Below are positions 1-64,000 of a stretch of 64,000 nucleotides of DNA, piece after piece. The position numbers and the translations under genes were made by a program. Position 1 is the stretch's first letter, and each line of letters opens with the position of its first letter. Source of the DNA: Marinicauda salina (GTDB lineage Bacteria; Pseudomonadota; Alphaproteobacteria; Caulobacterales; Maricaulaceae); NCBI RefSeq assembly GCF_003122085.1, contig NZ_QEXV01000003.1, positions 499,001 to 563,000 on the forward strand. Direction: 5' to 3'. Under the pieces are notes generated by a model. It searched no databases. It was not told the origin of the DNA and worked only from the letters and a program-made list of their open reading frames with translations.

Positions 1-189
1 GTATTCGACGACTTCGCCTCCGACGAGATTCCTCAGACCGGCGATGAAGTCCCGGCCGAAGAAGCGGGCGCGCACAACGCTGCCGCGCGCGATCCCGAGC
101 ACCTCGACGATCTCGCGCTCGGGAACGGTGTCGGCCATCGTTACGAGCACCGAAGAGCGGCCGGCGGGATGGGAGGGCGCGTCAGTCAT
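1..189 (-). CDS. YbjQ/UPF0145 family protein, partial (C-terminus outside window)
   Basis: The first 63 residues of a YbjQ-type (UPF0145, DUF74) protein are present; the rest runs off the left edge. The segment VLGIARGS followed by GRDFIAGLRNLVGGE matches the conserved N-terminal half of this family, which forms small pentameric cytoplasmic domains of unknown function. The ATG overlaps the end of the upstream membrane-protein gene by eight bases (182-189), so the two are probably translated from one message. About 15 residues precede the conserved core. The family call is firm; the function is unknown. Confidence 0.8.
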   Translation of the reverse strand, partial: MTDAPSHPAGRSSVLVTMADTVPEREIVEVLGIARGSVVRARFFGRDFIAGLRNLVGGEVVEY

Positions 190-394
190 CGGTCATCGCC
201 TCCCCGCGCCCGATCCTGCGCGCATAGATCCACGCGAGTCCCGCAGCGGTCCCGGCGGCGAACACCGCCCAGACCAGGCTCGCCGGGAACGGAAGCAACC
301 AGCCGAACGTGGTCGCCGCCGCGGTGAGCGCGATGAAGACCACGCCCGATACCGCGAACAACATCCATTCAGGACGCAGCACGCCGTCCAACAT
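182..394 (-). CDS. Small two-helix membrane protein
   Basis: A 70-residue hydrophobic protein of unknown function. Two likely membrane segments cover about residues 10-30 and 35-55, followed by a short basic tail (YARRIGRG). I chose the ATG at 394 because a GAGGGGAG stretch lies about 9 bases upstream; a TTG at 418 would add eight residues and a GTG is directly adjacent. The gene overlaps the YbjQ-family gene downstream by eight bases, so the pair looks like an operon. I do not recognise a named family. Confidence 0.6.
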   Translation of the reverse strand: MLDGVLRPEWMLFAVSGVVFIALTAAATTFGWLLPFPASLVWAVFAAGTAAGLAWIYARRIGRGEAMTDD

Positions 395-625
395 CACTGA
401 CCACTCCCCTCGTTTCAATCATGGGCTGTTCCGGCTCGCGAGCCAAGGTCGCGGCGCAGCGCCCCGCGGGCATCATGCTGCGACGGGGTTAAGCAGGTAT
501 TTTCGGGCGCTCGGGGGTGGTCCCCGCGTCGGCGATCTGTGATACGCAATAGGGGCGCGCGGCCGCGCATCAGGCGATGACTGGCGCGAACGCGGCCGCG
601 CTCGCGGCGGAGCGGGAGACGGAAC

Positions 626-997
626 ATGACCGACGGCGACACCCCGGCAGCCCGGCAGGACACGAGCGGCGACCGCACGCTCGCGGTGATCAACTACATC
701 CTGATTTTGCTCGGCGTGCCGTCGAGCGGGATCCTGCTGCTGATCGCGCTCATTCTCGCCTATATCCGGCTCGACCAGTCGCAGGGCTGGCTCCGGACGC
801 ATTTCATCTACCAGATCCGCACGATCTGGGGCGGCCTGCTGTTCGTGGTCGTCGGCTGGGCGACGATCTGGATACTCGGCCTCGGCCTGCTGGTCTGGCT
901 GTTCGGCGCGGTCTGGGTGCTGGTGCGCGGCGCCGTCGGCCTCGTGCGCCTCGTCGACGGGCGGGAGCACCCCGACCCGCGCGCCTTCCTGTTCTGA
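626..997 (+). CDS. DUF4870-like integral membrane protein
   Basis: A 123-residue membrane protein. Hydrophobic helices lie at about residues 19-50 and 66-105. Between them is LRTHFIYQIRTIW, the polar stretch typical of DUF4870/Tic20-like proteins, where an aromatic-rich XRTHF-QIRTXW motif links the helices. The role is unknown; the family is widespread and has no assigned activity. The ATG follows GGGAGACGGAAC, a weak ribosome binding site. The gene converges on the acyl-CoA dehydrogenase with a gap of only 13 bases, too short for a separate terminator. Confidence 0.7.
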   Translation: MTDGDTPAARQDTSGDRTLAVINYILILLGVPSSGILLLIALILAYIRLDQSQGWLRTHFIYQIRTIWGGLLFVVVGWATIWILGLGLLVWLFGAVWVLVRGAVGLVRLVDGREHPDPRAFLF

Positions 998-1010
998 ACC
1001 GACCCGCGCC

Positions 1011-2792
1011 TCAGGCGCTCTCCAGCATCTCCACGCCGGGCTCGAACAGCGAGTCCGCGCCCAGCTTCACGTCGCCGAGCAGGCCCGGCGCGCTTGTGAG
1101 CACGGTGTCGGCGTAGACGCGCGCGAGCGCGATGCGGCCGCGATCGTACTCGGCGTCCTCGCCCTCCTTGAGCTTGCGCTGCGCGGCGACCGCGCCGACG
1201 GCGAGCAGCCAGCCGCCGGTGACGTCGCCGGCCAGTTTCAGGAACGCCGTCGCGCCGGACAGCCGGTCGGCGGGCTTCGCCTTCAGGAGCCAGTTCGCCG
1301 CCTCTTCGAATGCGTCGCAGGCCGGCGACAGGCGCGCGGCGATCTGCGGCAATTCCGGGTTGGACGAGGTCTCGCAGTCCTCGATCGTCTGGCGGATATC
1401 CTCGATCAGCTCGCGAACCGGCTTGCCGCCCTCCATCGCGAGCTTGCGGCCGACGAGATCGATCGCCTGGATGCCGTTCGTGCCCTCGTAGATCGGCGCG
1501 ATGCGCGCGTCGCGATAGTGCTGGGCCGCGCCGGTCTCCTCGATATAGCCCATGCCGCCATGGACCTGGACGCCGAGCGAAGACACCTCGACGCCGACAT
1601 CGGTCGACCAGGCCTTGGCGATCGGGATGAGGATCTCCTCGCGGCGGCGCGACCAGGCCCGCTCCTCGGCGTCGGACTGGTACCGGCCATTGTCGGCCTC
1701 GACGGCGGCGTGCAGGCAGATCGCCCGCGCCGCCTCGGTCTTGGCCTTCATCAGCGAGAGCATGCGGCGCACGTCGGGATGTTCGATGATCGCGTGCGGC
1801 GGCGCGGCGTCGCTCGTCGCCGACCGGCCCTGCCGGCGTTCCTTGGCGAACGCGAGCGCCTGCTGGTAGGCGCGCTCGGCGATGCCCACGCCCTGGACGC
1901 CGACATTGAGACGGGCGGAGTTCATCATCGTGAACATGCACGCCATGCCCTTGCGCTCCTCGCCGATGAGCCAGCCGTTCGCGCCGTCATACTCCATGGT
2001 GCAGGTCGGCGAGCCGTGAATGCCCATCTTGTGCTCGAGCCCGATCGCCTTGACGCCGTTGCGCTCGCCCGGCGCGCCGCCAGCGTCGGGCAGGAATTTC
2101 GGGACGAGGAAGAGCGAGAGCCCCTTCGTGCCCTCGGGGCTGTCCGGCGTGCGCGCGAGCACGAGGTGGACGATGTTCTCCGCGCAGTCGTGCTCGCCCC
2201 AGGTGATGTAGATCTTCTGGCCCGAGACCGCCCATGAGCCGTCGCCGTTGGGCTCGGCCTTGGTCTTGAGCGCGCCGACGTCGGAGCCGGCCTGGGGCTC
2301 GGTCAGGTTCATCGTCGCCGACCACTGGCCGTTGATCAGCTTCGGCAGGTAAAGCTCCTGCTGTTCCTCGGTTCCGTGCGCGATCAGCGCCTCGATGGCG
2401 CCGAAGGACAGCATCGGGCCGAGCCCGAACGCCATGTTCGCCGACTGCAGCAGCTCCATGAGCGCGCATCCCAGCGCCACCGGCAGCCCCATCCCGCCGT
2501 GATCGGTGGAGAACTGGAGCCCCTGCCAGCCGCCCTCGACGAACTGGGCGTAGGCGTCCTTGAAGCCCTCGGGCGTGCGCACCACCCCGTTGTCGAGCGT
2601 GCAGCCCTGCTGGTCGCCGACGCGGTTCAGCGGCGCGAGCACGTCGTTGGCCAGCTTCGCCGCCTCGTCGAGGATCGCCCCGGTGAGATCGGAGGAGAAC
2701 TCGGGAAACGCGCCGGTGGCCTTGAGACCGTCCATGGCGGCGATCTCCTCGAGGCAGAAGCGGATGTCGCGGACGGGGGCGCGGTAGGTCAT
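1011..2792 (-). CDS. Acyl-CoA dehydrogenase with C-terminal extension (DmdC-like)
   Basis: A 593-residue FAD-dependent acyl-CoA dehydrogenase of the long subfamily with an extra C-terminal domain, which includes 3-methylmercaptopropionyl-CoA dehydrogenase (DmdC) and several medium- or long-chain enzymes. Visible motifs are MNLTEPQAGSD at 161-171 (FAD/substrate binding), GGMGYIEETG at 412-421, and IYEGTNGIQ at 434-442, where Glu436 matches the catalytic base of DmdC. The last ~130 residues are the extension. The substrate cannot be read from sequence: DMSP degradation is possible, but ordinary fatty-acid oxidation is at least as likely. The start follows GGGAGCCCCCTC; much longer upstream open frame exists but lacks family similarity. 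Electrons would go to ETF and then to the ETF-QO encoded at 25490. Confidence 0.9.
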   Translation of the reverse strand: MTYRAPVRDIRFCLEEIAAMDGLKATGAFPEFSSDLTGAILDEAAKLANDVLAPLNRVGDQQGCTLDNGVVRTPEGFKDAYAQFVEGGWQGLQFSTDHGGMGLPVALGCALMELLQSANMAFGLGPMLSFGAIEALIAHGTEEQQELYLPKLINGQWSATMNLTEPQAGSDVGALKTKAEPNGDGSWAVSGQKIYITWGEHDCAENIVHLVLARTPDSPEGTKGLSLFLVPKFLPDAGGAPGERNGVKAIGLEHKMGIHGSPTCTMEYDGANGWLIGEERKGMACMFTMMNSARLNVGVQGVGIAERAYQQALAFAKERRQGRSATSDAAPPHAIIEHPDVRRMLSLMKAKTEAARAICLHAAVEADNGRYQSDAEERAWSRRREEILIPIAKAWSTDVGVEVSSLGVQVHGGMGYIEETGAAQHYRDARIAPIYEGTNGIQAIDLVGRKLAMEGGKPVRELIEDIRQTIEDCETSSNPELPQIAARLSPACDAFEEAANWLLKAKPADRLSGATAFLKLAGDVTGGWLLAVGAVAAQRKLKEGEDAEYDRGRIALARVYADTVLTSAPGLLGDVKLGADSLFEPGVEMLESA

Positions 2793-2951
2793 GAGGGGGC
2801 TCCCGGGACGGAAGGACGAACAGGTCGATCGAAGATAGCTTTTTGTGCCGGCGACGCGAGCCCCTGCGCCAATTCGCCTCCGGGGCGGGCGGGGCGGTCG
2901 CCAAGCGGCGGCGATAAAGCTAGCCTGATCCGTTCCCCGGGAGCGCGCAGC

Positions 2952-3551
2952 ATGCTCATCCGTCGCCTCGTTCTGTTCGCCGCCCTGCTGGTCTCGGCGT
3001 GCGTCTCCGCGCCGACGACCGATCCCGCCGAGCTGCCCGCCGGCGACTGGACGCTCGACCAGGCCCACACCCAGGTCATCTGGCGCGCCCGCCACATGGG
3101 GCTGTCCTGGTATGTCGGCCGCTTCGACGACGCCGAGGCGAGCCTGTCCTTCGACCCGGCCGATCCCGAAGCCGCGCAGATCACGGCGATCGTGCGCGCG
3201 GCCTCGATCTCGACAGGCGACCCGGATTTCGACGCGCGCCTGCTAGGCTGGCTCGGCGCCGAGCGCCATCCCGAGATCGTCTTCCGCTCCACGCGGATCG
3301 AAATCACGGGCGAGCGCGCGGGCCGGGTGCACGGCGAGCTCTCGCTCAACGGGATCACGCGGCCGGCGGTGATGGAAACGGAGTTTTACGGCGGCGTCCA
3401 AAATCCGCTCGAAGGGCGTCAGGCCGTGGGATTTGGAGGAGACCTCGTGATCGATCGCACCGAATTCGACGTCGCCGGTCTCGGCTCCAATTTCGTCGGG
3501 ACCGAAGTTCGCCTAAGTATAGAAGCGGAATTCCTCGAGACGGAGGACTGA
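2952..3551 (+). CDS. YceI-family lipoprotein
   Basis: A 199-residue YceI-like protein. The N-terminus is a lipoprotein signal with lipobox LVSAC (Cys17), so it should be membrane-anchored and face the periplasm. The YceI fold is a lipocalin-like barrel that binds isoprenoid or quinone-like lipids. Typical features are WTLDQAHTQVIWRARHMG near residues 33-50, the region GDPDFDARL about residue 93, and LSLNGITRPAV at about 133. It starts a cassette with cytochrome b561 (4-base gap) and a second, non-lipidated YceI, an arrangement that suggests a quinone-linked role in the envelope. Confidence 0.88.
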   Translation: MLIRRLVLFAALLVSACVSAPTTDPAELPAGDWTLDQAHTQVIWRARHMGLSWYVGRFDDAEASLSFDPADPEAAQITAIVRAASISTGDPDFDARLLGWLGAERHPEIVFRSTRIEITGERAGRVHGELSLNGITRPAVMETEFYGGVQNPLEGRQAVGFGGDLVIDRTEFDVAGLGSNFVGTEVRLSIEAEFLETED

Positions 3552-3554
3552 AAG

Positions 3555-4166
3555 ATGAATCGCCCATCGACCGAAACGCGCCGCTACACCACGATCGCCA
3601 TCGCCTTTCACTGGACGATCGCCATCCTGCTGGTGGGGATGGTCTTCTACGGCTGGTGGATGGAGGAGGTGCGCGACGCCGCGTTCGACGGCGAGGTGTC
3701 CGTCGAAAGGGCGTCGGCGGTCTACAACTGGCACAAGACGATCGGGCTGACGATCCTTGTGTTGTCGCTCGGCCGCCTGGCCTGGCGGCTCGGCCACAAG
3801 CCGCCCGCCCTGCCCGCGGCGATGCCCGGCTGGGAACGCCTCGCCGCACGTTTCACGCATGTCGCCTTCTACGCGATCATGATCGGCGCGCCGATCGCCG
3901 GCTATGTCGCGGCGTCCTCCTATGGCGAGGGCTTCCCGATTCTCGCCTTCAACGCCGTCGAGCTGCCCAAGCTGCCGGTTCCGCGCACCGAGGATTTCCA
4001 TGAAGCCGCCGGCTCCATCCACGGGGCGGTCGGATGGGTGATCCTCGTCCTGCTCGCGGTGCACGCCGGCGCGGCGTTCAAGCATCACTTCGTCGATCGG
4101 GACGGCGTGCTGACGCGTATGATCCCTGGACTGAACCGTCCCGCACAGAAATCGGCGCAGCAGTGA
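3555..4166 (+). CDS. Cytochrome b561 family protein
   Basis: A 203-residue four-helix b-type cytochrome of the bacterial b561 (CybB) family. Candidate haem-ligand histidines sit in the expected helices: His19 in AIAFHW, His60 in YNWHKTIG, and His156 and His170 in SIHGAVG and LLAVHAG. The family moves electrons between quinol and an acceptor at the inner membrane, in some members superoxide. It lies 4 bases after one yceI gene and directly before another, a linkage seen in many proteobacteria, so the three products probably work together. Confidence 0.92.
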   Translation: MNRPSTETRRYTTIAIAFHWTIAILLVGMVFYGWWMEEVRDAAFDGEVSVERASAVYNWHKTIGLTILVLSLGRLAWRLGHKPPALPAAMPGWERLAARFTHVAFYAIMIGAPIAGYVAASSYGEGFPILAFNAVELPKLPVPRTEDFHEAAGSIHGAVGWVILVLLAVHAGAAFKHHFVDRDGVLTRMIPGLNRPAQKSAQQ

Positions 4167-4174
4167 GACCCGCC

Positions 4175-4723
4175 ATGCTCCGCCTGCTTGCGACCGCCTG
4201 CCTCGCCGCCGTTCTCGCCGCGCCGATGGCGCTCGCGCAGGACTGGCTGGTCGACCCGGAAGCTTCCTCGGTGACGTTCGAGGCGACGGCGTTCAATTCG
4301 CCGGTGACCGGCGAATTCGCCGATTTCGGCGCCGAGATCCGGCTCGATCCCGACGACCTGTCCGACGCGCGCATCGACGCCGTGGTGCGGACCGGCTCGG
4401 CCCGGATGTCGAACGACAATTACCAGGCCGCGGTGACGGGAGCCGGCGGCCTCAATCCGGGTGATCATCCCGCCGCCCGGTTCCTATCGACCGACGTGAC
4501 GCGATCGGGCGACGGCTACGAGGCCCGCGGCGACCTGACGATCAATGGCCGCACGCGCGAAGTCGCGCTTCCTTTCACCCTCGACATCACCGGTTCGCGC
4601 GCCGTCGCCGAGGGCGCGTTCGCGATCGATCGCGGCGATTTCGGCGTCGGCGGGCCCGACTGGAGCGATGTCGACCAGCAAGTGACGATCCGGCTTCACA
4701 TCGAGGCCGAAGCCGCCGATTGA
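4175..4723 (+). CDS. YceI-family periplasmic protein
   Basis: A 182-residue YceI homologue with a cleavable signal peptide ending about MALAQ (residue 22), not a lipobox, so it should be soluble in the periplasm. The core contains DWLVDPEASSVTFEA and LTINGRTREVALPF, both typical of the YceI barrel. It is the second yceI of the cassette with cytochrome b561 and the lipidated YceI. A GTG at 4163 overlaps the upstream stop and would add four residues; the ATG fits the signal peptide better. The cargo is unknown; YceI proteins bind polyprenyl-type ligands. Confidence 0.88.
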   Translation: MLRLLATACLAAVLAAPMALAQDWLVDPEASSVTFEATAFNSPVTGEFADFGAEIRLDPDDLSDARIDAVVRTGSARMSNDNYQAAVTGAGGLNPGDHPAARFLSTDVTRSGDGYEARGDLTINGRTREVALPFTLDITGSRAVAEGAFAIDRGDFGVGGPDWSDVDQQVTIRLHIEAEAAD

Positions 4724-4768
4724 ACGCGCGCAGCCCCGGTCTCGCCGGCGCTTCCAGGATGCCCCCCA

Positions 4769-5725
4769 ATGACCGTCCCCGTCAGACCCGCCGACGATCC
4801 CGCGGCGCTCGACGCCGCCGCGGAGATTCTCGCCGGCGGCGGGCTCGTCGCCGTGCCGACGGAGACCGTCTACGGCCTCGCCGCCGACGCGACCAACGGG
4901 CGGGCGGTCGCCCGGATCTTCGAGGCCAAGGGCCGCCCGCGCTTCAACCCGCTGATCGCCCATGTCGATTCGATCGCGCGCGCCGAGCGGCTCGTCGATC
5001 TGGGCCGCCTCGGGCATGCGCTGGCCGACGCCTTCTGGCCCGGCCCGCTCACCGTCGTGGCGAAACGCAGGGCCGGCTCCGACATCTCCGATCTCTCCGC
5101 CGCCGGTCTGGACACCCTCGCGGTGCGTTGGCCCGACGCGCCGGCCATGACGGCGCTGATCGGCCGTCTCGATCGCCCGATCGCCGCGCCGAGCGCGAAC
5201 CCGTCCGGCGCAGTCAGCCCGACGACGGCGGCCCACGTCGCCGCGGGGCTGGGCGATCGCGTCGACCTGATCCTCGACGGCGGCCCCTGCCGGGTGGGGC
5301 TGGAGAGCACCATCGTGGCGATCGACGAGGAGAAGGCGACGCTGCTGCGCGCGGGCGGCGTCGAACGCGGCCGCGTCGAGGCGATCGCCGGTCCGCTCGC
5401 CACGCCCGAAGCGGCGTCCGCGCCGACGGCGCCGGGCATGCTGTCGAGCCACTACGCCCCGCCGGTGCCGCTTCGCCTCAACGCACAACTTCCCCATACA
5501 GGCGAATCCTGGCTCGCGTTTGGGTCGCAGCAACCAATTGAAAACATTCAAATGTTTAATTTGTCCCCGACAGGAAACCTGGCCGAGGCTGCGGCGAATC
5601 TGTTCGCGGGGCTCACGGAGCTCGGCGGCCTCGGAAAACCGATCGCCGTATCGCCGATTCCCGAATCCGGGCTCGGCGAGGCGATCAATGACCGGCTTCG
5701 CCGCGCGGCGGCGGCTAAGGGATGA
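4769..5725 (+). CDS. L-threonylcarbamoyladenylate synthase (Sua5)
   Basis: A 318-residue YrdC/Sua5 enzyme. It makes threonylcarbamoyl-AMP from threonine, bicarbonate and ATP, the first step of the t6A modification at position 37 of ANN-decoding tRNAs. PTETVYGLAADA at 30-41 and KGRPRFNPL at 54-62 are the catalytic-domain signatures. At 318 residues it has the C-terminal Sua5 domain (about 205-318) and so is the long form rather than TsaC/YrdC. The stretch 5480-5600 is visibly less GC-rich than the rest. Two enzymes of the pathway (TsaB/D/E) are not in this window. Confidence 0.95.
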   Translation: MTVPVRPADDPAALDAAAEILAGGGLVAVPTETVYGLAADATNGRAVARIFEAKGRPRFNPLIAHVDSIARAERLVDLGRLGHALADAFWPGPLTVVAKRRAGSDISDLSAAGLDTLAVRWPDAPAMTALIGRLDRPIAAPSANPSGAVSPTTAAHVAAGLGDRVDLILDGGPCRVGLESTIVAIDEEKATLLRAGGVERGRVEAIAGPLATPEAASAPTAPGMLSSHYAPPVPLRLNAQLPHTGESWLAFGSQQPIENIQMFNLSPTGNLAEAAANLFAGLTELGGLGKPIAVSPIPESGLGEAINDRLRRAAAAKG

Positions 5726-5778
5726 CTGGAAAGCGGAGGTAACTCCGCGTAAATCTGGACGGAAACGGACGGTTCCGC

Positions 5779-6102
5779 ATGAAGAACGGGCTCTACATCG
5801 TCAACTTCCGCACGCCGCTTGATGAAGCGTCGGGGGTGGTCGTCGTGCAGGACGAGACCGTCTACGGCGGCGATTCGGGGATGTACTACGTCGGCTCGGT
5901 ATCGGGCGACGAGACCGCCCTGCAGGTGCGCCTCTATGTACGCCAGCACAATCCCGTCACCCAGTCCGTTTTCGGCGACTACACCGACTTCGAACTCAAG
6001 CTGAAAGGCAGCCGGAAGGGCGACGGCTACCTCTTCGAGGGCCGCGCCGACGCCGCGCCGTCGCTGCGTTTCGAGGCGCGGCTGAACCCCGCCGAGGTCT
6101 AG
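5779..6102 (+). CDS. GrlR-family regulatory-like protein
   Basis: A 107-residue protein resembling the GrlR fold. The N-terminus KNGLYIVNFRTP, the central VVVVQDETVYGGDSGMYYVG and a later D-Y-T-D segment match the beta-barrel pattern of this family. In attaching-and-effacing E. coli, GrlR holds the activator GrlA inactive. No GrlA or type III secretion gene is visible here, and many alphaproteobacteria carry stand-alone homologues of unknown role, so the virulence function should not be transferred. A short hairpin (GCGGAG-GTAA-CTCCGC, 5733-5748) lies between Sua5 and this gene. Confidence 0.72.
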   Translation: MKNGLYIVNFRTPLDEASGVVVVQDETVYGGDSGMYYVGSVSGDETALQVRLYVRQHNPVTQSVFGDYTDFELKLKGSRKGDGYLFEGRADAAPSLRFEARLNPAEV

Positions 6103-6141
6103 GCCTTACATCGCCGCGGCGAGCGTGTATGTCTGCCGGGC

Positions 6142-7548
6142 ATGACGCACGCCGAAATACTCGATCGCCTGAAATCCGATCTCGACGCGAAGGCCTGGTC
6201 GGACGACCCGGCCGAACTCGAGGGCCATGTCAGCGACTGGCGCGACCGCCATCACGGCGCGACCCCGCTGCTGCTCAAGCCCGGCTCGACCGACGAGGTC
6301 GCCCGCATCCTCCAGGTCTGCAACGAGGCCGGGATCGCCGTGCTGCCGCAGGGCGGCAATACCGGCCTCGTGGGCGGTTCGACGCCCGAGGGCGAGGTCG
6401 TCCTGTCGCTCAAGCGCATGAACGGCGTGCGGGCGATCGATGCGGCCAACGAATCCGTCACCGTCGAGGCCGGGGCGATCCTCGAGGCCGTCCAGAACGC
6501 CGCGGAAGACGCCGGCAAGCTCTTCCCGCTCAGCCTGGGCGCGCAGGGCTCGGCCATGATCGGCGGGCTGATCTCGACCAATGCGGGCGGGGTCCATGTG
6601 CTGCGCTACGGCATGATGCGCGATCTCGTGCTCGGCCTCGAGGCGGTGCTGCCGGACGGACGCGTGGTCTCGGACCTCTCCGGCCTCAGGAAGAACAACA
6701 CCGGCTACGATCTCAAGCAGCTCTTCATCGGCGCGGAGGGCACGCTCGGCGTGGTCACGGCGGCGACGCTGAAGCTGTTCCCGCGCCCCGCCTCGGCGTC
6801 GGTCGCGCTGGCCGCGGTCGAGAGCCCCTCGAAGGCGGTCGAGCTGCTCGGCGTGATGAAGGATCTCACCGGCGACGCGGTGGCCGCCTTCGAACTCATG
6901 CCGAAGGTCGGGATCGATCTCGTCCAGGACCATTTGCCGGGCGCGCGCGCCCGGCTGGAAAGCAATCCCGACTGGACCGTGCTCATCGAGATCGCGTCGG
7001 CCGAGGCCGACCGCGCCGAGACGCTGATGGAGACCGCGCTGGAGACCGCCTTCGAGCGCGGCCTCGTCACCGACGGCGCGGTGGCGCAATCGGAAGCCCA
7101 GATGGCCGAGTTCTGGGCGCTGCGCGAGGGCATCCCCGAAGCCGAGAAGCAGCACGGCAAGGCGGCCAAGCACGACGTCTCGGTGCCGGTCTCGCAGATG
7201 GGCGCCTTCATGGAGACGGCGATCCCGAAGGCCGAAGCCGCCGTCGAGGACGGCATGGTGATCGCCTTCGGCCATGTCGGCGACGGCAATGTCCACTTCA
7301 ACCTCGCCCGGCGAAGGCCCGGCGCCGGAGACGATTTCCTCGCCGCGGCGAAGCCGGCGACCAAGCTGATCTACGACCTCGTCGACGAATTCGGCGGTTC
7401 GATCTCCGCCGAGCACGGGATCGGCACGCTGAAGCAGGCCGAGCTGGCCGCGCGCAAGCCCGTCGAGCTCTCGGTCATGCGCGCGATCAAGCAGGCGCTC
7501 GACCCGAACGGGATCATGAATCCGCGCGTGCTCATCCCCCGCGACTGA
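6142..7548 (+). CDS. FAD-binding D-2-hydroxyacid dehydrogenase (GlcD/DLD/D2HGDH-like)
   Basis: A 468-residue flavoprotein with an N-terminal FAD-binding-4 domain (PQGGNTGLVGGSTPEG near residues 72-87) and a C-terminal FAD-oxidase domain with HVGDGNVHFNL and AEHGIGTLK, metal- and substrate-binding motifs of D-lactate/D-2-hydroxyglutarate dehydrogenases. It oxidises a D-2-hydroxy acid to the 2-keto acid and passes electrons to an acceptor such as ETF. The exact substrate is not readable; D-2-hydroxyglutarate (made as a serine-synthesis by-product) is a good guess. No strong ribosome binding site precedes the ATG. Confidence 0.9.
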   Translation: MTHAEILDRLKSDLDAKAWSDDPAELEGHVSDWRDRHHGATPLLLKPGSTDEVARILQVCNEAGIAVLPQGGNTGLVGGSTPEGEVVLSLKRMNGVRAIDAANESVTVEAGAILEAVQNAAEDAGKLFPLSLGAQGSAMIGGLISTNAGGVHVLRYGMMRDLVLGLEAVLPDGRVVSDLSGLRKNNTGYDLKQLFIGAEGTLGVVTAATLKLFPRPASASVALAAVESPSKAVELLGVMKDLTGDAVAAFELMPKVGIDLVQDHLPGARARLESNPDWTVLIEIASAEADRAETLMETALETAFERGLVTDGAVAQSEAQMAEFWALREGIPEAEKQHGKAAKHDVSVPVSQMGAFMETAIPKAEAAVEDGMVIAFGHVGDGNVHFNLARRRPGAGDDFLAAAKPATKLIYDLVDEFGGSISAEHGIGTLKQAELAARKPVELSVMRAIKQALDPNGIMNPRVLIPRD

Positions 7549-7620
7549 ACCGCTCGTCCTGCGGGGTTGGAACCCGGCCGCCGCGACCGTATCTCCTCCC
7601 CGGACAAAGGAGACGATGTG

Positions 7621-8400
7621 ATGCTGATCCTGCTCTCGCCCGCCAAGCAGCTCGACTTCGAACCCGCTCCCGTCGATCTCGACCCGACGACGCCGGCGCT
7701 GATCGATCGCACGCGCGAACTCGCCGAGACGACGGCCCGGCTCACCCCCGGCGATCTCAAGTCGCTGATGGGGATTTCCGACGACCTGGCGCAGCTCAAC
7801 CGCGAGCGCTTCAAGGCGTTCGACCCGGACGCCGAGACCGGCAAGCCGGCCGCGCTGGCCTTCGCCGGCGACGTCTATCGCGGGCTCGAGGCGGCGAGCC
7901 TGTCCAATGACGATCTGGTCTGGGCGCAGGATCATCTCCGGATCCTGTCGGGGCTGTACGGCGCGCTGCGGCCGCTCGACGCCATCCAGCCCTATCGCCT
8001 GGAGATGGGCACGCGGCTGCGCACGGAGCGCGGCGGCAATCTCTACGATTTCTGGGGCGACGACATCGCCGGGGAGATCAAGCGCGTCGCGAGCGGCCAC
8101 GCCGATCGAACCATCGTGAACCTCGCCTCCAACGAGTATTCCAAGGCCGCGCGGCTGAAATCGACCGGGCTTCCGGTGGTCTCGGTCGACTTCAAGGAGG
8201 AGAAGGACGGCCGACTGCGCACGCTGATGGTCTACGCCAAGAAGGCCCGCGGCCTGATGGCGCGCTGGATCATCGAGAACCGCATCGAGACGCCCGACCG
8301 CCTGAAGGACTTCGATCTCGAGGGCTATCGCTTCGAACCGGAGGGTTCGACGGACGACACGCTGCTGTTCACGCGGCCGCAGCCCCCGAAAAAGAACTGA
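7621..8400 (+). CDS. yaaA: Peroxide stress protein YaaA (UPF0246/DUF328)
   Basis: A 259-residue YaaA homologue, the usual length. MLILLSPAKQLDF at the N-terminus, LNRERFKAF, and VVSVDFKEEKDGRLRT near the C-terminal half are family signatures. In E. coli, YaaA lowers free intracellular iron after hydrogen peroxide exposure and so limits Fenton damage; it has DNA-binding features. AAAGGAG at 7606-7612 is a good ribosome binding site for this ATG; a GTG immediately before it is equally well placed. It seems to be monocistronic. Confidence 0.92.
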   Translation: MLILLSPAKQLDFEPAPVDLDPTTPALIDRTRELAETTARLTPGDLKSLMGISDDLAQLNRERFKAFDPDAETGKPAALAFAGDVYRGLEAASLSNDDLVWAQDHLRILSGLYGALRPLDAIQPYRLEMGTRLRTERGGNLYDFWGDDIAGEIKRVASGHADRTIVNLASNEYSKAARLKSTGLPVVSVDFKEEKDGRLRTLMVYAKKARGLMARWIIENRIETPDRLKDFDLEGYRFEPEGSTDDTLLFTRPQPPKKN

Positions 8401-8475
8401 AGTCTCTCCCCTTGACGCGAAACGGCCGCAGGCCTCTTTTGCACCGCAGCAATATTCGGCATCGGGAGCAGCTCC

Positions 8476-9276
8476 ATGGGCGCCGTGAGTGTTGATCTGA
8501 AGGGCCAGGTCGCCGTCGTCACGGGTTCGACGAGCGGGATCGGCGCGGCGCTGGCCGAGAGCCTGGCCGAGAACGGCGCGAACGTGGTTCTGAACGGGCT
8601 CGGCGACGCCGACGAGATCGAGGCGCTGCGCGCCTCCATCGCCGACAAGCACGGCGTCGAGGTCCGCTATCACGGCGCCGACATGCGCAAACCCGACGAG
8701 ATCGCCGATCTGATCGCCTTCGCCGAGCGCGAGTTCGGCCGGCTCGACATCCTGGTCAACAACGCCGGGATCCAGCACGTCGCCCCGGTCGAGGAGTTCC
8801 CGACGGAGAAGTGGGACGCGATCCTCGCGATCAATCTGAGTTCGGCCTTCCACACGACCAAGGCCGCCGTGCCGGTGATGAAGCGCCAGGGTCGCGGCCG
8901 CATCGTCAACATCGCCTCGGCGCACGGCCTCATCGCCTCGCCGTTCAAGGCGGCCTATGTCGCGGCCAAGCACGGCGTCGTCGGTCTCACCAGGACCGCC
9001 GCGCTCGAGGTCGCCGAGGCGGGCGTCACCGTGAACGCGATCTGCCCGGGCTATGTGAAGACGCCGCTGGTGGAGAACCAGATCGCCGATACGGCGAAGG
9101 CGCGCGGGATCAGCGAAGACGAGGTCGTCCGCGACGTCATGCTGGCCGCCCAGCCGACCAAGAAGTTCGTCACCTATGACGAGCTCGCCGGCCTGCTGCT
9201 CTATCTCGTCTCCGACGCCGGCGCCTCGGCCAACGGCGCCGCCTATCCCGTCGAGGGCGGCTGGCTGGCGCAGTAG
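8476..9276 (+). CDS. bdhA: 3-hydroxybutyrate dehydrogenase
   Basis: A 266-residue short-chain dehydrogenase that interconverts D-3-hydroxybutyrate and acetoacetate with NAD. It shows the nucleotide motif TGSTSGIG at 16-23, NNAGIQH at 95-101, and the catalytic Ser148-Tyr161-Lys165 set. PGYVKTPLVENQI and LAAQPTKKFVT are typical of 3-hydroxybutyrate dehydrogenases rather than generic SDRs, and the C-terminal VEGGWLAQ fits too. It would serve the PHB or ketone-body cycle; no PHB synthase is in the window. A TTGACG at 8412 may belong to its promoter, but no convincing -10 is seen at the right distance. Confidence 0.93.
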   Translation: MGAVSVDLKGQVAVVTGSTSGIGAALAESLAENGANVVLNGLGDADEIEALRASIADKHGVEVRYHGADMRKPDEIADLIAFAEREFGRLDILVNNAGIQHVAPVEEFPTEKWDAILAINLSSAFHTTKAAVPVMKRQGRGRIVNIASAHGLIASPFKAAYVAAKHGVVGLTRTAALEVAEAGVTVNAICPGYVKTPLVENQIADTAKARGISEDEVVRDVMLAAQPTKKFVTYDELAGLLLYLVSDAGASANGAAYPVEGGWLAQ

Positions 9277-9402
9277 CGTCGGCTTCCCATCCGGTTGAAA
9301 GCTCTAATCAGCAACTCCGGATACCGCTATCAAGGTGGGTAGACGTCGATATGTGGTATTGATAGCATTATTCACACCTAGGGGATGCGGTGGGCGTGAA
9401 AA

Positions 9403-9882
9403 ATGAGTCGGGCTTTTTTGCTTGCTCTAGCAGTTCTCCTCGGACCAAGCGCGTCAGCGCAAAGTTGGGGGACATATGACCGCGCGCACTCTGTAGGGCG
9501 GTTTCAAGATTTTTATGTCATTCAAGACAATGGAGCCTGCTACATAAAGCAGGGCTATCACAATAATCCATCGCGAATGGAATTACTCTATAGTCAAGAA
9601 CGTGGCTTATCCCTCATTGCGTCATTCCGGTCGAAGCCCGATGCAGTTGCCTATGAAGTTGACCCAGCGGACGGTGTTCCGACCAATCGCGTACCAGCCA
9701 ATATGATTGAGGCGTCAAACCTAATACATTTGCCGCGCGATGGTCTTATTGAGGAAATGAGCCGAGGCCGCATTCTCTCAGTTCAAGTACAGCTGAATGG
9801 TCAGTGGTCATATATGCAAGAATTTTCATTGATGGGATTCAGCGCAGCAATGAATCAGCTGTCTGAACCTCCGTGCAGATAA
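9403..9882 (+). CDS. AT-rich exported orphan protein
   Basis: A 159-residue protein with a clear signal peptide (residues 1-20, ending SASAQ). The mature part has two cysteines, Cys46 in NGACYI and Cys158 next to the C-terminus, which could form a disulfide. The end, FSLMGFSAAMNQL followed by Cys, faintly resembles IalB-type periplasmic proteins, but I would not assign that family. Base use differs sharply from neighbours: positions 9481-9540 are 50% G+C and 9541-9600 are 37%, against 70% in bdhA (9001-9060). This suggests recent transfer. The upstream gap 9277-9402 is also AT-rich and could hold its promoter. Confidence 0.6.
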   Translation: MSRAFLLALAVLLGPSASAQSWGTYDRAHSVGRFQDFYVIQDNGACYIKQGYHNNPSRMELLYSQERGLSLIASFRSKPDAVAYEVDPADGVPTNRVPANMIEASNLIHLPRDGLIEEMSRGRILSVQVQLNGQWSYMQEFSLMGFSAAMNQLSEPPCR

Positions 9883-9906
9883 AGAGCTGCCCGATTACAT
9901 AGGAGC

Positions 9907-10566
9907 CTAATTCACCTCGGCCTCGATCAGCTCCGGCCCGTCATTGCGCACCGAATTGACCCGCGTCGAGATGCGCCGGGCGGCGAGCGCGCCGTCCGCC
10001 GCGGGATGCAGGAAGGGCTGTGGATCGATATCGGGGTCGAGCCAGTCCGACCACGCCCCGGACTCCAGGATCACCGGCGCGCGGTGATGGATCGCCTTGA
10101 TGTCGGCGCTGGCGTCGGTGGTCAGGATCGCGAAGGAGTCGACGCGCTCGCTCCCCTCGCCCCAGCGCTCCCAGAGCCCGGCGAAGACCATCGGCTCGCC
10201 GTCGGCGCGGGTGATGTACCAGGGCTGCTTGCGATCGCCCTCCTTCGACCATTCGTAGAAGCCGTCGGCGGGCACGAGCGCGCGCCGGCGCGCCATGGCG
10301 GCGCGGAACATCGGCTTGTCGGCGGCCGTCTCCGCGCGCGCGTTGATCAGCGGCTTGGCGCCCTCCGGGCCGGTCTTCGACCAGTGCGGCACGAGCCCCC
10401 AGCGGATCTGCGACAGGCGGGCCTCGCCTTCCTTGCCGCGGCGGATGACGGGCAGGTCCTGCGTCGGCGCGGCGTTCCAGGTCGGCTGGAGATTGGGCCG
10501 GTCGGTCACGCCGAACATGGCGCGCATCTGGTCAAGCGATACGGTGATCACATAGCGTCCGCACAT
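9907..10566 (-). CDS. SOS response-associated peptidase (SRAP/HMCES-YedK family)
   Basis: A 219-residue SRAP protein. The start is fixed by chemistry: MCGRY puts the catalytic cysteine at position 2 after Met removal. Asn75 (NARAET), Glu105 (GFYEW) and His160/161 (HHRAP) complete the active site. SRAP proteins form a thiazolidine cross-link with abasic sites in single-stranded DNA and shield them until repair. An upstream in-frame ATG would hide Cys2 and is rejected. Despite the family name, I see no LexA box between this gene and the divergent Nudix gene. Confidence 0.95.
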   Translation of the reverse strand: MCGRYVITVSLDQMRAMFGVTDRPNLQPTWNAAPTQDLPVIRRGKEGEARLSQIRWGLVPHWSKTGPEGAKPLINARAETAADKPMFRAAMARRRALVPADGFYEWSKEGDRKQPWYITRADGEPMVFAGLWERWGEGSERVDSFAILTTDASADIKAIHHRAPVILESGAWSDWLDPDIDPQPFLHPAADGALAARRISTRVNSVRNDGPELIEAEVN

Positions 10567-10613
10567 GGACGCAACGTTTCCCGCCCCGTCATGACCCGTC
10601 AAGGCGCGCCCCG

Positions 10614-11036
10614 ATGAGCGCGGACCGACCCATCCCGTCGGCCGGCGTGGTGTGCTGGCGCGATGAGGACGTGCTCCTCATCCGCAGGTCGAAACCGCCC
10701 TTCGCCGGGCGCTGGTCGATCCCGGGCGGGCGCATCCGCGCCGGCGAACGCGCGCCGGACGCCGCCCTGCGCGAGCTGCGCGAAGAGACCGGGGTCGAAG
10801 CCGAGATCCTCGGCCTGATCGACGTCGTCGACGCGATCGGGACCAGCGGCCATTTCATCCTGATCGACTACGCCGCGCGCTGGACCGGCGGCGAACCGCG
10901 GCCCGGCGACGATGCGGCCGAGGCCGTCTTCGTCTCGCGGGCCGAAGCCGCGGCCCGGCTCGACTGGGACGAGACGCGCCGCGTGCTCGAGGCCGGCCGG
11001 GCGATCTACGACCGGGCGCGCGGAAAGCGGCCTTGA
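10614..11036 (+). CDS. Nudix hydrolase
   Basis: A 140-residue Nudix enzyme with an intact box: GGRIRAGE then RELREETGV near residues 38-61, matching Gx5Ex7REUxEExGU. The fold and the early position of the box resemble ADP-ribose or nucleotide-sugar pyrophosphatases; the substrate cannot be fixed. It is divergent from the SRAP gene (47-base gap), and a TIGR02301-family gene follows, whose possible TTG start would overlap this stop. Confidence 0.88.
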   Translation: MSADRPIPSAGVVCWRDEDVLLIRRSKPPFAGRWSIPGGRIRAGERAPDAALRELREETGVEAEILGLIDVVDAIGTSGHFILIDYAARWTGGEPRPGDDAAEAVFVSRAEAAARLDWDETRRVLEAGRAIYDRARGKRP

Positions 11037-11068
11037 TTCCGCCGGCTTCGGCGATAAGGGTCCCGCCC

Positions 11069-11491
11069 ATGACGAGACGGGCGACATCCCTCCTGGCGGC
11101 GCTGCTGGCGGCCGCGGCGCTGGCTGTTCCCAGCGCTGCGCAGGATCTCAAGCCGTACGATCCCGAGGACGAGGCCGAGGATGGCACGGCCTCCTCGCTC
11201 TATCCCGTCGAGCAGCTGTCCGGGATCATGGGCGAGCTCCACTACATCGCCTACGCCTGCGAGGGCGCGGAGGCGCAGCGCTGGCGCAACGCCATGCAGG
11301 AGATGCTCGACCTGGAAGCGCCCACCCGCGGCCCGTTCCGCCAGCGCCTCGTCGACAGCTTCAACCAGGGCTTCCGCTATCACCAGCAGCGCCGCACCCG
11401 CTGCGACGCCGAGGCCGAGGTGGAGCGCCGCCGGCTGGCGATCCAGGGCCGGGCGCTGAGCGAGACCCTGCGGCGGGAATATATCGACTAG
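11069..11491 (+). CDS. TIGR02301 family exported protein
   Basis: A 140-residue protein with a signal peptide ending AVPSAAQ (about residue 24). The mature part contains SGIMGELHYIAYACEG, WRNAMQEMLDLE, a V-D-SFNQGFRYH segment and a conserved Cys near RTRCDAEAE, the pattern of TIGR02301, a family found in alphaproteobacteria. The two cysteines probably pair. No function is known; a periplasmic location is likely. I chose the ATG at the signal peptide; a TTG at 11033 overlapping the Nudix stop is possible. Confidence 0.85.
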   Translation: MTRRATSLLAALLAAAALAVPSAAQDLKPYDPEDEAEDGTASSLYPVEQLSGIMGELHYIAYACEGAEAQRWRNAMQEMLDLEAPTRGPFRQRLVDSFNQGFRYHQQRRTRCDAEAEVERRRLAIQGRALSETLRREYID

Positions 11492-12189
11492 CGCGTCGGC
11501 GTCCGGACGCCGCGGACGACCAGCCAGAGCCCCAGCGACAGCTCGGCGACGAGGGCGATCGCATAAAGCGGCGCGACGGCCTCGATCAGCGACGGAGCGA
11601 GGAAACGCGTCAGGCTGCCGGCGAGATAGACCAGCCCGGCGGCGATCACGAGACCGCCGATGATGCGCGGAAGAATCCACGATTTCACAATCAGATAGCC
11701 GACGATCAGGCAGCTGAACCCGAAGAAGATCAGGCCCAGATCGTAGCCGTGGGCGTGCACCTCCATCGCCGACAGCGCTAGCGACTCGCGCGCCGCCGGG
11801 CCGAGGCCGGCCGCCGGCCCGGCGGCGTCGAGCAGGATGAGCGCCGCGACCGGGTTCAGGAGATTGGCGGCCAGGACCGCGGCCTGGATTCCCCGGAAAC
11901 CGGCCGCGAGCAGGGCGAGCGTCGCGCCCGCCGGGCGCAGCAGCGCGTAGAACAGGACGGCCACAACGATGTCGCTCGCGATCATGGCGGCGTCGCTCAG
12001 CAGCCCGAGCCGGAACAGCCCTTCGGCGTCGGCGATCCGCGCCGCCGTGGCCGCCGCGTCGCCGGGAACCAGGAGCGCGCCGCGCACGCCGAGTTCGGCG
12101 AACAGCCCGCACGCGATGATGACGAGATAGAAGACGCCGGCGGTCCGGGCGAGCGCCTGGCGGGCCCTCAGGGAGCCGTCGTTGTTCAT
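11488..12189 (-). CDS. DUF4386 multi-pass membrane protein
   Basis: A 233-residue integral membrane protein with about six hydrophobic segments. The opening ARTAGVFYLVIIACGLFAE and the later GYDLGLIFFGFSCLIVGYLI are characteristic of DUF4386. The final segment ends in a short basic tail. The function is unknown; members occur beside metabolic or stress genes without a consistent partner. It ends against the convergent TIGR02301 gene with a 4-base overlap (11488-11491). The gene upstream on the same strand is dihydroorotase, 23 bases away. Confidence 0.8.
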   Translation of the reverse strand: MNNDGSLRARQALARTAGVFYLVIIACGLFAELGVRGALLVPGDAAATAARIADAEGLFRLGLLSDAAMIASDIVVAVLFYALLRPAGATLALLAAGFRGIQAAVLAANLLNPVAALILLDAAGPAAGLGPAARESLALSAMEVHAHGYDLGLIFFGFSCLIVGYLIVKSWILPRIIGGLVIAAGLVYLAGSLTRFLAPSLIEAVAPLYAIALVAELSLGLWLVVRGVRTPTR

Positions 12190-12212
12190 GGCGTTCGGCC
12201 GCCGGCGGCGCG

Positions 12213-13550
12213 TCAGCGCGCCCCCAGCGTCTCCACGAAGCGCGTCGGCCGGCCGGTCGAGGGCGCGACCAGCTCGTCCTCGCGCATGACGGCGCGGCCG
12301 CGCACGATGGTCGCGACCGGCCAGCCTTTCACCGTCATGCCGGTGAAGGGCGACCAACCGCATTTCGAGGCGAGCCAGCTTTCCTCGATCGTGCGCTCGG
12401 CGTTCATGTCGACCAGCGTGAGATCGGCGTCGTAGCCGCGCGCGATCCGGCCCTTCGCGGCGAGACCGAAGATGCGCTGCGGGCCGGCGCTGGTGAGGTC
12501 GACGAAGCGCTCCAGCGTCAGCCGGCCGGCGTTGACGTGGTCGAGCATCAGCGGGACCAGCGTCTGCACGCCGGGCATGCCCGACGGGCTTTGCGGATAG
12601 GGCTTCGACTTCTCCTCGACCGTGTGCGGCGCGTGATCCGAGCCGAGGACGTCGACGACGCCCTGGTCGAGGCCGCGCCAGATCCCCATGCGGGCTTCGT
12701 GGTCGCGGATCGGCGGGTTCATCTGGGCGTAGGCGCCCAGCCGCTCGTAGCAGTCCGGGCTCTCCAGGGTGAGATGCTGGGGCGTCGCCTCGACGCTGGC
12801 GACGTCCTTGTGCCCGCTCAGGAACTCCATCTCCTCGGCGGTCGAGATATGCAGCACGTGGATGCGCTTGCCGGCCTCGTGGGCCAGCCGCACGAGCCGT
12901 TCGGTCGACTGCATCGCCGCGCGCTTGTCGCGGACCTCCTCGTGGCTCGACCAGTCGCCGTCGCGGGCGAGCCCGCGGCGCTCTTCCAGCCGGAATTCGT
13001 CCTCGGAGTGGAAGGCCGCCCGGCGCTCGATGACGGCGAGCACCGCGGCGACGCCGGCGTCGTCGTCGACGAGCAGATCGCCCGTCGAGGCGCCCATGAA
13101 CACCTTCACGCCGCAGCATCCGGCCATGCGCTCCATCTCGCGCAGCACCGGCGGGTTTTCCTTCGTCGCGCCCGCGTAGAAGGCGAAGTCGGTGTGCATG
13201 CGATGGGTGGCGCGCTCGACCTTGTCGGCGAGCAGGTCGGGCGTGATCGTCGAGGGGCTGGTGTTGGGCATCTCGAAAACGCAGGTCACCCCGCCCATCG
13301 CCGCGGCGCGGCTGCCGGATTCGAGATCCTCCTTCCATTCCATGCCCGGCTCGCGGAAATGAACCTGGGAGTCGATCACGCCCGGCAGGACATGCAGGCC
13401 GGCCGCGTCGATGGTTTCGCCGGCCCGGTCGGCGGACAGGTCGCCGATCGCGGCGAACTTGCCGTCGACGATCCCGACATCCGCCTCATGCCGGCCGTCG
13501 GGCGTGACGACCGTTCCGCCCTTCACGATCAGATCGAATGTCCGGGTCAT
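12213..13550 (-). CDS. pyrC: Dihydroorotase (PyrC-type)
   Basis: A 445-residue amidohydrolase that closes carbamoyl aspartate to dihydroorotate in pyrimidine synthesis. Metal ligands are visible: HFREPG (His64), Lys149 in GVKVFMGAST (candidate carboxylated lysine), HSED (His181), VLHISTAEE, and GSDHAPHT. The length and FEMPNT motif fit the type I dihydroorotase/allantoinase-like enzymes used by alphaproteobacteria. Allantoinase or hydantoinase activity is the alternative, but no ureide gene is near. The start codon overlaps the stop of the upstream glycosyltransferase gene by four bases. Confidence 0.88.
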   Translation of the reverse strand: MTRTFDLIVKGGTVVTPDGRHEADVGIVDGKFAAIGDLSADRAGETIDAAGLHVLPGVIDSQVHFREPGMEWKEDLESGSRAAAMGGVTCVFEMPNTSPSTITPDLLADKVERATHRMHTDFAFYAGATKENPPVLREMERMAGCCGVKVFMGASTGDLLVDDDAGVAAVLAVIERRAAFHSEDEFRLEERRGLARDGDWSSHEEVRDKRAAMQSTERLVRLAHEAGKRIHVLHISTAEEMEFLSGHKDVASVEATPQHLTLESPDCYERLGAYAQMNPPIRDHEARMGIWRGLDQGVVDVLGSDHAPHTVEEKSKPYPQSPSGMPGVQTLVPLMLDHVNAGRLTLERFVDLTSAGPQRIFGLAAKGRIARGYDADLTLVDMNAERTIEESWLASKCGWSPFTGMTVKGWPVATIVRGRAVMREDELVAPSTGRPTRFVETLGAR

Positions 13551-14521
13551 GCGGCCTTCCTTTCGCTGAGCAGCTGTTCGGCGGCGGACACGACGGGATC
13601 GACCTCCAGCGCGCCCATCAGGCTTTCCTCGGCGAAGCGCAGCCTGCCGCGTTCGCGCTCGTCGGCGGGCCCGCCCGCGCGGACGGGACGGGCGAAATCG
13701 CCCCACGGCCCGTAGACGCGTTCGTCGGTCGGACCGAAAAGGCCCAGCGTCGGCGTTCCCGCCGCGGCGGCGATGTGCATCAGGCCGGAGTCGTTGCCAA
13801 CGAACAGCGTCGCGCGCCTCAGGCAGGCGCCGGCCTCGAGCAGTCCCAGCTTTCCGACGAGATCGATCACGCGATCCTCGCGCAGCCCCTTGCACGCCGC
13901 GGCCGCCGTCGCCTCGTCGCCGGGGCCGCCGAGCAGGACGACATAACCGCCCTCCAGCGCGCCGCCGGGACCGGTCAGGCGTCCGGCCAGCTCGGAAAAG
14001 CGCTCCGGCGCCCATTCCTTGAAGGGCGCGGCCGCCGCCGGCGCCAGCGCCAGCACCGGCGCGTCGTCCGGGATCAGGCGCGCGGCCTCGGCCTCGGCGG
14101 CGGCGTCGAGCCAGAGCGCGGGCGCGAAGATCGCGTTCGGATCGAGCACCCGCGAGGCCTCGACTACCTTGTGCACCGGCGATCCGTTGACGGCCGCGCC
14201 GTTGAGCCCGCGCCGCTTCACGACGCGCCGGCCGGCGCGCAGGAACCAGCTCGTCGCCGAGCCGCGCAGATCCACGACCAGGTCCCAGTGCCGCGATACG
14301 GTGCGCCGCCACAGATCGAGCCAGTGTCCGCCGCCGGGGCGCTTCTCCATTACGATGACGTCCTCGACGCACGGCGCGGCGCGGAAGAGCGGCGCGGCGA
14401 GCGGGCCGCAGGCCACCGTGATCCGCGCGTCCAGCTCAGTGCGCGCGAGATGGTCCACGAGGCCCGAGGCGAGCACGGCGTCGCCGATCCGCGTGGCGGT
14501 TATGAACAGGATGCGCGACAT
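13547..14521 (-). CDS. Glycosyltransferase family 9 (heptosyltransferase-like)
   Basis: A 324-residue GT9 protein of the ADP-heptose:LPS heptosyltransferase type. The N-terminus ILFITATRIGDAVLASGL is the Rossmann-like loop of the first domain; LVVDLRG and FVGNDSGLMHIAAAAGTPTLGLFGPT are the nucleotide-sugar site of the second. It probably adds a sugar to lipopolysaccharide core at the inner membrane. The exact sugar is unknown. Its ATGA junction with pyrC implies co-translation, an unusual pairing of LPS and pyrimidine genes. A palindromic repeat lies just upstream. Confidence 0.88.
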   Translation of the reverse strand: MSRILFITATRIGDAVLASGLVDHLARTELDARITVACGPLAAPLFRAAPCVEDVIVMEKRPGGGHWLDLWRRTVSRHWDLVVDLRGSATSWFLRAGRRVVKRRGLNGAAVNGSPVHKVVEASRVLDPNAIFAPALWLDAAAEAEAARLIPDDAPVLALAPAAAAPFKEWAPERFSELAGRLTGPGGALEGGYVVLLGGPGDEATAAAACKGLREDRVIDLVGKLGLLEAGACLRRATLFVGNDSGLMHIAAAAGTPTLGLFGPTDERVYGPWGDFARPVRAGGPADERERGRLRFAEESLMGALEVDPVVSAAEQLLSERKAA

Positions 14522-14591
14522 GCCGGCGGCGGGATAGCCCTTTCGCGGCCCGAGCGCCAGTGCAAGCAGAGAGACTCGGTGCGGGATGATT

Positions 14592-14686
14592 GAATTCCCG
14601 GACGCGCCGCGGGCGCGATCCGGGACCTCTGCGAGATTATTCGCGGAGAGGCCCCGGCTCTCCCTCCGGTCGGCCGGGGTTTCAGG
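14592..14686. repeat. Dispersed palindromic repeat, family B copy 1 (intergenic)
   Basis: A GC-rich element between the GT9 gene and ygfZ. It has two stem-loops: CCCGGACGCGCC against GGCGCGATCCGGG, and GGCCCCGGCTC against GGCCGGGG. Read in reverse complement it matches the segment inside glyS at about 38061-38177: the shared blocks TGAAACCCCGGCCGAC, GGGAGAGCCGGGGCCTC and GAGGTCCCGGATCGCGCC occur in the same order with a variable middle. This proves it is a mobile or dispersed family, not a chance hairpin. Confidence 0.85.
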
Positions 14687-14746
14687 AGGCTGCGTCCGGT
14701 CCCGAGCGCGATTGACGCGGAACGCCGCATCGCCCAATTCAGCGTC

Positions 14747-15592
14747 ATGACCGACGCGCCCGACTTCCTCACCGCCCTGCCCGACCGCGCCGTGATCCGC
14801 ATAACCGGCGCGGATGCGCGCAGCTTCCTGCAGCGCGTGATCACGCGCGGCCCGGAGGATCTGCCCGACGGCGGCGCGATTTTCTCCGCCCTGCTCACGC
14901 CGCAGGGCAAGATCCTCGCCGACTTCGTCATTTTCGACGACGGCGAGGGCGGGCTCTATCTCGACACGCCGGCGAGCGAGGCCGAGGCGCTGGCCAAGCG
15001 CCTGGCGATGTATCGCCTGCGGGCGAAGGCCGAGATCGCCATCGACGCCGAACTCGCCGTGGCGGCCGCGCGCGGCGAGGGCGAAGCCGAACTGAAGACG
15101 GTCGCGCACGCGATCGCGCCCGCCCCCCGCAGCGCAGCGCTCGGCGTCCGCGCGATCGTGACCGCCGGCGGCCCCGAGGACGTCGACGCCTACGACGCCG
15201 CGCGCATCGCCGCCGGCGTCCCCGAGTTCGGCCGCGACTACGGCGCGGGCGAAGTCTTCTCCACCGACGTCAATCACGACCGGCTGGGCGGCATCGACTA
15301 CCGGAAAGGCTGCTTCGTCGGCCAGGAGGTCGCCAGCCGCATGCACAGGAAGGGCGGCGTTCGGAAGCGCACGCTGCGCTTCGCCCTCGAGGGCGGATCG
15401 CCCGAGGCGGGTGCGGCCGTGACCGCCGGAGAAAAGAAGGTCGGCGAGGTGACGTCCGCCGCCGACGGTCTGGCGCTGGCGCTCGTGCGGGTGGACCGGC
15501 TCGCGAAGGCGGTCGAGGACGGCGGCGCGATCACGCTCGGCGAAGCGGCCGCCCGCCTGCTCGACGACCTCGACGCGATGACGGCGGCCTGA
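14747..15592 (+). CDS. ygfZ: YgfZ/GcvT-like folate-binding protein
   Basis: A 281-residue protein of the YgfZ (IBA57/CAF17) family, a tetrahydrofolate-binding relative of GcvT that helps maintain certain Fe-S enzymes, including radical SAM proteins. The defining KGCFVGQE motif is at 187-194 with Cys189, followed by RMHRKG. It is clearly distinct from the true GcvT encoded at 61954. Radical SAM and Fe-S proteins elsewhere in this window (NadA, MutY, the LexA-box gene) are plausible clients. Confidence 0.93.
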   Translation: MTDAPDFLTALPDRAVIRITGADARSFLQRVITRGPEDLPDGGAIFSALLTPQGKILADFVIFDDGEGGLYLDTPASEAEALAKRLAMYRLRAKAEIAIDAELAVAAARGEGEAELKTVAHAIAPAPRSAALGVRAIVTAGGPEDVDAYDAARIAAGVPEFGRDYGAGEVFSTDVNHDRLGGIDYRKGCFVGQEVASRMHRKGGVRKRTLRFALEGGSPEAGAAVTAGEKKVGEVTSAADGLALALVRVDRLAKAVEDGGAITLGEAAARLLDDLDAMTAA

Positions 15593-15706
15593 CCCCCACC
15601 CCCGCCCTCCCCCTGAGAGGAGGGAGTCCCGCCCATCGCGACGGAGACGGATTCGCTGATCGAACACGCGTCTCCCTCCCCTTGAGGGGAGGGTCGGGGT
15701 GGGGTG
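15593..15706. repeat. Dispersed palindromic repeat, family A copy 1 (intergenic)
   Basis: A 114-base element between ygfZ and tag. Outer arms (CCCCACCCCCGCCCTCCC and GGGAGGGTCGGGGTGGGG) are near-complementary. Each arm carries its own small hairpin: CCCTCCCCCTGAGAGGAGGG and CCCTCCCCTTGAGGGGAGGG. The middle (about 15630-15670) is unique. It matches the copy inside the TIGR04282 gene at 42488-42604 in layout and in the GGGAGTCC and TCTCCCTCCC blocks beside the loops. Confidence 0.9.
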
Positions 15707-15716
15707 AAACGGAGAG

Positions 15717-16298
15717 ATGAATGAGATGACAAGCCGCTGCGCCTGGCCGGGCGAAGACCCGCTCTATGTCGCCTATCACGACACCGAGTGGGGCGTGCCC
15801 GAATACGACGACCGCGCGCTCTACGAGAAGCTCGTCCTCGACGGCTTCCAGGCCGGGCTGGCCTGGATCACCATCCTGAGGAAGCGCGAGAATTTCCGCG
15901 CCGCCTTCGACGGTTTCGACCCGGAGACCATCGCCGGATACGGCGAAGCGGACATCGCGCGCCTGCTCGGCGATGCGGGCATCGTGCGCTCGCGCGCCAA
16001 GATCGAGGCGGCCATCGCCGGCGCCCGGGCCTGGTGCGACATCCAGGCGAGCGACCGGTCCTTCTCCGAGCGCCTGTGGGGCTTCGTCGACGGCGCGCCC
16101 AGGCAGAATCGATTCGTATCGATGGCCGACGTGCCGACCGAGACCGACGAGAGCCGGGCCATGTCGAAGGAGCTCAAGCGGTTCGGCTTCAAGTTCTGCG
16201 GCCCGGTCATCGTCTACGCCTTCATGCAGGCCGTCGGCATGGTCAACGACCACGTGACGGGCTGCTTCAGGCACGCCGAGCTGTGCGGGCCGGGGTGA
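15717..16298 (+). CDS. tag: DNA-3-methyladenine glycosylase I
   Basis: A 193-residue Tag enzyme, normal length. It excises 3-methyladenine from alkylated DNA. The zinc site is intact: Cys8, His21 (YHDTEWG), His179 and Cys183 (DHVTGC). The base-pocket region GFQAGLAWITILRKRENF is conserved, as is the later KFCGP. It begins 10 bases after palindromic repeat A1, and a second repeat of another family follows. It seems to be a single-gene unit. No adaptive-response (Ada) box is visible. Confidence 0.95.
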   Translation: MNEMTSRCAWPGEDPLYVAYHDTEWGVPEYDDRALYEKLVLDGFQAGLAWITILRKRENFRAAFDGFDPETIAGYGEADIARLLGDAGIVRSRAKIEAAIAGARAWCDIQASDRSFSERLWGFVDGAPRQNRFVSMADVPTETDESRAMSKELKRFGFKFCGPVIVYAFMQAVGMVNDHVTGCFRHAELCGPG

Positions 16299-16331
16299 GA
16301 CCATCTCTCCCAAGGAAAGAACGCGCGCCGA

Positions 16332-16436
16332 CCCTCATCCTGAGGCGCCCGCCGCCAGGCGGGCCTCGAAGGATGCGAGGTCGTCCGTCATCCCATCCTT
16401 CGAGGCTCAGCTGCGCTGAGCACCTCAGGATAAGGG
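16332..16436. repeat. Dispersed palindromic repeat, family C (intergenic)
   Basis: A cruciform-like element between tag and the ketosynthase gene. The outer arms CCCTCATCCTGAGG and CCTCAGGATAAGGG pair; inner arms CCTCGAAGGATG and CATCCTTCGAGG pair; and each side carries a hairpin (GCCCGCCGCCAGGCGGGC and GCTCAGCTGCGCTGAGC). The pattern, with a CATCCTTCGAGG ... CTCAGGATGAGG skeleton, is familiar from many alphaproteobacterial chromosomes. It fills most of the 260-base gap 16299-16558; the rest shows nothing I can name. Confidence 0.9.
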
Positions 16437-16558
16437 CGTTATCGATGACGCCCGGAGAGCGCCATCGCTTGCCCGATCGCCGCCCTGTCTGGTCGACAGG
16501 CCGCGCGGGGCGGGTCTAAGTTGCCTCTCAATCGCATGAACGCTTGCCGGAGCGCCGC

Positions 16559-17707
16559 ATGACAGCCGCCGTGATCCGTTCCACCGGGCTCTGGACGCCC
16601 GAGGAATCCATCTCCAACGCCGAGCTCGTCGAGAGCTTCAACGCCTATGTCGAGAAATACAACGCCGCGCACGCCGCCGAGATCGAGCGCGGCGAAGTCG
16701 AGGCGCTGCAGCCTTCCTCGATCGAGTTCGTCGAGAAGGCCTCGGGCATCAAGTCGCGCTATGTCGTGAACAAGTCGGGCATTCTCGACACCGACCGGAT
16801 GGTTCCCGACATCCCGGAGCGGGCCGACGAGGAGCTGTCCGTCCTCGCCGAGATCGGCGTCAACGCCTGCCGCGACGCGCTCGAGCGCGCCGGCAAGACC
16901 GCCGACGACGTCGACGGCGTCATCGTGGCCGCCTCCAACATGCAGCGCGCCTATCCCGCCATGGCCGTGGAGATCCAGGACGCGCTGGGCATCGAGGACG
17001 GGTTCGGCTTCGACATGAACGTGGCGTGCTCGTCTGCGACCTTCGGCATCCAGGCCGCCGCCGACATGATCGCCGCGGGCAACGCGCGCGCCATCCTGGT
17101 GGTCAATCCCGAGATCTGCTCGGGTCATCTCAACTGGCGCGACCGCGACAGCCATTTCATCTTCGGCGACGTGGCCACCGCGATCCTGCTCGAGCGCGAC
17201 GATCTCGGCGACGGCGGGTGGAGCATCATCGGGACGCGGCTGAAGACCAAGTTCTCCAACAATATCCGGAACAATTTCGGCTTCCTGAACCGCGCCGAGC
17301 GGCGCACCGGCGACAACAAGCCGATCCAGAACGGCGCGCCCAAGGACGACAAGCTGTTCGTCCAGGAAGGCCGGAAAGTGTTCAAGGAGGTCGTGCCGAT
17401 GGTCTCGGAGATGATCCGCGATCACATGACCGAACTCGGCCTGGAGCCCGACGACATGAAGCGCGTCTGGCTGCACCAGGCCAACATCAACATGAACCTG
17501 ATGATCGCCAAGAAGGTGTTCGGCCGCGACGCCGGCGGCGAGGACGCCCCGACGATTCTCGACGAGTACGCCAACACCTCCTCGGCGGGCTCGATCATCG
17601 CCTTCCACAGGCATTCCGACGACCTCGCGCCGGGCGACAAGGGCGTCATCTGCTCGTTCGGCGCCGGCTACTCCGCCGGCACCGTCTTCGTGGAGAAGCT
17701 GGGCTAG
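16559..17707 (+). CDS. Beta-ketoacyl-ACP synthase III-like ketosynthase
   Basis: A 382-residue thiolase-fold condensing enzyme. Cys157 (NVACSSATFG), His306 (LHQANINMN) and Asn339 (YANTSSAGS) form the KAS III triad. It is longer than FabH (about 320) because of an insert of roughly 40 residues after the N-terminal strand and another around residues 225-275. That length matches a branch of KAS III-like proteins in proteobacteria that prime or bypass fatty-acid synthesis from longer acyl-CoAs. The true substrate is not readable. A TTG 15 bases upstream is an alternative start. Confidence 0.88.
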   Translation: MTAAVIRSTGLWTPEESISNAELVESFNAYVEKYNAAHAAEIERGEVEALQPSSIEFVEKASGIKSRYVVNKSGILDTDRMVPDIPERADEELSVLAEIGVNACRDALERAGKTADDVDGVIVAASNMQRAYPAMAVEIQDALGIEDGFGFDMNVACSSATFGIQAAADMIAAGNARAILVVNPEICSGHLNWRDRDSHFIFGDVATAILLERDDLGDGGWSIIGTRLKTKFSNNIRNNFGFLNRAERRTGDNKPIQNGAPKDDKLFVQEGRKVFKEVVPMVSEMIRDHMTELGLEPDDMKRVWLHQANINMNLMIAKKVFGRDAGGEDAPTILDEYANTSSAGSIIAFHRHSDDLAPGDKGVICSFGAGYSAGTVFVEKLG

Positions 17708-17714
17708 GAAGCGG

Positions 17715-18092
17715 TCAGCCGACCGCGCGCGCCTCGGTGACCTTGTAGACGAGGTCGTCGCCGTCGGCCTCGTGGATCGTCACGTAATCGCCCAGCCGCA
17801 TGGTGTGGTCGCCGAGCTTGTAGACCGGCTCGTCGGGCCCCTCGTGTTCCTCGTCATAGTGGAAGAACCAGTTCGAGCCGCGATGGCTGAGCCAGCCGTC
17901 GGCGTACTCCTCCTCCTCGGGCGAGAAGCGGACCACGGTGCAGCCCTTGCGGTGCTTGCGCCACAGCTCGGCGTCGAGCTTGCCGTCGGAATCGAGCGGC
18001 GCGGTGATGACGTAGCCGTGGCGGTCGTCGCCTTCGGGAAATCCGGCATCCGGGTTGCGGCCGAGGCGCAGGACGACGCGGGTGAGAGGCAT
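17715..18092 (-). CDS. Conserved hypothetical acidic protein beside Usp gene
   Basis: A 125-residue acidic protein that I do not recognise. It has no signal peptide or membrane segment. The sequence is rich in Asp/Glu and aromatic residues (YADGWLSHRGSNWFFHYDEE), and the C-terminal third, GDHTMRLGDYVTIHE, looks like a small beta-barrel. GGAG nine bases before the ATG at 18092 is a good ribosome binding site. It lies 44 bases downstream of the universal stress protein gene on the same strand and is probably co-transcribed, so a stress role is possible but unproven. Confidence 0.7.
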   Translation of the reverse strand: MPLTRVVLRLGRNPDAGFPEGDDRHGYVITAPLDSDGKLDAELWRKHRKGCTVVRFSPEEEEYADGWLSHRGSNWFFHYDEEHEGPDEPVYKLGDHTMRLGDYVTIHEADGDDLVYKVTEARAVG

Positions 18093-18136
18093 CGAGTAAT
18101 TCTCCGGGTCAGGAAATTGCGGATCCGACGGGGCGG

Positions 18137-18976
18137 CTAGTGAGCCATCAGGACGGAGGGTCCGTCCATAGCCCCCAATAGAGTGCGGGTCACCCCGCCG
18201 AAGATGAACTGGCTCACGCGGGAGTGGCCGTAGGCGCCGGCGACGAGCAGGTCGCACTCGCCGGCGGCCTCCAGCATCGCCTCGCCGAGCGAGCCCGAGG
18301 TGTCGACCTCGCGCGTCTCGCATTCCACGCCGTGGGCCGACAGCCAGTTCTTCAGCCGGTTGGGCGCCGAGGCGGCGCGGTCGTGATAATCCAGATTGCG
18401 GTCGCTGTGCAGGATCACGACCTTGTCGGCCTGATCGAAGAGCGGCTCGGCGGCGAAAGCCGCGCGCGCGGCTTCCTTCGACCCGTCCCAGGCCACGCAG
18501 ATCGTCTTCGGCGGCGTCGCGCCCTTGCGGGGCACGTAGAGCGGCGCGGCCTCCTCGACGAGACAGGCGGCGACGAAATCGGCGAGCGGACCGCGGCCGG
18601 CGGCGGCTTCCGGACAGGCGACGAGCAGCCGCACCAGGCGCGCCTGCTGGGCGGCCTCGGCGGGGCTGTCCGTGATGCGCCTGAAGGACGCGCCGTCCTT
18701 GTCGCAGGGCCCGCCCTCGATTGTCTTGCTGAAGCGCGTCGCGGCGTCGCGGCAGGCCTTGTCGGCCTCCTCGCGCACGGCGTCGATGGCGGTCGACACG
18801 ACCGAGGCGCCGGCCGCGCCGGGCCCGGTCCAGAGCATGTAATGGGCGGGATCGGGCTCGACGAAGACGCCGCGCAGATCGGCCTCGAAGACCGGCGCCA
18901 GCGCGCAGGCGGCCTCGAGCGGGGCGTCGTCGGGCTCGCCCCCCTGCAGGGCCACGAGAATGCGTTCCTTCGCCAT
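18137..18976 (-). CDS. Universal stress protein (tandem UspA-like domains)
   Basis: A 279-residue protein of the double-Usp type. The N-terminal half (about 1-140) starts KERILVALQGG and is divergent; the C-terminal half begins KTICVAWDGSKEAARA (about residue 157) and has GAYGHSRVSQFIFGG near the end, close to the G-2x-G-9x-G ATP-binding pattern with Gly in place of the final Ser/Thr. The protein is cytoplasmic. It is divergent from the HD-domain gene; the 96-base gap holds a possible TTGAAC at 19018 for that gene. Confidence 0.88.
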   Translation of the reverse strand: MAKERILVALQGGEPDDAPLEAACALAPVFEADLRGVFVEPDPAHYMLWTGPGAAGASVVSTAIDAVREEADKACRDAATRFSKTIEGGPCDKDGASFRRITDSPAEAAQQARLVRLLVACPEAAAGRGPLADFVAACLVEEAAPLYVPRKGATPPKTICVAWDGSKEAARAAFAAEPLFDQADKVVILHSDRNLDYHDRAASAPNRLKNWLSAHGVECETREVDTSGSLGEAMLEAAGECDLLVAGAYGHSRVSQFIFGGVTRTLLGAMDGPSVLMAH

Positions 18977-19072
18977 ATGCCTCTCCCGTTGATCGGCGCG
19001 CGCCCCGACACCTTTGCTTGAACTTGCGCCGTTTGGCGATAGGACGGGGCCGAGAGCTTCGCAAGGGACATA

Positions 19073-19693
19073 ATGGCGCGGTCGACCAAGCCCGAACAGA
19101 GCAAACCGCGAGCCTGGCAACGCATGCTGTCGGGTCGGCGGCTCGATCTGCTCGATCCCTCGCCCTTCGACGTCGAGATCGACGACATCGCGCAGGGTCT
19201 CGCCCGGGTCGCGCGCTGGAACGGCCAGACGCGCGGCGATCACGCCTTCTCGGTGGCCGAGCACTGCGTCGTCGTCGAGGGCCTGTGCGGCAAGCTCGCG
19301 CCCCGGTGGGATGCGCGCTGGCGCCTGGCCGCGCTGCTCCATGACGCCGCGGAATACGTGATCGGCGACATGATCTCGCCGTTCAAGGCCGCGCTCGGCT
19401 ATGACTACAAGGCCTTCGAGGCGCGGCTCGAAGGCGCGATCCACGTCCGCTTCGGCCTGCCCGCCGCGCTGCCCGCCGAGGTGAAGAAGACGATCAAGCG
19501 CGCCGACCGCGTCTGCGCCTTCTTCGAGGCCACCCAGATCGCCGGCTTCTCCGTGGAGGAGGCCCGGCGCTTCTTCGGCCGTCCGCCCAGGGGCCTGTCG
19601 GTCGAGATATCCCCGCTGCCGGCGGCCGAGGCCCAGGACGTCTATCTCGAGCGCTTCCACCGTCTGCTCGCCGCAGCGGAGGGCCGGTCATGA
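19073..19693 (+). CDS. HD-domain phosphohydrolase-like protein
   Basis: A 206-residue HD-superfamily protein. His61-type HAFSVAEHC and LLHDAAEYVIGDM supply the metal-binding H...HD set, and DRVCAFFEA near residue 143 supplies the distal Asp. The pattern is close to YfbR-like 5'-nucleotidases. The natural substrate is unknown. Its stop overlaps the ATG of the NrtR-type regulator by four bases, so the two are co-translated, which hints that the hydrolase acts on a nucleotide related to NAD metabolism. That link is inference. Confidence 0.85.
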   Translation: MARSTKPEQSKPRAWQRMLSGRRLDLLDPSPFDVEIDDIAQGLARVARWNGQTRGDHAFSVAEHCVVVEGLCGKLAPRWDARWRLAALLHDAAEYVIGDMISPFKAALGYDYKAFEARLEGAIHVRFGLPAALPAEVKKTIKRADRVCAFFEATQIAGFSVEEARRFFGRPPRGLSVEISPLPAAEAQDVYLERFHRLLAAAEGRS

Positions 19694-20682
19694 GACCCGA
19701 AGCCCTCGATGCCGCCAGCGGCGACCAGCTCGTCGTCGGCCTGAACGCGGTGATCTTCACCACCGAGGACGGCGAGCCTAAAGTGCTCGTCGCCGACGGG
19801 CCGAATGACGGCGAGATCGCCCTGCCCTTCGGTCCGTTCGATCCGAAGGCGCACCGCACCTTCGAGATCGGCCTGCGCGAATGGGTGCGCGAGCAGACCG
19901 GCTTCGAGCTGGGCTATGTCGAGCAGCTCTACACGTTCGGCGATCGCGGCCGCGAGGCGCCGCTGGCCGCGCTGTCGGGCGGCGGGTCCGACGCCCGGGT
20001 CATCTCGGTCGGCTATCTCGGCCTCACCTTCGAAGCGAAACCGCTCAAGGCCGCCGGCGCGCGCTGGGCGAGCTGGTGGAGTTTCTTTCCCTGGGAGGAC
20101 CACCGCGGCGGACGCCCGCCCGTCCTCACCGATCTCATCGAGCCGGAGCTGCGCGCCTGGGCCGACGAGGCCGCCGCGCAGGGTGTCCGGGCGACCCGCT
20201 ATGATCGCGTGCGCGCGACCTTCGGTCTCGACGGCGCGCCGTGGAACGAGGAGCGCGCGCTCGACCGCTACCAGCTGCTCTACGAGGCCGGCCTCGTCGC
20301 CGAGGCCGCGCGCGATCGCGGCGAGACGCCCGAACAGCCCGACGCGCTCGGCCTGCCGATGGCGTCGGACCATCGCCGCATCCTCGCCACGGCGATCTCG
20401 CGCCTGCGCGGCAAGATCAAGTATCGCCCCGTCGTCTTCGAGCTGATGCCGGAGACCTTCACGCTGTCCCACCTCCAGCGCGTGGTCGAGGGCATCGTCG
20501 GCTTCCCCATGCACAAGCAGAATTTCCGCCGCGCGCTCGACCGCGCCGGCTTCGTCGAGGGCACCGGCAAGATGGAGGCGCGCACCGGCGGCCGCCCGGC
20601 CGAACTCTACCGCTACCGGCGCGAAACCGAGCGCGCCGGCGGCGCGTTGGGCCTGACGACTCCGCGACTGAAGGACGCGTGA
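19690..20682 (+). CDS. nrtR: NrtR-type Nudix-related transcriptional regulator of NAD synthesis
   Basis: A 330-residue protein with an N-terminal Nudix-like domain (about 12-190) and a C-terminal winged helix (about 225-320, including FTLSHLQRVVEGIVG and NFRRALDRAGFV). The Nudix box is degenerate (EWVREQTGF where enzymes have RELxEETG), as expected for NrtR, which senses ADP-ribose or related ligands rather than cleaving them. NrtR proteins repress NAD-synthesis genes. Here it lies directly upstream of nadABC, with two matching palindromes in the gap. An additional central stretch (190-225) is longer than usual. Confidence 0.87.
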   Translation: MRPEALDAASGDQLVVGLNAVIFTTEDGEPKVLVADGPNDGEIALPFGPFDPKAHRTFEIGLREWVREQTGFELGYVEQLYTFGDRGREAPLAALSGGGSDARVISVGYLGLTFEAKPLKAAGARWASWWSFFPWEDHRGGRPPVLTDLIEPELRAWADEAAAQGVRATRYDRVRATFGLDGAPWNEERALDRYQLLYEAGLVAEAARDRGETPEQPDALGLPMASDHRRILATAISRLRGKIKYRPVVFELMPETFTLSHLQRVVEGIVGFPMHKQNFRRALDRAGFVEGTGKMEARTGGRPAELYRYRRETERAGGALGLTTPRLKDA

Positions 20683-20694
20683 TCGAGACTCGGC

Positions 20695-20722
20695 TTGCAC
20701 CTGGTCTTGTTCCGCGTATATT
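20695..20722 (+). promoter_or_regulatory. Candidate sigma-70 promoter of nadABC
   Basis: TTGCAC at 20695-20700 and TATATT at 20717-20722 are separated by 16 bases, a good match to the housekeeping consensus and rare in such GC-rich DNA. Transcription would start around 20729-20732, exactly at the left edge of the first operator palindrome. Confidence 0.65.
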
Positions 20723-20731
20723 CGCCCCCAC

Positions 20732-20754
20732 CTTAGGCTCACGCGGAGCATAAG
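20732..20754. promoter_or_regulatory. Candidate NrtR operator 1
   Basis: An inverted repeat CTTAGGCTC-N5-GAGCATAAG; 8 of 9 arm positions pair. It overlaps the expected transcription start of nadA and directly follows the nrtR-type gene. Its right half is nearly repeated in operator 2. NrtR regulators bind palindromes of about this size, but I do not match it to a published consensus. Confidence 0.65.
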
Positions 20755-20793
20755 CGGCGCGCTGATCGACACGCGCCGCATTTTCAGCCCCTA

Positions 20794-20816
20794 GAAATGC
20801 TCATTTGGAGCAAAAG
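20794..20816. promoter_or_regulatory. Candidate NrtR operator 2, overlapping nadA ribosome binding site
   Basis: GAAATGCTC-N5-GAGCAAAAG. The core TGCTC/GAGCA is a perfect inverted repeat. The right half differs from that of operator 1 at one base in nine, and the spacer is the same length. The centres of the two sites lie 62 bases apart, close to six helical turns. It runs into the AAGGAGG ribosome binding site (20814-20820). Confidence 0.55.
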
Positions 20817-20825
20817 GAGGCCGTG

Positions 20826-21983
20826 ATGGATGGCATGAACTGGACGCCCGCCCCGGCGAACGACACGGAGCCGAGCCCGGGCCGCGCGGCGCCGGCGCGC
20901 TGGCCGGAGGCCTCCGAGCTGGTCTACGACGACGCCGTCAAGGCGCGCGTCGACCATCTCTACGAGCGCGTGAAGGACGTCATCACCCCGATGGAGTGGC
21001 CGGCCTACGCGCCGCTCATCGACGCCATCAACCGGCTCAAGAAGGAGCGCGGCGCGACGATCCTGGCGCACAACTACATGACGCCGGAAATCTTCAACTG
21101 CGTCGGCGACATCACCGGCGACTCGCTCAGGCTCGCCCAGGTCGCCGCCGAGGCCGAAGAGGACGTGATCGTCCAGGCCGGCGTGCACTTCATGGCCGAG
21201 ACCGCCAAGATCCTGTCGCCGCACAAGACGGTGCTGATCCCCGACCTGCGCGCGGGCTGCTCGCTGGCGAGCTCGATCACCGGCGAGGACGTCCGCCGGA
21301 TCAAGGCCGCCTATCCCGACTATCCGATCGTGACCTATGTGAACACGTCGGCCGAGGTGAAGGCCTATTCCGACATCTGCTGCACGTCGTCGAACGCCGT
21401 CCAGGTCGTCGAGGCGATCGCCAGGGAATGGGACGTCGACACGGTGATCATGATCCCCGACGAGTATCTCGCCAAGAACGTCGCCGCCCAGACCGATGTC
21501 CGGATCCTGACCTGGAAAGGCGCCTGCGAGGTCCACGAGCAGTTCACCGCCGAGGACATCAAGCAGCTGCGCGAAGCCCACCCCGACGCGGTCATCCTCA
21601 CCCACCCCGAGTGTCCGCCCGACGTCATGGCCGAGGCCGACTTCGCCGGTTCGACCGGCGCGATGGCCGCCTACGTCAAGGAGAAGCACCCGGCCAAGGC
21701 GATCCTCATCACCGAGTGCTCGATGAGCGACAACGTCTCCGTCGAGAACCCGCAGACCGCCTTCGTCAAGCCGTGCAATCTCTGCCCGCACATGAAGCGG
21801 ATCACGCTTCAGGGCATCTACGAAGCGCTGCGCGACATGAAGCACGAGGTCGATGTCGACCCCGAGATCGCGGAGAAGGCTCGCGCCTCGCTGCAGGCCA
21901 TGCTCGACCTGCCCAAGCCGGACAAGCCGGCGCATTTCGACACCCATCGCGACATCATCGACGTGCCTTACGTGGCGGTGTGA
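20826..21983 (+). CDS. nadA: Quinolinate synthase A
   Basis: A 385-residue NadA. It condenses iminoaspartate (from NadB) with dihydroxyacetone phosphate to quinolinate. The [4Fe-4S] cysteines are visible in LRAGCSLAS, HPECPPDV and CNLCPHM; ILAHNYM near residue 80 and the adjacent CCTSSNAV are also family motifs. An N-terminal extension of about 35 residues, rich in Pro/Ala, precedes the core. The start follows AAGGAGG by 5 bases; a GTG one codon upstream is possible. It is first in nadA-nadB-nadC. Confidence 0.96.
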   Translation: MDGMNWTPAPANDTEPSPGRAAPARWPEASELVYDDAVKARVDHLYERVKDVITPMEWPAYAPLIDAINRLKKERGATILAHNYMTPEIFNCVGDITGDSLRLAQVAAEAEEDVIVQAGVHFMAETAKILSPHKTVLIPDLRAGCSLASSITGEDVRRIKAAYPDYPIVTYVNTSAEVKAYSDICCTSSNAVQVVEAIAREWDVDTVIMIPDEYLAKNVAAQTDVRILTWKGACEVHEQFTAEDIKQLREAHPDAVILTHPECPPDVMAEADFAGSTGAMAAYVKEKHPAKAILITECSMSDNVSVENPQTAFVKPCNLCPHMKRITLQGIYEALRDMKHEVDVDPEIAEKARASLQAMLDLPKPDKPAHFDTHRDIIDVPYVAV

Positions 21984-22000
21984 TGGCGGCCGGACACGGT

Positions 22001-22152
22001 CCCTCCCTCCCCCTCGCGGGGAGGGTGGCTGCGCTTCGCAGAAGCGCAGTCGGGTGGGGGGCTGCGTCCTTCCGGCCGAACGCCGCGAGCTGCGATCTCC
22101 ACCCCCCCCTCGCTTCGCTCGGGACCCTCCCCATCAAGGGGAGGGAGGGATC
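22001..22152. repeat. Dispersed palindromic repeat, family A-like copy 2 (between nadA and nadB)
   Basis: A long imperfect palindrome filling the 169-base gap inside the nad operon. Hairpins CCCTCCCCCTCGCGGGGAGGG at the left and CCCTCCCCATCAAGGGGAGGG at the right flank a GCTGCGCTTC-GC-GAAGCGCAG stem and matching GGGTGGGGGG / CCACCCCCCC tracts. It is related to the other CCTCCCC...GGGGAGG elements. The last bases (GAGGGAGGGATC) act as or hide the nadB ribosome binding site, so folding could tune nadB translation. Confidence 0.85.
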
Positions 22153-23682
22153 ATGAAGCGCCCCCTCCTCATCGTCGGCGCCGGCGTCGCCGGGCTTTGG
22201 ACGGCGCTGCACGCCGCGCCGACGCCGACCGTGCTGCTCACAGGCGGCAAGCTGGGAACCGGCGCCTCGACGGGCTGGGCGCAGGGCGGCGTCGCCGCCG
22301 CGCTCGGCCCCGACGACAGCCCCGAGCTGCATGCGCGCGACACGATCGCCGCCGGCGCCGGGCTGGTCGACGAGGCCGCCGCCCATCTGCTCGCCGAAGC
22401 CGGTCCGCGCGAGGTCGCGGCGCTCGCCGCGCTCGGCGTGCCCTTCGAACACGAGGCCGACGGACGCTGGGCGCTGTCGCGCGAGGCCGCCCACTCGCGC
22501 GCCCGCGTCGCGCGCGTGAAGGGCGACCAGGCCGGGGCGAGCATCTTCGCCGCGCTGATCCGGGCCGTCCGCGCCGCCGACCATGTCGAGATCCGCGAGG
22601 GCTGGCGCGCCGAAGCCCTGATGCCCGATGAGAACGGCGGCTGCGCGGGCGTGCTGGCGCGCGCCCCGAACGGCGGCGTCCAGCCGCTCGCCGCCGAGCA
22701 GACCGTGCTCGCCATGGGCAGTTCGTGCGGGCTGTACGCCGTGGCGACGACGCCGCAATCGAGCCAGGGCCGGTCGCTGGCGATGGCCGCGCGCCTCGGC
22801 GCGACCATCCGCGATCCCGAATTCGTCCAGTTCCATCCCACCGCGATCGATATCGGCCGCGACCCGGCGCCGCTGGCCACAGAAGCGCTGCGCGGCGAGG
22901 GCGCGACCATGCTCGACGCCGAGGGTCGGCGCTTCATGGCCGGCGTCCACCCGGACGCCGAACTCGCCCCGCGCGACGTCGTCGCCCGCGCCGTGCACCG
23001 CCAGCTGAAGGCCGGCCGCGGCGCGTTCCTCGACGCCCGCTCCGCCGTCGGCGCGGCCTTCCCCGATCGCTTCCCCGCCGTGTTCGCCGCCTGCATGAGT
23101 GCGGGCGTCGACCCGCGCACGCAACCGATCCCGATCGCGACGGCCGCCCACTACAACATGGGCGGGATCGCGACCGATCTCGACACGCGCACGGACGTCG
23201 AGGGCCTGTTCGCCGTGGGCGAATGCGCCTGCACCGGCGTCGACGGCGCCAACCGGCTCGCCTCGAACTCGCTGCTCGAATGCCTCGTCTTCGGCCGGCG
23301 CGCGGCGCAGGCGATCGCCGGCGCCGGGCCTCGACGGATCAAGGCCGGCGCGGCCATGGCGGCGCCCGACCTGCCGCCGGAGATGCTGGGAGAGCTGCGC
23401 AGGCTGATGAGCGCGCATGCCGGCGTCGAACGCGACGCGAAGGGGCTTTCCGCGCTGATCGCCGCAATCGATGCGATGGAGGATCGTTGCGGCCCGGCCG
23501 ACGGCCTCGTCGCGGCGCGCTTCGTCGCCGCCGCCGCGCTGGCGCGCCAGGAGAGCCGGGGCGGCCATTTCCGCACCGACCATCCCGAGACGCTTCCACA
23601 GGCCGCGCACACCGAACTCACGCTCGAGCAGGCGCGCGGAATCGCCGCCGACCAATCTTCAGAAAGCGAGCACGCCGAATGA
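22153..23682 (+). CDS. nadB: L-aspartate oxidase
   Basis: A 509-residue flavoenzyme that oxidises L-aspartate to iminoaspartate for NadA. The FAD motif LIVGAGVAGLW is at 6-16, STGWAQGGVAAA at about 41-52, and VQFHPTAI about 231; HYNMGGI and GECACTGVDGANRLASNSLLE complete the succinate-dehydrogenase-like core. Somewhat shorter than E. coli NadB (540), as is usual in alphaproteobacteria. Its stop overlaps the nadC start (ATGA). A palindromic repeat separates it from nadA. Confidence 0.95.
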   Translation: MKRPLLIVGAGVAGLWTALHAAPTPTVLLTGGKLGTGASTGWAQGGVAAALGPDDSPELHARDTIAAGAGLVDEAAAHLLAEAGPREVAALAALGVPFEHEADGRWALSREAAHSRARVARVKGDQAGASIFAALIRAVRAADHVEIREGWRAEALMPDENGGCAGVLARAPNGGVQPLAAEQTVLAMGSSCGLYAVATTPQSSQGRSLAMAARLGATIRDPEFVQFHPTAIDIGRDPAPLATEALRGEGATMLDAEGRRFMAGVHPDAELAPRDVVARAVHRQLKAGRGAFLDARSAVGAAFPDRFPAVFAACMSAGVDPRTQPIPIATAAHYNMGGIATDLDTRTDVEGLFAVGECACTGVDGANRLASNSLLECLVFGRRAAQAIAGAGPRRIKAGAAMAAPDLPPEMLGELRRLMSAHAGVERDAKGLSALIAAIDAMEDRCGPADGLVAARFVAAAALARQESRGGHFRTDHPETLPQAAHTELTLEQARGIAADQSSESEHAE

Positions 23683-24524
23683 CCCCGCCCCTGCCGACCG
23701 GCCTCGTCGCCGACATGGTCGCCCGCGCGCTGGCCGAGGACCTCGGCGGCCGCGGCGACGTCACCTCGATCGCCACGATCCCCGCCGACGCGCGCGGATC
23801 GTTCGTGATCGCATCGCGCGAGGAAGGCGTGCTGGCCGGCGTTCAGGCGGCGGCCGAAGCCTTCCGCCAGGTCGATCCCGACATCGCCGTCGAGTGGAAA
23901 CTGGGAGACGGACAGGAGCTGCACGCAGGCGTCACGGTCGCGACGATCGAGGGTCCGGCGCGCGGGATTCTCACCGCCGAGCGCACGGCGCTCAATTTTC
24001 TCGGCCGGATGAGCGGGATCGCGACGCTGACGCGCGCCTACGCCGCCGCGATCGCGGGCACGGGCGCTGTCATCGCGCACACGCGAAAGACCACGCCGGG
24101 TCTGCGCGCGCTCGAGCTCCAGGCCGTGCGCGCCGGCGGCGGCGCGGCCCACCGCTTCGGCCTCGACGACGCCGTGCTCATCAAGGACAACCATGTCGCC
24201 GTGTGCGGCGGCGTCGCCCAAGCCGTGGAACGCGCCCGGCGCCATGTCGGCCACATGACGAAAATCGCCGTGGAGATCGACCGGCTCGACCAGCTCGAAG
24301 CCGCTCTATCGGCCGGCGCCGAGAGCGTGCTGCTGGACAATTTCCCCCTGGACGACCTGCGCGAGGCGGTGCGGGCCGCCCGCGGGCGCACCGTGCTCGA
24401 GGTCTCCGGCGGCGTCGGGCTCGACACCGTGCGCGCGATCGCCGAGACGGGGGTCGACGTGATTTCGGTCGGCGCGATCACGCATTCCGCGCCGAATTTC
24501 GACCTCGGCCTGGACGCCGTCTAG
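23679..24524 (+). CDS. nadC: Nicotinate-nucleotide pyrophosphorylase (carboxylating)
   Basis: A 281-residue quinolinate phosphoribosyltransferase that makes nicotinate mononucleotide with release of CO2. Conserved blocks: LAEDLGGRGDVTS near 16-28, TAERTALNFLGRMSGIATLT about 99-118, HTRKTTPGLR, KDNH, and VSGGVGLDTVR. It completes the de novo branch with NadA and NadB. It overlaps nadB by four bases and converges on the UDG gene with a four-base overlap (24521-24524), so the operon ends here. Confidence 0.96.
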   Translation: MTPPLPTGLVADMVARALAEDLGGRGDVTSIATIPADARGSFVIASREEGVLAGVQAAAEAFRQVDPDIAVEWKLGDGQELHAGVTVATIEGPARGILTAERTALNFLGRMSGIATLTRAYAAAIAGTGAVIAHTRKTTPGLRALELQAVRAGGGAAHRFGLDDAVLIKDNHVAVCGGVAQAVERARRHVGHMTKIAVEIDRLDQLEAALSAGAESVLLDNFPLDDLREAVRAARGRTVLEVSGGVGLDTVRAIAETGVDVISVGAITHSAPNFDLGLDAV

Positions 24525-25351
24525 GACGCGTCCTCGCGCGCGGATTCCAGCTTTTCCTGCAGGCTCAGCATGTCGCGCCAGGCCTTCGCCTTCTCCTGCG
24601 GCCGCCTCAGCAGGAAGGCCGGGTGGAAGATCGGCAGCGCGGGGATGCTCTTCACCTCGTTCCCTTCGGCGTCCTTGACCCGGTACTCCGTCCAGCGCCC
24701 GCGCAAGCTCATGATGCCGGTCTTGGCGCGCAGCAGGGCCTGGGCGGAGATCCCGCCGGCGAGCACCAGCACCTTGGGGTCGACCAGCGCGATGTGGCGC
24801 TCGACGAAGGGCCGGCACGCCTCGATCTCGGCGTCGGTCGGCTTGCGGTTCCCGGGCGGGCGCCAGTTGACGATGTTGGTGATGTAGGCGTTCGACTCGT
24901 CGAGGCCGATCGCGGCGAGCATGCGGTCTAGCAGCTTGCCGGAACGCCCGACGAAGGGCTTGCCCTGCTCGTCCTCCTCGCGGCCGGGCGCCTCGCCCAC
25001 GATCATCACGTCGGCGGCGGGATTTCCGCGGCTGAAGACGAGGTTCGACGCCGTCGCCCGGAGCGCGCAGCCCTCGAAACCGTCGAGCGCGTCGCGGAGT
25101 TCTTCCAGCGTGCCCGCCTTCGCGGCGAGCGCGCGCCCGTCCTCGCCGGCGTCGGATGCGGCGAATCCCGCCGCGCGGGCCGCCGAGGCGCTGGCGGTCG
25201 GCGCTTGCGGCGCCGAAGCGGGCGGCGGCGAAGCCGGCGCGGCGGGCCGCGCGGCGCGCTCGACGGGCGGCGCCTCGACGCCGAGATCGCCCCACCAGGA
25301 CAGGAGGCTCTTCAGCGCGCGGGCGTCTTCTTGAGAGAGCGGGACGGACAT
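24521..25351 (-). CDS. Family 4-like uracil-DNA glycosylase lacking two Fe-S cysteines
   Basis: A 276-residue UDG-superfamily protein. [10 protein letters not shown] at 118-127 is motif [16 protein letters not shown] follows, and [10 protein letters not shown] at 242-251 is motif B. Compared with the Thermotoga family 4 enzyme, only two of four [4Fe-4S] ligands remain: Cys95 and Cys179 are kept, while the first and third positions are Phe92 and Trp163. Cluster-free relatives have been described in Bradyrhizobium, so activity may persist. A low-complexity Pro/Ala linker (about 30-65) joins a short N-terminal helix to the core. It removes uracil from DNA. Confidence 0.88.
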
Positions 25352-25489
25352 GGGGCTCCGCGGACGGCGCCGGGGCTGGCGGCGGACCCGCCGCGCCCTA
25401 GCTGAAACGATGTCAGTAAGCTAAGACGGGCGGAACCGGCGCGCAAAGGCGGAGACGGTCCGCCGGCGCAGCAGACTCAGGGAGACGTC

Positions 25490-27163
25490 ATGGCCGACGA
25501 GGCGGTGGAACGCGAGTCGATGGAATACGACGTTGTGATCGCAGGCGCCGGCCCGGCGGGCCTGGCCGCGGCGATACGTTTGAAGCAACTGGCCGAGGAG
25601 GCCGGGCGCGAGGTCTCCATCGCCGTCCTCGAGAAGGGCTCCGAGGTCGGCGCGCACATCCTGTCCGGCCTGGTGTTCGACCCGCGCGCCCTCGACGAAC
25701 TGATTCCCGACTGGCGCGACGACGAGACCCAGCCGCTCGACACCCAGGTCACGAAGGACAAGTTCGTCGTGCTCGGCGAGACGGGCGCGCTGAGCCTTCC
25801 GGGCTTCGCCATGCCGCCCTTCATGAACAATCACGGCTGCTATGTCGGCTCGCTCGGCCAGCTCTGCCGCTGGATGGCCGACAAGGCCGAGGCGATGGGC
25901 GTCGAGATCTATCCCGGCTTCCCCGCCGCCGAGTTCATCGAGGAGGACGGCGTCGTCAAGGGCGTGCTGACCGGCGAGATGGGCGTGGCCAAGGACGGCT
26001 CGAAGAAGGACTCCCACCAGCCCGCGATGGAGCTTCGCGGCAAGTACACCCTGATCGCCGAGGGCGCGCGCGGCAGCCTGTCGAAGCAGCTGATCAAGCG
26101 CTTCGATCTCGACGAGGGCCGCGAGCCCCAGAAGTTCGGCCTCGGCATGAAGGAGATCTGGCGGGTCAAGCCGGAGAACCACCAGAAAGGCCTCGTCCAG
26201 CACACGATGGGCTGGCCGCTCGACGACAAGACCGGCGGCGGCTCCTTCCTCTACCATTTCGGCGAGGACCTCGTGGCCGTCGGTTTCGTGGTGCATCTGA
26301 ACTACAAGAACCCGCACCTGTTCCCGTTCGGCGAGTTCCAGCGCTTCAAGACGCATCCCGAGATGGCGCCGCTGTTCGAGGGCGCCGAGCGCCTGTCCTA
26401 CGGCGCCCGGGCGATCACCGAGGGCGGGCTTCAGTCCGTGCCGAAGCTGGCCTTTCCGGGCGGCGCGCTCATCGGCTGTTCGGCGGGCTTCGTCAACGTG
26501 CCCCGCATCAAGGGCAGCCATAACGCGATGAAGACCGGCATGCTCGCCGCCGAAGCCGCGTTCGAGGCGCTCGGCGCGGAGCGTGCGAACGACGAGCTCG
26601 CCGCCTACCAGGAGGCGTTCGATCGCTCCTGGGTGCGCGACGAACTCAAGAAGGTCCGCAACGTCAAACCGCTCTGGACGAAGTTCGGCACCCGGCTCGG
26701 CGTGATGCTCGGCGGCGCCGACATGTGGACCAACCAGCTCTTCGGCTTCTCGCTGTTCGGCACGATGAGCCACGGCGGCGCCGACCACGAAGCCACCGAG
26801 CCCGCCGAGAAGCACAAGCCGATCGAGTATCCCAAGCCCGACGGCGTCATCACGTTCGACCGGCTGTCCTCGGTGTTCGTCTCCAACACCAACCACGCCG
26901 AGGACCAGCCGGTGCATCTCAAGGTCGCCGATCTCGATCTGCAGCGCGACAGCGAACTCAAGGTGTTCGGCGGCCCGTCGGCGCGCTATTGCCCGGCCGC
27001 GGTCTATGAATGGACCGAGCCCGACGAGGGCGGAGCAAAGCAGTTCGTCATCAACGCGCAGAATTGCGTTCACTGCAAAACCTGCGACATCAAGGATCCG
27101 AACCAGAATATCAACTGGGTTCCGCCCGAGGGGGGCGGGGGACCGAACTACCCGAACATGTGA
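25490..27163 (+). CDS. Electron transfer flavoprotein-ubiquinone oxidoreductase
   Basis: A 557-residue membrane-associated flavoprotein with an N-terminal FAD fold (VIAGAGPAGLAAAIRL, from about residue 16) and a C-terminal [4Fe-4S] domain with Cys501, Cys526, Cys529 and Cys532. The C-terminus WVPPEGGGGPNYPNM is typical of ETF-QO (ETFDH homologue). It moves electrons from reduced ETF to ubiquinone and so links acyl-CoA dehydrogenases, such as the one at 1011, to respiration. A 138-base gap separates it from the divergent UDG gene. No clear promoter elements are visible there. Confidence 0.95.
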   Translation: MADEAVERESMEYDVVIAGAGPAGLAAAIRLKQLAEEAGREVSIAVLEKGSEVGAHILSGLVFDPRALDELIPDWRDDETQPLDTQVTKDKFVVLGETGALSLPGFAMPPFMNNHGCYVGSLGQLCRWMADKAEAMGVEIYPGFPAAEFIEEDGVVKGVLTGEMGVAKDGSKKDSHQPAMELRGKYTLIAEGARGSLSKQLIKRFDLDEGREPQKFGLGMKEIWRVKPENHQKGLVQHTMGWPLDDKTGGGSFLYHFGEDLVAVGFVVHLNYKNPHLFPFGEFQRFKTHPEMAPLFEGAERLSYGARAITEGGLQSVPKLAFPGGALIGCSAGFVNVPRIKGSHNAMKTGMLAAEAAFEALGAERANDELAAYQEAFDRSWVRDELKKVRNVKPLWTKFGTRLGVMLGGADMWTNQLFGFSLFGTMSHGGADHEATEPAEKHKPIEYPKPDGVITFDRLSSVFVSNTNHAEDQPVHLKVADLDLQRDSELKVFGGPSARYCPAAVYEWTEPDEGGAKQFVINAQNCVHCKTCDIKDPNQNINWVPPEGGGGPNYPNM

Positions 27164-27189
27164 GGCGCGGGCCCGGCCCCGCGGACGAA

Positions 27190-28872
27190 ATGCGCGGAGC
27201 GCTTCTATCCATCATCTCCCTCGTCGCGGCGGCGTCCTGCGCGATGAGCCCGGCCTTCTTGGCGGCGGACGAGCAGGAGGCGAGCGTCTACGGCGCGTTC
27301 CTCGCCGGACGCTACGCCGGCTCGGCGCGCGACACGGACGCGTCGGCGCGCTTCTATGGCGACGCGCTCGCGCTCGATCCGGAGTCCGATTTCCTCTCTG
27401 AACGGGCGTTCTACGCCGCCTTGCTCGCAGGCGATTTCGACCTCGCCGACGCCTCCGCCGCGACCGCGGCCGAGGCGCCGGACTCGCCCCAGCTCGCGCA
27501 AATATACGCCGTCGCCGCCGATCTCGCCGACGGTCGGGTGAACGCGCTTCTCGCCGAGACGCCCGAGGAATTCGGCGCGTTCGGCTCGCTGCTGGACGAA
27601 ATTCTCGACCAGTGGGGGCTCATCGCGCGCGGCCGCCGGGCGGAGGCCGAGGCGGCCGCCAGCGAACTCGACACGCCGCTTGCGGCGAGCGGCCACGTCC
27701 TGGTCCATCGCGCCCTGATCTTCGAGGCGGCCGGCCGCATGGATCGCGCCGAGGACGCCTATCGCGCCGCGGCGGGCAGCCTCGACATGGAGGCCTTCAC
27801 CACGCTGCTGCTCGGCGAGTTTCTCGAACGCCGCGGGCGGCGCGCGGAAGCGGCGGCCCTCTACGAGCAGGAGCTGGAGCGCGCCGACCACGAGGACGCC
27901 GCGCTGCTCGACGCGCTCGAGCGGGTGCGCGCGCGCCGGCGCGCCCCGCGCATGCCCGACGCCCCGGAAGCCGCCGCGCGCGCGCTGCTCGCCCCCAGCG
28001 CGATGCTCGCCGGATCAGCCCCGGTCGAGTACACCGCGCTCTATCTCCGCCTGATCCAGCGGCTCGACCCGGAGTTCGACCGCAACACGCTGCACCTCGC
28101 CGGCGTGCTCGAGGAGCTGGAGATGACCGACGCCGCGCTCGCCGCCTATGGGCGCCTCGCCGACGGCCCGTTCGCGCAGCGCGCCGCCGTCGACGCGGCC
28201 TGGCTCGAGTTCCGGCTCGGAAACCGCGAGGTGGCGATGGCCCGCGCGGCGACGCTGACCGAGACCACCGACGCGCGCGCGCCGCGCCTGCTGCTCGCCG
28301 ACCTGCATCGCCTGTCGGGCCAGTGCGAAACGGCGGCCGACATCTACGCCGACGTCATCGACGCCCGGCGCGAAGCCGGCGAGCCGGTCGACTGGCGCTA
28401 CTATTTTTACGAAGGCGTCTGCCGGCAGACCGCCGGCGACTGGGACGCCGCCGAGGCGCTCTTCCTGCAGGCCCTCGACGTCGCCCCGGACGAACCCCGC
28501 ATCCTCAACCATCTCGGCTATAACTGGATCGTGCTCGAGGAGAACGCCGAGCGCGGCTTCGAGATGGTGGCGCGCGCCGCCGAGCTGGCGCCGGACAATG
28601 GCGCCATCCTCGACAGCCTGGGCTGGGGCCATTTCAAGGAGGGCCGTCACGACGAGGCCGTCCGCTGGCTCGAGGACGCCGTCGAACGCTCGCCCGCCGA
28701 TCCGACGATCAACTGGCATCTCGGCGACGCCTATGCCGCCGTCGGCCGCTCGCTGGAGGCGCGCTTCCAGTGGCGCAGGGCGCTCGAGCTGGATCCGGAT
28801 TCGCGGGAACGCGCGCTCATCGAGCGCCGTCTCGAGCAGGGCCTCGCCGCCGGGCCGCGGGACATCAGATGA
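27190..28872 (+). CDS. Tetratricopeptide repeat protein, exported
   Basis: A 560-residue protein with a signal-like hydrophobic N-terminus (1-25) and helical repeats through most of its length. The clearest TPR units are at the C-terminus: about residues 415-450 (AGDWDAAEALFLQALDVAPDEP), 450-490, 490-525 (FKEGRHDEAVRWLEDAVERSPADP) and 525-558. Such proteins are scaffolds for other proteins; a periplasmic or outer-membrane location is likely. Its stop overlaps the ispE start by four bases, an arrangement frequently seen in alphaproteobacteria, so the two are co-translated. Confidence 0.85.
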   Translation: MRGALLSIISLVAAASCAMSPAFLAADEQEASVYGAFLAGRYAGSARDTDASARFYGDALALDPESDFLSERAFYAALLAGDFDLADASAATAAEAPDSPQLAQIYAVAADLADGRVNALLAETPEEFGAFGSLLDEILDQWGLIARGRRAEAEAAASELDTPLAASGHVLVHRALIFEAAGRMDRAEDAYRAAAGSLDMEAFTTLLLGEFLERRGRRAEAAALYEQELERADHEDAALLDALERVRARRRAPRMPDAPEAAARALLAPSAMLAGSAPVEYTALYLRLIQRLDPEFDRNTLHLAGVLEELEMTDAALAAYGRLADGPFAQRAAVDAAWLEFRLGNREVAMARAATLTETTDARAPRLLLADLHRLSGQCETAADIYADVIDARREAGEPVDWRYYFYEGVCRQTAGDWDAAEALFLQALDVAPDEPRILNHLGYNWIVLEENAERGFEMVARAAELAPDNGAILDSLGWGHFKEGRHDEAVRWLEDAVERSPADPTINWHLGDAYAAVGRSLEARFQWRRALELDPDSRERALIERRLEQGLAAGPRDIR

Positions 28873-29753
28873 GCGCGGCGGGACCGCGGGAGCCGGCGCC
28901 CGCCAAGGTCAATCTCACGCTCCGCGTCGGCCGGGCGCGCCCCGACGGCTACCATCCGCTCGACAGCCTGGTCGTGTTCGCGGACTGGGGCGACGAGGTG
29001 CAAACCGAGGAAGCCGATTCGCTAACGCTCACGATCGAAGGCGACGGCGCCGAGGCGCTCGCCGACGAGACGCACAATCTCGTTCTCAAGGCCGCCTGGG
29101 CCCTTCGCGCCGCGGTCGAGCGCCCGGAGCTCGCCGCGCAAATCACCCTCGAAAAGCGCCTGCCCGTCGCCGCCGGGCTGGGCGGCGGGTCGGCCGACGC
29201 CGCCGCGGCGCTCCGCGCGCTCAACCGGCTGTGGGACCTCGACCTGACCCGCGCCCAGCTCGCCGAGATCGCCAGCGTTGTCGGCGCCGACGCGCCGGCC
29301 TGCGTCTATTCCCGCCCGCTGCGCATGACCGGGATCGGCGATCGCATCGCGCCGCTGGCCGCCTGGCCCACGCTCGACGCGGTGCTGCTGCACCCCGGCG
29401 AAGCGGTCTCGACGGCGCGCGTCTTCGCTGCGTTCGACGAGGACGCGCCCGAACCGCTGGCCGGCGAGGCGCGCACGCCCGCCGCGGGGGATTTCGAAAC
29501 CGCGCTGGCCGTCATCGAGCAGTCGGCGAACGATCTCGAGCCAGCGGCGAAACGACTCGCCCCCGTGATCGGCGACGCGCTCGACGCGCTCTCGACGCAG
29601 ACCGGCGCGCGGCTCGCGCGCATGTCAGGCTCGGGCGCGACGTGCTTCGCCCTGTTCGCCGACGCCGACGCCGCGCGCGCCGCGGCATCCGCCCTCGACG
29701 GCGCGCAGGCGGGCTGGCGGGCGCGGGCGGTTCGGCTAGGAGGCGCGGCATGA
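28869..29753 (+). CDS. ispE: 4-diphosphocytidyl-2-C-methyl-D-erythritol kinase
   Basis: A 294-residue GHMP kinase of the MEP isoprenoid pathway; it phosphorylates the 2-hydroxyl of CDP-methylerythritol. PAKVNLTLRVG at 11-21 and PDGYHPLDSL are IspE-specific, and PVAAGLGGGSAD at 99-110 is the GHMP ATP-binding loop. ARMSGSGATCFALF is motif 3. It ends inside the start of the next gene (ATGA at 29750). Isoprenoids made by this pathway feed the polyprenyl synthase at 30769 and the lipid carrier used by the neighbouring transferase. Confidence 0.95.
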   Translation: MSAAGPREPAPAKVNLTLRVGRARPDGYHPLDSLVVFADWGDEVQTEEADSLTLTIEGDGAEALADETHNLVLKAAWALRAAVERPELAAQITLEKRLPVAAGLGGGSADAAAALRALNRLWDLDLTRAQLAEIASVVGADAPACVYSRPLRMTGIGDRIAPLAAWPTLDAVLLHPGEAVSTARVFAAFDEDAPEPLAGEARTPAAGDFETALAVIEQSANDLEPAAKRLAPVIGDALDALSTQTGARLARMSGSGATCFALFADADAARAAASALDGAQAGWRARAVRLGGAA

Positions 29754-30775
29754 GCGAGGTGATGGTCCTCCCCGCCGTGGCGGCGTTGTTGATCAGCCTC
29801 GCCGCCACCGCGCTCGCGATGGCGGGCGGCGTGCTCGATTTCCCGAACGAACGCTCCAGCCACGACCGGCCGACGCCGCGCGCCGGCGGTCTCGGCGTGG
29901 TCGCCGGGCTGGGCGCCGGCGCGCTGATCGCCGCGTTTCAGGGCTTTCCCGCCAGCGGAGTCGCGCCGCTGCTGGCCGCCGCGCTCGCATTTGCGGGACT
30001 CGGTTTGGCCGACGACCTGCTCGGTCTGGGATCGCTCGCCAAATTCGCCATGATCGCCGTACTCTCTGTGCTCGTCGCCCAGGCCGTCGGGCCGGTCGAC
30101 CGGATCGCGCTCACGCTCGAGACCGGCGTCGCCCTGCCCGCGGCGCTCGCGCTCGCCGGCTCGGCGCTGTTCGTCTTCGTCGTCGTCAACGCCACGAACT
30201 TCATGGACGGTTCGAACGGCATGCTGGCGGCGGTGATGATCCCCGCCGGCGCGGCGCTCGGCGTCGCCGGGCTTGTCGCCGGCGCCGGCGCGGCGACGCT
30301 CGCCGGCCTCGTGCTCGCCGCGGCGATGGCGGGATTCATCCCCTTCAATGCGCCCCGCGCGCAGGTCTTCGCCGGCGACGCCGGATCGCTCGCCGCCGGC
30401 GCGGTCTACGCCGCCGGCGCGCTGGCGATGGCCGGACAGGGTTTCTCAGGCTCGCTCTGGCTGGCGCCGCTCTTCGTGCTCGCCTTCATCGGCGACGTCC
30501 TGCTCACCCTGCTCAAGCGCGCCGCCGGGGGCCGCTTCAGCCTCTCGGCGCATCGCGAACACGCTTACCAGATGCTGCTGCGCGCGGGCTGGAGCCATCC
30601 ACAGGTCGCCGTGCTCTACGGCGTCGCCACCATCGGATTCGCCGCAGGCGGACTGGTCGCCGCGCAGGGGCCCGACGGCGCGGTCCCCGCGGCCTTCGGC
30701 GTCAGCGTACTCGTCTGGATCGGGATCTACGCGTGGATCCACCAGGTCGCCCGGCGGCGCGGGGTGGATCAGTAG
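29750..30775 (+). CDS. Undecaprenyl-phosphate sugar-1-phosphate transferase (MraY/WecA family)
   Basis: A 341-residue protein with about ten membrane helices. Signature motifs on cytoplasmic loops: DRPTPRAGGLGV (about 40-51), GLADDLLGLG (about 84-93), NATNFMDGSNGM (Asp153), GDAGSL and SAHREHAYQ. It transfers a sugar phosphate from UDP-sugar to the lipid carrier, beginning O-antigen, capsule or enterobacterial-type glycan synthesis. Which sugar cannot be read. TAGGAGG lies 6 bases upstream. It overlaps ispE, linking lipid-carrier supply and use. It converges on the polyprenyl synthase gene with a short overlap (30769-30775). Confidence 0.88.
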   Translation: MSEVMVLPAVAALLISLAATALAMAGGVLDFPNERSSHDRPTPRAGGLGVVAGLGAGALIAAFQGFPASGVAPLLAAALAFAGLGLADDLLGLGSLAKFAMIAVLSVLVAQAVGPVDRIALTLETGVALPAALALAGSALFVFVVVNATNFMDGSNGMLAAVMIPAGAALGVAGLVAGAGAATLAGLVLAAAMAGFIPFNAPRAQVFAGDAGSLAAGAVYAAGALAMAGQGFSGSLWLAPLFVLAFIGDVLLTLLKRAAGGRFSLSAHREHAYQMLLRAGWSHPQVAVLYGVATIGFAAGGLVAAQGPDGAVPAAFGVSVLVWIGIYAWIHQVARRRGVDQ

Positions 30776-31785
30776 GCGCGCTCGACCACGAACTCGGCCA
30801 GCGCATCGAGCGCTTCCGACCACGGATTGCGCGGGAAGACAGCCAGCGCCCGGCGGGCCGCGTCGGCATGGCCGCGCGCCGCGGCCAGCGTCGCCTCGAG
30901 TGCGCCGTGCCCGTTGATCAGCGAGACGGCGTGGTCGAAATCCCCGTCGCCCTGGTCCTTGTCACGCATGACGCGGCTCCAGAAGGCGCGCTCGGTCTCG
31001 TCGGCCTTCGCCACGGCGAGCACGACCGGCAGCGTCGGCTTGCCCTCGCGGAAATCGTCGCCGGTGTTCTTGCCCAGATGCGCAGAAAGTCCGCCGTAGT
31101 CGAGCGCGTCGTCGATCAGCTGAAAGGCCAGCCCGAGCTCGCGCCCGTAAGCCTCAAGCGCCTCCTCCTCGGCTTTCGGCCGGCCGGCGAGAATCGGCGA
31201 GACTTGGGCGGCGGCGGCGAACAGCGCAGCGGTCTTGGCGCCGATGATCTCCATGTAGGCGTCGCGGGAGGTGGAGATGTCGCCGGCGGCGGCGAGCTGG
31301 CGCACCTCGCCTTCGGCGATCACCGCGGCCGCCCGCGACAGCACGTGGAGCGCGGGCATCGACCCGGCGTCGACCATCAGCGTGAAGGCGCGCGCGAACA
31401 GGAAATCCCCGACCAGCACGGAGTGCGAATTGCCCCAGACCTGGTTGGCCGGCGCCTTGCCGCGCCTGAGCTCGCTCTCGTCGACGACGTCGTCGTGGAG
31501 CAGCGTGGCGGTGTGGATGAACTCGACGGCCGCGGCCAGGCTGACATGGCCCTCGCCGCGATAGCCGAGCATGCGCGCGGTGGCGACCGTGATCAGAGGC
31601 CGGATGCGCTTGCCCCCGGCGTCCACGAGATAGCGGGCGAGCTTGGGAATCACCGGCACGGCGCTGCTCACGCGCTCGGCGAGCAGCGCGTCGACGGCGG
31701 CCATGTCCTCACCGCCCAGCTCGACCAGTCGCGACATGGGGTTGGACGCCCCGGCCTCGATTTCGGGTTGCGGAAGTCCGTTCAC
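30769..31785 (-). CDS. Polyprenyl diphosphate synthase (octa/decaprenyl type)
   Basis: A 338-residue trans-prenyl transferase making the long tail of ubiquinone. The first aspartate-rich motif DDVVD is at 98-102 and the second, DDALD, at 225-229; GGKRIRP at 57-63 binds diphosphate. Chain length (C40 or C50) cannot be set with confidence. I chose the GTG at 31785, preceded by AGAGGG at a normal distance; an ATG at 31737 lacks a ribosome binding site, and a longer upstream frame has no family similarity. It is divergent from the DUF2007 gene. Confidence 0.88.
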   Translation of the reverse strand: MNGLPQPEIEAGASNPMSRLVELGGEDMAAVDALLAERVSSAVPVIPKLARYLVDAGGKRIRPLITVATARMLGYRGEGHVSLAAAVEFIHTATLLHDDVVDESELRRGKAPANQVWGNSHSVLVGDFLFARAFTLMVDAGSMPALHVLSRAAAVIAEGEVRQLAAAGDISTSRDAYMEIIGAKTAALFAAAAQVSPILAGRPKAEEEALEAYGRELGLAFQLIDDALDYGGLSAHLGKNTGDDFREGKPTLPVVLAVAKADETERAFWSRVMRDKDQGDGDFDHAVSLINGHGALEATLAAARGHADAARRALAVFPRNPWSEALDALAEFVVERAY

Positions 31786-31904
31786 CCCACGCCCTCTTGC
31801 AGTCCTGCAGTAAGCGCCTGCACAATAGGTAGCGGCTTCGGACCCGGCAAGCAGCCGCCGCTGCGGCGAACAGGCCGGATCGGACAATTTTCGCGGAGCG
31901 TCAC

Positions 31905-32126
31905 GTGATCGAAGTCTTGCGCACAAACGATCCGGTGAAGCTCAATTTCGCGGAAACTATCCTGCGCGACGCCGGCATCAAGGCGGTCACGCTCGACGCC
32001 GAGACCGCGGGCGTTTTCGGCGGATCGCTGCCCTGGATCAAGCGCCGGCTGCTGGTGAGCGAAGGCGACAGCGACCAGGCCAAGCGGCTCTTGCGCGAAC
32101 TCCTCCCGGAGAACGAGCAGCGGTGA
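31905..32126 (+). CDS. DUF2007 family protein
   Basis: A 73-residue protein. The pattern EVLRTNDPVKLNFAETILRDAGI and the C-terminal RRLLVSEGDSDQAKRLLREL match DUF2007, small cytoplasmic domains sometimes named putative signal-transducing proteins. It starts at GTG after GCGGAGCG. Its stop overlaps the GTG of the following methyltransferase gene by three bases. The pair DUF2007-methyltransferase is recurrent in alphaproteobacteria, but no function is known. Confidence 0.85.
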   Translation: MIEVLRTNDPVKLNFAETILRDAGIKAVTLDAETAGVFGGSLPWIKRRLLVSEGDSDQAKRLLRELLPENEQR

Positions 32127-32878
32127 GCCGCGCCGGGACCGCCGCCATCGAGACCACAGAAGACCGGCTGCTCGGCGGCCGCGTCACCCTCCTCCAGCCG
32201 AAAACCGGCTATCGCGCCGGGATCGATCCGGTCCTGCTCGCCGCCGCGCTCGACGCGCCGGCGGGCGCGGAGGCCTGCGAGTTCGGATGCGGCCCGGGCG
32301 CGGCGCTGCTGGCCGCGGCGCAACGCCTTCCCGGCGTTCGCTTCACCGGAATCGAGTCGGACGCCGACGCCGCCGCCCTGGCGCGTCGCAATGTCGCGCT
32401 CAACGCCCTGGAGGACCGCGTCGCCATCGTCGAGGCCGACGCGCTGGAGGCCGGCGGCCGCGAGCGCTTCGATCGGGTCTTCTTCAATCCGCCCTTCTTC
32501 GACGATCCCGCGAGCCTGCGCGCGCCCGCAGAAGAGAAGACCGCCGCCTGGATGGCCGACCGGCCGCTGGCCGACTGGATCGCCGCCGGGCTCGCCGCGC
32601 TGAAGCCGAAGGGCGCGCTTGTGTTCATCCATCGCGCCGATCGGCTGGGCGAGGCGCTCGCCGCGCTGGAAGGCCGGGCCGGGGCGATCACGGTGCTGCC
32701 CGTCCAGCCGCGCGCCGACCGGCCCGCCAAGCGGATCCTGGTGCGCGCGGTGAAGGCCGCGAAGGCGCCGCTGCGCGTGCTCCCCTCCCTGATCCTCCAC
32801 GATGACGCCGGCGGCAAGTACGCCGCCTCCGCCGAGGCCGTGCTGCGCGGCGAGGCCGCGCTTGCCATGACGCCCTGA
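32123..32878 (+). CDS. TrmN6-like SAM-dependent methyltransferase
   Basis: A 251-residue class I methyltransferase. EFGCGPGAALLAAA at about 53-66 binds S-adenosylmethionine, and NPPFFDDP near residue 114 is the (N/D)PP(Y/F) motif of N6-adenine methyltransferases. LLGGRVTLLQPKTGYRAGIDPVLLAA is typical of the tRNA1(Val) A37-N6 methyltransferase family (YfiC/TrmN6). Alphaproteobacterial relatives may act on another RNA or be unassigned, so the substrate is inferred. The GTG start overlaps the DUF2007 stop. Confidence 0.85.
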   Translation: MSRAGTAAIETTEDRLLGGRVTLLQPKTGYRAGIDPVLLAAALDAPAGAEACEFGCGPGAALLAAAQRLPGVRFTGIESDADAAALARRNVALNALEDRVAIVEADALEAGGRERFDRVFFNPPFFDDPASLRAPAEEKTAAWMADRPLADWIAAGLAALKPKGALVFIHRADRLGEALAALEGRAGAITVLPVQPRADRPAKRILVRAVKAAKAPLRVLPSLILHDDAGGKYAASAEAVLRGEAALAMTP

Positions 32879-32923
32879 GCGGTCCACTCAGGGGATCGCC
32901 CGTCCGCCACGGAGGTCGCCGCC

Positions 32924-33769
32924 TTGTCCATCCTCGCCCGTCTCTCCGACTTCATCCACGGCCTGCAGGCGCGCCTGCCCAACCGGCCCAAGATCATCCC
33001 GGTCGTCCGGCTGGAGGGCATGATCGCGCCGGGCGGCCGCGCCCAGACCGGCAATGCGGTGACGCTGGCCAAGATCGAGCCGCTTCTCGAACGCGCCTTC
33101 GCGTTCAAGCCGGCGCCGGCGGTCGTCATTCTGGTGAATTCGCCCGGCGGCAGCCCGGTGCAGTCGAAGCTCATCCATGACCGCATCCGCCATCTCGCCG
33201 AGGAGAAGAACAAGCCCGTCCTCGTCTTCTGCGAGGACGTCGCCGCCTCGGGCGGCTACATGATCGCCTGCGCGGGCGATGAAATCTTCTGCGACGCCTC
33301 GACCCTGCTCGGCTCGATCGGCGTGGTGTCGGCGAATTTCGGCTTCACCGAGGCGATGGAGCGCCTCGGCGTCGAGCGCCGGATGCGGACCGCGGGAAAG
33401 AAGAAGGCGCTGGGCGACCCCTTCAGCCCCGAGACGAAGGACCAGCAGGCCCAGATCGACCGCATCACGCGCTCGCTTCACGAGGGCTTCATCGGTCTGG
33501 TGAAGACGCGCCGCGGCGACAAGCTCGCCAAGGATCCCGACCTGTTCTCCGGGGCGGTCTTCACCGGGCTGGAGAGCGTCGAGAACGGCCTCGTCGACGG
33601 CATGGCCGACATGCGCGCCGAGCTGAAGACGCGCTACGGCGCGACCGCGCGCGTGCGCATGCTCGCGCCCGCCAAGGCCGGTCCCTTCGGACGCATGTTC
33701 GGCGGCGCCGCGGCCCATTTCGCCGCCGAGCTCGACGCCCGCGCGGCGTGGAGCCGCTACGACCTCTGA
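32924..33769 (+). CDS. S49 family peptidase (SppA/SohB-like)
   Basis: A 281-residue single-domain S49 protease. Ser109 in DVAASGGYMIA is the nucleophile; a lysine in the GKKKALGDPF stretch (159-161) is the likely general base. VNSPGGSPVQS at 71-81 lines the active site. These enzymes degrade cleaved signal peptides or membrane proteins. There is no obvious N-terminal membrane helix, unlike SppA, so it may be peripheral or cytoplasmic. It starts at TTG, supported by GGAGG about 10 bases upstream. Confidence 0.88.
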   Translation: MSILARLSDFIHGLQARLPNRPKIIPVVRLEGMIAPGGRAQTGNAVTLAKIEPLLERAFAFKPAPAVVILVNSPGGSPVQSKLIHDRIRHLAEEKNKPVLVFCEDVAASGGYMIACAGDEIFCDASTLLGSIGVVSANFGFTEAMERLGVERRMRTAGKKKALGDPFSPETKDQQAQIDRITRSLHEGFIGLVKTRRGDKLAKDPDLFSGAVFTGLESVENGLVDGMADMRAELKTRYGATARVRMLAPAKAGPFGRMFGGAAAHFAAELDARAAWSRYDL

Positions 33770-33778
33770 AGGCGCTGA

Positions 33779-33949
33779 ATGGGCTGGCTGACCCTCATCC
33801 TCGTCGCCGCGGCGATCGCGGCCGTCGTCTTCCTGAGGAAGCCGACGGAGCGCCGGCGATCCAGAGCCGAGGACGCCGCGCGCCGCGCCGTCGAGGCGCG
33901 CATGGACCGCGATGACGCGGACGACGACCGGTCCGGCCCGCCAGCTTGA
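33779..33949 (+). CDS. Small single-pass membrane protein
   Basis: A 56-residue frame: one hydrophobic helix (about residues 3-19, LTLILVAAAIAAVVF), then a highly charged tail beginning RKPTERRRSRAEDAARR and ending acidic. It starts 9 bases after the S49 peptidase stop, with AAGG just upstream, and ends 79 bases before glyQ. Codon use is like the neighbours. Small proteins with this layout are common between these two genes in alphaproteobacteria. The function is unknown; a membrane anchor or assembly factor would fit. Confidence 0.6.
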   Translation: MGWLTLILVAAAIAAVVFLRKPTERRRSRAEDAARRAVEARMDRDDADDDRSGPPA

Positions 33950-34028
33950 TCAAACCCGGCGGCGGGCCTAGGTTCGCGCCGCTTTTCGGGCCGCCGCGGG
34001 CGGCCTTCACACCTTCCGGTTCGCGCCC

Positions 34029-34910
34029 ATGGCCGTTTCCCACGCCCCGTCCTTCCAGGAGCTGATTTTCCGACTCCAGCGCTACTGGGCCGAGCAGGGC
34101 TGCGTCATCCTGCAGCCCTACGACACCGAGGTCGGCGCGGGCACGCTGCATCCGGCGACGACGCTCCGCTCGCTCGGTTCGAAGCCGTGGCGCGCGGCCT
34201 ATGTCCAGCCCTCGCGCCGTCCCTCGGACGGGCGCTACGGCGAGAACCCCAACCGGCTGCAGCACTATTACCAGTTCCAGGTGCTGCTCAAACCCAGCCC
34301 GAACGACCTGCAGGACCTCTATCTCGGCTCGCTCGACGCCATCGGCGTCGACCGCAAGCTCCACGACGTTCGCTTCGTCGAGGACGACTGGGAGAACCCG
34401 ACCGTCGGCGCCTGGGGGCTCGGCTGGGAGGTGTGGTGCGACGGCATGGAGGTCTCCCAGTTCACCTATTTCCAGCAGGTCGGCGGGCTCGACGTCGAGC
34501 GCGTCTCCGGCGAGCTCACCTACGGGCTCGAGCGCCTGGCGATGTACGTCCAGGGCGTGGAGAACGTCTACGATCTCGATTTCAACGGCGCAGGCGTCAC
34601 TTACGGCGACGTCTTCAAGGAGAACGAGCGCGAGCAGTCGGCCTTCAATTTCGAGCACGCCGACGTGGAGATGCTCACCGGCTGGTTCGAGGACGCCGAG
34701 CGCCAGTGCATGGCGCTGCTCGAACTCGACGCGCCGCTGCCGCTTCCCGCCTATGACTGGTGTCTCAAGGCCTCGCACCTGTTCAACCTGGTCGACGCGC
34801 GCGGGGCGATCTCGGTCGCCGAGCGGGCGAGCTGGATCGCGCGCGTGCGCGAACTCGCCAAGGGCTGCGCGAAGGCCTGGGTGGAGATCGAGAAGCGGGA
34901 GGCGGCGTGA
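34029..34910 (+). CDS. glyQ: Glycyl-tRNA synthetase alpha subunit
   Basis: A 293-residue alpha chain of the tetrameric bacterial Gly[27 protein letters not shown] at the N-terminus, [38 protein letters not shown] and the [15 protein letters not shown] block are nearly invariant in GlyQ and hold the class II active site for glycine and ATP. It pairs with GlyS, encoded about 1 kb downstream; the GST and CDGSH genes and a palindromic repeat interrupt the usual glyQ-glyS adjacency. Confidence 0.97.
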
Positions 34911-34917
34911 TGGCGAT

Positions 34918-35056
34918 GCCTCCCCCCTCCGGCTTCGGCTTCGCCTCAGCCACCTCCCCCGTAAACGGGGGAGGAAAAGCTCTCGACGCCTACTCCGGGT
35001 TTCCTCCCCCGCTTGCGGGGGAGGGGGACCACGAAGTGGTGGAGGGGGCGTCGCGC
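34918..35056. repeat. Dispersed palindromic repeat, family A copy 3 (between glyQ and GST gene)
   Basis: Outer arms GCCTCCCCCCTCC and GTGGAGGGGGCG face each other. Inside are hairpins CCTCCCCCGTAAACGGGGGAGG and CCTCCCCCGCTTGCGGGGGAGG, plus a small CCACGAAGTGG stem. The same outer arms and doubled inner hairpins recur inside glyS (37196-37311). It fills nearly all of the 169-base gap; nothing else is seen there. Confidence 0.88.
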
Positions 35057-35079
35057 CCGATCCCGGAAAGGACTGACCC

Positions 35080-35697
35080 ATGACCGAGCTTACTCTCTGG
35101 CATTCCACGCGCACGCGCTCGACGGGCGCGCTCTGGCTCATCGAGGAGCTCGGCGCCGACTACGAGATCAAGCTGCTGTCCACGCAGGCCGGCGACACGC
35201 GCAAGCCCGAATTCCTCAAGGTCAATCCCGCCGGCAAGGTCCCGGCGATCACGCACAAGGGCCGCCATCTCGCCGAGCTGGCGGCGATCTCGCTCTATCT
35301 GTGCGACGTCTATCCCGACGCCGGGCTGGCGCCGGCCTTCGGCGATCCCATGCGCGCCGAGCACTATTTCTGGCACGTCTTCCGGCCGGGCGTGCTCGAG
35401 CCGGCGATGATCGCCAAGACGCAGGGCTGGATCGCCGAGCGCGGCATGGTCGGCTGGGGCGATTTCGAAAACGCGATCGAGCGCGTCGAGCTGGTGCTGC
35501 GCGACCGGCCCTACCTGCTGGGCGACGATTTCTCCGCCAGCGACATCCTGGTCGGCGGCGCGCTCGGCTGGCTCAAGCATTTCGGCGTGCTGGACGACAG
35601 CGACGTGCTGGATCCGTACATCGCGCGCATCCACGACCGCCCGGCGGCGAAGAAGGCCATGGAGATCGACGCGAAGCTGGAGGAGTCCGCCTCATGA
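35080..35697 (+). CDS. Glutathione S-transferase family protein
   Basis: A 205-residue GST: an N-terminal thioredoxin-like domain (about 1-80), with the start LTLWHSTRTRS holding the probable catalytic Ser/Thr, and NPAGKVPAI at about 49-57 with the cis-proline that binds glutathione. The helical C-terminal domain has the N-capping box SASDILVGG near residue 151. The substrate is unknown. It is co-translated with the CDGSH protein (ATGA overlap at 35694). Confidence 0.92.
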   Translation: MTELTLWHSTRTRSTGALWLIEELGADYEIKLLSTQAGDTRKPEFLKVNPAGKVPAITHKGRHLAELAAISLYLCDVYPDAGLAPAFGDPMRAEHYFWHVFRPGVLEPAMIAKTQGWIAERGMVGWGDFENAIERVELVLRDRPYLLGDDFSASDILVGGALGWLKHFGVLDDSDVLDPYIARIHDRPAAKKAMEIDAKLEESAS

Positions 35698-35933
35698 CCG
35701 ATCCCGTCCGCGCCGGCGACGCGCCCATCGCCTTCGAGGTCAAGGAAGGCAAGACCTATTTCTGGTGCGCCTGCGGGCGCTCGAAGAAGCAGCCCTTCTG
35801 CGACGGCAGCCACGAGGTCACCGATCTCAGCCCCGTGGCCTGGACCGCGCCGAAATCGAAGACGGTGTTCTTCTGCGCCTGCAAGCAGACCGCGGGTCAG
35901 CCGCTCTGCGACGGCAGCCACAACAAGACATAA
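35694..35933 (+). CDS. CDGSH iron-sulfur domain protein (two CDGSH motifs)
   Basis: A 79-residue protein with two mitoNEET-type Fe-S motifs: CACGRSKKQPFCDGSH and CACKQTAGQPLCDGSH. Each supplies three Cys and one His to a redox-active [2Fe-2S] cluster. Tandem CDGSH proteins of this size occur in many bacteria; proposed roles are electron transfer or cluster donation. The overlap with the GST gene suggests a shared role in redox or thiol metabolism, which is inference. Confidence 0.93.
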   Translation: MTDPVRAGDAPIAFEVKEGKTYFWCACGRSKKQPFCDGSHEVTDLSPVAWTAPKSKTVFFCACKQTAGQPLCDGSHNKT

Positions 35934-35950
35934 GGCTCGACGCCCGCCCC

Positions 35951-38494
35951 ATGGCCGAACTCCTCATCGAATTCTTCTCGGAGGAAATTCCCGCGCGCAT
36001 GCAGGCGCGCGCGGAGAGCGATCTCGCGCGCCTGGTCTCCGACCAGCTCAAGGAGGCCGGGCTCGGCTTCGGGAACCTGCGGACCTTTTCCGGCCCGCGC
36101 CGCATCGGCCTCGTCGCCGACAAAATCCCCGAAAAGACCGAGGACGTGCGCGAGGAGCGCAAGGGCCCGCGCGTCGGCGCGCCCGACAAGGCCGTCGAGG
36201 GCTTCCTGCGCGGCGCCGGGCTTTCGAGCCTCGACCAGTGCGAGACGCGCTCCGACAAGAAGGGCGAGTTCTACGTCGCCGTCATCGAGAAGCCCGGCCG
36301 GCCCGCCGCCGAGGTGATCGCCGAGGCGGTCGAGTACGCGGCGAAGAATTTCCCGTGGCCGAAATCGATGAAGTTCGGCGAAGGCGACGCCGCCCAGCGC
36401 TGGGTGCGCCCGCTGCACCGGGTCGTCTGCCTGCTCGGCGGCGAGATCGTCCCGGCGACGGTCTTCGGGATCGAGGCGTCGAACCTCACCGAGGGCCATC
36501 GCATCCACTCGAAGGCCGATCGGGTCTTCGCGGTGAAAGACTACGCCGACTACCAGGCCAAGCTGCGCGAGAACGGCGTCACGCCTACGCGCGACGAGCG
36601 CGAGGCCGCCATCATCGAGGGCGCGCGGAAGGTCTGCGCCGACGCGGGGCTCGAGCTGGTCGAGGACGCGGGCCTGCTCGCCGAGGTGACGGGGCTGGTG
36701 GAGCATCCCGTCCCGGTGCTCGGCGACATGGACCCGGAGTTTCTCGACCTGCCCCCGGAAGTCGTCACGCTGACGATGAAGGTCCACCAGAAATATTTCG
36801 CCGTGCGCGACCCGAAGACGGGCGAGCTCGCGCCGAAATTCGTCGTCGTCGCCAACCAGGACGCCCCCGACGGCGGGACGGCGATCGCGGCGGGCAATGC
36901 GCGCGTGCTGTCGGCCCGGTTGTCGGACGCGCGGCATTTCTGGGATCTCGACGTCGCCAAGGGCCTCGACGCCATGGCCGGCGAGCTCGGCGCCGTCACC
37001 TTCCACGACAAGCTCGGCTCGATGGCCGACAAGGTCGAGCGCGTCGCCGCGCTCGCCCGCGAACTGGCCCCGGCCGTCGGCGCCGATCCCAATCTCGCCG
37101 AGACCGCCGCCCGGCTCGCCAAGGCCGATCTCGTCAGCCGGATGGTCTACGAGTTCCCCGAGCTGCAGGGCGTGATGGGGCGATATTATGCGCTCGCCCC
37201 CCTCGGCCCTTCGGGCCACTCCCCCCGCAAGCGGGGGGAGACATCAACCGACGGTGGGGTGTCCTCCCCCGCTCGTGGGGGAGGTGTCAGCGAAGCTGAC
37301 GGAGGGGGCCTGCTCGCCGATCTCTCCGACGACGAACGCGCACAGGTCGCCGACGCGATCCGCGACCACTACAGGCCGCAGGGCCCGTCCGACGACGTCC
37401 CGACCGCGCCGGTGAGCGCCGCCGTCGCGCTCGCCGACAAGCTCGACACGCTCGTCGGCTTCTGGGCGATCGACGAAAAGCCGACGGGCTCGAAGGACCC
37501 CTATGCGCTCAGGCGCGCGGCGCTGGGGGTGAGCCGCATTCTGCTGGCCGGAGACATCCGGATCTCGATCCGCCAGACGGCGCATCACTGGTTCACGGCC
37601 CACACGAAGGCGCAGCACCAGCTGAGCAAGGGCGACAAAGGCAGCCGCCAGACCGTGTTCTGCCTGCTCAAGGCCAACGACAAGGTGCTGCTCGAAATCG
37701 ACGCGAGCGACTATGACTGGCGCGTCGTCCACGAACAGTACGTCGATATCGTCCGCCGCTATCACGGCGGATCATCGAACGACCTCCTCGCCTTCTTCGC
37801 CGACCGGCTGAAGGTCCATCTCCGCGACGAGGGCGTGCGCCACGACGTCATCGACGCGGTGTTCGCGCCCAGAGTCGATGGAACCGTCGACGACGACCTC
37901 GTGCGCGTGACCAACAAGGCGCGCGCGCTGCAGGCCTTCCTCGAGACCGAGGACGGCGCGGCGCTGCTGACGGGCTATCGCCGCGCGGCGAACATCCTCA
38001 AGGCCGAGGAGAAGAAGGGCTTCGATCTCGCCGCGGCGCGGGCCGAGGCGCTTCATGGCGTTGAAACCCCGGCCGACCCCGGACTTGATCCGGGGGAGAG
38101 CCGGGGCCTCCCGGCGTCCGGTCGCGACGAGGTCCCGGATCGCGCCTCCGGCGCGTCCGGGATTTCAGGGGGAATCCACGGCCCCGAAATCGCCGCCGAA
38201 CAAGACGCCGCCCTGCTCGTCGCCGTCGCCCAGACCGCCGAGGCCGACGAGGAGACCGCGCTGATCGCCGCCATCGAGGGCGCCGAGGACGTCGCGGCGA
38301 AGGCGCTCGCCGACGAGGATTTCGAAGGCGCGATGACGGCGCTGGCGAGCCTGCGCGCGCCTGTGGACGCATTCTTCGAGGCCGTTGTGGTCAACGCCGA
38401 GAACGATATGCTGCGACGCAACAGACTCCTGCTCCTGTCGCGGATCCGCGCCGCCGTGCGCGCCGTGGCGGACTTCGATCGACTGGAGGGCTGA
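35951..38494 (+). CDS. glyS: Glycyl-tRNA synthetase beta subunit with two palindromic-repeat insertions
   Basis: An 847-residue GlyS, well above the E. coli length of 689. The start MAELLIEFFSEEIPARM is invariant in GlyS. The core HD-like region, LADKLDTLVGFWAIDEKPTGSKDPYALRRAALGV, and the C-terminal anticodon-binding region, FFEAVVVNAENDMLRRNRLLLL, are intact, so the protein should work. Residues about 416-454 are encoded by a family A palindrome and about 704-746 by a family B palindrome, both in frame. A third extra stretch (about residues 540-600, between GVSRIL and FFADRLK) is longer than in E. coli but not palindromic. GlyS binds tRNA(Gly) and completes the enzyme with GlyQ. Confidence 0.96.
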   Translation: MAELLIEFFSEEIPARMQARAESDLARLVSDQLKEAGLGFGNLRTFSGPRRIGLVADKIPEKTEDVREERKGPRVGAPDKAVEGFLRGAGLSSLDQCETRSDKKGEFYVAVIEKPGRPAAEVIAEAVEYAAKNFPWPKSMKFGEGDAAQRWVRPLHRVVCLLGGEIVPATVFGIEASNLTEGHRIHSKADRVFAVKDYADYQAKLRENGVTPTRDEREAAIIEGARKVCADAGLELVEDAGLLAEVTGLVEHPVPVLGDMDPEFLDLPPEVVTLTMKVHQKYFAVRDPKTGELAPKFVVVANQDAPDGGTAIAAGNARVLSARLSDARHFWDLDVAKGLDAMAGELGAVTFHDKLGSMADKVERVAALARELAPAVGADPNLAETAARLAKADLVSRMVYEFPELQGVMGRYYALAPLGPSGHSPRKRGETSTDGGVSSPARGGGVSEADGGGLLADLSDDERAQVADAIRDHYRPQGPSDDVPTAPVSAAVALADKLDTLVGFWAIDEKPTGSKDPYALRRAALGVSRILLAGDIRISIRQTAHHWFTAHTKAQHQLSKGDKGSRQTVFCLLKANDKVLLEIDASDYDWRVVHEQYVDIVRRYHGGSSNDLLAFFADRLKVHLRDEGVRHDVIDAVFAPRVDGTVDDDLVRVTNKARALQAFLETEDGAALLTGYRRAANILKAEEKKGFDLAAARAEALHGVETPADPGLDPGESRGLPASGRDEVPDRASGASGISGGIHGPEIAAEQDAALLVAVAQTAEADEETALIAAIEGAEDVAAKALADEDFEGAMTALASLRAPVDAFFEAVVVNAENDMLRRNRLLLLSRIRAAVRAVADFDRLEG
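37196..37311. repeat. Palindromic repeat, family A copy 4, in frame inside glyS
   Basis: Outer arms GCCCCCCTC and GGAGGGGGC; a GGCCCTTCGGGCC hairpin; then CTCCCCCCGCAAGCGGGGGGAG and CCTCCCCCGCTCGTGGGGGAGG. The layout equals the intergenic copy at 34918. Translated in the glyS frame it gives about 39 Gly/Ser/Arg-rich residues (for example SPRKRGETSTDGG) between the conserved MGRYYA and the region leading to VADAIRDHY. Confidence 0.9.
38061..38177. repeat. Palindromic repeat, family B copy 2, in frame inside glyS
   Basis: Matches the reverse complement of the intergenic element at 14592-14686: TGAAACCCCGGCCGAC, GGGAGAGCCGGGGCCTC and GAGGTCCCGGATCGCGCC are shared in order, and both end CGCGTCCGGGA-TTCA. 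In the glyS frame it adds about 38 residues (PADPGLDPGESRG and following) near residue 704, between AEALHG and the helix ending the catalytic core. Confidence 0.9.
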
Positions 38495-38549
38495 GGCGCC
38501 GTTTCGCGCGCCCCCTCCCCGTCAAACGCACGAGAGGACACGCGCTGAC

Positions 38550-41216
<2,667 letters not shown>

Positions 41217-41434
41217 TGGTTAACGCATCCTGTCGACTTGACGGGGACTGAATTCGAAACCAAATGGCGCCCTAATTGCGTTGGAATGAAGGCGCGTTGA
41301 CCGCGCGGTCCGCCGCGTGTATCCACGCTCACCTTTTGCCGGTCCCGGGTTAGACTGTGATCAGTCGAATCGCCGGGACGACACGGGGCGGCGGGCCGAG
41401 GTCCGCGTCTCGATTCGCAGGAAGGACGGACACG

Positions 41435-42187
41435 ATGCCCGTCAAGGTGCGGAAAGAGCAGGTCATCGGCGCGCTGCAGGGCCTCGGAGCCCTTGCGGCC
41501 GCAGCCGTCGTGGCGATCGCCCTGCCGATGGCGGGCGAGCGCGCGCGCTCCCAGGACGAGGCCGAGGTCTGGCGCGATCTGGCGTCCCGCTATCTCGAGC
41601 GCGGCGACGCCGTGTCCTGGAACGACGCGCCCGACGCGCTCCAGCTCGCCTTCGCCGAATCCTCCCCGGAGGACGGATCGGACGTGACAATTCTGACACG
41701 GTCGATCGACGATCTGCGCACCTTCGACGCCGAACACCTGATGACCGCGCGCGCCTCGGCGCGCGAGCGGCGCTGCCTGTCCGAAGCCATCTATTACGAG
41801 GCGCGCAGCGAAAACTTCTCCGGACAGCTGGCCGTCGCCGAGGTCGTGCTCAACCGGGTCCGCCACCGCGCCTATCCCGACACGGTGTGCGGCGTCGTCT
41901 ACCAGGGCTCGGAGCGCGAGACCGGCTGCCAGTTCACCTTCACCTGCGACGGCTCGACGGCGATCGCGCCGTTCGGCGGCAAGTGGCGCGAGGCCCAGCT
42001 CGTGGCCGAGCACGCGCTGATGGGCTTCGCCGCGCCGGTGACGCGTTCGGCGACGCACTACCACACCACGTCGGTCAATCCGCACTGGTCGTCGTCGCTC
42101 GTGCGCACGCGCCGCATCGGGGCGCACATCTTCTATCGCTTCCCGAACCGCGCCGAGCGCGGCCTGCTGGCCGAGCGGGAAGCGTAG
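41435..42187 (+). CDS. SleB-like cell wall hydrolase
   Basis: A 250-residue protein. A hydrophobic N-terminal stretch (about 10-33) anchors or exports it. The SleB domain (about residues 105-235) holds the likely catalytic Glu in AIYYEARSENFSGQLAVAEVVLNRV, then YPDTVCGVVYQGS and CQFTFTCDG. Such enzymes cut peptidoglycan, probably as lytic transglycosylases; in non-sporulating bacteria they remodel the wall. The first GTG frame upstream is rejected: GGAAGGA before the ATG at 41435 is a normal ribosome binding site. The 218-base gap upstream holds no gene. Confidence 0.88.
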   Translation: MPVKVRKEQVIGALQGLGALAAAAVVAIALPMAGERARSQDEAEVWRDLASRYLERGDAVSWNDAPDALQLAFAESSPEDGSDVTILTRSIDDLRTFDAEHLMTARASARERRCLSEAIYYEARSENFSGQLAVAEVVLNRVRHRAYPDTVCGVVYQGSERETGCQFTFTCDGSTAIAPFGGKWREAQLVAEHALMGFAAPVTRSATHYHTTSVNPHWSSSLVRTRRIGAHIFYRFPNRAERGLLAEREA

Positions 42188-42190
42188 GCT

Positions 42191-42883
42191 TCAGCGATTT
42201 CTTTTGAGGTCGTCCGCCTCGTCGATATCGGCGAGCGTGCGCAGATGCGTCCAGCTCATCCCGAAACGGGCCAGATTGCGTTCGACGTCCCCGCGCGTCC
42301 CGGAATGGGACCAGCGCACCCCGTCGAACAGACCCGCCGGCGCAGGCGCTTTCAGTCCCAGCAGCCAGTAGCCGCCGTCCTCGGCCGGGCCGATCACCGC
42401 GTCATGGCGCCTGAGCGCGGCGAAGGCCGCGGCGATGTCGGCGCGCGTCACGCCGGGCGCGTCCGAGCCGATGACGACGGTCGGGCGCCGGCATCCCCGC
42501 CGTCCACCCCACCCCGTCCCTCCCCTCGAGGGGAGGGAGTCCGATAGTCGCCCACGTTTCTCCCTCCCCCCACTTGGGAGGGTCGGGGTGGGCGGACGCC
42601 AAGAGAAGATTCGACGCTGGCGCGCGCCGAGATCGCCGCCGCCCTGGGCCACGCGCTTCAAGGCCTCCGGCCAGACGCCGGGATAGCGACGGCTGACCGC
42701 CGCGTCGGGGGCGACGGCGAGGACCGTCTCCCAGCGCGGATCCCGCAACCGCCGCAGCAGCCGGGCCGTCATGGCGCGATGCAGCCGCCAGGCCTCGACG
42801 CGTCCGACGCCTGCGGCGAGCCGCGTCTTGGCCCCGCCGATCACCGGCGCCTTGGCGAACATGACCAGGCGCGGCCGGGTCAC
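42191..42883 (-). CDS. TIGR04282-type glycosyltransferase (DUF2064) with palindromic-repeat insertion
   Basis: A 230-residue protein of the TIGR04282 family. Nucleotide-sugar signatures: VMFAKAPVIGGAKTRLA near residues 7-23, VVIGSDAPGV at 136-145, and GPAEDGGYWLLGL. These proteins are named for arsenosugar clusters, but no ArsM or ArsS is here. Residues about 94-132 (nt 42488-42604) are encoded by a family A palindrome that sits in frame between GARQRRIF and VVIGSD; homologues have only a short loop here. The GTG start overlaps the stop of the upstream family 2 glycosyltransferase gene. Whether the protein is active with the insert is open. Confidence 0.82.
   Translation of the reverse strand: MTRPRLVMFAKAPVIGGAKTRLAAGVGRVEAWRLHRAMTARLLRRLRDPRWETVLAVAPDAAVSRRYPGVWPEALKRVAQGGGDLGARQRRIFSWRPPTPTLPSGGREKRGRLSDSLPSRGGTGWGGRRGCRRPTVVIGSDAPGVTRADIAAAFAALRRHDAVIGPAEDGGYWLLGLKAPAPAGLFDGVRWSHSGTRGDVERNLARFGMSWTHLRTLADIDEADDLKRNR
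42488..42604. repeat. Palindromic repeat, family A copy 5, in frame inside the TIGR04282 gene
   Basis: On the plus strand CACCCCACCCCGTCCCTCC and GGGAGGGTCGGGGTGGG form the outer arms; CCCTCCCCTCGAGGGGAGGG is a perfect inner hairpin, and CCCTCCCCCCACTTGGGAGGG another. It matches the intergenic copy at 15593-15706. It spans a multiple of three bases (117) and is read through without a stop on the minus strand. Confidence 0.9.
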
Positions 42884-43599
42884 TTCGAATAGGCCCGCGC
42901 CAGCCGCGCCGGGTCGGCGCCGAGATAGTAGCGCGACAGCAGGACCAGATTCTTCGCCGAGCGCTTCAGATAGCCCTCGCGGCGAAAACGCTCGGCGCTG
43001 GTGATCGCTTTCGAGCGCAGCGGCTTCAGCCGGCGCCGGCCGATGCGCCGGACGAGATCGACGTCCTCGAACAGCGGCCAGGGCTTGAACCCGCCGAGCC
43101 GGCGATAGAAGGCCAGCGGCAGGACCAGCCCCTGATCGCCATAGGGCAGCGCGAAGGCCCGGCAGCGCCAGTCGACGAAGCGCTCCAAGCGCTTGGCCGC
43201 CCCGGACGGATCGTCCAGCGCGAAGCGGAAATGGAAGGCGTAGTCGCGGCCGGCGTTCATCTCCATCACGCGGGCCAGTTCGCTCGACCAGCCCGGCGAG
43301 AGGCGCGTATCCGCGTGGAGGAAGAGGAGCCAGTCTTCGGGATCCGCCAGTCGCGCGGCCGCCTCCGCGCCGGCGACGAGCTGCGCGCCGCGCCCCGTCG
43401 CGCCCGAGGCGATCGTGAACCCCGCCCGTTGGGCGATCTCGCGCGTGGCGTCGCGCGAGCCGCCGTCGGCGAGCACCCACGGACCAATGAGACGCGAGCG
43501 CACGCCCTCGTCCAGCGCCGCGATCGTCGCGGGCAGGCGAGCCGCGGCGTCGAGCGCGGGAATGACGGGAACAAGGCGGGCCATCGCCGTCTGTTTCAT
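42880..43599 (-). CDS. TIGR04283-type family 2 glycosyltransferase
   Basis: A 239-residue GT2. VPVIPALDAAARLPATI opens the GT-A fold, WVLADGGSRDATREIA holds the nucleotide-binding aspartate, LFLHADTRL the DxD-like motif, and GDQGLVLPLAFYRRLGGF the acceptor loop. TIGR04283 and TIGR04282 are usually found side by side, as here, with overlapping stop and start codons (TGA/GTG at 42880-42883). The acceptor is unknown. An internal ATG at codon 6 is an alternative start. The gene is divergent from the radical SAM gene, with the LexA box 32 bases upstream. Confidence 0.85.
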   Translation of the reverse strand: MKQTAMARLVPVIPALDAAARLPATIAALDEGVRSRLIGPWVLADGGSRDATREIAQRAGFTIASGATGRGAQLVAGAEAAARLADPEDWLLFLHADTRLSPGWSSELARVMEMNAGRDYAFHFRFALDDPSGAAKRLERFVDWRCRAFALPYGDQGLVLPLAFYRRLGGFKPWPLFEDVDLVRRIGRRRLKPLRSKAITSAERFRREGYLKRSAKNLVLLSRYYLGADPARLARAYSK

Positions 43600-43630
43600 C
43601 GCGCCGGGATGTGGAAGTCAATTCCGAAAT

Positions 43631-43645
43631 GTTCTTGTTATGTTC
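43631..43645. promoter_or_regulatory. LexA-type SOS box
   Basis: GTTC-TTGTTAT-GTTC fits exactly the direct repeat GTTC-N7-GTTC bound by alphaproteobacterial LexA. It lies 15 bases before the first possible start of the radical SAM gene and 32 bases before the divergent glycosyltransferase start. The AT content of the spacer is also typical. No second site was found in the other repair genes here. Confidence 0.82.
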
Positions 43646-43660
43646 TGTTTCGTGGATATC

Positions 43661-44779
43661 ATGGAGCCCATGACCGCCCGCTTCACGCCCGCGCGCCCCT
43701 CGACCGCCCTGCCCGAGCCGCTGCGCCCGCGCGGCCGCGGGGCGAAGTCGAACGCGGCGGGCCGCTACGAACCGACGACGCGCGAGCCCTTCGACGACGG
43801 CTGGAACGCGGACGATCCGAGCCCCGAACAGCTGAAGACCACGCTGATCCGCGATTCCTCGCGGTCAATCATCGCGACCAATGACAGCCCGGACATCAGC
43901 TTCGAGCGCTCGATCAATCCCTATCGCGGCTGCGAACACGGCTGCGTCTACTGCTACGCCCGGCCGAGCCATTCCTACTGGGGGTACTCAGCCGGCCTCG
44001 ATTTCGAGAGCGTGCTCTTCTACAAGCCCGACGCCGCGGCGCTGCTGGAGAAGACGTTTCGCAAGCCGTCATACAGGGTCGAACCGATCGTTCTGGGCGC
44101 CAACACCGACGTCTATCAGCCGGTCGAGCGGCGCCTGCGCATAACGCGGAGCCTGCTCGAGACCTGTCTCAAGTTCCGCCACCCGGTGAGCCTGATCACC
44201 AAGTCGGCGAGCATCACGCGCGATCTCGACCTGCTCTCGGAACTCGCCGCGCTGAACCTGGTCAAGACCGCCGTCTCGCTCACCACGCTCGACCGCAAGC
44301 TCGCCCGGGCGATGGAGCCGCGCGCGGCGACGCCCGCGCGCCGGCTCGAGGCGATGCGCGCGCTCTCCGACGCCGGAGTCCCCGTCACGGCGATGACCGC
44401 GCCGATCGTCCCCGGCCTCACCGATCACGAGATCGAGGCGCTGCTCGAGGCCGCCGCGGAGGCGGGCGCGGAGCGCGCAGGCTATGTCCTGCTGCGCCTG
44501 CCGCTGGAGATCGCCGACCTGTTCAAGGAGTGGCTCGCCGCCGAGCGCCCCGACGCGGCGAAGAAGATCATGAGCCTCGTCCGCCAGACCCGCGGCGGAA
44601 AGGACTACGACTCGCGCTGGGGCAAGCGCGGCCGCGGCGAAGGCCCGGTCGCGGCGCTGATCGCGAAACGCTTCCGCGCCGCGGTGAGACGATACGGCCT
44701 CGACGGCGAGCGCCGCGAACTGCGCCGCGACCTGTTCCGCCGGCCGTTGGAGGATGCGCAGCAGTTGAGTTTGTTCTAG
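43661..44779 (+). CDS. PA0069 family radical SAM protein (SPL-like)
   Basis: A 372-residue radical SAM protein. The cluster motif is GCEHGCVYCYA (Cys91-x3-Cys95-x2-Cys98 counting from the ATG at 43661; a second ATG at 43670 removes three residues). The region SINPYRGCEHGC and the later RVEPIVLGANTDVYQPVER are family hallmarks. The group is distantly related to spore photoproduct lyase, and its reaction is unknown. The LexA box immediately upstream ties it to the DNA-damage response, so a nucleic-acid repair or damage-processing role is plausible. Its C-terminus (RRPLEDAQQLSLF) is normal for the family. Confidence 0.9.
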   Translation: MEPMTARFTPARPSTALPEPLRPRGRGAKSNAAGRYEPTTREPFDDGWNADDPSPEQLKTTLIRDSSRSIIATNDSPDISFERSINPYRGCEHGCVYCYARPSHSYWGYSAGLDFESVLFYKPDAAALLEKTFRKPSYRVEPIVLGANTDVYQPVERRLRITRSLLETCLKFRHPVSLITKSASITRDLDLLSELAALNLVKTAVSLTTLDRKLARAMEPRAATPARRLEAMRALSDAGVPVTAMTAPIVPGLTDHEIEALLEAAAEAGAERAGYVLLRLPLEIADLFKEWLAAERPDAAKKIMSLVRQTRGGKDYDSRWGKRGRGEGPVAALIAKRFRAAVRRYGLDGERRELRRDLFRRPLEDAQQLSLF

Positions 44780-44839
44780 CGATAGGGGAACCTTCCTTCG
44801 AGGCTGACACATCGAACAGATCAGCCGAGGGGGGAGTTT

Positions 44840-45757
44840 ATGATTATCGCGGTTCGTATTCTCGCAGTCGCGCTCGGACTTTTGCTCAGCGCATGCAACC
44901 AGACTGATACGATCGAGCAAACGGTCCGATCGATGGCGTCGGACCCGGAAGAATCGATCGCCGATGAGACCGTTCTGGCGATTTACGAAGGCGACGAGGA
45001 GACGCTCAGGAGCCACCTGCATCCGGCGCTATTGCAGGAGCAGTTTAGGGGTGAGCTTGAAGCGCTTGTGAAGCAATCTCCCGGTCAACCGCCGGACGAA
45101 TACGCGCTGGTCAACTACCAATGGGACCGCGTCATGACGGCGGGAAACAATGAGCAGGAAACGAACGCAACGGATTTCAGCTTTACCTATCGCGCGGCCT
45201 ACGGCGACCGGGAACAGATCATCTTCATTCGGATGCGCGCGGAGGGCGACGGCCCGCCCCTCGTACAGAACATACAGATCTCTCCTGCCCCGGGCGCCAA
45301 CTACGCCTCGCCAGACGAATGGCCGCAGGCGTACCGCATCGCGCTCGGGTTGGCGGTCGCCACAGCCGTGTTCGTGGTGATCACCTTCCTTGCGTCACTG
45401 CGCGTGCGACGCCTGAAGCGGCGCATTCTCTGGTCCCTTCTCATACTGTTCGTCGGGTATCCGGTGTTCGTCTACAGCACCGCAGAAGGATGGCTGCTTT
45501 CCGCGCCTTCCATCACTCAGAACGAGACGGGCGTGAACATCCAGCTCTTCGATTTCAACCTGCTAGGAGCCGGATACCTCAAGAACACCATTACAGGGGT
45601 CGAGACGTTTGATATCGCCGTCCCGCTCGGCGCGCTGCTCTTCTGGCTGCAATATTTCCGCGGCAAGCTTGTGAGGAAGCCGGAACCCGGCGAGAAAGGC
45701 GAGGCGCCCGCGCCGACCGGAGAGGGACCCGCCGATCCGGCGCAGGCTGACGCCTGA
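44840..45757 (+). CDS. Lipoprotein with membrane helices, unknown function
   Basis: A 305-residue protein that I do not recognise. The N-terminus is a lipoprotein signal (LLLSAC, Cys19). Residues about 20-155 are hydrophilic and acidic, with a TERYP-like beta pattern FSFTYRAAYGDREQIIF; then come three hydrophobic stretches (about 172-192, 200-217 and 252-274) and a Pro/Glu-rich tail. A lipoprotein with later membrane helices is unusual. Base composition is lower than its surroundings: 33 of 60 G+C in both 44881-44940 and 45121-45180. This suggests foreign origin or relaxed selection. The ribosome binding site GGGGGGAG is strong. Confidence 0.65.
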   Translation: MIIAVRILAVALGLLLSACNQTDTIEQTVRSMASDPEESIADETVLAIYEGDEETLRSHLHPALLQEQFRGELEALVKQSPGQPPDEYALVNYQWDRVMTAGNNEQETNATDFSFTYRAAYGDREQIIFIRMRAEGDGPPLVQNIQISPAPGANYASPDEWPQAYRIALGLAVATAVFVVITFLASLRVRRLKRRILWSLLILFVGYPVFVYSTAEGWLLSAPSITQNETGVNIQLFDFNLLGAGYLKNTITGVETFDIAVPLGALLFWLQYFRGKLVRKPEPGEKGEAPAPTGEGPADPAQADA

Positions 45758-45789
45758 AGCAATCACGCAGCGCGAGGCGGCCCGCCCCC

Positions 45790-46443
45790 ATGCTCACCTC
45801 GTCCGCCCCGAATCGCTTCGCGAAGACGAACCGGCTGGTCGCCGGCGTCGACGAGGCCGGGCGCGGGCCGCTGGCCGGTCCGGTGGTCGCCGCCGCGGTG
45901 GTGCTGCCGAAGCGCTTCGCCGCGCTCGACGCGCTCAAGGACTCCAAGGCGCTCACGGCCGAGGACCGCGACCGGCTGGCCAGGACGATCCGCGCCCGCG
46001 CGCTCGTGGGCGTGGCGATCGCCGAGCCCGCCGAGATCGACCGGCTCAACATCCTGCACGCCTCGATGGCGGCGATGAGCCGCGCCGTCGCCGCGCTCAA
46101 CTGCGATCTCGAGCGCGCCTATATCGACGGAAACCGGACGCCCGACCTGGCCTGCCGGGCGACCGCGCTCGTGGGCGGCGACGGCTACGAACCGACCATC
46201 ATGGCCGCCTCGATCATCGCCAAGACGGTGCGCGACCGGATCATGACCACGGCGTGCGCGCGCTTTCCCGGCTACGAACTCCGCCACAACAAGGGCTATT
46301 CCGCCCCGGCCCATGTCGAGGGGCTGCGCCGGCTCGGCCCCTCGCCCATCCACCGGCGCAGCTTCGCGCCGGTGCGCGCAGCGCTGCAGGGCGACTTCCT
46401 GGACGCGCTGGACTCGGTCGCCGACGCGAGCGCAGCCGGGTGA
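45790..46443 (+). CDS. rnhB: Ribonuclease HII
   Basis: A 217-residue RNase HII that nicks DNA 5' of embedded ribonucleotides. Catalytic residues are visible: Asp21-Glu22 in GVDEAGRGPLAG, Asp113 in YIDGN, and the GDGYEPTIMAASIIAKTVRD block. The C-terminal HVEGLRRLGPSPIHRRSF is usual. It lies 78 bases upstream of ccrM. The two genes are neighbours in many alphaproteobacteria. Confidence 0.95.
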   Translation: MLTSSAPNRFAKTNRLVAGVDEAGRGPLAGPVVAAAVVLPKRFAALDALKDSKALTAEDRDRLARTIRARALVGVAIAEPAEIDRLNILHASMAAMSRAVAALNCDLERAYIDGNRTPDLACRATALVGGDGYEPTIMAASIIAKTVRDRIMTTACARFPGYELRHNKGYSAPAHVEGLRRLGPSPIHRRSFAPVRAALQGDFLDALDSVADASAAG

Positions 46444-48742
<2,299 letters not shown>

Positions 48743-48746
<4 letters not shown>

Positions 48747-49828
48747 ACGAGGGTCAGCCCAGACTGCGCCGCCTTCATCATCACGCTGGGAAGGCCGGCC
48801 TCCTTGAGCCGGTCGAGGCCAGCCCACTCGCCCTCGGGCGGGCGCCAGCCCGCCGGCGCGGCCGCGCACTCGACGTCGAGCTCGAGCGCGAAATGGGTGA
48901 AGACGTGGCGCACCCGGCCGGCGCGGCGCCAGTCGGCGTCGAAGGGCCGGGCCGCGGCGATATCGGCGGGCGCCGGACCCGCCTCGGTCCAGCCCGTCCC
49001 GGGCAGCTCCATCATGGCGCCGAGCAGGCCGTCGTCCGGCCGGCGCCGCACCCACAAGGCGCCGTCGCGCACGACATGAAAGCAGACGCCGCGGCGGACG
49101 GGTTTCGCCTTCTTCTTCGCCTTGACCGGATAGCGCTCGGGCTCGCCGTCGGCCCGCGCCGCGCAGGCGTCGCGCCAGGGACAGCCCGCGCAGTGCGGCG
49201 AAGCCGGCGCGCACGCCGTGGCGCCGAGGTCCATGATCGCCTGGGCGTAATCGCCCGGCCGCTCCGGATCGGCGAGTTCGGCGGCGATCGCCTTTATCTC
49301 GCGCTTGGCCTTCGGAAGCGGCGTCTCGATGGCGAACATGCGCGCGAGCACGCGCTCGACATTGCCGTCGACGACGCTGGCGGGCTTGTCAAAGGCGGCG
49401 GCGCGGACGGCGTTGGCGGTGTATTCGCCGATCCCGGGCAGCGCGCGCAGGGCGTCGAGATCGCTCGGAAACCGACCGCCGTGCTCGGACGCGACGACCT
49501 GGGCGCAGGCGTGGAGATTGCGGGCGCGGGCGTAGTAGCCGAGCCCGGCCCAGGCCGCCATCACCGCCTCGCGCGGGGCGGCGGCGAGCGCCTCGACCGT
49601 CGGCCAGCGCTCGAGGAATTTCTCCCAATACGGCGCGGCGTGAGCCACGGTCGTCTGCTGCAGCATGATCTCCGACAGCCACACCGCATAGGGATCGGCG
49701 ATGCGGCCGGCGGCGCGGTCCTCGGGCCGCACCCGCCACGGCAGCGTCCGGCCCTGGCGGTCGTACCAGTCGAGCAGGGCGGCGCGCAGCCGGCGCGCCT
49801 CGTCGTCCGTTACGCCTGCTTTCGACAC
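48743..49828 (-). CDS. mutY: A/G-specific adenine glycosylase
   Basis: A 361-residue MutY that removes adenine mispaired with 8-oxoguanine. Glu53 (SEIMLQQTTV) and Asp154 (VVDGNV) are the catalytic pair; LPGIGEYTANAV at 130-141 is the helix-hairpin-helix; Cys206, 213, 216 and 222 hold the [4Fe-4S] cluster (spacing 6-2-5). A Nudix-like C-terminal domain, from about residue 240, recognises 8-oxoG. I chose the GTG at 49828; a TTG at 49882 would add 18 residues with no motif. It is divergent from the DUF721 gene, with little promoter space. Confidence 0.95.
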
Positions 49829-49885
49829 CGCTTCGCGCCCCGAACACCTTGCCAGCGCCGCCTTGCGACGCGATCCTTGCAAACC

Positions 49886-50482
49886 ATGGATTTCCGTCCG
49901 CCCAGGTCAACGCCTCCCCGCAGGCCGATCGCGCGCAGCCCCGCTGGCGCCGACGCGGCGCGCGAGGCGATGAGCTGGGCCGAGCGCCATCGCGGCCGCG
50001 CCCCGGCGCCCGCCGCGCCGAGCGCGGGCAAGGCGGCGGCGCGGGTCGTCCGACCGCTGGCGAAGGCTTTCGGCCCCGGGATCGCCGAGCTCGACGCCCA
50101 CTGGGCGGCGATCGTCGGCGATCAGCTCGCCCGCTGGACCCGGCCGGAGCGTTTCCAGGGCGGCGCGGCCGGCTCGACTCTGGTCATTCGCGCCCGCGGT
50201 CCGGCCGGCGCGCTCGCCGAAGCCCAGTCGGCGCGAATTCTCGAGCGCGTCGCGCACTATTCGGGCCGCTCGCCGACACGGCTGAAAGTGATCCAGGGCG
50301 CGCTGAGCGACGCGCGGCCGTCCGCCGAAGCCCCGCGGGTGCGACGCGTGCGGGCGGCGCCGGAGCATGAAGCGCTGGCCAGCGACCCGTCTGCGCGGCT
50401 AGAAGCGGTGCTGGAGGCGTGGGCCGCGGCCGTCGCCGAGCGCGAAGGCGTCGACGTCGGACCAAGCAAGCAACGCAAGTGA
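49886..50482 (+). CDS. DUF721 domain-containing protein
   Basis: A 198-residue protein with a DUF721 core (about 60-150, LDAHWAAIVGDQLARWTRPERF and LVIRARGPAGALAEAQ). Some DUF721 members, such as the actinobacterial DciA-type proteins, load the replicative helicase, so a DNA-replication role is possible. The N-terminus is rich in Pro/Arg and looks disordered. It is followed by the DsbA-like lipoprotein and smc, the same order as in many alphaproteobacteria. The ATG starts 58 bases from the mutY start, head-to-head. Confidence 0.82.
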   Translation: MDFRPPRSTPPRRPIARSPAGADAAREAMSWAERHRGRAPAPAAPSAGKAAARVVRPLAKAFGPGIAELDAHWAAIVGDQLARWTRPERFQGGAAGSTLVIRARGPAGALAEAQSARILERVAHYSGRSPTRLKVIQGALSDARPSAEAPRVRRVRAAPEHEALASDPSARLEAVLEAWAAAVAEREGVDVGPSKQRK

Positions 50483-50502
50483 ACCCGAAGGGGAGCGTAG
50501 GG

Positions 50503-51237
50503 ATGATCTTCACCCGGCGAATTTTCAGCATCGCGGCGATGGCCGGCGGCCTCGCACTGGCGGCCTGCGGCGACGGCGGCGCGTCCGACGGGCGCACCGA
50601 GTTCGAGCGCGAGGGCGATTTCGCGAAGGGCTCGTCCGACGCCCCGATCACGATCGTGGAGTACGCCTCCACCGCCTGTCCCCATTGCGCCTCCTTCCAC
50701 GAGCAGGCGATGCCGAGGGTCGAGGACTATGTCGAGAGCGGCGATGTGCGCCTGGTCTTCCGCGAGATGATCACCGGCCAGCCGCAGCTGGCCGTGGCCG
50801 GCTTCATGCTGGCGCGCTGCGCGCCCGAGGATCGCTATTTCGACGTCATCGACCTCTTGTTCGAGCAGCAGGAAGCGCTGTTCACGGCGATGCAGCAGGG
50901 CGAGGCCCAGGCCCAGTTCCGCAACATCGCGCGCTCGGCGGGCTTCTCCGACGAGGAGTTCCAGAGCTGCCTGTCCAACGAGGAGGTCCTGCAGGCGGTG
51001 CAGGACGCCCATGCGCGCGCGCAGGAGGACGGGGTGACCGGCACGCCGGCCTTCTTCTTCAACGGCGTCAAGCTCGACACCGAGCGCGCGGGCGACGGCT
51101 CGGGCCTCGTCTTCGCGATGAACGGCCAGCCGCTCGAGGACGAGGAAGGCGTCATCCCGGCCGCCTTCGACGGCGACACGTTCGAGCGAATCATCCTTCA
51201 TTTGAGCGATCGCGCCGAGAGCGCGAACGGTGGATGA
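50503..51237 (+). CDS. DsbA-family thiol oxidoreductase lipoprotein
   Basis: A 244-residue thioredoxin-fold protein. Residues 1-22 form a lipoprotein signal (LALAAC, Cys22), so it should be anchored in the envelope. The active site is Cys59-Pro-His-Cys62 (STACPHCASF), and the cis-proline lies in GVTGTPAFFFNG about residue 185. The CPHC pair is that of strong disulfide oxidants (DsbA). It is probably a periplasmic disulfide enzyme, perhaps related to BdbD/DsbG-like proteins. It is encoded just upstream of smc. Confidence 0.9.
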   Translation: MIFTRRIFSIAAMAGGLALAACGDGGASDGRTEFEREGDFAKGSSDAPITIVEYASTACPHCASFHEQAMPRVEDYVESGDVRLVFREMITGQPQLAVAGFMLARCAPEDRYFDVIDLLFEQQEALFTAMQQGEAQAQFRNIARSAGFSDEEFQSCLSNEEVLQAVQDAHARAQEDGVTGTPAFFFNGVKLDTERAGDGSGLVFAMNGQPLEDEEGVIPAAFDGDTFERIILHLSDRAESANGG

Positions 51238-51289
51238 TCGCGCCTGACAGACCGGCCCAGCCGGCGACCGGCGCGACCGGAGGAGCTCG

Positions 51290-54200
51290 TTGAAGTTCAC
51301 GCAGCTGCGCCTCGCCGGGTTCAAGTCCTTCGTCGACCCGGCCGAACTCAGGATCGATCCCGGCCTTACGGGCGTGATCGGCCCGAACGGCTGCGGCAAG
51401 TCGAACCTGCTCGAGGCGTTGCGCTGGGTGATGGGCGCGACGTCGGCCAAGTCGCTGCGCGGCTCGGGCATGGAGGACGTGATCTTCGCCGGCACGGAGA
51501 ACCGGCCGGCGCGCGACCGCGCCGAGGTCACGCTCAGGATCGACAATACCGACCGCACGGCGCCGGCGCGCTTCAACGACGCCGACGAGCTCGAGGTCGT
51601 CCGCCGCATCGCCCGCGGCAAGGGCTCGGACTACCGCGTCAACGGCGAGGAGGTCCGCGCCAAGGACGTCCAGCTCCTGTTCGCCGACGCCGGCACGGGC
51701 GCGAACTCCCCCGCCCTTGTCCGCCAGGGCCAGATCAGCGAGCTGATCAACGCCAAGCCGGAGAACCGGCGCCGCATTCTCGAGGAGGCCGCCGGCGTCG
51801 CCGGTCTGCGCGCCCGGCGTCATGAGGCCCGGCTCCGTCTGAACGCCGCCGAAGCCAATCTCGACCGGCTCCAGGAGGTCGTCGAGGATCTCGAGAACCG
51901 CCACGGCGCGCTGCAGCGCCAGGCCCGCCAGGCGTCGCGCTACCGCAAGCTGTCGGCGACGATCCGCGAGCTCGAGGCCCTGCTCTGGCTGCGCCGCTGG
52001 CGCGAGGCCGGCGAGGCCGTCGACGCCGCCGAGCGCGAACTCGCCGAAACCGAATCCGTCGCCGACGACGCCGCGAGACGCGCCGCCTCGGCCACCAGCG
52101 AAGCCGAAAAGCACGCCGCCGCCGTCGCCCCGCTGCGCGAGGCCGAGGCCGAGGCCGCCGCCGCGCTGCGCCGGCTCGAGCGCGAACGCGACGGGCTGGA
52201 GCGCGACCAGGCCGACGCCGAGGCCGAGATCGAACGCCTGTCGGCGCGGATCGAGGAGCTCAAGGCGGCCGAGGAGCGCGAAACCCAGCTCTCCGCCGAA
52301 GCGCGCGAAGCGCTGGAGCGGGTTTCGAGCCAGCTTGTGCGGTTGCGCGAGGAGGCCGCCGGCGACGCCGACGCGACCGCAGACGCCGAAGCCGCGCTGG
52401 AGACCGCCGAGGCAGCGCGCGGCGAGGCCGAGCGCGAACTCGACGCCTGCGCATCGGCGGCCGCCGACGCCCGCGCCCGTCGCGATTCGGCCCGGCGCGC
52501 CGCCGAGGACGCACGCAGCCGCGCCGAACGGCTTGAAAGGCAGTTGAGCGAAGCCGAGGCCGCGCTCGCCGCGCACCGGGAATCCGACGGTCCGGACATG
52601 GACGCGCTGGAGGCCGCCGTCGCCGAGACCGCGCAGGCGCTTGAAGCCGCGCGCCGGCGCGCCGAAACCGCAGAGACCGGGCTCGCCGAGGCGCGCGAAC
52701 GCGCCGATGCGGCCCGCGAGGCGGCGCGAACCGCGGAGTCGGAGAAGACCGCGCTCGCCCGCGAGATCGAGAGTCTCGAACGCCTGCTCGCCAGTGATGA
52801 CGGCGACGCCCGCGCGCTCGACGCCGTGCGCGCCGAGGCCGGCTACGAACAGGCGCTCGCCGCCGCGCTGGGCGAGGACCTCGAAGCCTCGCTCGACGCC
52901 GGCGCGGCGCGGCGCTGGACGCGCAAGGGAACCCGGGCAGCCGAACTGCCGGACGGCGCGACGCCGCTCACCACAGTGGTCAGCGCCCCAGACGCGCTGG
53001 CCGCGCGGCTGGCCGCGATCGGCGTCGTCGACGCCGACGATATCGAGCGCCTCGCCCCGGCCCTGAAGCCCGGTCAGCGGCTCGTCACGCGCGACGGGGC
53101 GCTGCGCCGCTGGGACGGCTATGTCGCCGAGGCCGGCGCGCCGTCGGCCGCCGCGGCGCGACTCGAGCACCGCAACCGGCTCTCCGAGGCGCGCCGCGAG
53201 CTGGCCGACGCCAAAAGCCGCGCCGAGACGCTGGGAGCGCAGGCGCAGCGCGAGGCGGACGCGCTGCGCGCCGCCGAGGCCGCGCTCCGCGACTCCCGGG
53301 ACGAGGTGCGCCAGGGCGAGCGCGCCCTGCGCCAAGCCGAATCCGAACTCGCCGACGGTCGCGAACGCGAAGCCCGGGACAGCGCGAAGCGCGCCTCGCT
53401 GACCGAGACGGTCGAACGTCTCCGCGCCGAGGGCGAGACCGCGCGCAACGAGGCCGAAGCCGCCGAGCGCGCGCTCGCGGAGATCGAGGAAGGCGACGAC
53501 GGCGGCGAAGCCCTCGAAGCCGCCCGGTCGCGCGCAGAAACCGCGCGCCGCGCGGCCGCCGACGCCCGCGCCGAGCTCGATTCGGTCAAGCGCGACAGCC
53601 AGGCCCGCCGTCACCGCATCGCCGCGCTCGAACGCGAGGAGGCCGACTGGTCGCGGCGCGCCGAGTCGGCGGGGGCGCGACTCGAGGATCTGGCTAGCCA
53701 GCGCTCGCAGGCGAGCGATGCGCTCGAGGCCGCCAGGGCGCGGCCCGGCGAAATCGAGGCGCGTCGCGTCGCCCTGATGGACCGCCTCGGCGAGGCCGAA
53801 TCCGCCGAGCGCCTGGCGCGCGACCGCGTCGCCCAGGCCGAGACCGCCCAGCGCGAGGCCGACGCCGCCCAGCGCGCCGCCGAGCGCGACGCCAGCGCCG
53901 CCCGGGAAGCGCGCGCCGCCGCCGGCGCGACTCTCGCCGCGGCGAAAGAACGGCTGAGCGAGACGGTCGAGCGCGTCCACGACGCGACCGGCGATGCGCC
54001 CGAGGCTCTGGCTTCGAAGGCTGACGACAGCGAGTACGCCGGGCTTTCGGCCGGAGAGATCGAGCGCCGGCTCGACGAAGCGCGGCTGTCGCGGGAGCGT
54101 CTCGGGGCGGTCAATCTGCGCGCCGACGAGGAGGCCGAGACGCTGCAGGCCGAGCGCGACGAGATCACACGCGAGCGCGACGATCTCGTCGAGGCCGTCG

Positions 54201-54727
54201 CGCGCCTGCGCAAGGCCGTCGAGACGCTGTCGCGCGAAGGCCGCGCCCGGCTGCTGGAGGCGTTCGACGTCGTCAACGGCCATTTCCAGACCCTGTTCGC
54301 GACGCTGTTCGACGGCGGCCGCGCCGAGCTGCACCTCACCGAGAGCGACGACCCGCTCGAGGCCGGCCTCGAGGTCTACGCCTGCCCGCCGGGCAAGAAG
54401 CTCGAGACGATGTCGCTGATGTCGGGCGGCGAGCAGGCGCTGACCGCGACCGCGCTCATCTTCGCGGTCTTCCTGTCCAACCCGGCGCCGGTGTGCGTGC
54501 TCGACGAGGTCGACGCCCCGCTCGACGACGCCAATGTCGACCGCTTCTGCCGCATGCTCGACGAGATGTGCGCGATGACCGAGACGCGCTTCCTGATCAT
54601 CACCCACAACCCGGTGACCATGGCGCGCGTCGACCGCCTGTTCGGGGTCACGATGGGCGAGCGCGGCGTCTCCCAGCTCGTCTCGGTGAACCTGAAGTCC
54701 GCGGAGGCGATGCTGGCCGCCGAGTAG
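51290..54727 (+). CDS. smc: Chromosome segregation protein SMC
   Basis: A 1145-residue SMC ATPase. Walker A GPNGCGKSN is at 31-39, the ABC signature LMSGGEQALTATAL near 1044 and Walker B VCVLDEVDAPLDDANV near 1068. Two long coiled coils (about 170-470 and 640-980, extremely Ala/Glu/Arg-rich) flank the hinge (about 500-620). It compacts and segregates chromosomes with ScpA and ScpB, which are not here. It starts at TTG, supported by GGAGGAG five bases upstream and by the invariant FTQLRLAGFKSF start. The coiled-coil composition gives long open frames on the opposite strand, which are not genes. Confidence 0.97.
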   Translation: MKFTQLRLAGFKSFVDPAELRIDPGLTGVIGPNGCGKSNLLEALRWVMGATSAKSLRGSGMEDVIFAGTENRPARDRAEVTLRIDNTDRTAPARFNDADELEVVRRIARGKGSDYRVNGEEVRAKDVQLLFADAGTGANSPALVRQGQISELINAKPENRRRILEEAAGVAGLRARRHEARLRLNAAEANLDRLQEVVEDLENRHGALQRQARQASRYRKLSATIRELEALLWLRRWREAGEAVDAAERELAETESVADDAARRAASATSEAEKHAAAVAPLREAEAEAAAALRRLERERDGLERDQADAEAEIERLSARIEELKAAEERETQLSAEAREALERVSSQLVRLREEAAGDADATADAEAALETAEAARGEAERELDACASAAADARARRDSARRAAEDARSRAERLERQLSEAEAALAAHRESDGPDMDALEAAVAETAQALEAARRRAETAETGLAEARERADAAREAARTAESEKTALAREIESLERLLASDDGDARALDAVRAEAGYEQALAAALGEDLEASLDAGAARRWTRKGTRAAELPDGATPLTTVVSAPDALAARLAAIGVVDADDIERLAPALKPGQRLVTRDGALRRWDGYVAEAGAPSAAAARLEHRNRLSEARRELADAKSRAETLGAQAQREADALRAAEAALRDSRDEVRQGERALRQAESELADGREREARDSAKRASLTETVERLRAEGETARNEAEAAERALAEIEEGDDGGEALEAARSRAETARRAAADARAELDSVKRDSQARRHRIAALEREEADWSRRAESAGARLEDLASQRSQASDALEAARARPGEIEARRVALMDRLGEAESAERLARDRVAQAETAQREADAAQRAAERDASAAREARAAAGATLAAAKERLSETVERVHDATGDAPEALASKADDSEYAGLSAGEIERRLDEARLSRERLGAVNLRADEEAETLQAERDEITRERDDLVEAVARLRKAVETLSREGRARLLEAFDVVNGHFQTLFATLFDGGRAELHLTESDDPLEAGLEVYACPPGKKLETMSLMSGGEQALTATALIFAVFLSNPAPVCVLDEVDAPLDDANVDRFCRMLDEMCAMTETRFLIITHNPVTMARVDRLFGVTMGERGVSQLVSVNLKSAEAMLAAE

Positions 54728-54774
54728 GGAATATGCCCTTTCTTTTCAATAACTTGGGGTCGCACCCAGCTTGC

Positions 54775-54801
54775 TTGACTTGGTATGGGGGCGCTTATAG
54801 G
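54775..54801 (+). promoter_or_regulatory. Candidate promoter of the atp F0 operon
   Basis: TTGACT at 54775-54780 and TATAGG at 54796-54801 (15-base spacer) lie in a stretch that is noticeably AT-rich (54729-54800) between smc and atpI. The -10 side also reads GCTTATAG, close to the Caulobacter-type housekeeping pattern. The spacer is short for a sigma-70 site. Confidence 0.55.
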
Positions 54802-54845
54802 GTGCGCGCGCTCGCCGGGGGAGCCCCGCCGAGCGATTGAGTGCG

Positions 54846-55166
54846 ATGTCCCGCCGAGTCGAACCGACCCGAAACGCTCCTCCAGAGCCCGATGATTTCG
54901 AGCGCCGCCTCGAGGCGAAGCTTGAAGCAAGGCGGGCAGAGGAGAGAGCCCGGGCCCCGACGTCCGGATGGTCGGTCGGACTCCGATACGGCTCGGAGTT
55001 TTTCGGCGGGGTGCTCGCAGGCGTCGGAGTCGGCTTGCTGGTCGACTGGATCGCCGGCTGGTCGCCCTGGGGGCTTCTGGTCGGACTGGTACTGGGGTTC
55101 GCGGCGGGGACGGTGAACATCGTCCGCGCCGCGCGTGAGATAAACGCGGCGGGCGACGACGGCTGA
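54846..55166 (+). CDS. atpI: ATP synthase protein I (AtpI)
   Basis: A 106-residue protein with a charged N-terminal helix (RRLEAKLEARRAEERAR) and two membrane helices (about 50-70 and 72-95). YGSEFFGGVLAGVGVGLLVDW and GFAAGTVNIVRAAREIN are typical of AtpI. AtpI helps assemble the c-ring and Mg uptake has been proposed. It opens the F0 operon. The ATG has only a weak ribosome binding site; a TTG three codons upstream is possible. Confidence 0.9.
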   Translation: MSRRVEPTRNAPPEPDDFERRLEAKLEARRAEERARAPTSGWSVGLRYGSEFFGGVLAGVGVGLLVDWIAGWSPWGLLVGLVLGFAAGTVNIVRAAREINAAGDDG

Positions 55167-55223
55167 CCGGCGTCGATCCCGACCAGAACTGAGGCGGCGC
55201 GGAGCGCCGGAAAGGGACCGGGC

Positions 55224-55997
55224 GTGGCGGACACCAACCCGATCAAGCAGTTCGAGATCCATCCCGTCGCGCCGTTCCAGGTCGGCGGCTACGATCTCTC
55301 CTTCACCAATTCGAGCTATTTCATGGTGGTGGCCGTCGCGCTCAGCGTCGGCCTGCTCGCGCTGGCGATGTCGAAGCGCGCGCTCGTGCCGGGCCGCGCG
55401 CAATCCGTCGCCGAACTGCTCTACGAGTTCGTCGCGAACATGATCCGCTCCACGGCGGGCACCGACGGGCTGAAATTCTTCCCCTTCGTGTTCACGCTCT
55501 TCACCTTCGTCCTGATGGGCAACATGCTGGGAATGTTCCATTATTTCCCGGCGCCCGGAGCCCACGGCTTCACATTCACGAGCCATCTCATCATCACGGT
55601 CGCTCTGGCGCTGCTGGTGATGGCGATCGTCATCGGCTACGGCGTGTTCAAGAACGGGCTCGGCTTTCTGAAGGTTTTCAAGCCCTCAGGCGTGCCGATC
55701 GCGATCCTGCCCTTCGTGGTCCTGATCGAGGTGATCTCCTTCATCTCGCGGCCGATTTCGCTGTCGGTGCGTCTGTTCGCCAACATGCTCGCCGGGCATA
55801 TCCTGCTGAAGGTGTTCGCCGGCTTCATCGTCATGCTCGGCGCGGCCGGGGCGGCCTGGCCCATCGTCGGCGTCCTGCCCTTCGCGATGGTGGTGGGGCT
55901 GACGGCGCTGGAGTTCCTGGTCGCCTTCCTCCAGGCCTACGTGTTCGCCATCCTCACCTGCATCTATCTGAGCGACGCGCTCCACCCGGGGCACTGA
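55224..55997 (+). CDS. atpB: ATP synthase F0 subunit a
   Basis: A 257-residue subunit a with about six membrane helices. It forms the proton half-channels. The essential Arg lies in [13 protein letters not shown], and the final helix contains [14 protein letters not shown], both invariant. The N-terminus [11 protein letters not shown] is typical of alphaproteobacterial AtpB. It starts at GTG after AAAGGGACCGG. It is second in atpI-B-E-F'-F. Confidence 0.97.
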
Positions 55998-56049
55998 GCT
56001 CTCCGCACTTCGTCTTCAACCGCAATCCAGTCATCCAAGGAGCAACCTC

Positions 56050-56277
56050 ATGGAAGCGGAAGCCGCCAAGTTCATCGGGGCCGGCCTGGCCTGCGTCGGC
56101 ATGCTCGGGGCCGCGATCGGCGTCGGCAACATCTTCGGATCGTTCCTGCAGGGCGCGATGCGCAACCCGTCCGCCGCCCAGCAGCAGTTCGGCAACCTCA
56201 TCTTCGGCTTCGCCGTGACCGAGGCGCTGGGCATCTTCTCGCTGCTGATCGCGCTTCTGCTGCTTTTCGTCGTCTGA
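56050..56277 (+). CDS. atpE: ATP synthase F0 subunit c
   Basis: A 75-residue two-helix proteolipid that forms the rotor ring. Glu58 in [11 protein letters not shown] carries the translocated proton; RNP at 38-40 is the polar loop that touches F1. [20 protein letters not shown] is typical of alphaproteobacterial c subunits. It has the strongest ribosome binding site of the cluster (AAGGAGCAACC). A hairpin follows it, which could raise c-subunit yield compared with the downstream genes. Confidence 0.97.
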
Positions 56278-56298
56278 TCCGGCGACGCCGGGACGCGC

Positions 56299-56332
56299 TG
56301 CGCCGGACGCCCACTGACGGCCGTCCGGCGCA
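56299..56332 (+). promoter_or_regulatory. Intercistronic hairpin after atpE
   Basis: TGCGCCGGACG and CGTCCGGCGCA form a perfect 11-base stem with a 12-base loop, followed by TCTTTT at 56339-56344. It lies in the 97-base gap between atpE and atpF'. It could end part of transcription or protect upstream mRNA. Confidence 0.6.
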
Positions 56333-56374
56333 AGGCGTCTTTTCCGAGATCAGCCTGACAGGGAGGTCGCCGAC

Positions 56375-56917
56375 ATGGCGCCGCAATCCCACGGTGAAGC
56401 CGCGGAACAAGCCGCCGAGCACGCCTCGGGCGCGTTCCCGCCCTTCGACCCGACCTATTTCGCCTCGCAGCTCTTCTGGCTCGCGATCAGCTTCGCGGTG
56501 CTCTACCTGCTGCTGTCGCGGTGGATCCTGCCGCGCATCGGCGGGGCGATCGAGGAGCGCCGAGACCGCATCGCCGACGATCTCGACGCCGCGGCGAACA
56601 TGAAGGCCCAGGCCGACGAGGCGGTGCGCGAATACGAGAAGTCGCTCGCCGACGCGCGGGCCAAGGCCCACTCGGTCGCCGCCGAGGCGAAAGCCGAGTC
56701 CGACCGGAAGATCGCCGAGGAGCTCGCCGAGGTCGACGCCGATCTCGACGCGAAACAGGCCGAAGCCGAGGGCCGCATCCGCGAATCGCGCGACGCCGCG
56801 CTCTCCGAGGTTCGCGGCATCGCCGCGACCGCCGCGGCGGCAGCCGTCGAGCGACTGTCAGGCGTCGAGATCGCCGAGACGGACGCGCAGAAGGCCGTCG
56901 ACGAGGCGAGGAGCTGA
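56375..56917 (+). CDS. atpF': ATP synthase F0 subunit b'
   Basis: A 180-residue b-type stalk subunit. One N-terminal membrane helix (about 30-50, [15 protein letters not shown]) is followed by a long charged coiled coil. The leading [18 protein letters not shown] is characteristic of b' of photosynthetic and alphaproteobacterial lineages, which use a b/b' heterodimer in place of b2. It overlaps no gene but ends just before atpF, with a two-base gap. Confidence 0.93.
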
Positions 56918-56919
56918 CG

Positions 56920-57414
56920 ATGGGTTACCTGTTCTCCGATCCGACTTTCTGGGCCTTCATCGGCCTGATCGTCTTCTTCGTCGTGATCGCGCTGGTCGGC
57001 GCGCCGAAGATGCTCACGAAGATGCTCGACGACCGCGCCGAGAATATCCGAAAGGAGCTCGACGAGGCGCGGCGTCTGCGCGAGGAGGCCCAGGAGCGCC
57101 TGGCAACCTATGAGCGCCGCCAGCGCGAGGCGGCCGCCGAGGCCGAGCAGATCGTCAAGCAGGCCAAGCACGAGGCCGACCTGCTCCGCGAGGACGCGAA
57201 GAAGCAGATCGCCGAACGCATCGAGCGTCGCACGGCCATGGCCGAGCAGCGCATCGCCCAGGCCGAAGCCCAGGCGGCCAAGGAAGTCCGCGCGATGGCG
57301 GCCGACCTCGCCGTCGAGGCCGCCTCCGCCCTGCTGCAGAACAAGCTCACCAAGACGCAGAAGAACGCGCTGGTGAAGGACGATATCGCGGGGCTGAAGT
57401 CGCGGCTGAACTGA
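56920..57414 (+). CDS. atpF: ATP synthase F0 subunit b
   Basis: A 164-residue b subunit. A short membrane anchor (residues 8-27, DPTFWAFIGLIVFFVVIAL) precedes a coiled coil rich in Arg/Glu/Ala ending LKSRLN. It pairs with b' as the peripheral stalk linking F0 to F1. It is the last gene of the cluster; the F1 genes (atpHAGDC) are elsewhere, as is usual in alphaproteobacteria. A strong terminator follows. Confidence 0.93.
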   Translation: MGYLFSDPTFWAFIGLIVFFVVIALVGAPKMLTKMLDDRAENIRKELDEARRLREEAQERLATYERRQREAAAEAEQIVKQAKHEADLLREDAKKQIAERIERRTAMAEQRIAQAEAQAAKEVRAMAADLAVEAASALLQNKLTKTQKNALVKDDIAGLKSRLN

Positions 57415-57439
57415 CCGACCGGATCAGCCGGCGGAATCA

Positions 57440-57471
57440 AGAACGCCCGGGCCTGCGGCCCGGGCGTTTTC
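57440..57471. terminator. Strong intrinsic terminator after the atp operon
   Basis: CGCCCGGGCC and GGCCCGGGCG form a perfect 10-base stem (57444-57453 with 57457-57466) with a TGC loop, extended by AA/TT and followed by TTTTCTTG. The complement begins CAAGAAAACG, so it can act in both directions, ending atpF and the convergent small gene at 57498. Confidence 0.92.
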
Positions 57472-57497
57472 TTGTTCGGCCGCCTGAAGCGCCGAGG

Positions 57498-57779
57498 CTA
57501 TTCGTGTTCGCCGAAGGCCCGCTTGACCCGGTTCCAGAGACCCGGGTGGCGGCGCAGATAGTTGGTGATGATCCGGTGCGCCGTCTTCGACGTCGCCGCG
57601 ACCAGCAGCAGCCCCATGATGAAGACCGGCAGGCCGACGGGGATGATCGGCGTCACCAGCGCGAGCGGCAGCGCGATGGCCATCATGAACAGGCCAAGCG
57701 CAACGCCGACCGCGCGCACCAGCATCCGGACGATCCCCACGACGGGATTCCTGGACCAACCGTTTGCTGAGTCATTCAT
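57498..57779 (-). CDS. Small two-helix membrane protein (conserved)
   Basis: A 93-residue protein with two hydrophobic helices (about 14-35 and 38-62) and a basic C-terminal tail (TNYLRRHPGLWNRVKRAF). The PIIPVGLPVFIMGLLLVAATSKTAHRI region is typical of a small conserved inner-membrane family found in proteobacteria, for which I know no function. I chose the ATG at 57779; an ATG five codons earlier (57794) has GGAG close to it and is possible. It converges on the atp operon across the terminator. Confidence 0.75.
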   Translation of the reverse strand: MNDSANGWSRNPVVGIVRMLVRAVGVALGLFMMAIALPLALVTPIIPVGLPVFIMGLLLVAATSKTAHRIITNYLRRHPGLWNRVKRAFGEHE

Positions 57780-57947
57780 CGCCAATGGGGGCATCTCCGC
57801 GCGTCAGCGATCATTCGCCGCGTCTTATCTCGGTGTTCGAGGCTGATCATACAAGGCGAGGCATAATCTTTCGTGAGCTTGTAGCAGCGCCGGATGGCGA
57901 TTTCGGGGCGGTGTGGCGCCGCCTCCTCGGTCCGTTCCGCCGCGGCG

Positions 57948-58619
57948 TCACTCCGCGTCGGCGAGCCGGGACCGGCAGGCGCGCATGGTGGCGTCGGGCG
58001 GTTCGATCACGACGCGCAGGCGCTCGATCATGATGTCGCGCCCCTCCCCGGCCGCATCCGGCCAGACGCCGATCCACTCCTCGTCGTTCAGCTCCGTGTT
58101 CTCGGGCACCGAGAAACAGAATCCCCCGGTGGAGAACTGCTCGGACAGCGGGATCTCCCGCCAGCCGGAATCGTGCTGCACGGTGAAATAGCCGAGATGG
58201 AACGACGCGGGCTCGCCGGCCTCGATGGCACGGGCGCGCGCCTCGACGCGGACGATCCGGCCGATGACGCGTTGCTCGAATTCCAGGGGAATCGCCGCGC
58301 CGACGCCCGCCGACAGCCGGCCGGCGGCCTCGATCGAGGCGACGGCGCCGGCCCGCGCCAGCCCCTGCGCCCCGGCGCTGCTGATGTAGGTCACGCGCGT
58401 GCCGGGCCCCGGAATGAGCTGCGACAGGGCGGCGCCCTCGACGAGGAACTCCGTCTCCGTGACGCGGGGCTCGTCGCCCAGCGGACGCCAGGACAGCGCC
58501 TGCCAGATCAGCAGCGCGGCGAGGCCGATCGCGGCCGGGTAGAAGATCCAGTCCGGCAGGGACAGGCGCCCCAGCCGGCGGCCGGCCGCGGTCACGCGCG
58601 CGCCCGGCCCCGCGTTCAT
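57948..58619 (-). CDS. Conserved membrane-anchored protein downstream of gcvPB
   Basis: A 223-residue protein that I do not recognise. One membrane helix lies at about residues 24-45 (WIFYPAAIGLAALLIWQAL); the rest is a soluble, probably periplasmic domain of mixed beta structure with FHLGYFTVQHDSGWREIPL and an acidic GVWPDAAGEGRDIMIERLRV. Its ATG overlaps the gcvPB stop by four bases, so it is translated with the glycine-cleavage operon, but no link to that pathway can be seen. Confidence 0.65.
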   Translation of the reverse strand: MNAGPGARVTAAGRRLGRLSLPDWIFYPAAIGLAALLIWQALSWRPLGDEPRVTETEFLVEGAALSQLIPGPGTRVTYISSAGAQGLARAGAVASIEAAGRLSAGVGAAIPLEFEQRVIGRIVRVEARARAIEAGEPASFHLGYFTVQHDSGWREIPLSEQFSTGGFCFSVPENTELNDEEWIGVWPDAAGEGRDIMIERLRVVIEPPDATMRACRSRLADAE

Positions 58620-60187
58620 TCAGCCGCCGCCGGGTGCTCCGCCGGCGGAGTCCAGCGCAGGACCGGCGAACGCGCCGCCCGGGTCTCGTCGAGCCGCTTG
58701 GTCGGCGCATGTATCGGGGCGGCCCGGAACCGTTCGGTCTCGCCGGCCTTCGCCGCCAGGGCGAGCGCCTCGAGCGTCTCGCAGAAACGGTCGAGCCCGG
58801 CCCGGGACTCGGTTTCGGTCGGCTCGATCAGCATGGCGCCGTGCACGACGAGCGGGAAATACATGGTCATCGGGTGATACCCCTCGTCGATCATCGCCTT
58901 TGCGAAGTCGAGCGTCGAGACCCCGGTGTCCTTGAGGAAGCGGTCGTCGAACAGCGCCTCGTGCATGCAGGTCCCCTCGAACGCCGGCGTCATCACGTGC
59001 TTCAGGCGCGCGAGCACGTAATTGGCGTTCAGCACGGCGTCCTCGGCGGCCTGGCGGAGACCGTCGGAGCCGTGGCTCATCATGTAGGATAGGGCGCGGG
59101 TGAACATGCCCATCTGGCCGTGGAAGGCGACCATCCGGCCGAACGGCTCGCCCTCGGCCTCGTCGGCGTTCTCGACCATGCGCCAGCTGTCGCCGTCCTT
59201 CTCCACGTACGGCACCGGCGCGTAGGGCGCGAGCGCCTCGGAGAACACCGTCGGTCCGGCGCCCGGCCCGCCGCCGCCATGCGGCGTGGAGAAGGTCTTG
59301 TGCAGGTTGATGTGCATGGCGTCGACGCCGAGATCGCCCGGGCGCACGCGGCCCATGATGGCGTTCAAGTTGGCGCCGTCGCAGTAGAAATACCCGCCCG
59401 CCTCGTGGATCGCGTCGGCGATCGCGATGATGTCGCGCTCGAACAGGCCGCACGTGTTCGGGTTGGTCAGCATGATGCCGGCGACGTCGTCGCCGAGCTT
59501 GGCGCGGAACGCCTCCATGTCGACCCGGCCCGTCTTGTCGGCGGGGATCTCGTCGGTCGTGAAGCCGCACTGAACCGCGGTCGCCGGATTGGTGCCGTGC
59601 GCGCTCTCGGGCACGAGGACCCGGCGGCGCTTGGTCTCGCCGCGCGCGTCGAGCGCGGCGCGGATCGCCATCATCCCGCACAGCTCGCCGTGCGCGCCGG
59701 CCTTCGGGCTCATCGCCACGGCGTGGGCGCCGGTGAGCGTGACGAGCCAGTGCGCCAGCTCGCCGATCAGCTCGTAGGCGCCCTGCACCGTCGATTGCGG
59801 CTGCAGCGGGTGGAGATCGGCGAAGCCGGGAAGCCGCGCCACCTTCTCGTTGAGCCGCGGATTGTGCTTCATCGTGCACGAGCCGAGCGGGTAGAGCCCG
59901 AGATCGATCGCGTAATTCTTGCGGCTGAGGCGGACATAGTGGCGCATCGTCTCCGGCTCGGAGAGCCCGGGCAGGCCGATGGCGTCCTCGCGCTCGAGCC
60001 CGGAGAGACGGCTCGTTCGCCCCTTCGGCTCGGGCAGGTCCACGCCGGTCTTGTCGTAATCGCCGCGCTCGAAGATCAGCGGCTCGGCCTGCTCCAGCCC
60101 CTTGGAGCCGGAGAAGGTCTCGAGATAGGCGCCCGGGTCGTTGACCGAGGCGGGCTGCACGGCGCTTTTCTGCATGTTCACGCCCAT
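58616..60187 (-). CDS. gcvPB: Glycine dehydrogenase (P protein) subunit 2
   Basis: The 523-residue C-terminal half of the split glycine decarboxylase. HINLHKTFSTPHGGGGPG holds the PLP-binding Lys297, and SPKAGAHGELCGM and AHGTNPATAV are family motifs. With GcvPA it removes CO2 from glycine and passes the aminomethyl group to lipoyl-GcvH. An ATG at codon 5 is an alternative start. It is encoded two bases after gcvPA. Confidence 0.96.
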   Translation of the reverse strand: MGVNMQKSAVQPASVNDPGAYLETFSGSKGLEQAEPLIFERGDYDKTGVDLPEPKGRTSRLSGLEREDAIGLPGLSEPETMRHYVRLSRKNYAIDLGLYPLGSCTMKHNPRLNEKVARLPGFADLHPLQPQSTVQGAYELIGELAHWLVTLTGAHAVAMSPKAGAHGELCGMMAIRAALDARGETKRRRVLVPESAHGTNPATAVQCGFTTDEIPADKTGRVDMEAFRAKLGDDVAGIMLTNPNTCGLFERDIIAIADAIHEAGGYFYCDGANLNAIMGRVRPGDLGVDAMHINLHKTFSTPHGGGGPGAGPTVFSEALAPYAPVPYVEKDGDSWRMVENADEAEGEPFGRMVAFHGQMGMFTRALSYMMSHGSDGLRQAAEDAVLNANYVLARLKHVMTPAFEGTCMHEALFDDRFLKDTGVSTLDFAKAMIDEGYHPMTMYFPLVVHGAMLIEPTETESRAGLDRFCETLEALALAAKAGETERFRAAPIHAPTKRLDETRAARSPVLRWTPPAEHPAAAE

Positions 60188-60189
60188 GG

Positions 60190-61536
60190 TCAGAGCACCT
60201 CTTTCAGCGCGCGTTCGAATGCATCGATATCGGCGTCGGTGTTGGTTTCGGTCGCCGCCACGATCAGCCGGTCGTCCAGGCCCGCCTTCGGGAAGAGCCG
60301 GCCGGCGGGAACGCCGGCGAGCACGTCTTTGTCCGCCAGCGCCTCGACGACCTCGGCGGCGTTCTTCTCGAGCTTCAGCGTGAACTCGTTGAAGAAGGCG
60401 TCGGTCTCCAGCGTCACGCCGTCGAGGGCCGACAGCCGGTCGGCGAGCTCGCAGGCGCGCTCGTGGTTGAGACGGGCGAGCCGTCTCAGTCCCGTCTCTC
60501 CGAGCAGCGTCATGTGAATGGTGAAGGCCAGCGCCATCAGGCCGGAATTGGTGCAGATGTTCGACGTCGCCTTGTCGCGGCGGATGTGCTGCTCGCGCGT
60601 CGACAGGGTGAGCACGTAGCCGCGCCGGCCGTCGGCGTCGACGGTCTCGCCGGCGAGGCGGCCGGGCATGTTGCGTATGTAGTTGCGGTCGCCGCGGCAC
60701 GCGAACAGCCCGACATAGGGCCCGCCGAACTGCAGGCCGACGCCGAGCGACTGGCCCTCGCCGACCACGATATCGGCGCCCATCTCGCCCGGCGACTTCA
60801 TCAGCCCGAGCGCGACGGCTTCGGTGACCACCGCGACCAGCAGCGCGCCCTTCTCGTGGGCGGCCTCGGCGATCTCGGAAAGGTCCTGCGCGCGGCCGAA
60901 CACGTCGGGGTTCTGCACCACCACGCAGGCCGTTTCGTCGTCGATCGAGGCGGCGATGTCGCCGGCGCGGTCGGGCGTCGGCGCCTCGTAGGCGACCTCG
61001 ATGTCCATGTACCTGGCGAGCGTCCGGGTCGCCTCGGCGTAGTGGGGGTGGAGATTGCCGGCGAGCACGGCCTTGCCGCGCTTGGTGACGCGCGCGGCCA
61101 TCAGCACGGCTTCGGCGCAGGCCGTCGAGCCGTCGTACATCGAGGCGTTCGCCGTCTCCATGCCGGTCAGGAGCGCGACCTGGGTCTGGAACTCGAACAG
61201 GGTCTGCAGCGTGCCCTGGCTGATCTCCGGCTGGTACGGCGTGTAGGCCGTCAGGAACTCCGAGCGCTGGATCAGGTGATCGACCGTCGCCGGGACGTGG
61301 TGGCGATAGGCGCCCGCCCCGACGAAGAAAGCCGCGTCGGTCGCGGCGAGATTCTTCGACGCCATGGTCCGGAACGCCCGCTCGACGTCGAGCTCGGGCG
61401 CGCAACGGGGCAGGTCGACGGGCCCGTCGAGACGCGCGGCCTCGGGCACGTCGGCGAACAGGTCGTCGATGGAGGCGACGCCGACGGTCTCGAGCATCGC
61501 CTCGCGATCTTCAGGGCTCAGAGGGAGGTAGCGCAT
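60190..61536 (-). CDS. gcvPA: Glycine dehydrogenase (P protein) subunit 1
   Basis: A 448-residue GcvPA, the N-terminal half of the split P protein. [39 protein letters not shown] and [20 protein letters not shown] are characteristic, as is [15 protein letters not shown]. It forms an alpha2beta2 enzyme with GcvPB. It follows gcvH by 10 bases in the operon gcvT-gcvH-gcvPA-gcvPB. Confidence 0.96.
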
Positions 61537-61546
61537 GCGGTGCCGT

Positions 61547-61918
61547 TCACTCCTCGATGTGCTTCTTGTAGGCGTCGGCGTCCATCAGGGACTCGACTTC
61601 CGAGGCGTCCGTCAGCTTCAGCTTCACGAACCAGGCCTCGTCCTCGGGGGACTCGTCGACCTTGCCGGGTTCGCCCTCGAGCACGTCGTTGACGGCGATC
61701 ACCTCGCCGGACGCCGGGGCGTAGACTTCGGAGGCCGCCTTGGCGGACTCGACGACCGCGAGCTCGTCGCCCTTGGCCACGGTCTTGCCGACCTCGGGCA
61801 GCTCGACGAACACGACGCCGTTGAGCTCCGCGGCGGCGTGCTTCGAGATGCCGACGACGGCCTCGTCGCCGTCGACGCGGATCCATTCGTGCTGTTCGGT
61901 GTAGCGCGTTTCAGCCAT
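61547..61918 (-). CDS. gcvH: Glycine cleavage system H protein
   Basis: A 123-residue lipoyl carrier. Lys60 in [14 protein letters not shown] is the lipoylated residue; [11 protein letters not shown] opens the fold and WFVKLKL lies near the end. It shuttles the aminomethyl group between the P, T and L proteins. Normal length. It lies 35 bases downstream of gcvT, after GGAGGAGAACG. Confidence 0.97.
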
Positions 61919-61953
61919 TTGGCGTTCTCCTCCCGGGAAATAACTAGCCCGCG

Positions 61954-63060
61954 TCAGCCGCGGAAAAACCTGTGTTCGGTGAACGGGGTCTTCACGACCT
62001 CGGCCGCCCGCGGCTTGCCGCGGACGAGAATGTCCAGCGCCTGGCCCGGCTCGGCGAGGTCGGCGCGGACATAGCCCATCGCGACCGGTCCGCCCAGCGT
62101 CGGCCCGAATCCGCCCGAGGTGACGACTCCGACGGTCTCGCCCTCATGGACGATCTCCGAGCCCTCGCGCGCGGGCGCGCGATCATTGAGCGCCAGGCCG
62201 ACGCGCTTGCGCTCCGGCCCGTCCGCGATCTGCTTGAGGATGCGCCGCGCGCCGGGAAAGTCGGCGCGCTCGCGGCGGGACTTCGCGATCGCCCAGGCGA
62301 GCGCGGCCTCGACCGGCGTCGTGGTCTCGTCCATGTCGTGGCCGTAGAGGCAGAGCCCGGCCTCCAGGCGCAGCGTGTCGCGCGCGCCCAGGCCGATCGG
62401 CGCGACCCGCTCGTCGGACAGGAGAAGACGCGCGATCTCCTCGGCCTTGTCGGCGGGCGTCGAGATCTCGAAGCCGTCCTCGCCGGTATAGCCCGAGCGC
62501 GAGATCATCACGTCGGCGCCGGCGAGTTCGAACCAGCCCGCCTGCATGAACTTGAGCTCCGTCGCGCCCGCGCACAGCGGCTCGAGCGCCGCAGCGGCCT
62601 CGGGGCCCTGCAGCGCCAGCAGCGCCCGGTCGGGCAACTCGACGAGTTCGGCGCGCCGGCCGAACCGGTCGCGCATGTAGGCGAAATCCGATCCCTTCAC
62701 GGCGGCGTTGACGACGATGAACAGGCCCTCGTCGTCGGGACGGGAGACCATGAAGTCGTCCTTGATCCCGCCTTCCTCGTTCAGCAGCAGCGTGTATTTC
62801 TGGCGGCCCGGCTGCAGCTTCTCCAGGTCGGCGGTGATCAGCGCCTCCAGGGCCCCGACATCACCGGTCACGCGCGCCTGGCCCATGTGGGAGACGTCGA
62901 ACAGCCCGGCGCGTTCGCGCACCTGCTTGTGCTCGGCCAGCACGCCCTCGAACTGGACGGGCATCTCGTAACCGGCGAACGGAACCATGCGCGCGCCCAG
63001 CTCGACATGGAGCGCGTAGAGCGGCGTGCGGCTCAGCGGAGTGTCCTGGGTGTCGGCCAT
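61954..63060 (-). CDS. gcvT: Glycine cleavage system T protein (aminomethyltransferase)
   Basis: A 368-residue GcvT that transfers the methylene from aminomethyl-GcvH to tetrahydrofolate, releasing ammonia. PVQFEGVLAEHKQVRERAGLFDVSHMGQ near 34-61 holds the catalytic Asp, and MVSRPDDEG, YTGEDGFEI and GLGARDTLRLEAG are typical. First gene of the operon, behind the glycine riboswitch. The leader between the likely promoter and this ATG is about 300 bases. Confidence 0.96.
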   Translation of the reverse strand: MADTQDTPLSRTPLYALHVELGARMVPFAGYEMPVQFEGVLAEHKQVRERAGLFDVSHMGQARVTGDVGALEALITADLEKLQPGRQKYTLLLNEEGGIKDDFMVSRPDDEGLFIVVNAAVKGSDFAYMRDRFGRRAELVELPDRALLALQGPEAAAALEPLCAGATELKFMQAGWFELAGADVMISRSGYTGEDGFEISTPADKAEEIARLLLSDERVAPIGLGARDTLRLEAGLCLYGHDMDETTTPVEAALAWAIAKSRRERADFPGARRILKQIADGPERKRVGLALNDRAPAREGSEIVHEGETVGVVTSGGFGPTLGGPVAMGYVRADLAEPGQALDILVRGKPRAAEVVKTPFTEHRFFRG

Positions 63061-63124
63061 CGATCGTCCCTGGCGAGCGCTTGTCTTCGACGGTCTCCGC
63101 CTGGAGAACCGCCATCGCGCCCCC

Positions 63125-63316
63125 GCTGTCTCGACGACCTGAGAGATTGGGCGGCCGGGGACGTCGCCGCCCGCGCCGCTTGCTCCTTCGGTGGAATGGC
63201 GATCGAAATCGCCATCCGCTTTCCAGCGTCGGCCTGTTCCCGCGGTCCCTTAGCCTGAGCGTTTCCGGGGCGGTTGCGCCTTCGGCGCCGGCGTCTTCGG
63301 CCGGTCTCTCCCGCGG
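63125..63316 (-). promoter_or_regulatory. Tandem glycine riboswitch
   Basis: On the minus strand two aptamers follow each other. Aptamer 1: CCGCGGGAGAG (63316-63306), then GCCGAAGGCGCAACC (63286-63272), then ACGCTCAGGC. Aptamer 2: ACGCTGGAAAGCGG, then CACCGAAGGAGCAAGC, then AATCTCTCAGGTC and GACAG (ending 63125). The CCGAAGG-GCAA and CTCAGG blocks are the conserved core of gcvT-type glycine aptamers. Glycine binding should turn on gcvT-H-PA-PB. This accounts for most of the 362-base gap 63061-63422. Confidence 0.93.
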
Positions 63317-63368
63317 GGGCCTCTATGTACCGACTCGCTCGCCGCATGGCGCGCGCTTCGGTGGCGCC

Positions 63369-63396
63369 ACACTACTTTCGAGGCGGCGTCTGTCAA
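63369..63396 (-). promoter_or_regulatory. Candidate promoter of the gcv operon
   Basis: On the minus strand TTGACA (63396-63391) and TAGTGT (63374-63369) are 16 bases apart. The -35 is perfect and the -10 weak. Transcription from here would begin about 45 bases before the riboswitch. Confidence 0.5.
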
Positions 63397-63422
63397 TCGC
63401 GCCGACGCACCGGCGCGAGGCG

Positions 63423-63992
63423 TCAGCCGCCCTGCCCGGCGTCCACGCGGAAGCGCAGACCGGAGCGGTTGAACTCCAGCTGCTCGTCGGTCAGCTCGAA
63501 ACCGACGATGATCTCGAAATTGGCGCCCGACGTGTCGGCCTCGGCCCGCGGTATCCGGATCGAGTCGAACTCCTCGGTGACCAGCACGCGATCCTCGTCG
63601 CGGTCGAAACGCACGGTGATCGGGAAGACCTGCTTGTCGATGACCGCGGTGTCGCGGCGCGTCACGGTGACGAAGTAGTTGTAGGTGTGCTCGCGGCCCT
63701 CCGCGGCGGGGCCGCGGCCGAAGGCGAAGCGGATCGCCATCGACACGTCGATCGGCGACGCCTGGCGGTCGGTGTAGCGGCAGCGGCTCGCGACATCGAG
63801 AATCTCGCCGGTGAAGCCGACATTCTCGAACACGGGGTCGTCGCCCTCGATCTCGACGAGCCTGTGGGCGTCATACAGGGACAGCGCATTCGGGCACGGG
63901 CCGGGGTTGGGCTCGGGCGAACCCAGCGTGTCCCGGACGGTCTGGCATCCGGTCAGCGCGAGCGCGGCGGCGAGACAGGCGGCGAGACGCAT
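63423..63992 (-). CDS. Lipoprotein of unknown function
   Basis: A 189-residue protein with a lipoprotein signal (ALTGC, Cys16). The mature part has CPNALSLYDAHRLVEIEG and a later SRCRYTDR, which together with the strand-rich middle suggest a beta-sandwich. Relatives occur widely in alphaproteobacteria without a known role. Normal codon use. The start is 8 bases from the right end of the window, so an earlier start cannot be excluded. Confidence 0.8.
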   Translation of the reverse strand: MRLAACLAAALALTGCQTVRDTLGSPEPNPGPCPNALSLYDAHRLVEIEGDDPVFENVGFTGEILDVASRCRYTDRQASPIDVSMAIRFAFGRGPAAEGREHTYNYFVTVTRRDTAVIDKQVFPITVRFDRDEDRVLVTEEFDSIRIPRAEADTSGANFEIIVGFELTDEQLEFNRSGLRFRVDAGQGG

Positions 63993-64000
63993 GAAGAATC

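Follow-up and report, generated by a model that had tools for sequence, protein, structure and literature searches.

Insertion of palindromic repeats in frame into protein-coding genes is an already known phenomenon. The RPEs of Rickettsia, about 150 bp long, are palindromic repeats lying in frame within conserved genes (PMC10969869; PMC2229807), and an enterobacterial case of an in-frame palindrome is also on record (PMC2759123). Intragenic GTAG/CGTC REPs occur as dimers of hairpins in uvrA and in genes for tRNA synthetases, and in RAYT-linked REPtrons a repeat-flanked nuclease gene is thought to move the repeats (PMC3733652). The CIR repeats of Caulobacter are alphaproteobacterial, ~110 bp long and contain GANTC sites (PMC2229807). 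The triplex motif of E. coli is built from a pyrimidine arm, a loop, a purine arm, a linker and a third purine strand, and occurs 23 times in E. coli K-12 (PMC4666352). Statements drawn from the papers cited here and below are confined to the excerpts of them that were accessible.

Here we analyse a 64,000-nucleotide stretch of the Marinicauda salina genome (the window), in which a palindromic element at 42504–42596 lies in frame within a minus-strand gene. Compared by description, it shares with the RPEs its in-frame position in a conserved gene, and differs in residing in a GC-rich genome in which a gene that may confer mobility lies next to the repeats. Like the intragenic REPs, elements of this genome are paired hairpins found within uvrA and a tRNA synthetase gene; unlike REPs, the units of the family described below as A have no GTAG or CGTC end tag (15 aligned units, by eye), the genome is devoid of PF01797, and the gene between the repeats encodes a PD-(D/E)XK nuclease. 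The CIR repeats, again compared by description, differ in that the accessible text calls them absent from genes, with stops in all frames (PMC2229807). The units have the same order of parts as the TMECO and PIT triplex repeats, whose E. coli copies are intergenic and, in the excerpts of the source paper, have no mobility-gene association (PMC4666352), whereas the units here are also genic and stand beside DUF559 genes. A MITE shares its inverted repeats with a full-length element carrying a mobility gene; the inverted units here flank DUF559 genes, whose role in mobility is presumptive. What seems new is the partner, that is, the occurrence of triplex-motif units with DUF559 genes. We did not find this link stated in the accessible parts of the literature searched, a collection lacking most subscription papers. 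Our preferred reading, to which we assign a probability of roughly 0.7, is that the segment is a non-autonomous, MITE-like palindrome that was inserted in frame and derives from a DUF559 element whose nuclease moves it.

The palindrome and its DUF2064 host gene

The host gene (42191–42883, minus strand) belongs to the DUF2064/TIGR04282 family; a longer ORF (42191–43621) extends upstream over a TIGR04283 gene at 42880–43599. As the preliminary description had proposed, the palindrome is in frame and open on the coding strand of this gene. It consists of two 38-nt units, inverted to one another across a spacer, with unit 1 at 42504–42541 on the minus strand (54.3 bits) and unit 2 at 42559–42596 on the plus strand (42.5 bits). 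The coding strand has a folding energy of -87.9 kcal/mol (z = -5.26), and none of 200 shuffles folded equally well. The element had been reported as 42488–42604, with a length of 117 bases divisible by three; this figure depends on the choice of ends, as the distance is 93 nt from unit to unit and ~102 by homology. Measured unit to unit, the length is a multiple of three in five of the genome's ten A-A elements, and is 106 for the A copy that sits in frame in uvrA.

The likeness reported earlier to an intergenic copy at 15593–15706 was borne out: that copy, which we place at 15591–15707, also consists of two inverted units, and the two elements belong to one family, A (nhmmer E values of 4e-4 and 4e-6). 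A model of the A unit built from 15 copies gave at least 69 matches in the 2.89-Mb genome (E ≤ 0.01, the weakest being near this limit), and the core hairpin pattern gave 72 strand readings genome-wide versus 0 with a reversed-pattern control. An Rfam scan of the window at gathering score returned no family for the elements and yielded glycine riboswitch matches only, which form a tandem pair at 63124–63323. As a separate observation, a GANTC (CcrM) site lies at the inner hairpin edge in 21 of 63 A units (in the window, for example, at 42539–42543), with a background of ~0.015 for an equivalent stretch.

The motif CCCTCTCCC led to the triplex-motif repeat of Holder et al. 2015 (PMC4666352). 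Both units of the window element contain a pyrimidine arm, a short loop and a complementary purine arm, together with a third purine strand that matches the reversed purine arm at 0.89 in unit 1 and 1.00 in unit 2 (threshold 0.88). Judged from their sequence, the units have the layout of an intrastrand triplex motif.

The insertion is apparent when the gene is compared with its relatives. DUF2064 loci were scanned at 110 places, including the window's own (a few genomes occur twice, through two collections), and both motifs bordering the insert were readable in 49. The motifs are separated by 61 residues in the window, 51 in one relative (G029) and 25–30 in the remaining 47 loci. All but one of the 48 other readable loci have the short site, and the window copy therefore carries ~34 extra codons. 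The 51-residue loop of G029 (locus L112) lies at the same site, has no hairpin and is perhaps a decayed insertion. In an AlphaFold model of the host protein (53 sequences; mean pLDDT 84.5), the block means drop to 61, 47 and 46 across the insert, with residues 112–128 below 50, between a helix at 85–94 and a strand at 135–139. The insert is thus predicted to be a disordered loop within a well-folded protein.

One could suppose that the host gene is a pseudogene whose frame has stayed open by chance, and indeed chance openness is common in this DNA, where 105-bp stretches of the fetched sequence average 3.9 open frames out of six; the codon scores of the flanks of the insert are also low (0.09 and 0.18). 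Yet the invariant residues of the DUF2064 family are kept, and identity to the orthologue of G014 at codon positions 1, 2 and 3 is 0.76, 0.84 and 0.54, values similar to those of insert-free pairs. Because change falls mostly at third codon positions, as it does in insert-free orthologues, the host gene looks constrained, and in-frame insertions occur at seven other places in the genome, glyS having two. We consider a pseudogene highly improbable; the decay that the preliminary description had raised as the outcome adverse to its reading was not seen at the level of codon positions. The host protein, with ~34 added residues, probably still works, and is presumably both produced and active.

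In-frame elements in the genome and its relatives

Four types of element were collected, A, B, E and CD. The first three have one unit design, the linker of B and E holding a further hairpin, whereas CD is a different kind, a mosaic hairpin pair. All types together form at least 124 clusters in the genome. The totals are lower bounds, since the element scans scored 150 of 1838 and 150 of 10135 candidates; in another scan 69 sites were counted and the 50 among the matches listed were used, and 33 B places were picked via a fixed-loop pattern. The window contains, besides the A elements, a B element at 22001–22148 (A-like units plus the extra linker hairpin, in the opposite arrangement), two E units at 34921–35049, and a CD element at 14590–14686 on the minus strand. 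The frame of the last is open and its flanks are poorly coding, with scores of -0.01 and 0.13, and this copy (C3:513590) was left out of the genic set. Mixed elements also occur, with A and E units often together or beside CD copies, as at C1:104671–104782.

In-frame calls were made with a codon-usage screen followed by protein reading and Pfam, and gave eight insertions in seven genes. The gene glyS, for the beta subunit of glycyl-tRNA synthetase (35951–38494, plus strand), carries two, an E element of two inverted units at 37192–37309 and a CD element at 38060–38168 (plus strand). A elements lie in DUF2064, uvrA and prmC; rsmE has A and E units surrounding a DUF559 domain; an Lhr-type helicase has an E element, and the linker of an E2 acyltransferase has a diverged CD match. 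The preliminary description had placed the glyS copy in the same family as the DUF2064 element, at about 39 codons. The length of ~117 bp and the architecture agree, while the copy belongs to the sister family E and the second glyS copy to CD. Its count of three genic copies in the window (DUF2064 A, glyS E and glyS CD) stands, as does its expectation that such insertions occur generally across this genome. A glyS-like peptide at G000:C5:62489, within a 770-aa open frame, looks antisense by eye and was rejected.

The DUF2064 case fell just under the first threshold of the screen (0.09, 0.18) and was admitted by a looser one, which also let in the CD copy at 14590–14686. No cluster whose flanks both scored as coding (>0.25) had them in different frames of one strand, and none with same-frame coding flanks contained an internal stop. 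Six of the eight in-frame insertions clear this bar, DUF2064 and the glyS E copy being the exceptions, and frame-shifted insertions with weak scores could therefore escape the screen. Solved homologues of UvrA, PrmC and GlyRS-beta are free of inserts. The in-frame state had been taken as a possible sign of a special coding property, a view that finds no support here: the background averages 3.9 open frames, the ten A-A elements are open in 3 to 6 and the CD copies in 3.3, so that special openness of the elements is likewise unsupported. Survival under selection accounts for the in-frame state, given DNA that is open in most frames anyway.

Relatives bear elements in the same glyS, uvrA and rsmE loops, alongside empty sites. 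The number of residues between two motifs of rsmE is 54–74 in 22 of 31 loci, six being unreadable. It is 105 in G014, where the loop contains an E-like peptide and lacks DUF559, and 307 and 304 in this genome (G000) and G075, both with the DUF559 domain. The loop is therefore found in three states, with no insert, with an insert lacking DUF559 (G014), and with an insert plus DUF559 (G000, G075). G075 belongs to genus g5, of which the members G004, G021 and G033 have the short rsmE. At glyS site 1, 14 of 30 loci are short, nine including this genome are occupied and seven are unreadable; hairpins are still seen in L450, L451 and L455, and none was found at this site in L452, L458, L460 and L462 (L457 lay outside the scoring). 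The uvrA insert is absent, by length, in 26 of the 29 readable loci (30 in total), and one of these, L489, has a small additional segment that contains no hairpin. In G044 and G052, which belong to another family, E-type palindromes occupy the uvrA loop that carries an A element here. Together with the short DUF2064 sites, the empty sites at rsmE, uvrA and glyS uphold the earlier reading of the segment as an insertion.

DUF559 genes and their flanking repeats

The DUF559 domain inside rsmE led us to search for PF04480. The genome has three DUF559 genes, each with element clusters to its left and right no more than ~160 bp from the domain; under an even spread the rough chance of this is 7e-13. 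The CD family, which is among the types found in frame, is absent beside these three genes, which counts against the DUF559 reading. In the neighbourhood of this genome DUF559 occurs in 75 of 119 genomes with up to seven copies; it is often multi-copy and patchy. In two genera the RsmE rRNA methyltransferase contains the domain in frame, bordered left and right by palindromes (G000:C3:581133–582614 and locus L330). At E 1e-4, Pfam found in both of the rsmE proteins RsmE, DUF559 and a sub-threshold restriction-like domain, and no splicing domain.

We fetched 92 DUF559 loci at order level, three being from this genome, and 29 at phylum level, either the best-scoring or picked from the list, with 20 chosen for long open frames. 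L321 and L335 (truncated sequence) and L391 (short) were dropped before counting, leaving 90 and 28 loci. An inverted match scoring at least 14 between the two 300-bp flanks was present at 56 of the 90 order-level loci, as compared with 0/90 when flanks were displaced by 1 kb, 5/90 when left and right flanks of different loci were paired, and 0/25 at DUF2064 loci. Hairpins within 200 bp on both sides were found at 53/90 loci versus 1/90 for displaced positions. The phylum-level loci gave matches at 16/28 (displaced 2/28, mismatched 5/28), and because the positives include loci of 43–53% GC, GC content alone is no explanation. Ten named plasmid loci, taken from 43 plasmid records with a DUF559 match (30 among the matches listed), had flank matches at 5/10 versus 0/10 displaced, and a triplex motif on one or both sides at 7/10, one of these a Deinococcus. 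The loci without a matched pair (34/90 order-level, 12/28 phylum-level and 5/10 plasmid) count against the DUF559 reading, and so does the lack of a DUF559 match in the E. coli control genome, given the 23 triplex motifs of E. coli K-12 (PMC4666352); two other control genomes did match the domain.

The flanking hairpins have a preferred polarity. Hairpins with a stem of at least 7 were present in 190 of 236 DUF559 flanks, the displaced windows giving 45 hairpins. Read outward from the gene, the first arm was pyrimidine-rich in 160 and purine-rich in 5, the displaced values being 9 and 3. The 118 loci gave 480 strand readings of pyrimidine-purine hairpins, which cover both strands and so represent at most ~240 hairpins; a third strand was found 3' of the purine arm in 214 readings and 5' of the pyrimidine arm in 33, with shuffles at 6%. 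The displaced windows yielded just 21 hairpin readings, of which 11 had a third strand, a proportion that counts against the DUF559 reading. At the level of loci, the triplex motif was present in at least one flank at 99/118 and in both at 50, versus 8 and 0 for displaced windows. One flank (L411) is almost the same as one of the TMECO sequences listed (PMC4666352). The association of triplex-motif units with DUF559 genes is thus strong, and makes DUF559 the leading candidate for their mover.

These data bear directly on the proposal that the palindromes are REP/RPE-type repeats of the usual sort, mobilised by a RAYT or a different transposase, with DUF559 a mere neighbour or cargo. The architecture resembles that of REP dimers and intragenic REPs, being an inverted hairpin pair of ~100 bp with in-frame copies and with uvrA and a tRNA synthetase among its targets (PMC3733652), but the genome has 0 matches to the RAYT/Y1 transposase profile, which matched in 5 of 14 control genomes, and the 15 A units inspected by eye are devoid of the GTAG/CGTC tag. 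The left and right flanks also match each other at one and the same DUF559 locus far more often than flanks of mismatched loci do (the 56/90 and 5/90 above). We regard this proposal as unlikely.

The likeness of flanks among different DUF559 loci counts against a simple picture. It was found in 11 of 46 pairs within a genome and in 7 of 58 sampled pairs between genomes, with medians of 10 and 11. As this is no clear excess, a shared family moved in trans is unsupported outside G000. The long-ORF DUF559 matches in relatives were rejected as in-frame fusions, nearly all looking, by eye, like antisense or upstream open frames; L330 (rsmE) is the clear internal case among them. Two further loci are set down as observations. 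In L336, DUF559 follows a glyoxalase-like domain and a palindrome-derived peptide in one open frame and looks, by eye, like a C-terminal fusion. In L517, a plasmid of Sphingomonas parapaucimobilis, a DUF559 gene flanked left and right by triplex motifs separates sufB from sufC in the suf cluster.

The DUF559 nuclease as a candidate mover

When compared with PDB chains, the DUF559 profile matched 3hrl (endonuclease-like) at E 3.9e-40 and 3r3p ('Mobile intron protein') at 1.2e-4, and matched 1cw0 (DNA mismatch endonuclease) weakly at E 0.08. We take 3r3p to be the Vsr-like homing enzyme I-Bth0305I, and 1cw0 is presumably Vsr. Weak matches to B-subunit toxin chains (E ≥ 0.09) were attributed to chance. 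In 22 aligned DUF559 proteins E41, D70, E81, D83 and H87 are invariant. A difference from Vsr-like homing endonucleases is seen in rsmE, where a single open frame encodes both DUF559 and the host protein, and Pfam gives no splicing domain. PADLOC returned matches at E 0.005–0.008 only, and none for the rsmE protein.

Presence and absence of DUF559 genes with their repeats was seen at two loci on plasmids of Rhizobiaceae, for which the ends of the blocks are approximate. Between dsbA and smc, a block of DUF559 plus repeats is present in Sinorhizobium K101 and absent from Shinella; beside hydA, such a block is present in Shinella and absent from Sinorhizobium meliloti and K101. An apparently clean empty site at smc in S. 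meliloti was rejected, being a partial deletion of the DUF559 gene, which lies between dsbA and smc on pSymB of strain Ak57 (L520); this, too, counts against the DUF559 reading. Movement itself was not seen, and the window element has no readable target-site duplication, as the nearest relatives are other genera.

Hairpins can serve as terminators, and palindromes could gather near DUF559 genes for such a reason, bounding small transcripts, or at breakage-prone sites, the nuclease being a host repair enzyme akin to VsrA. A precedent is VsrA of Caulobacter, which belongs to DUF559 and for which a role as an endonuclease in the repair of mismatches at methylated sites has been proposed (PMC12907096). 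We nonetheless find this quite unlikely, as the repeats stand on both sides with one polarity (160 pyrimidine-first versus 5) and match in a locus-specific manner, and as DUF559 is multi-copy and patchy (75/119 genomes) and is present or absent together with the repeats at the two loci above.

It could also be that the palindromes are immobile, arising and spreading through template switching or gene conversion in replicating GC-rich, self-complementary DNA. An association of triplex motifs with local instability is reported for E. coli (PMC4666352), and the units do occur as mosaic mixtures. On the other hand, related units lie at unrelated sites of the genome, relatives have different element types in one and the same loop, and DUF559 is enriched between units, all of which renders an immobile origin clearly improbable.

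We therefore return to a mobile, DUF559-linked palindrome, for which the following course may be envisaged. The palindrome, two inverted units of triplex layout, would be a short derivative of a fuller element in which a DUF559 gene, encoding a Vsr-like PD-(D/E)XK nuclease, lies between such units. As the simplest source of movement, the nuclease would nick or cut the unit or the target, and host repair would copy the element in. The palindrome would have entered the DUF2064 gene at a helix-strand loop with the frame kept, while copies breaking a needed gene would be lost by selection. Movement by DUF559, its mode, and the derivation of the window copy from a DUF559 element are what we infer from the association and the loci compared.

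A broader proposition, which we hold to be evenly balanced, is that DUF559 and triplex palindromes together make up a so far unrecognised kind of bacterial mobile element, which would be widespread both in Proteobacteria and outside that group and would have given rise to the triplex repeats that abound in many genomes. Its short derivatives would add disordered loops to proteins in frame, and rsmE would carry the whole element in the manner of a non-splicing intein. If this is true, it would add an example from outside Rickettsia of protein segments built by selfish DNA, and would provide a function for DUF559, still listed by Pfam as unknown. Triplex-motif repeats are a widespread bacterial class for which, in the accessible excerpts (PMC4666352), a mobility gene has so far been lacking, and DUF559 suggests a mover. 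Should DUF559 be the mobility gene of triplex-motif repeats, the origin of those repeats would become testable.
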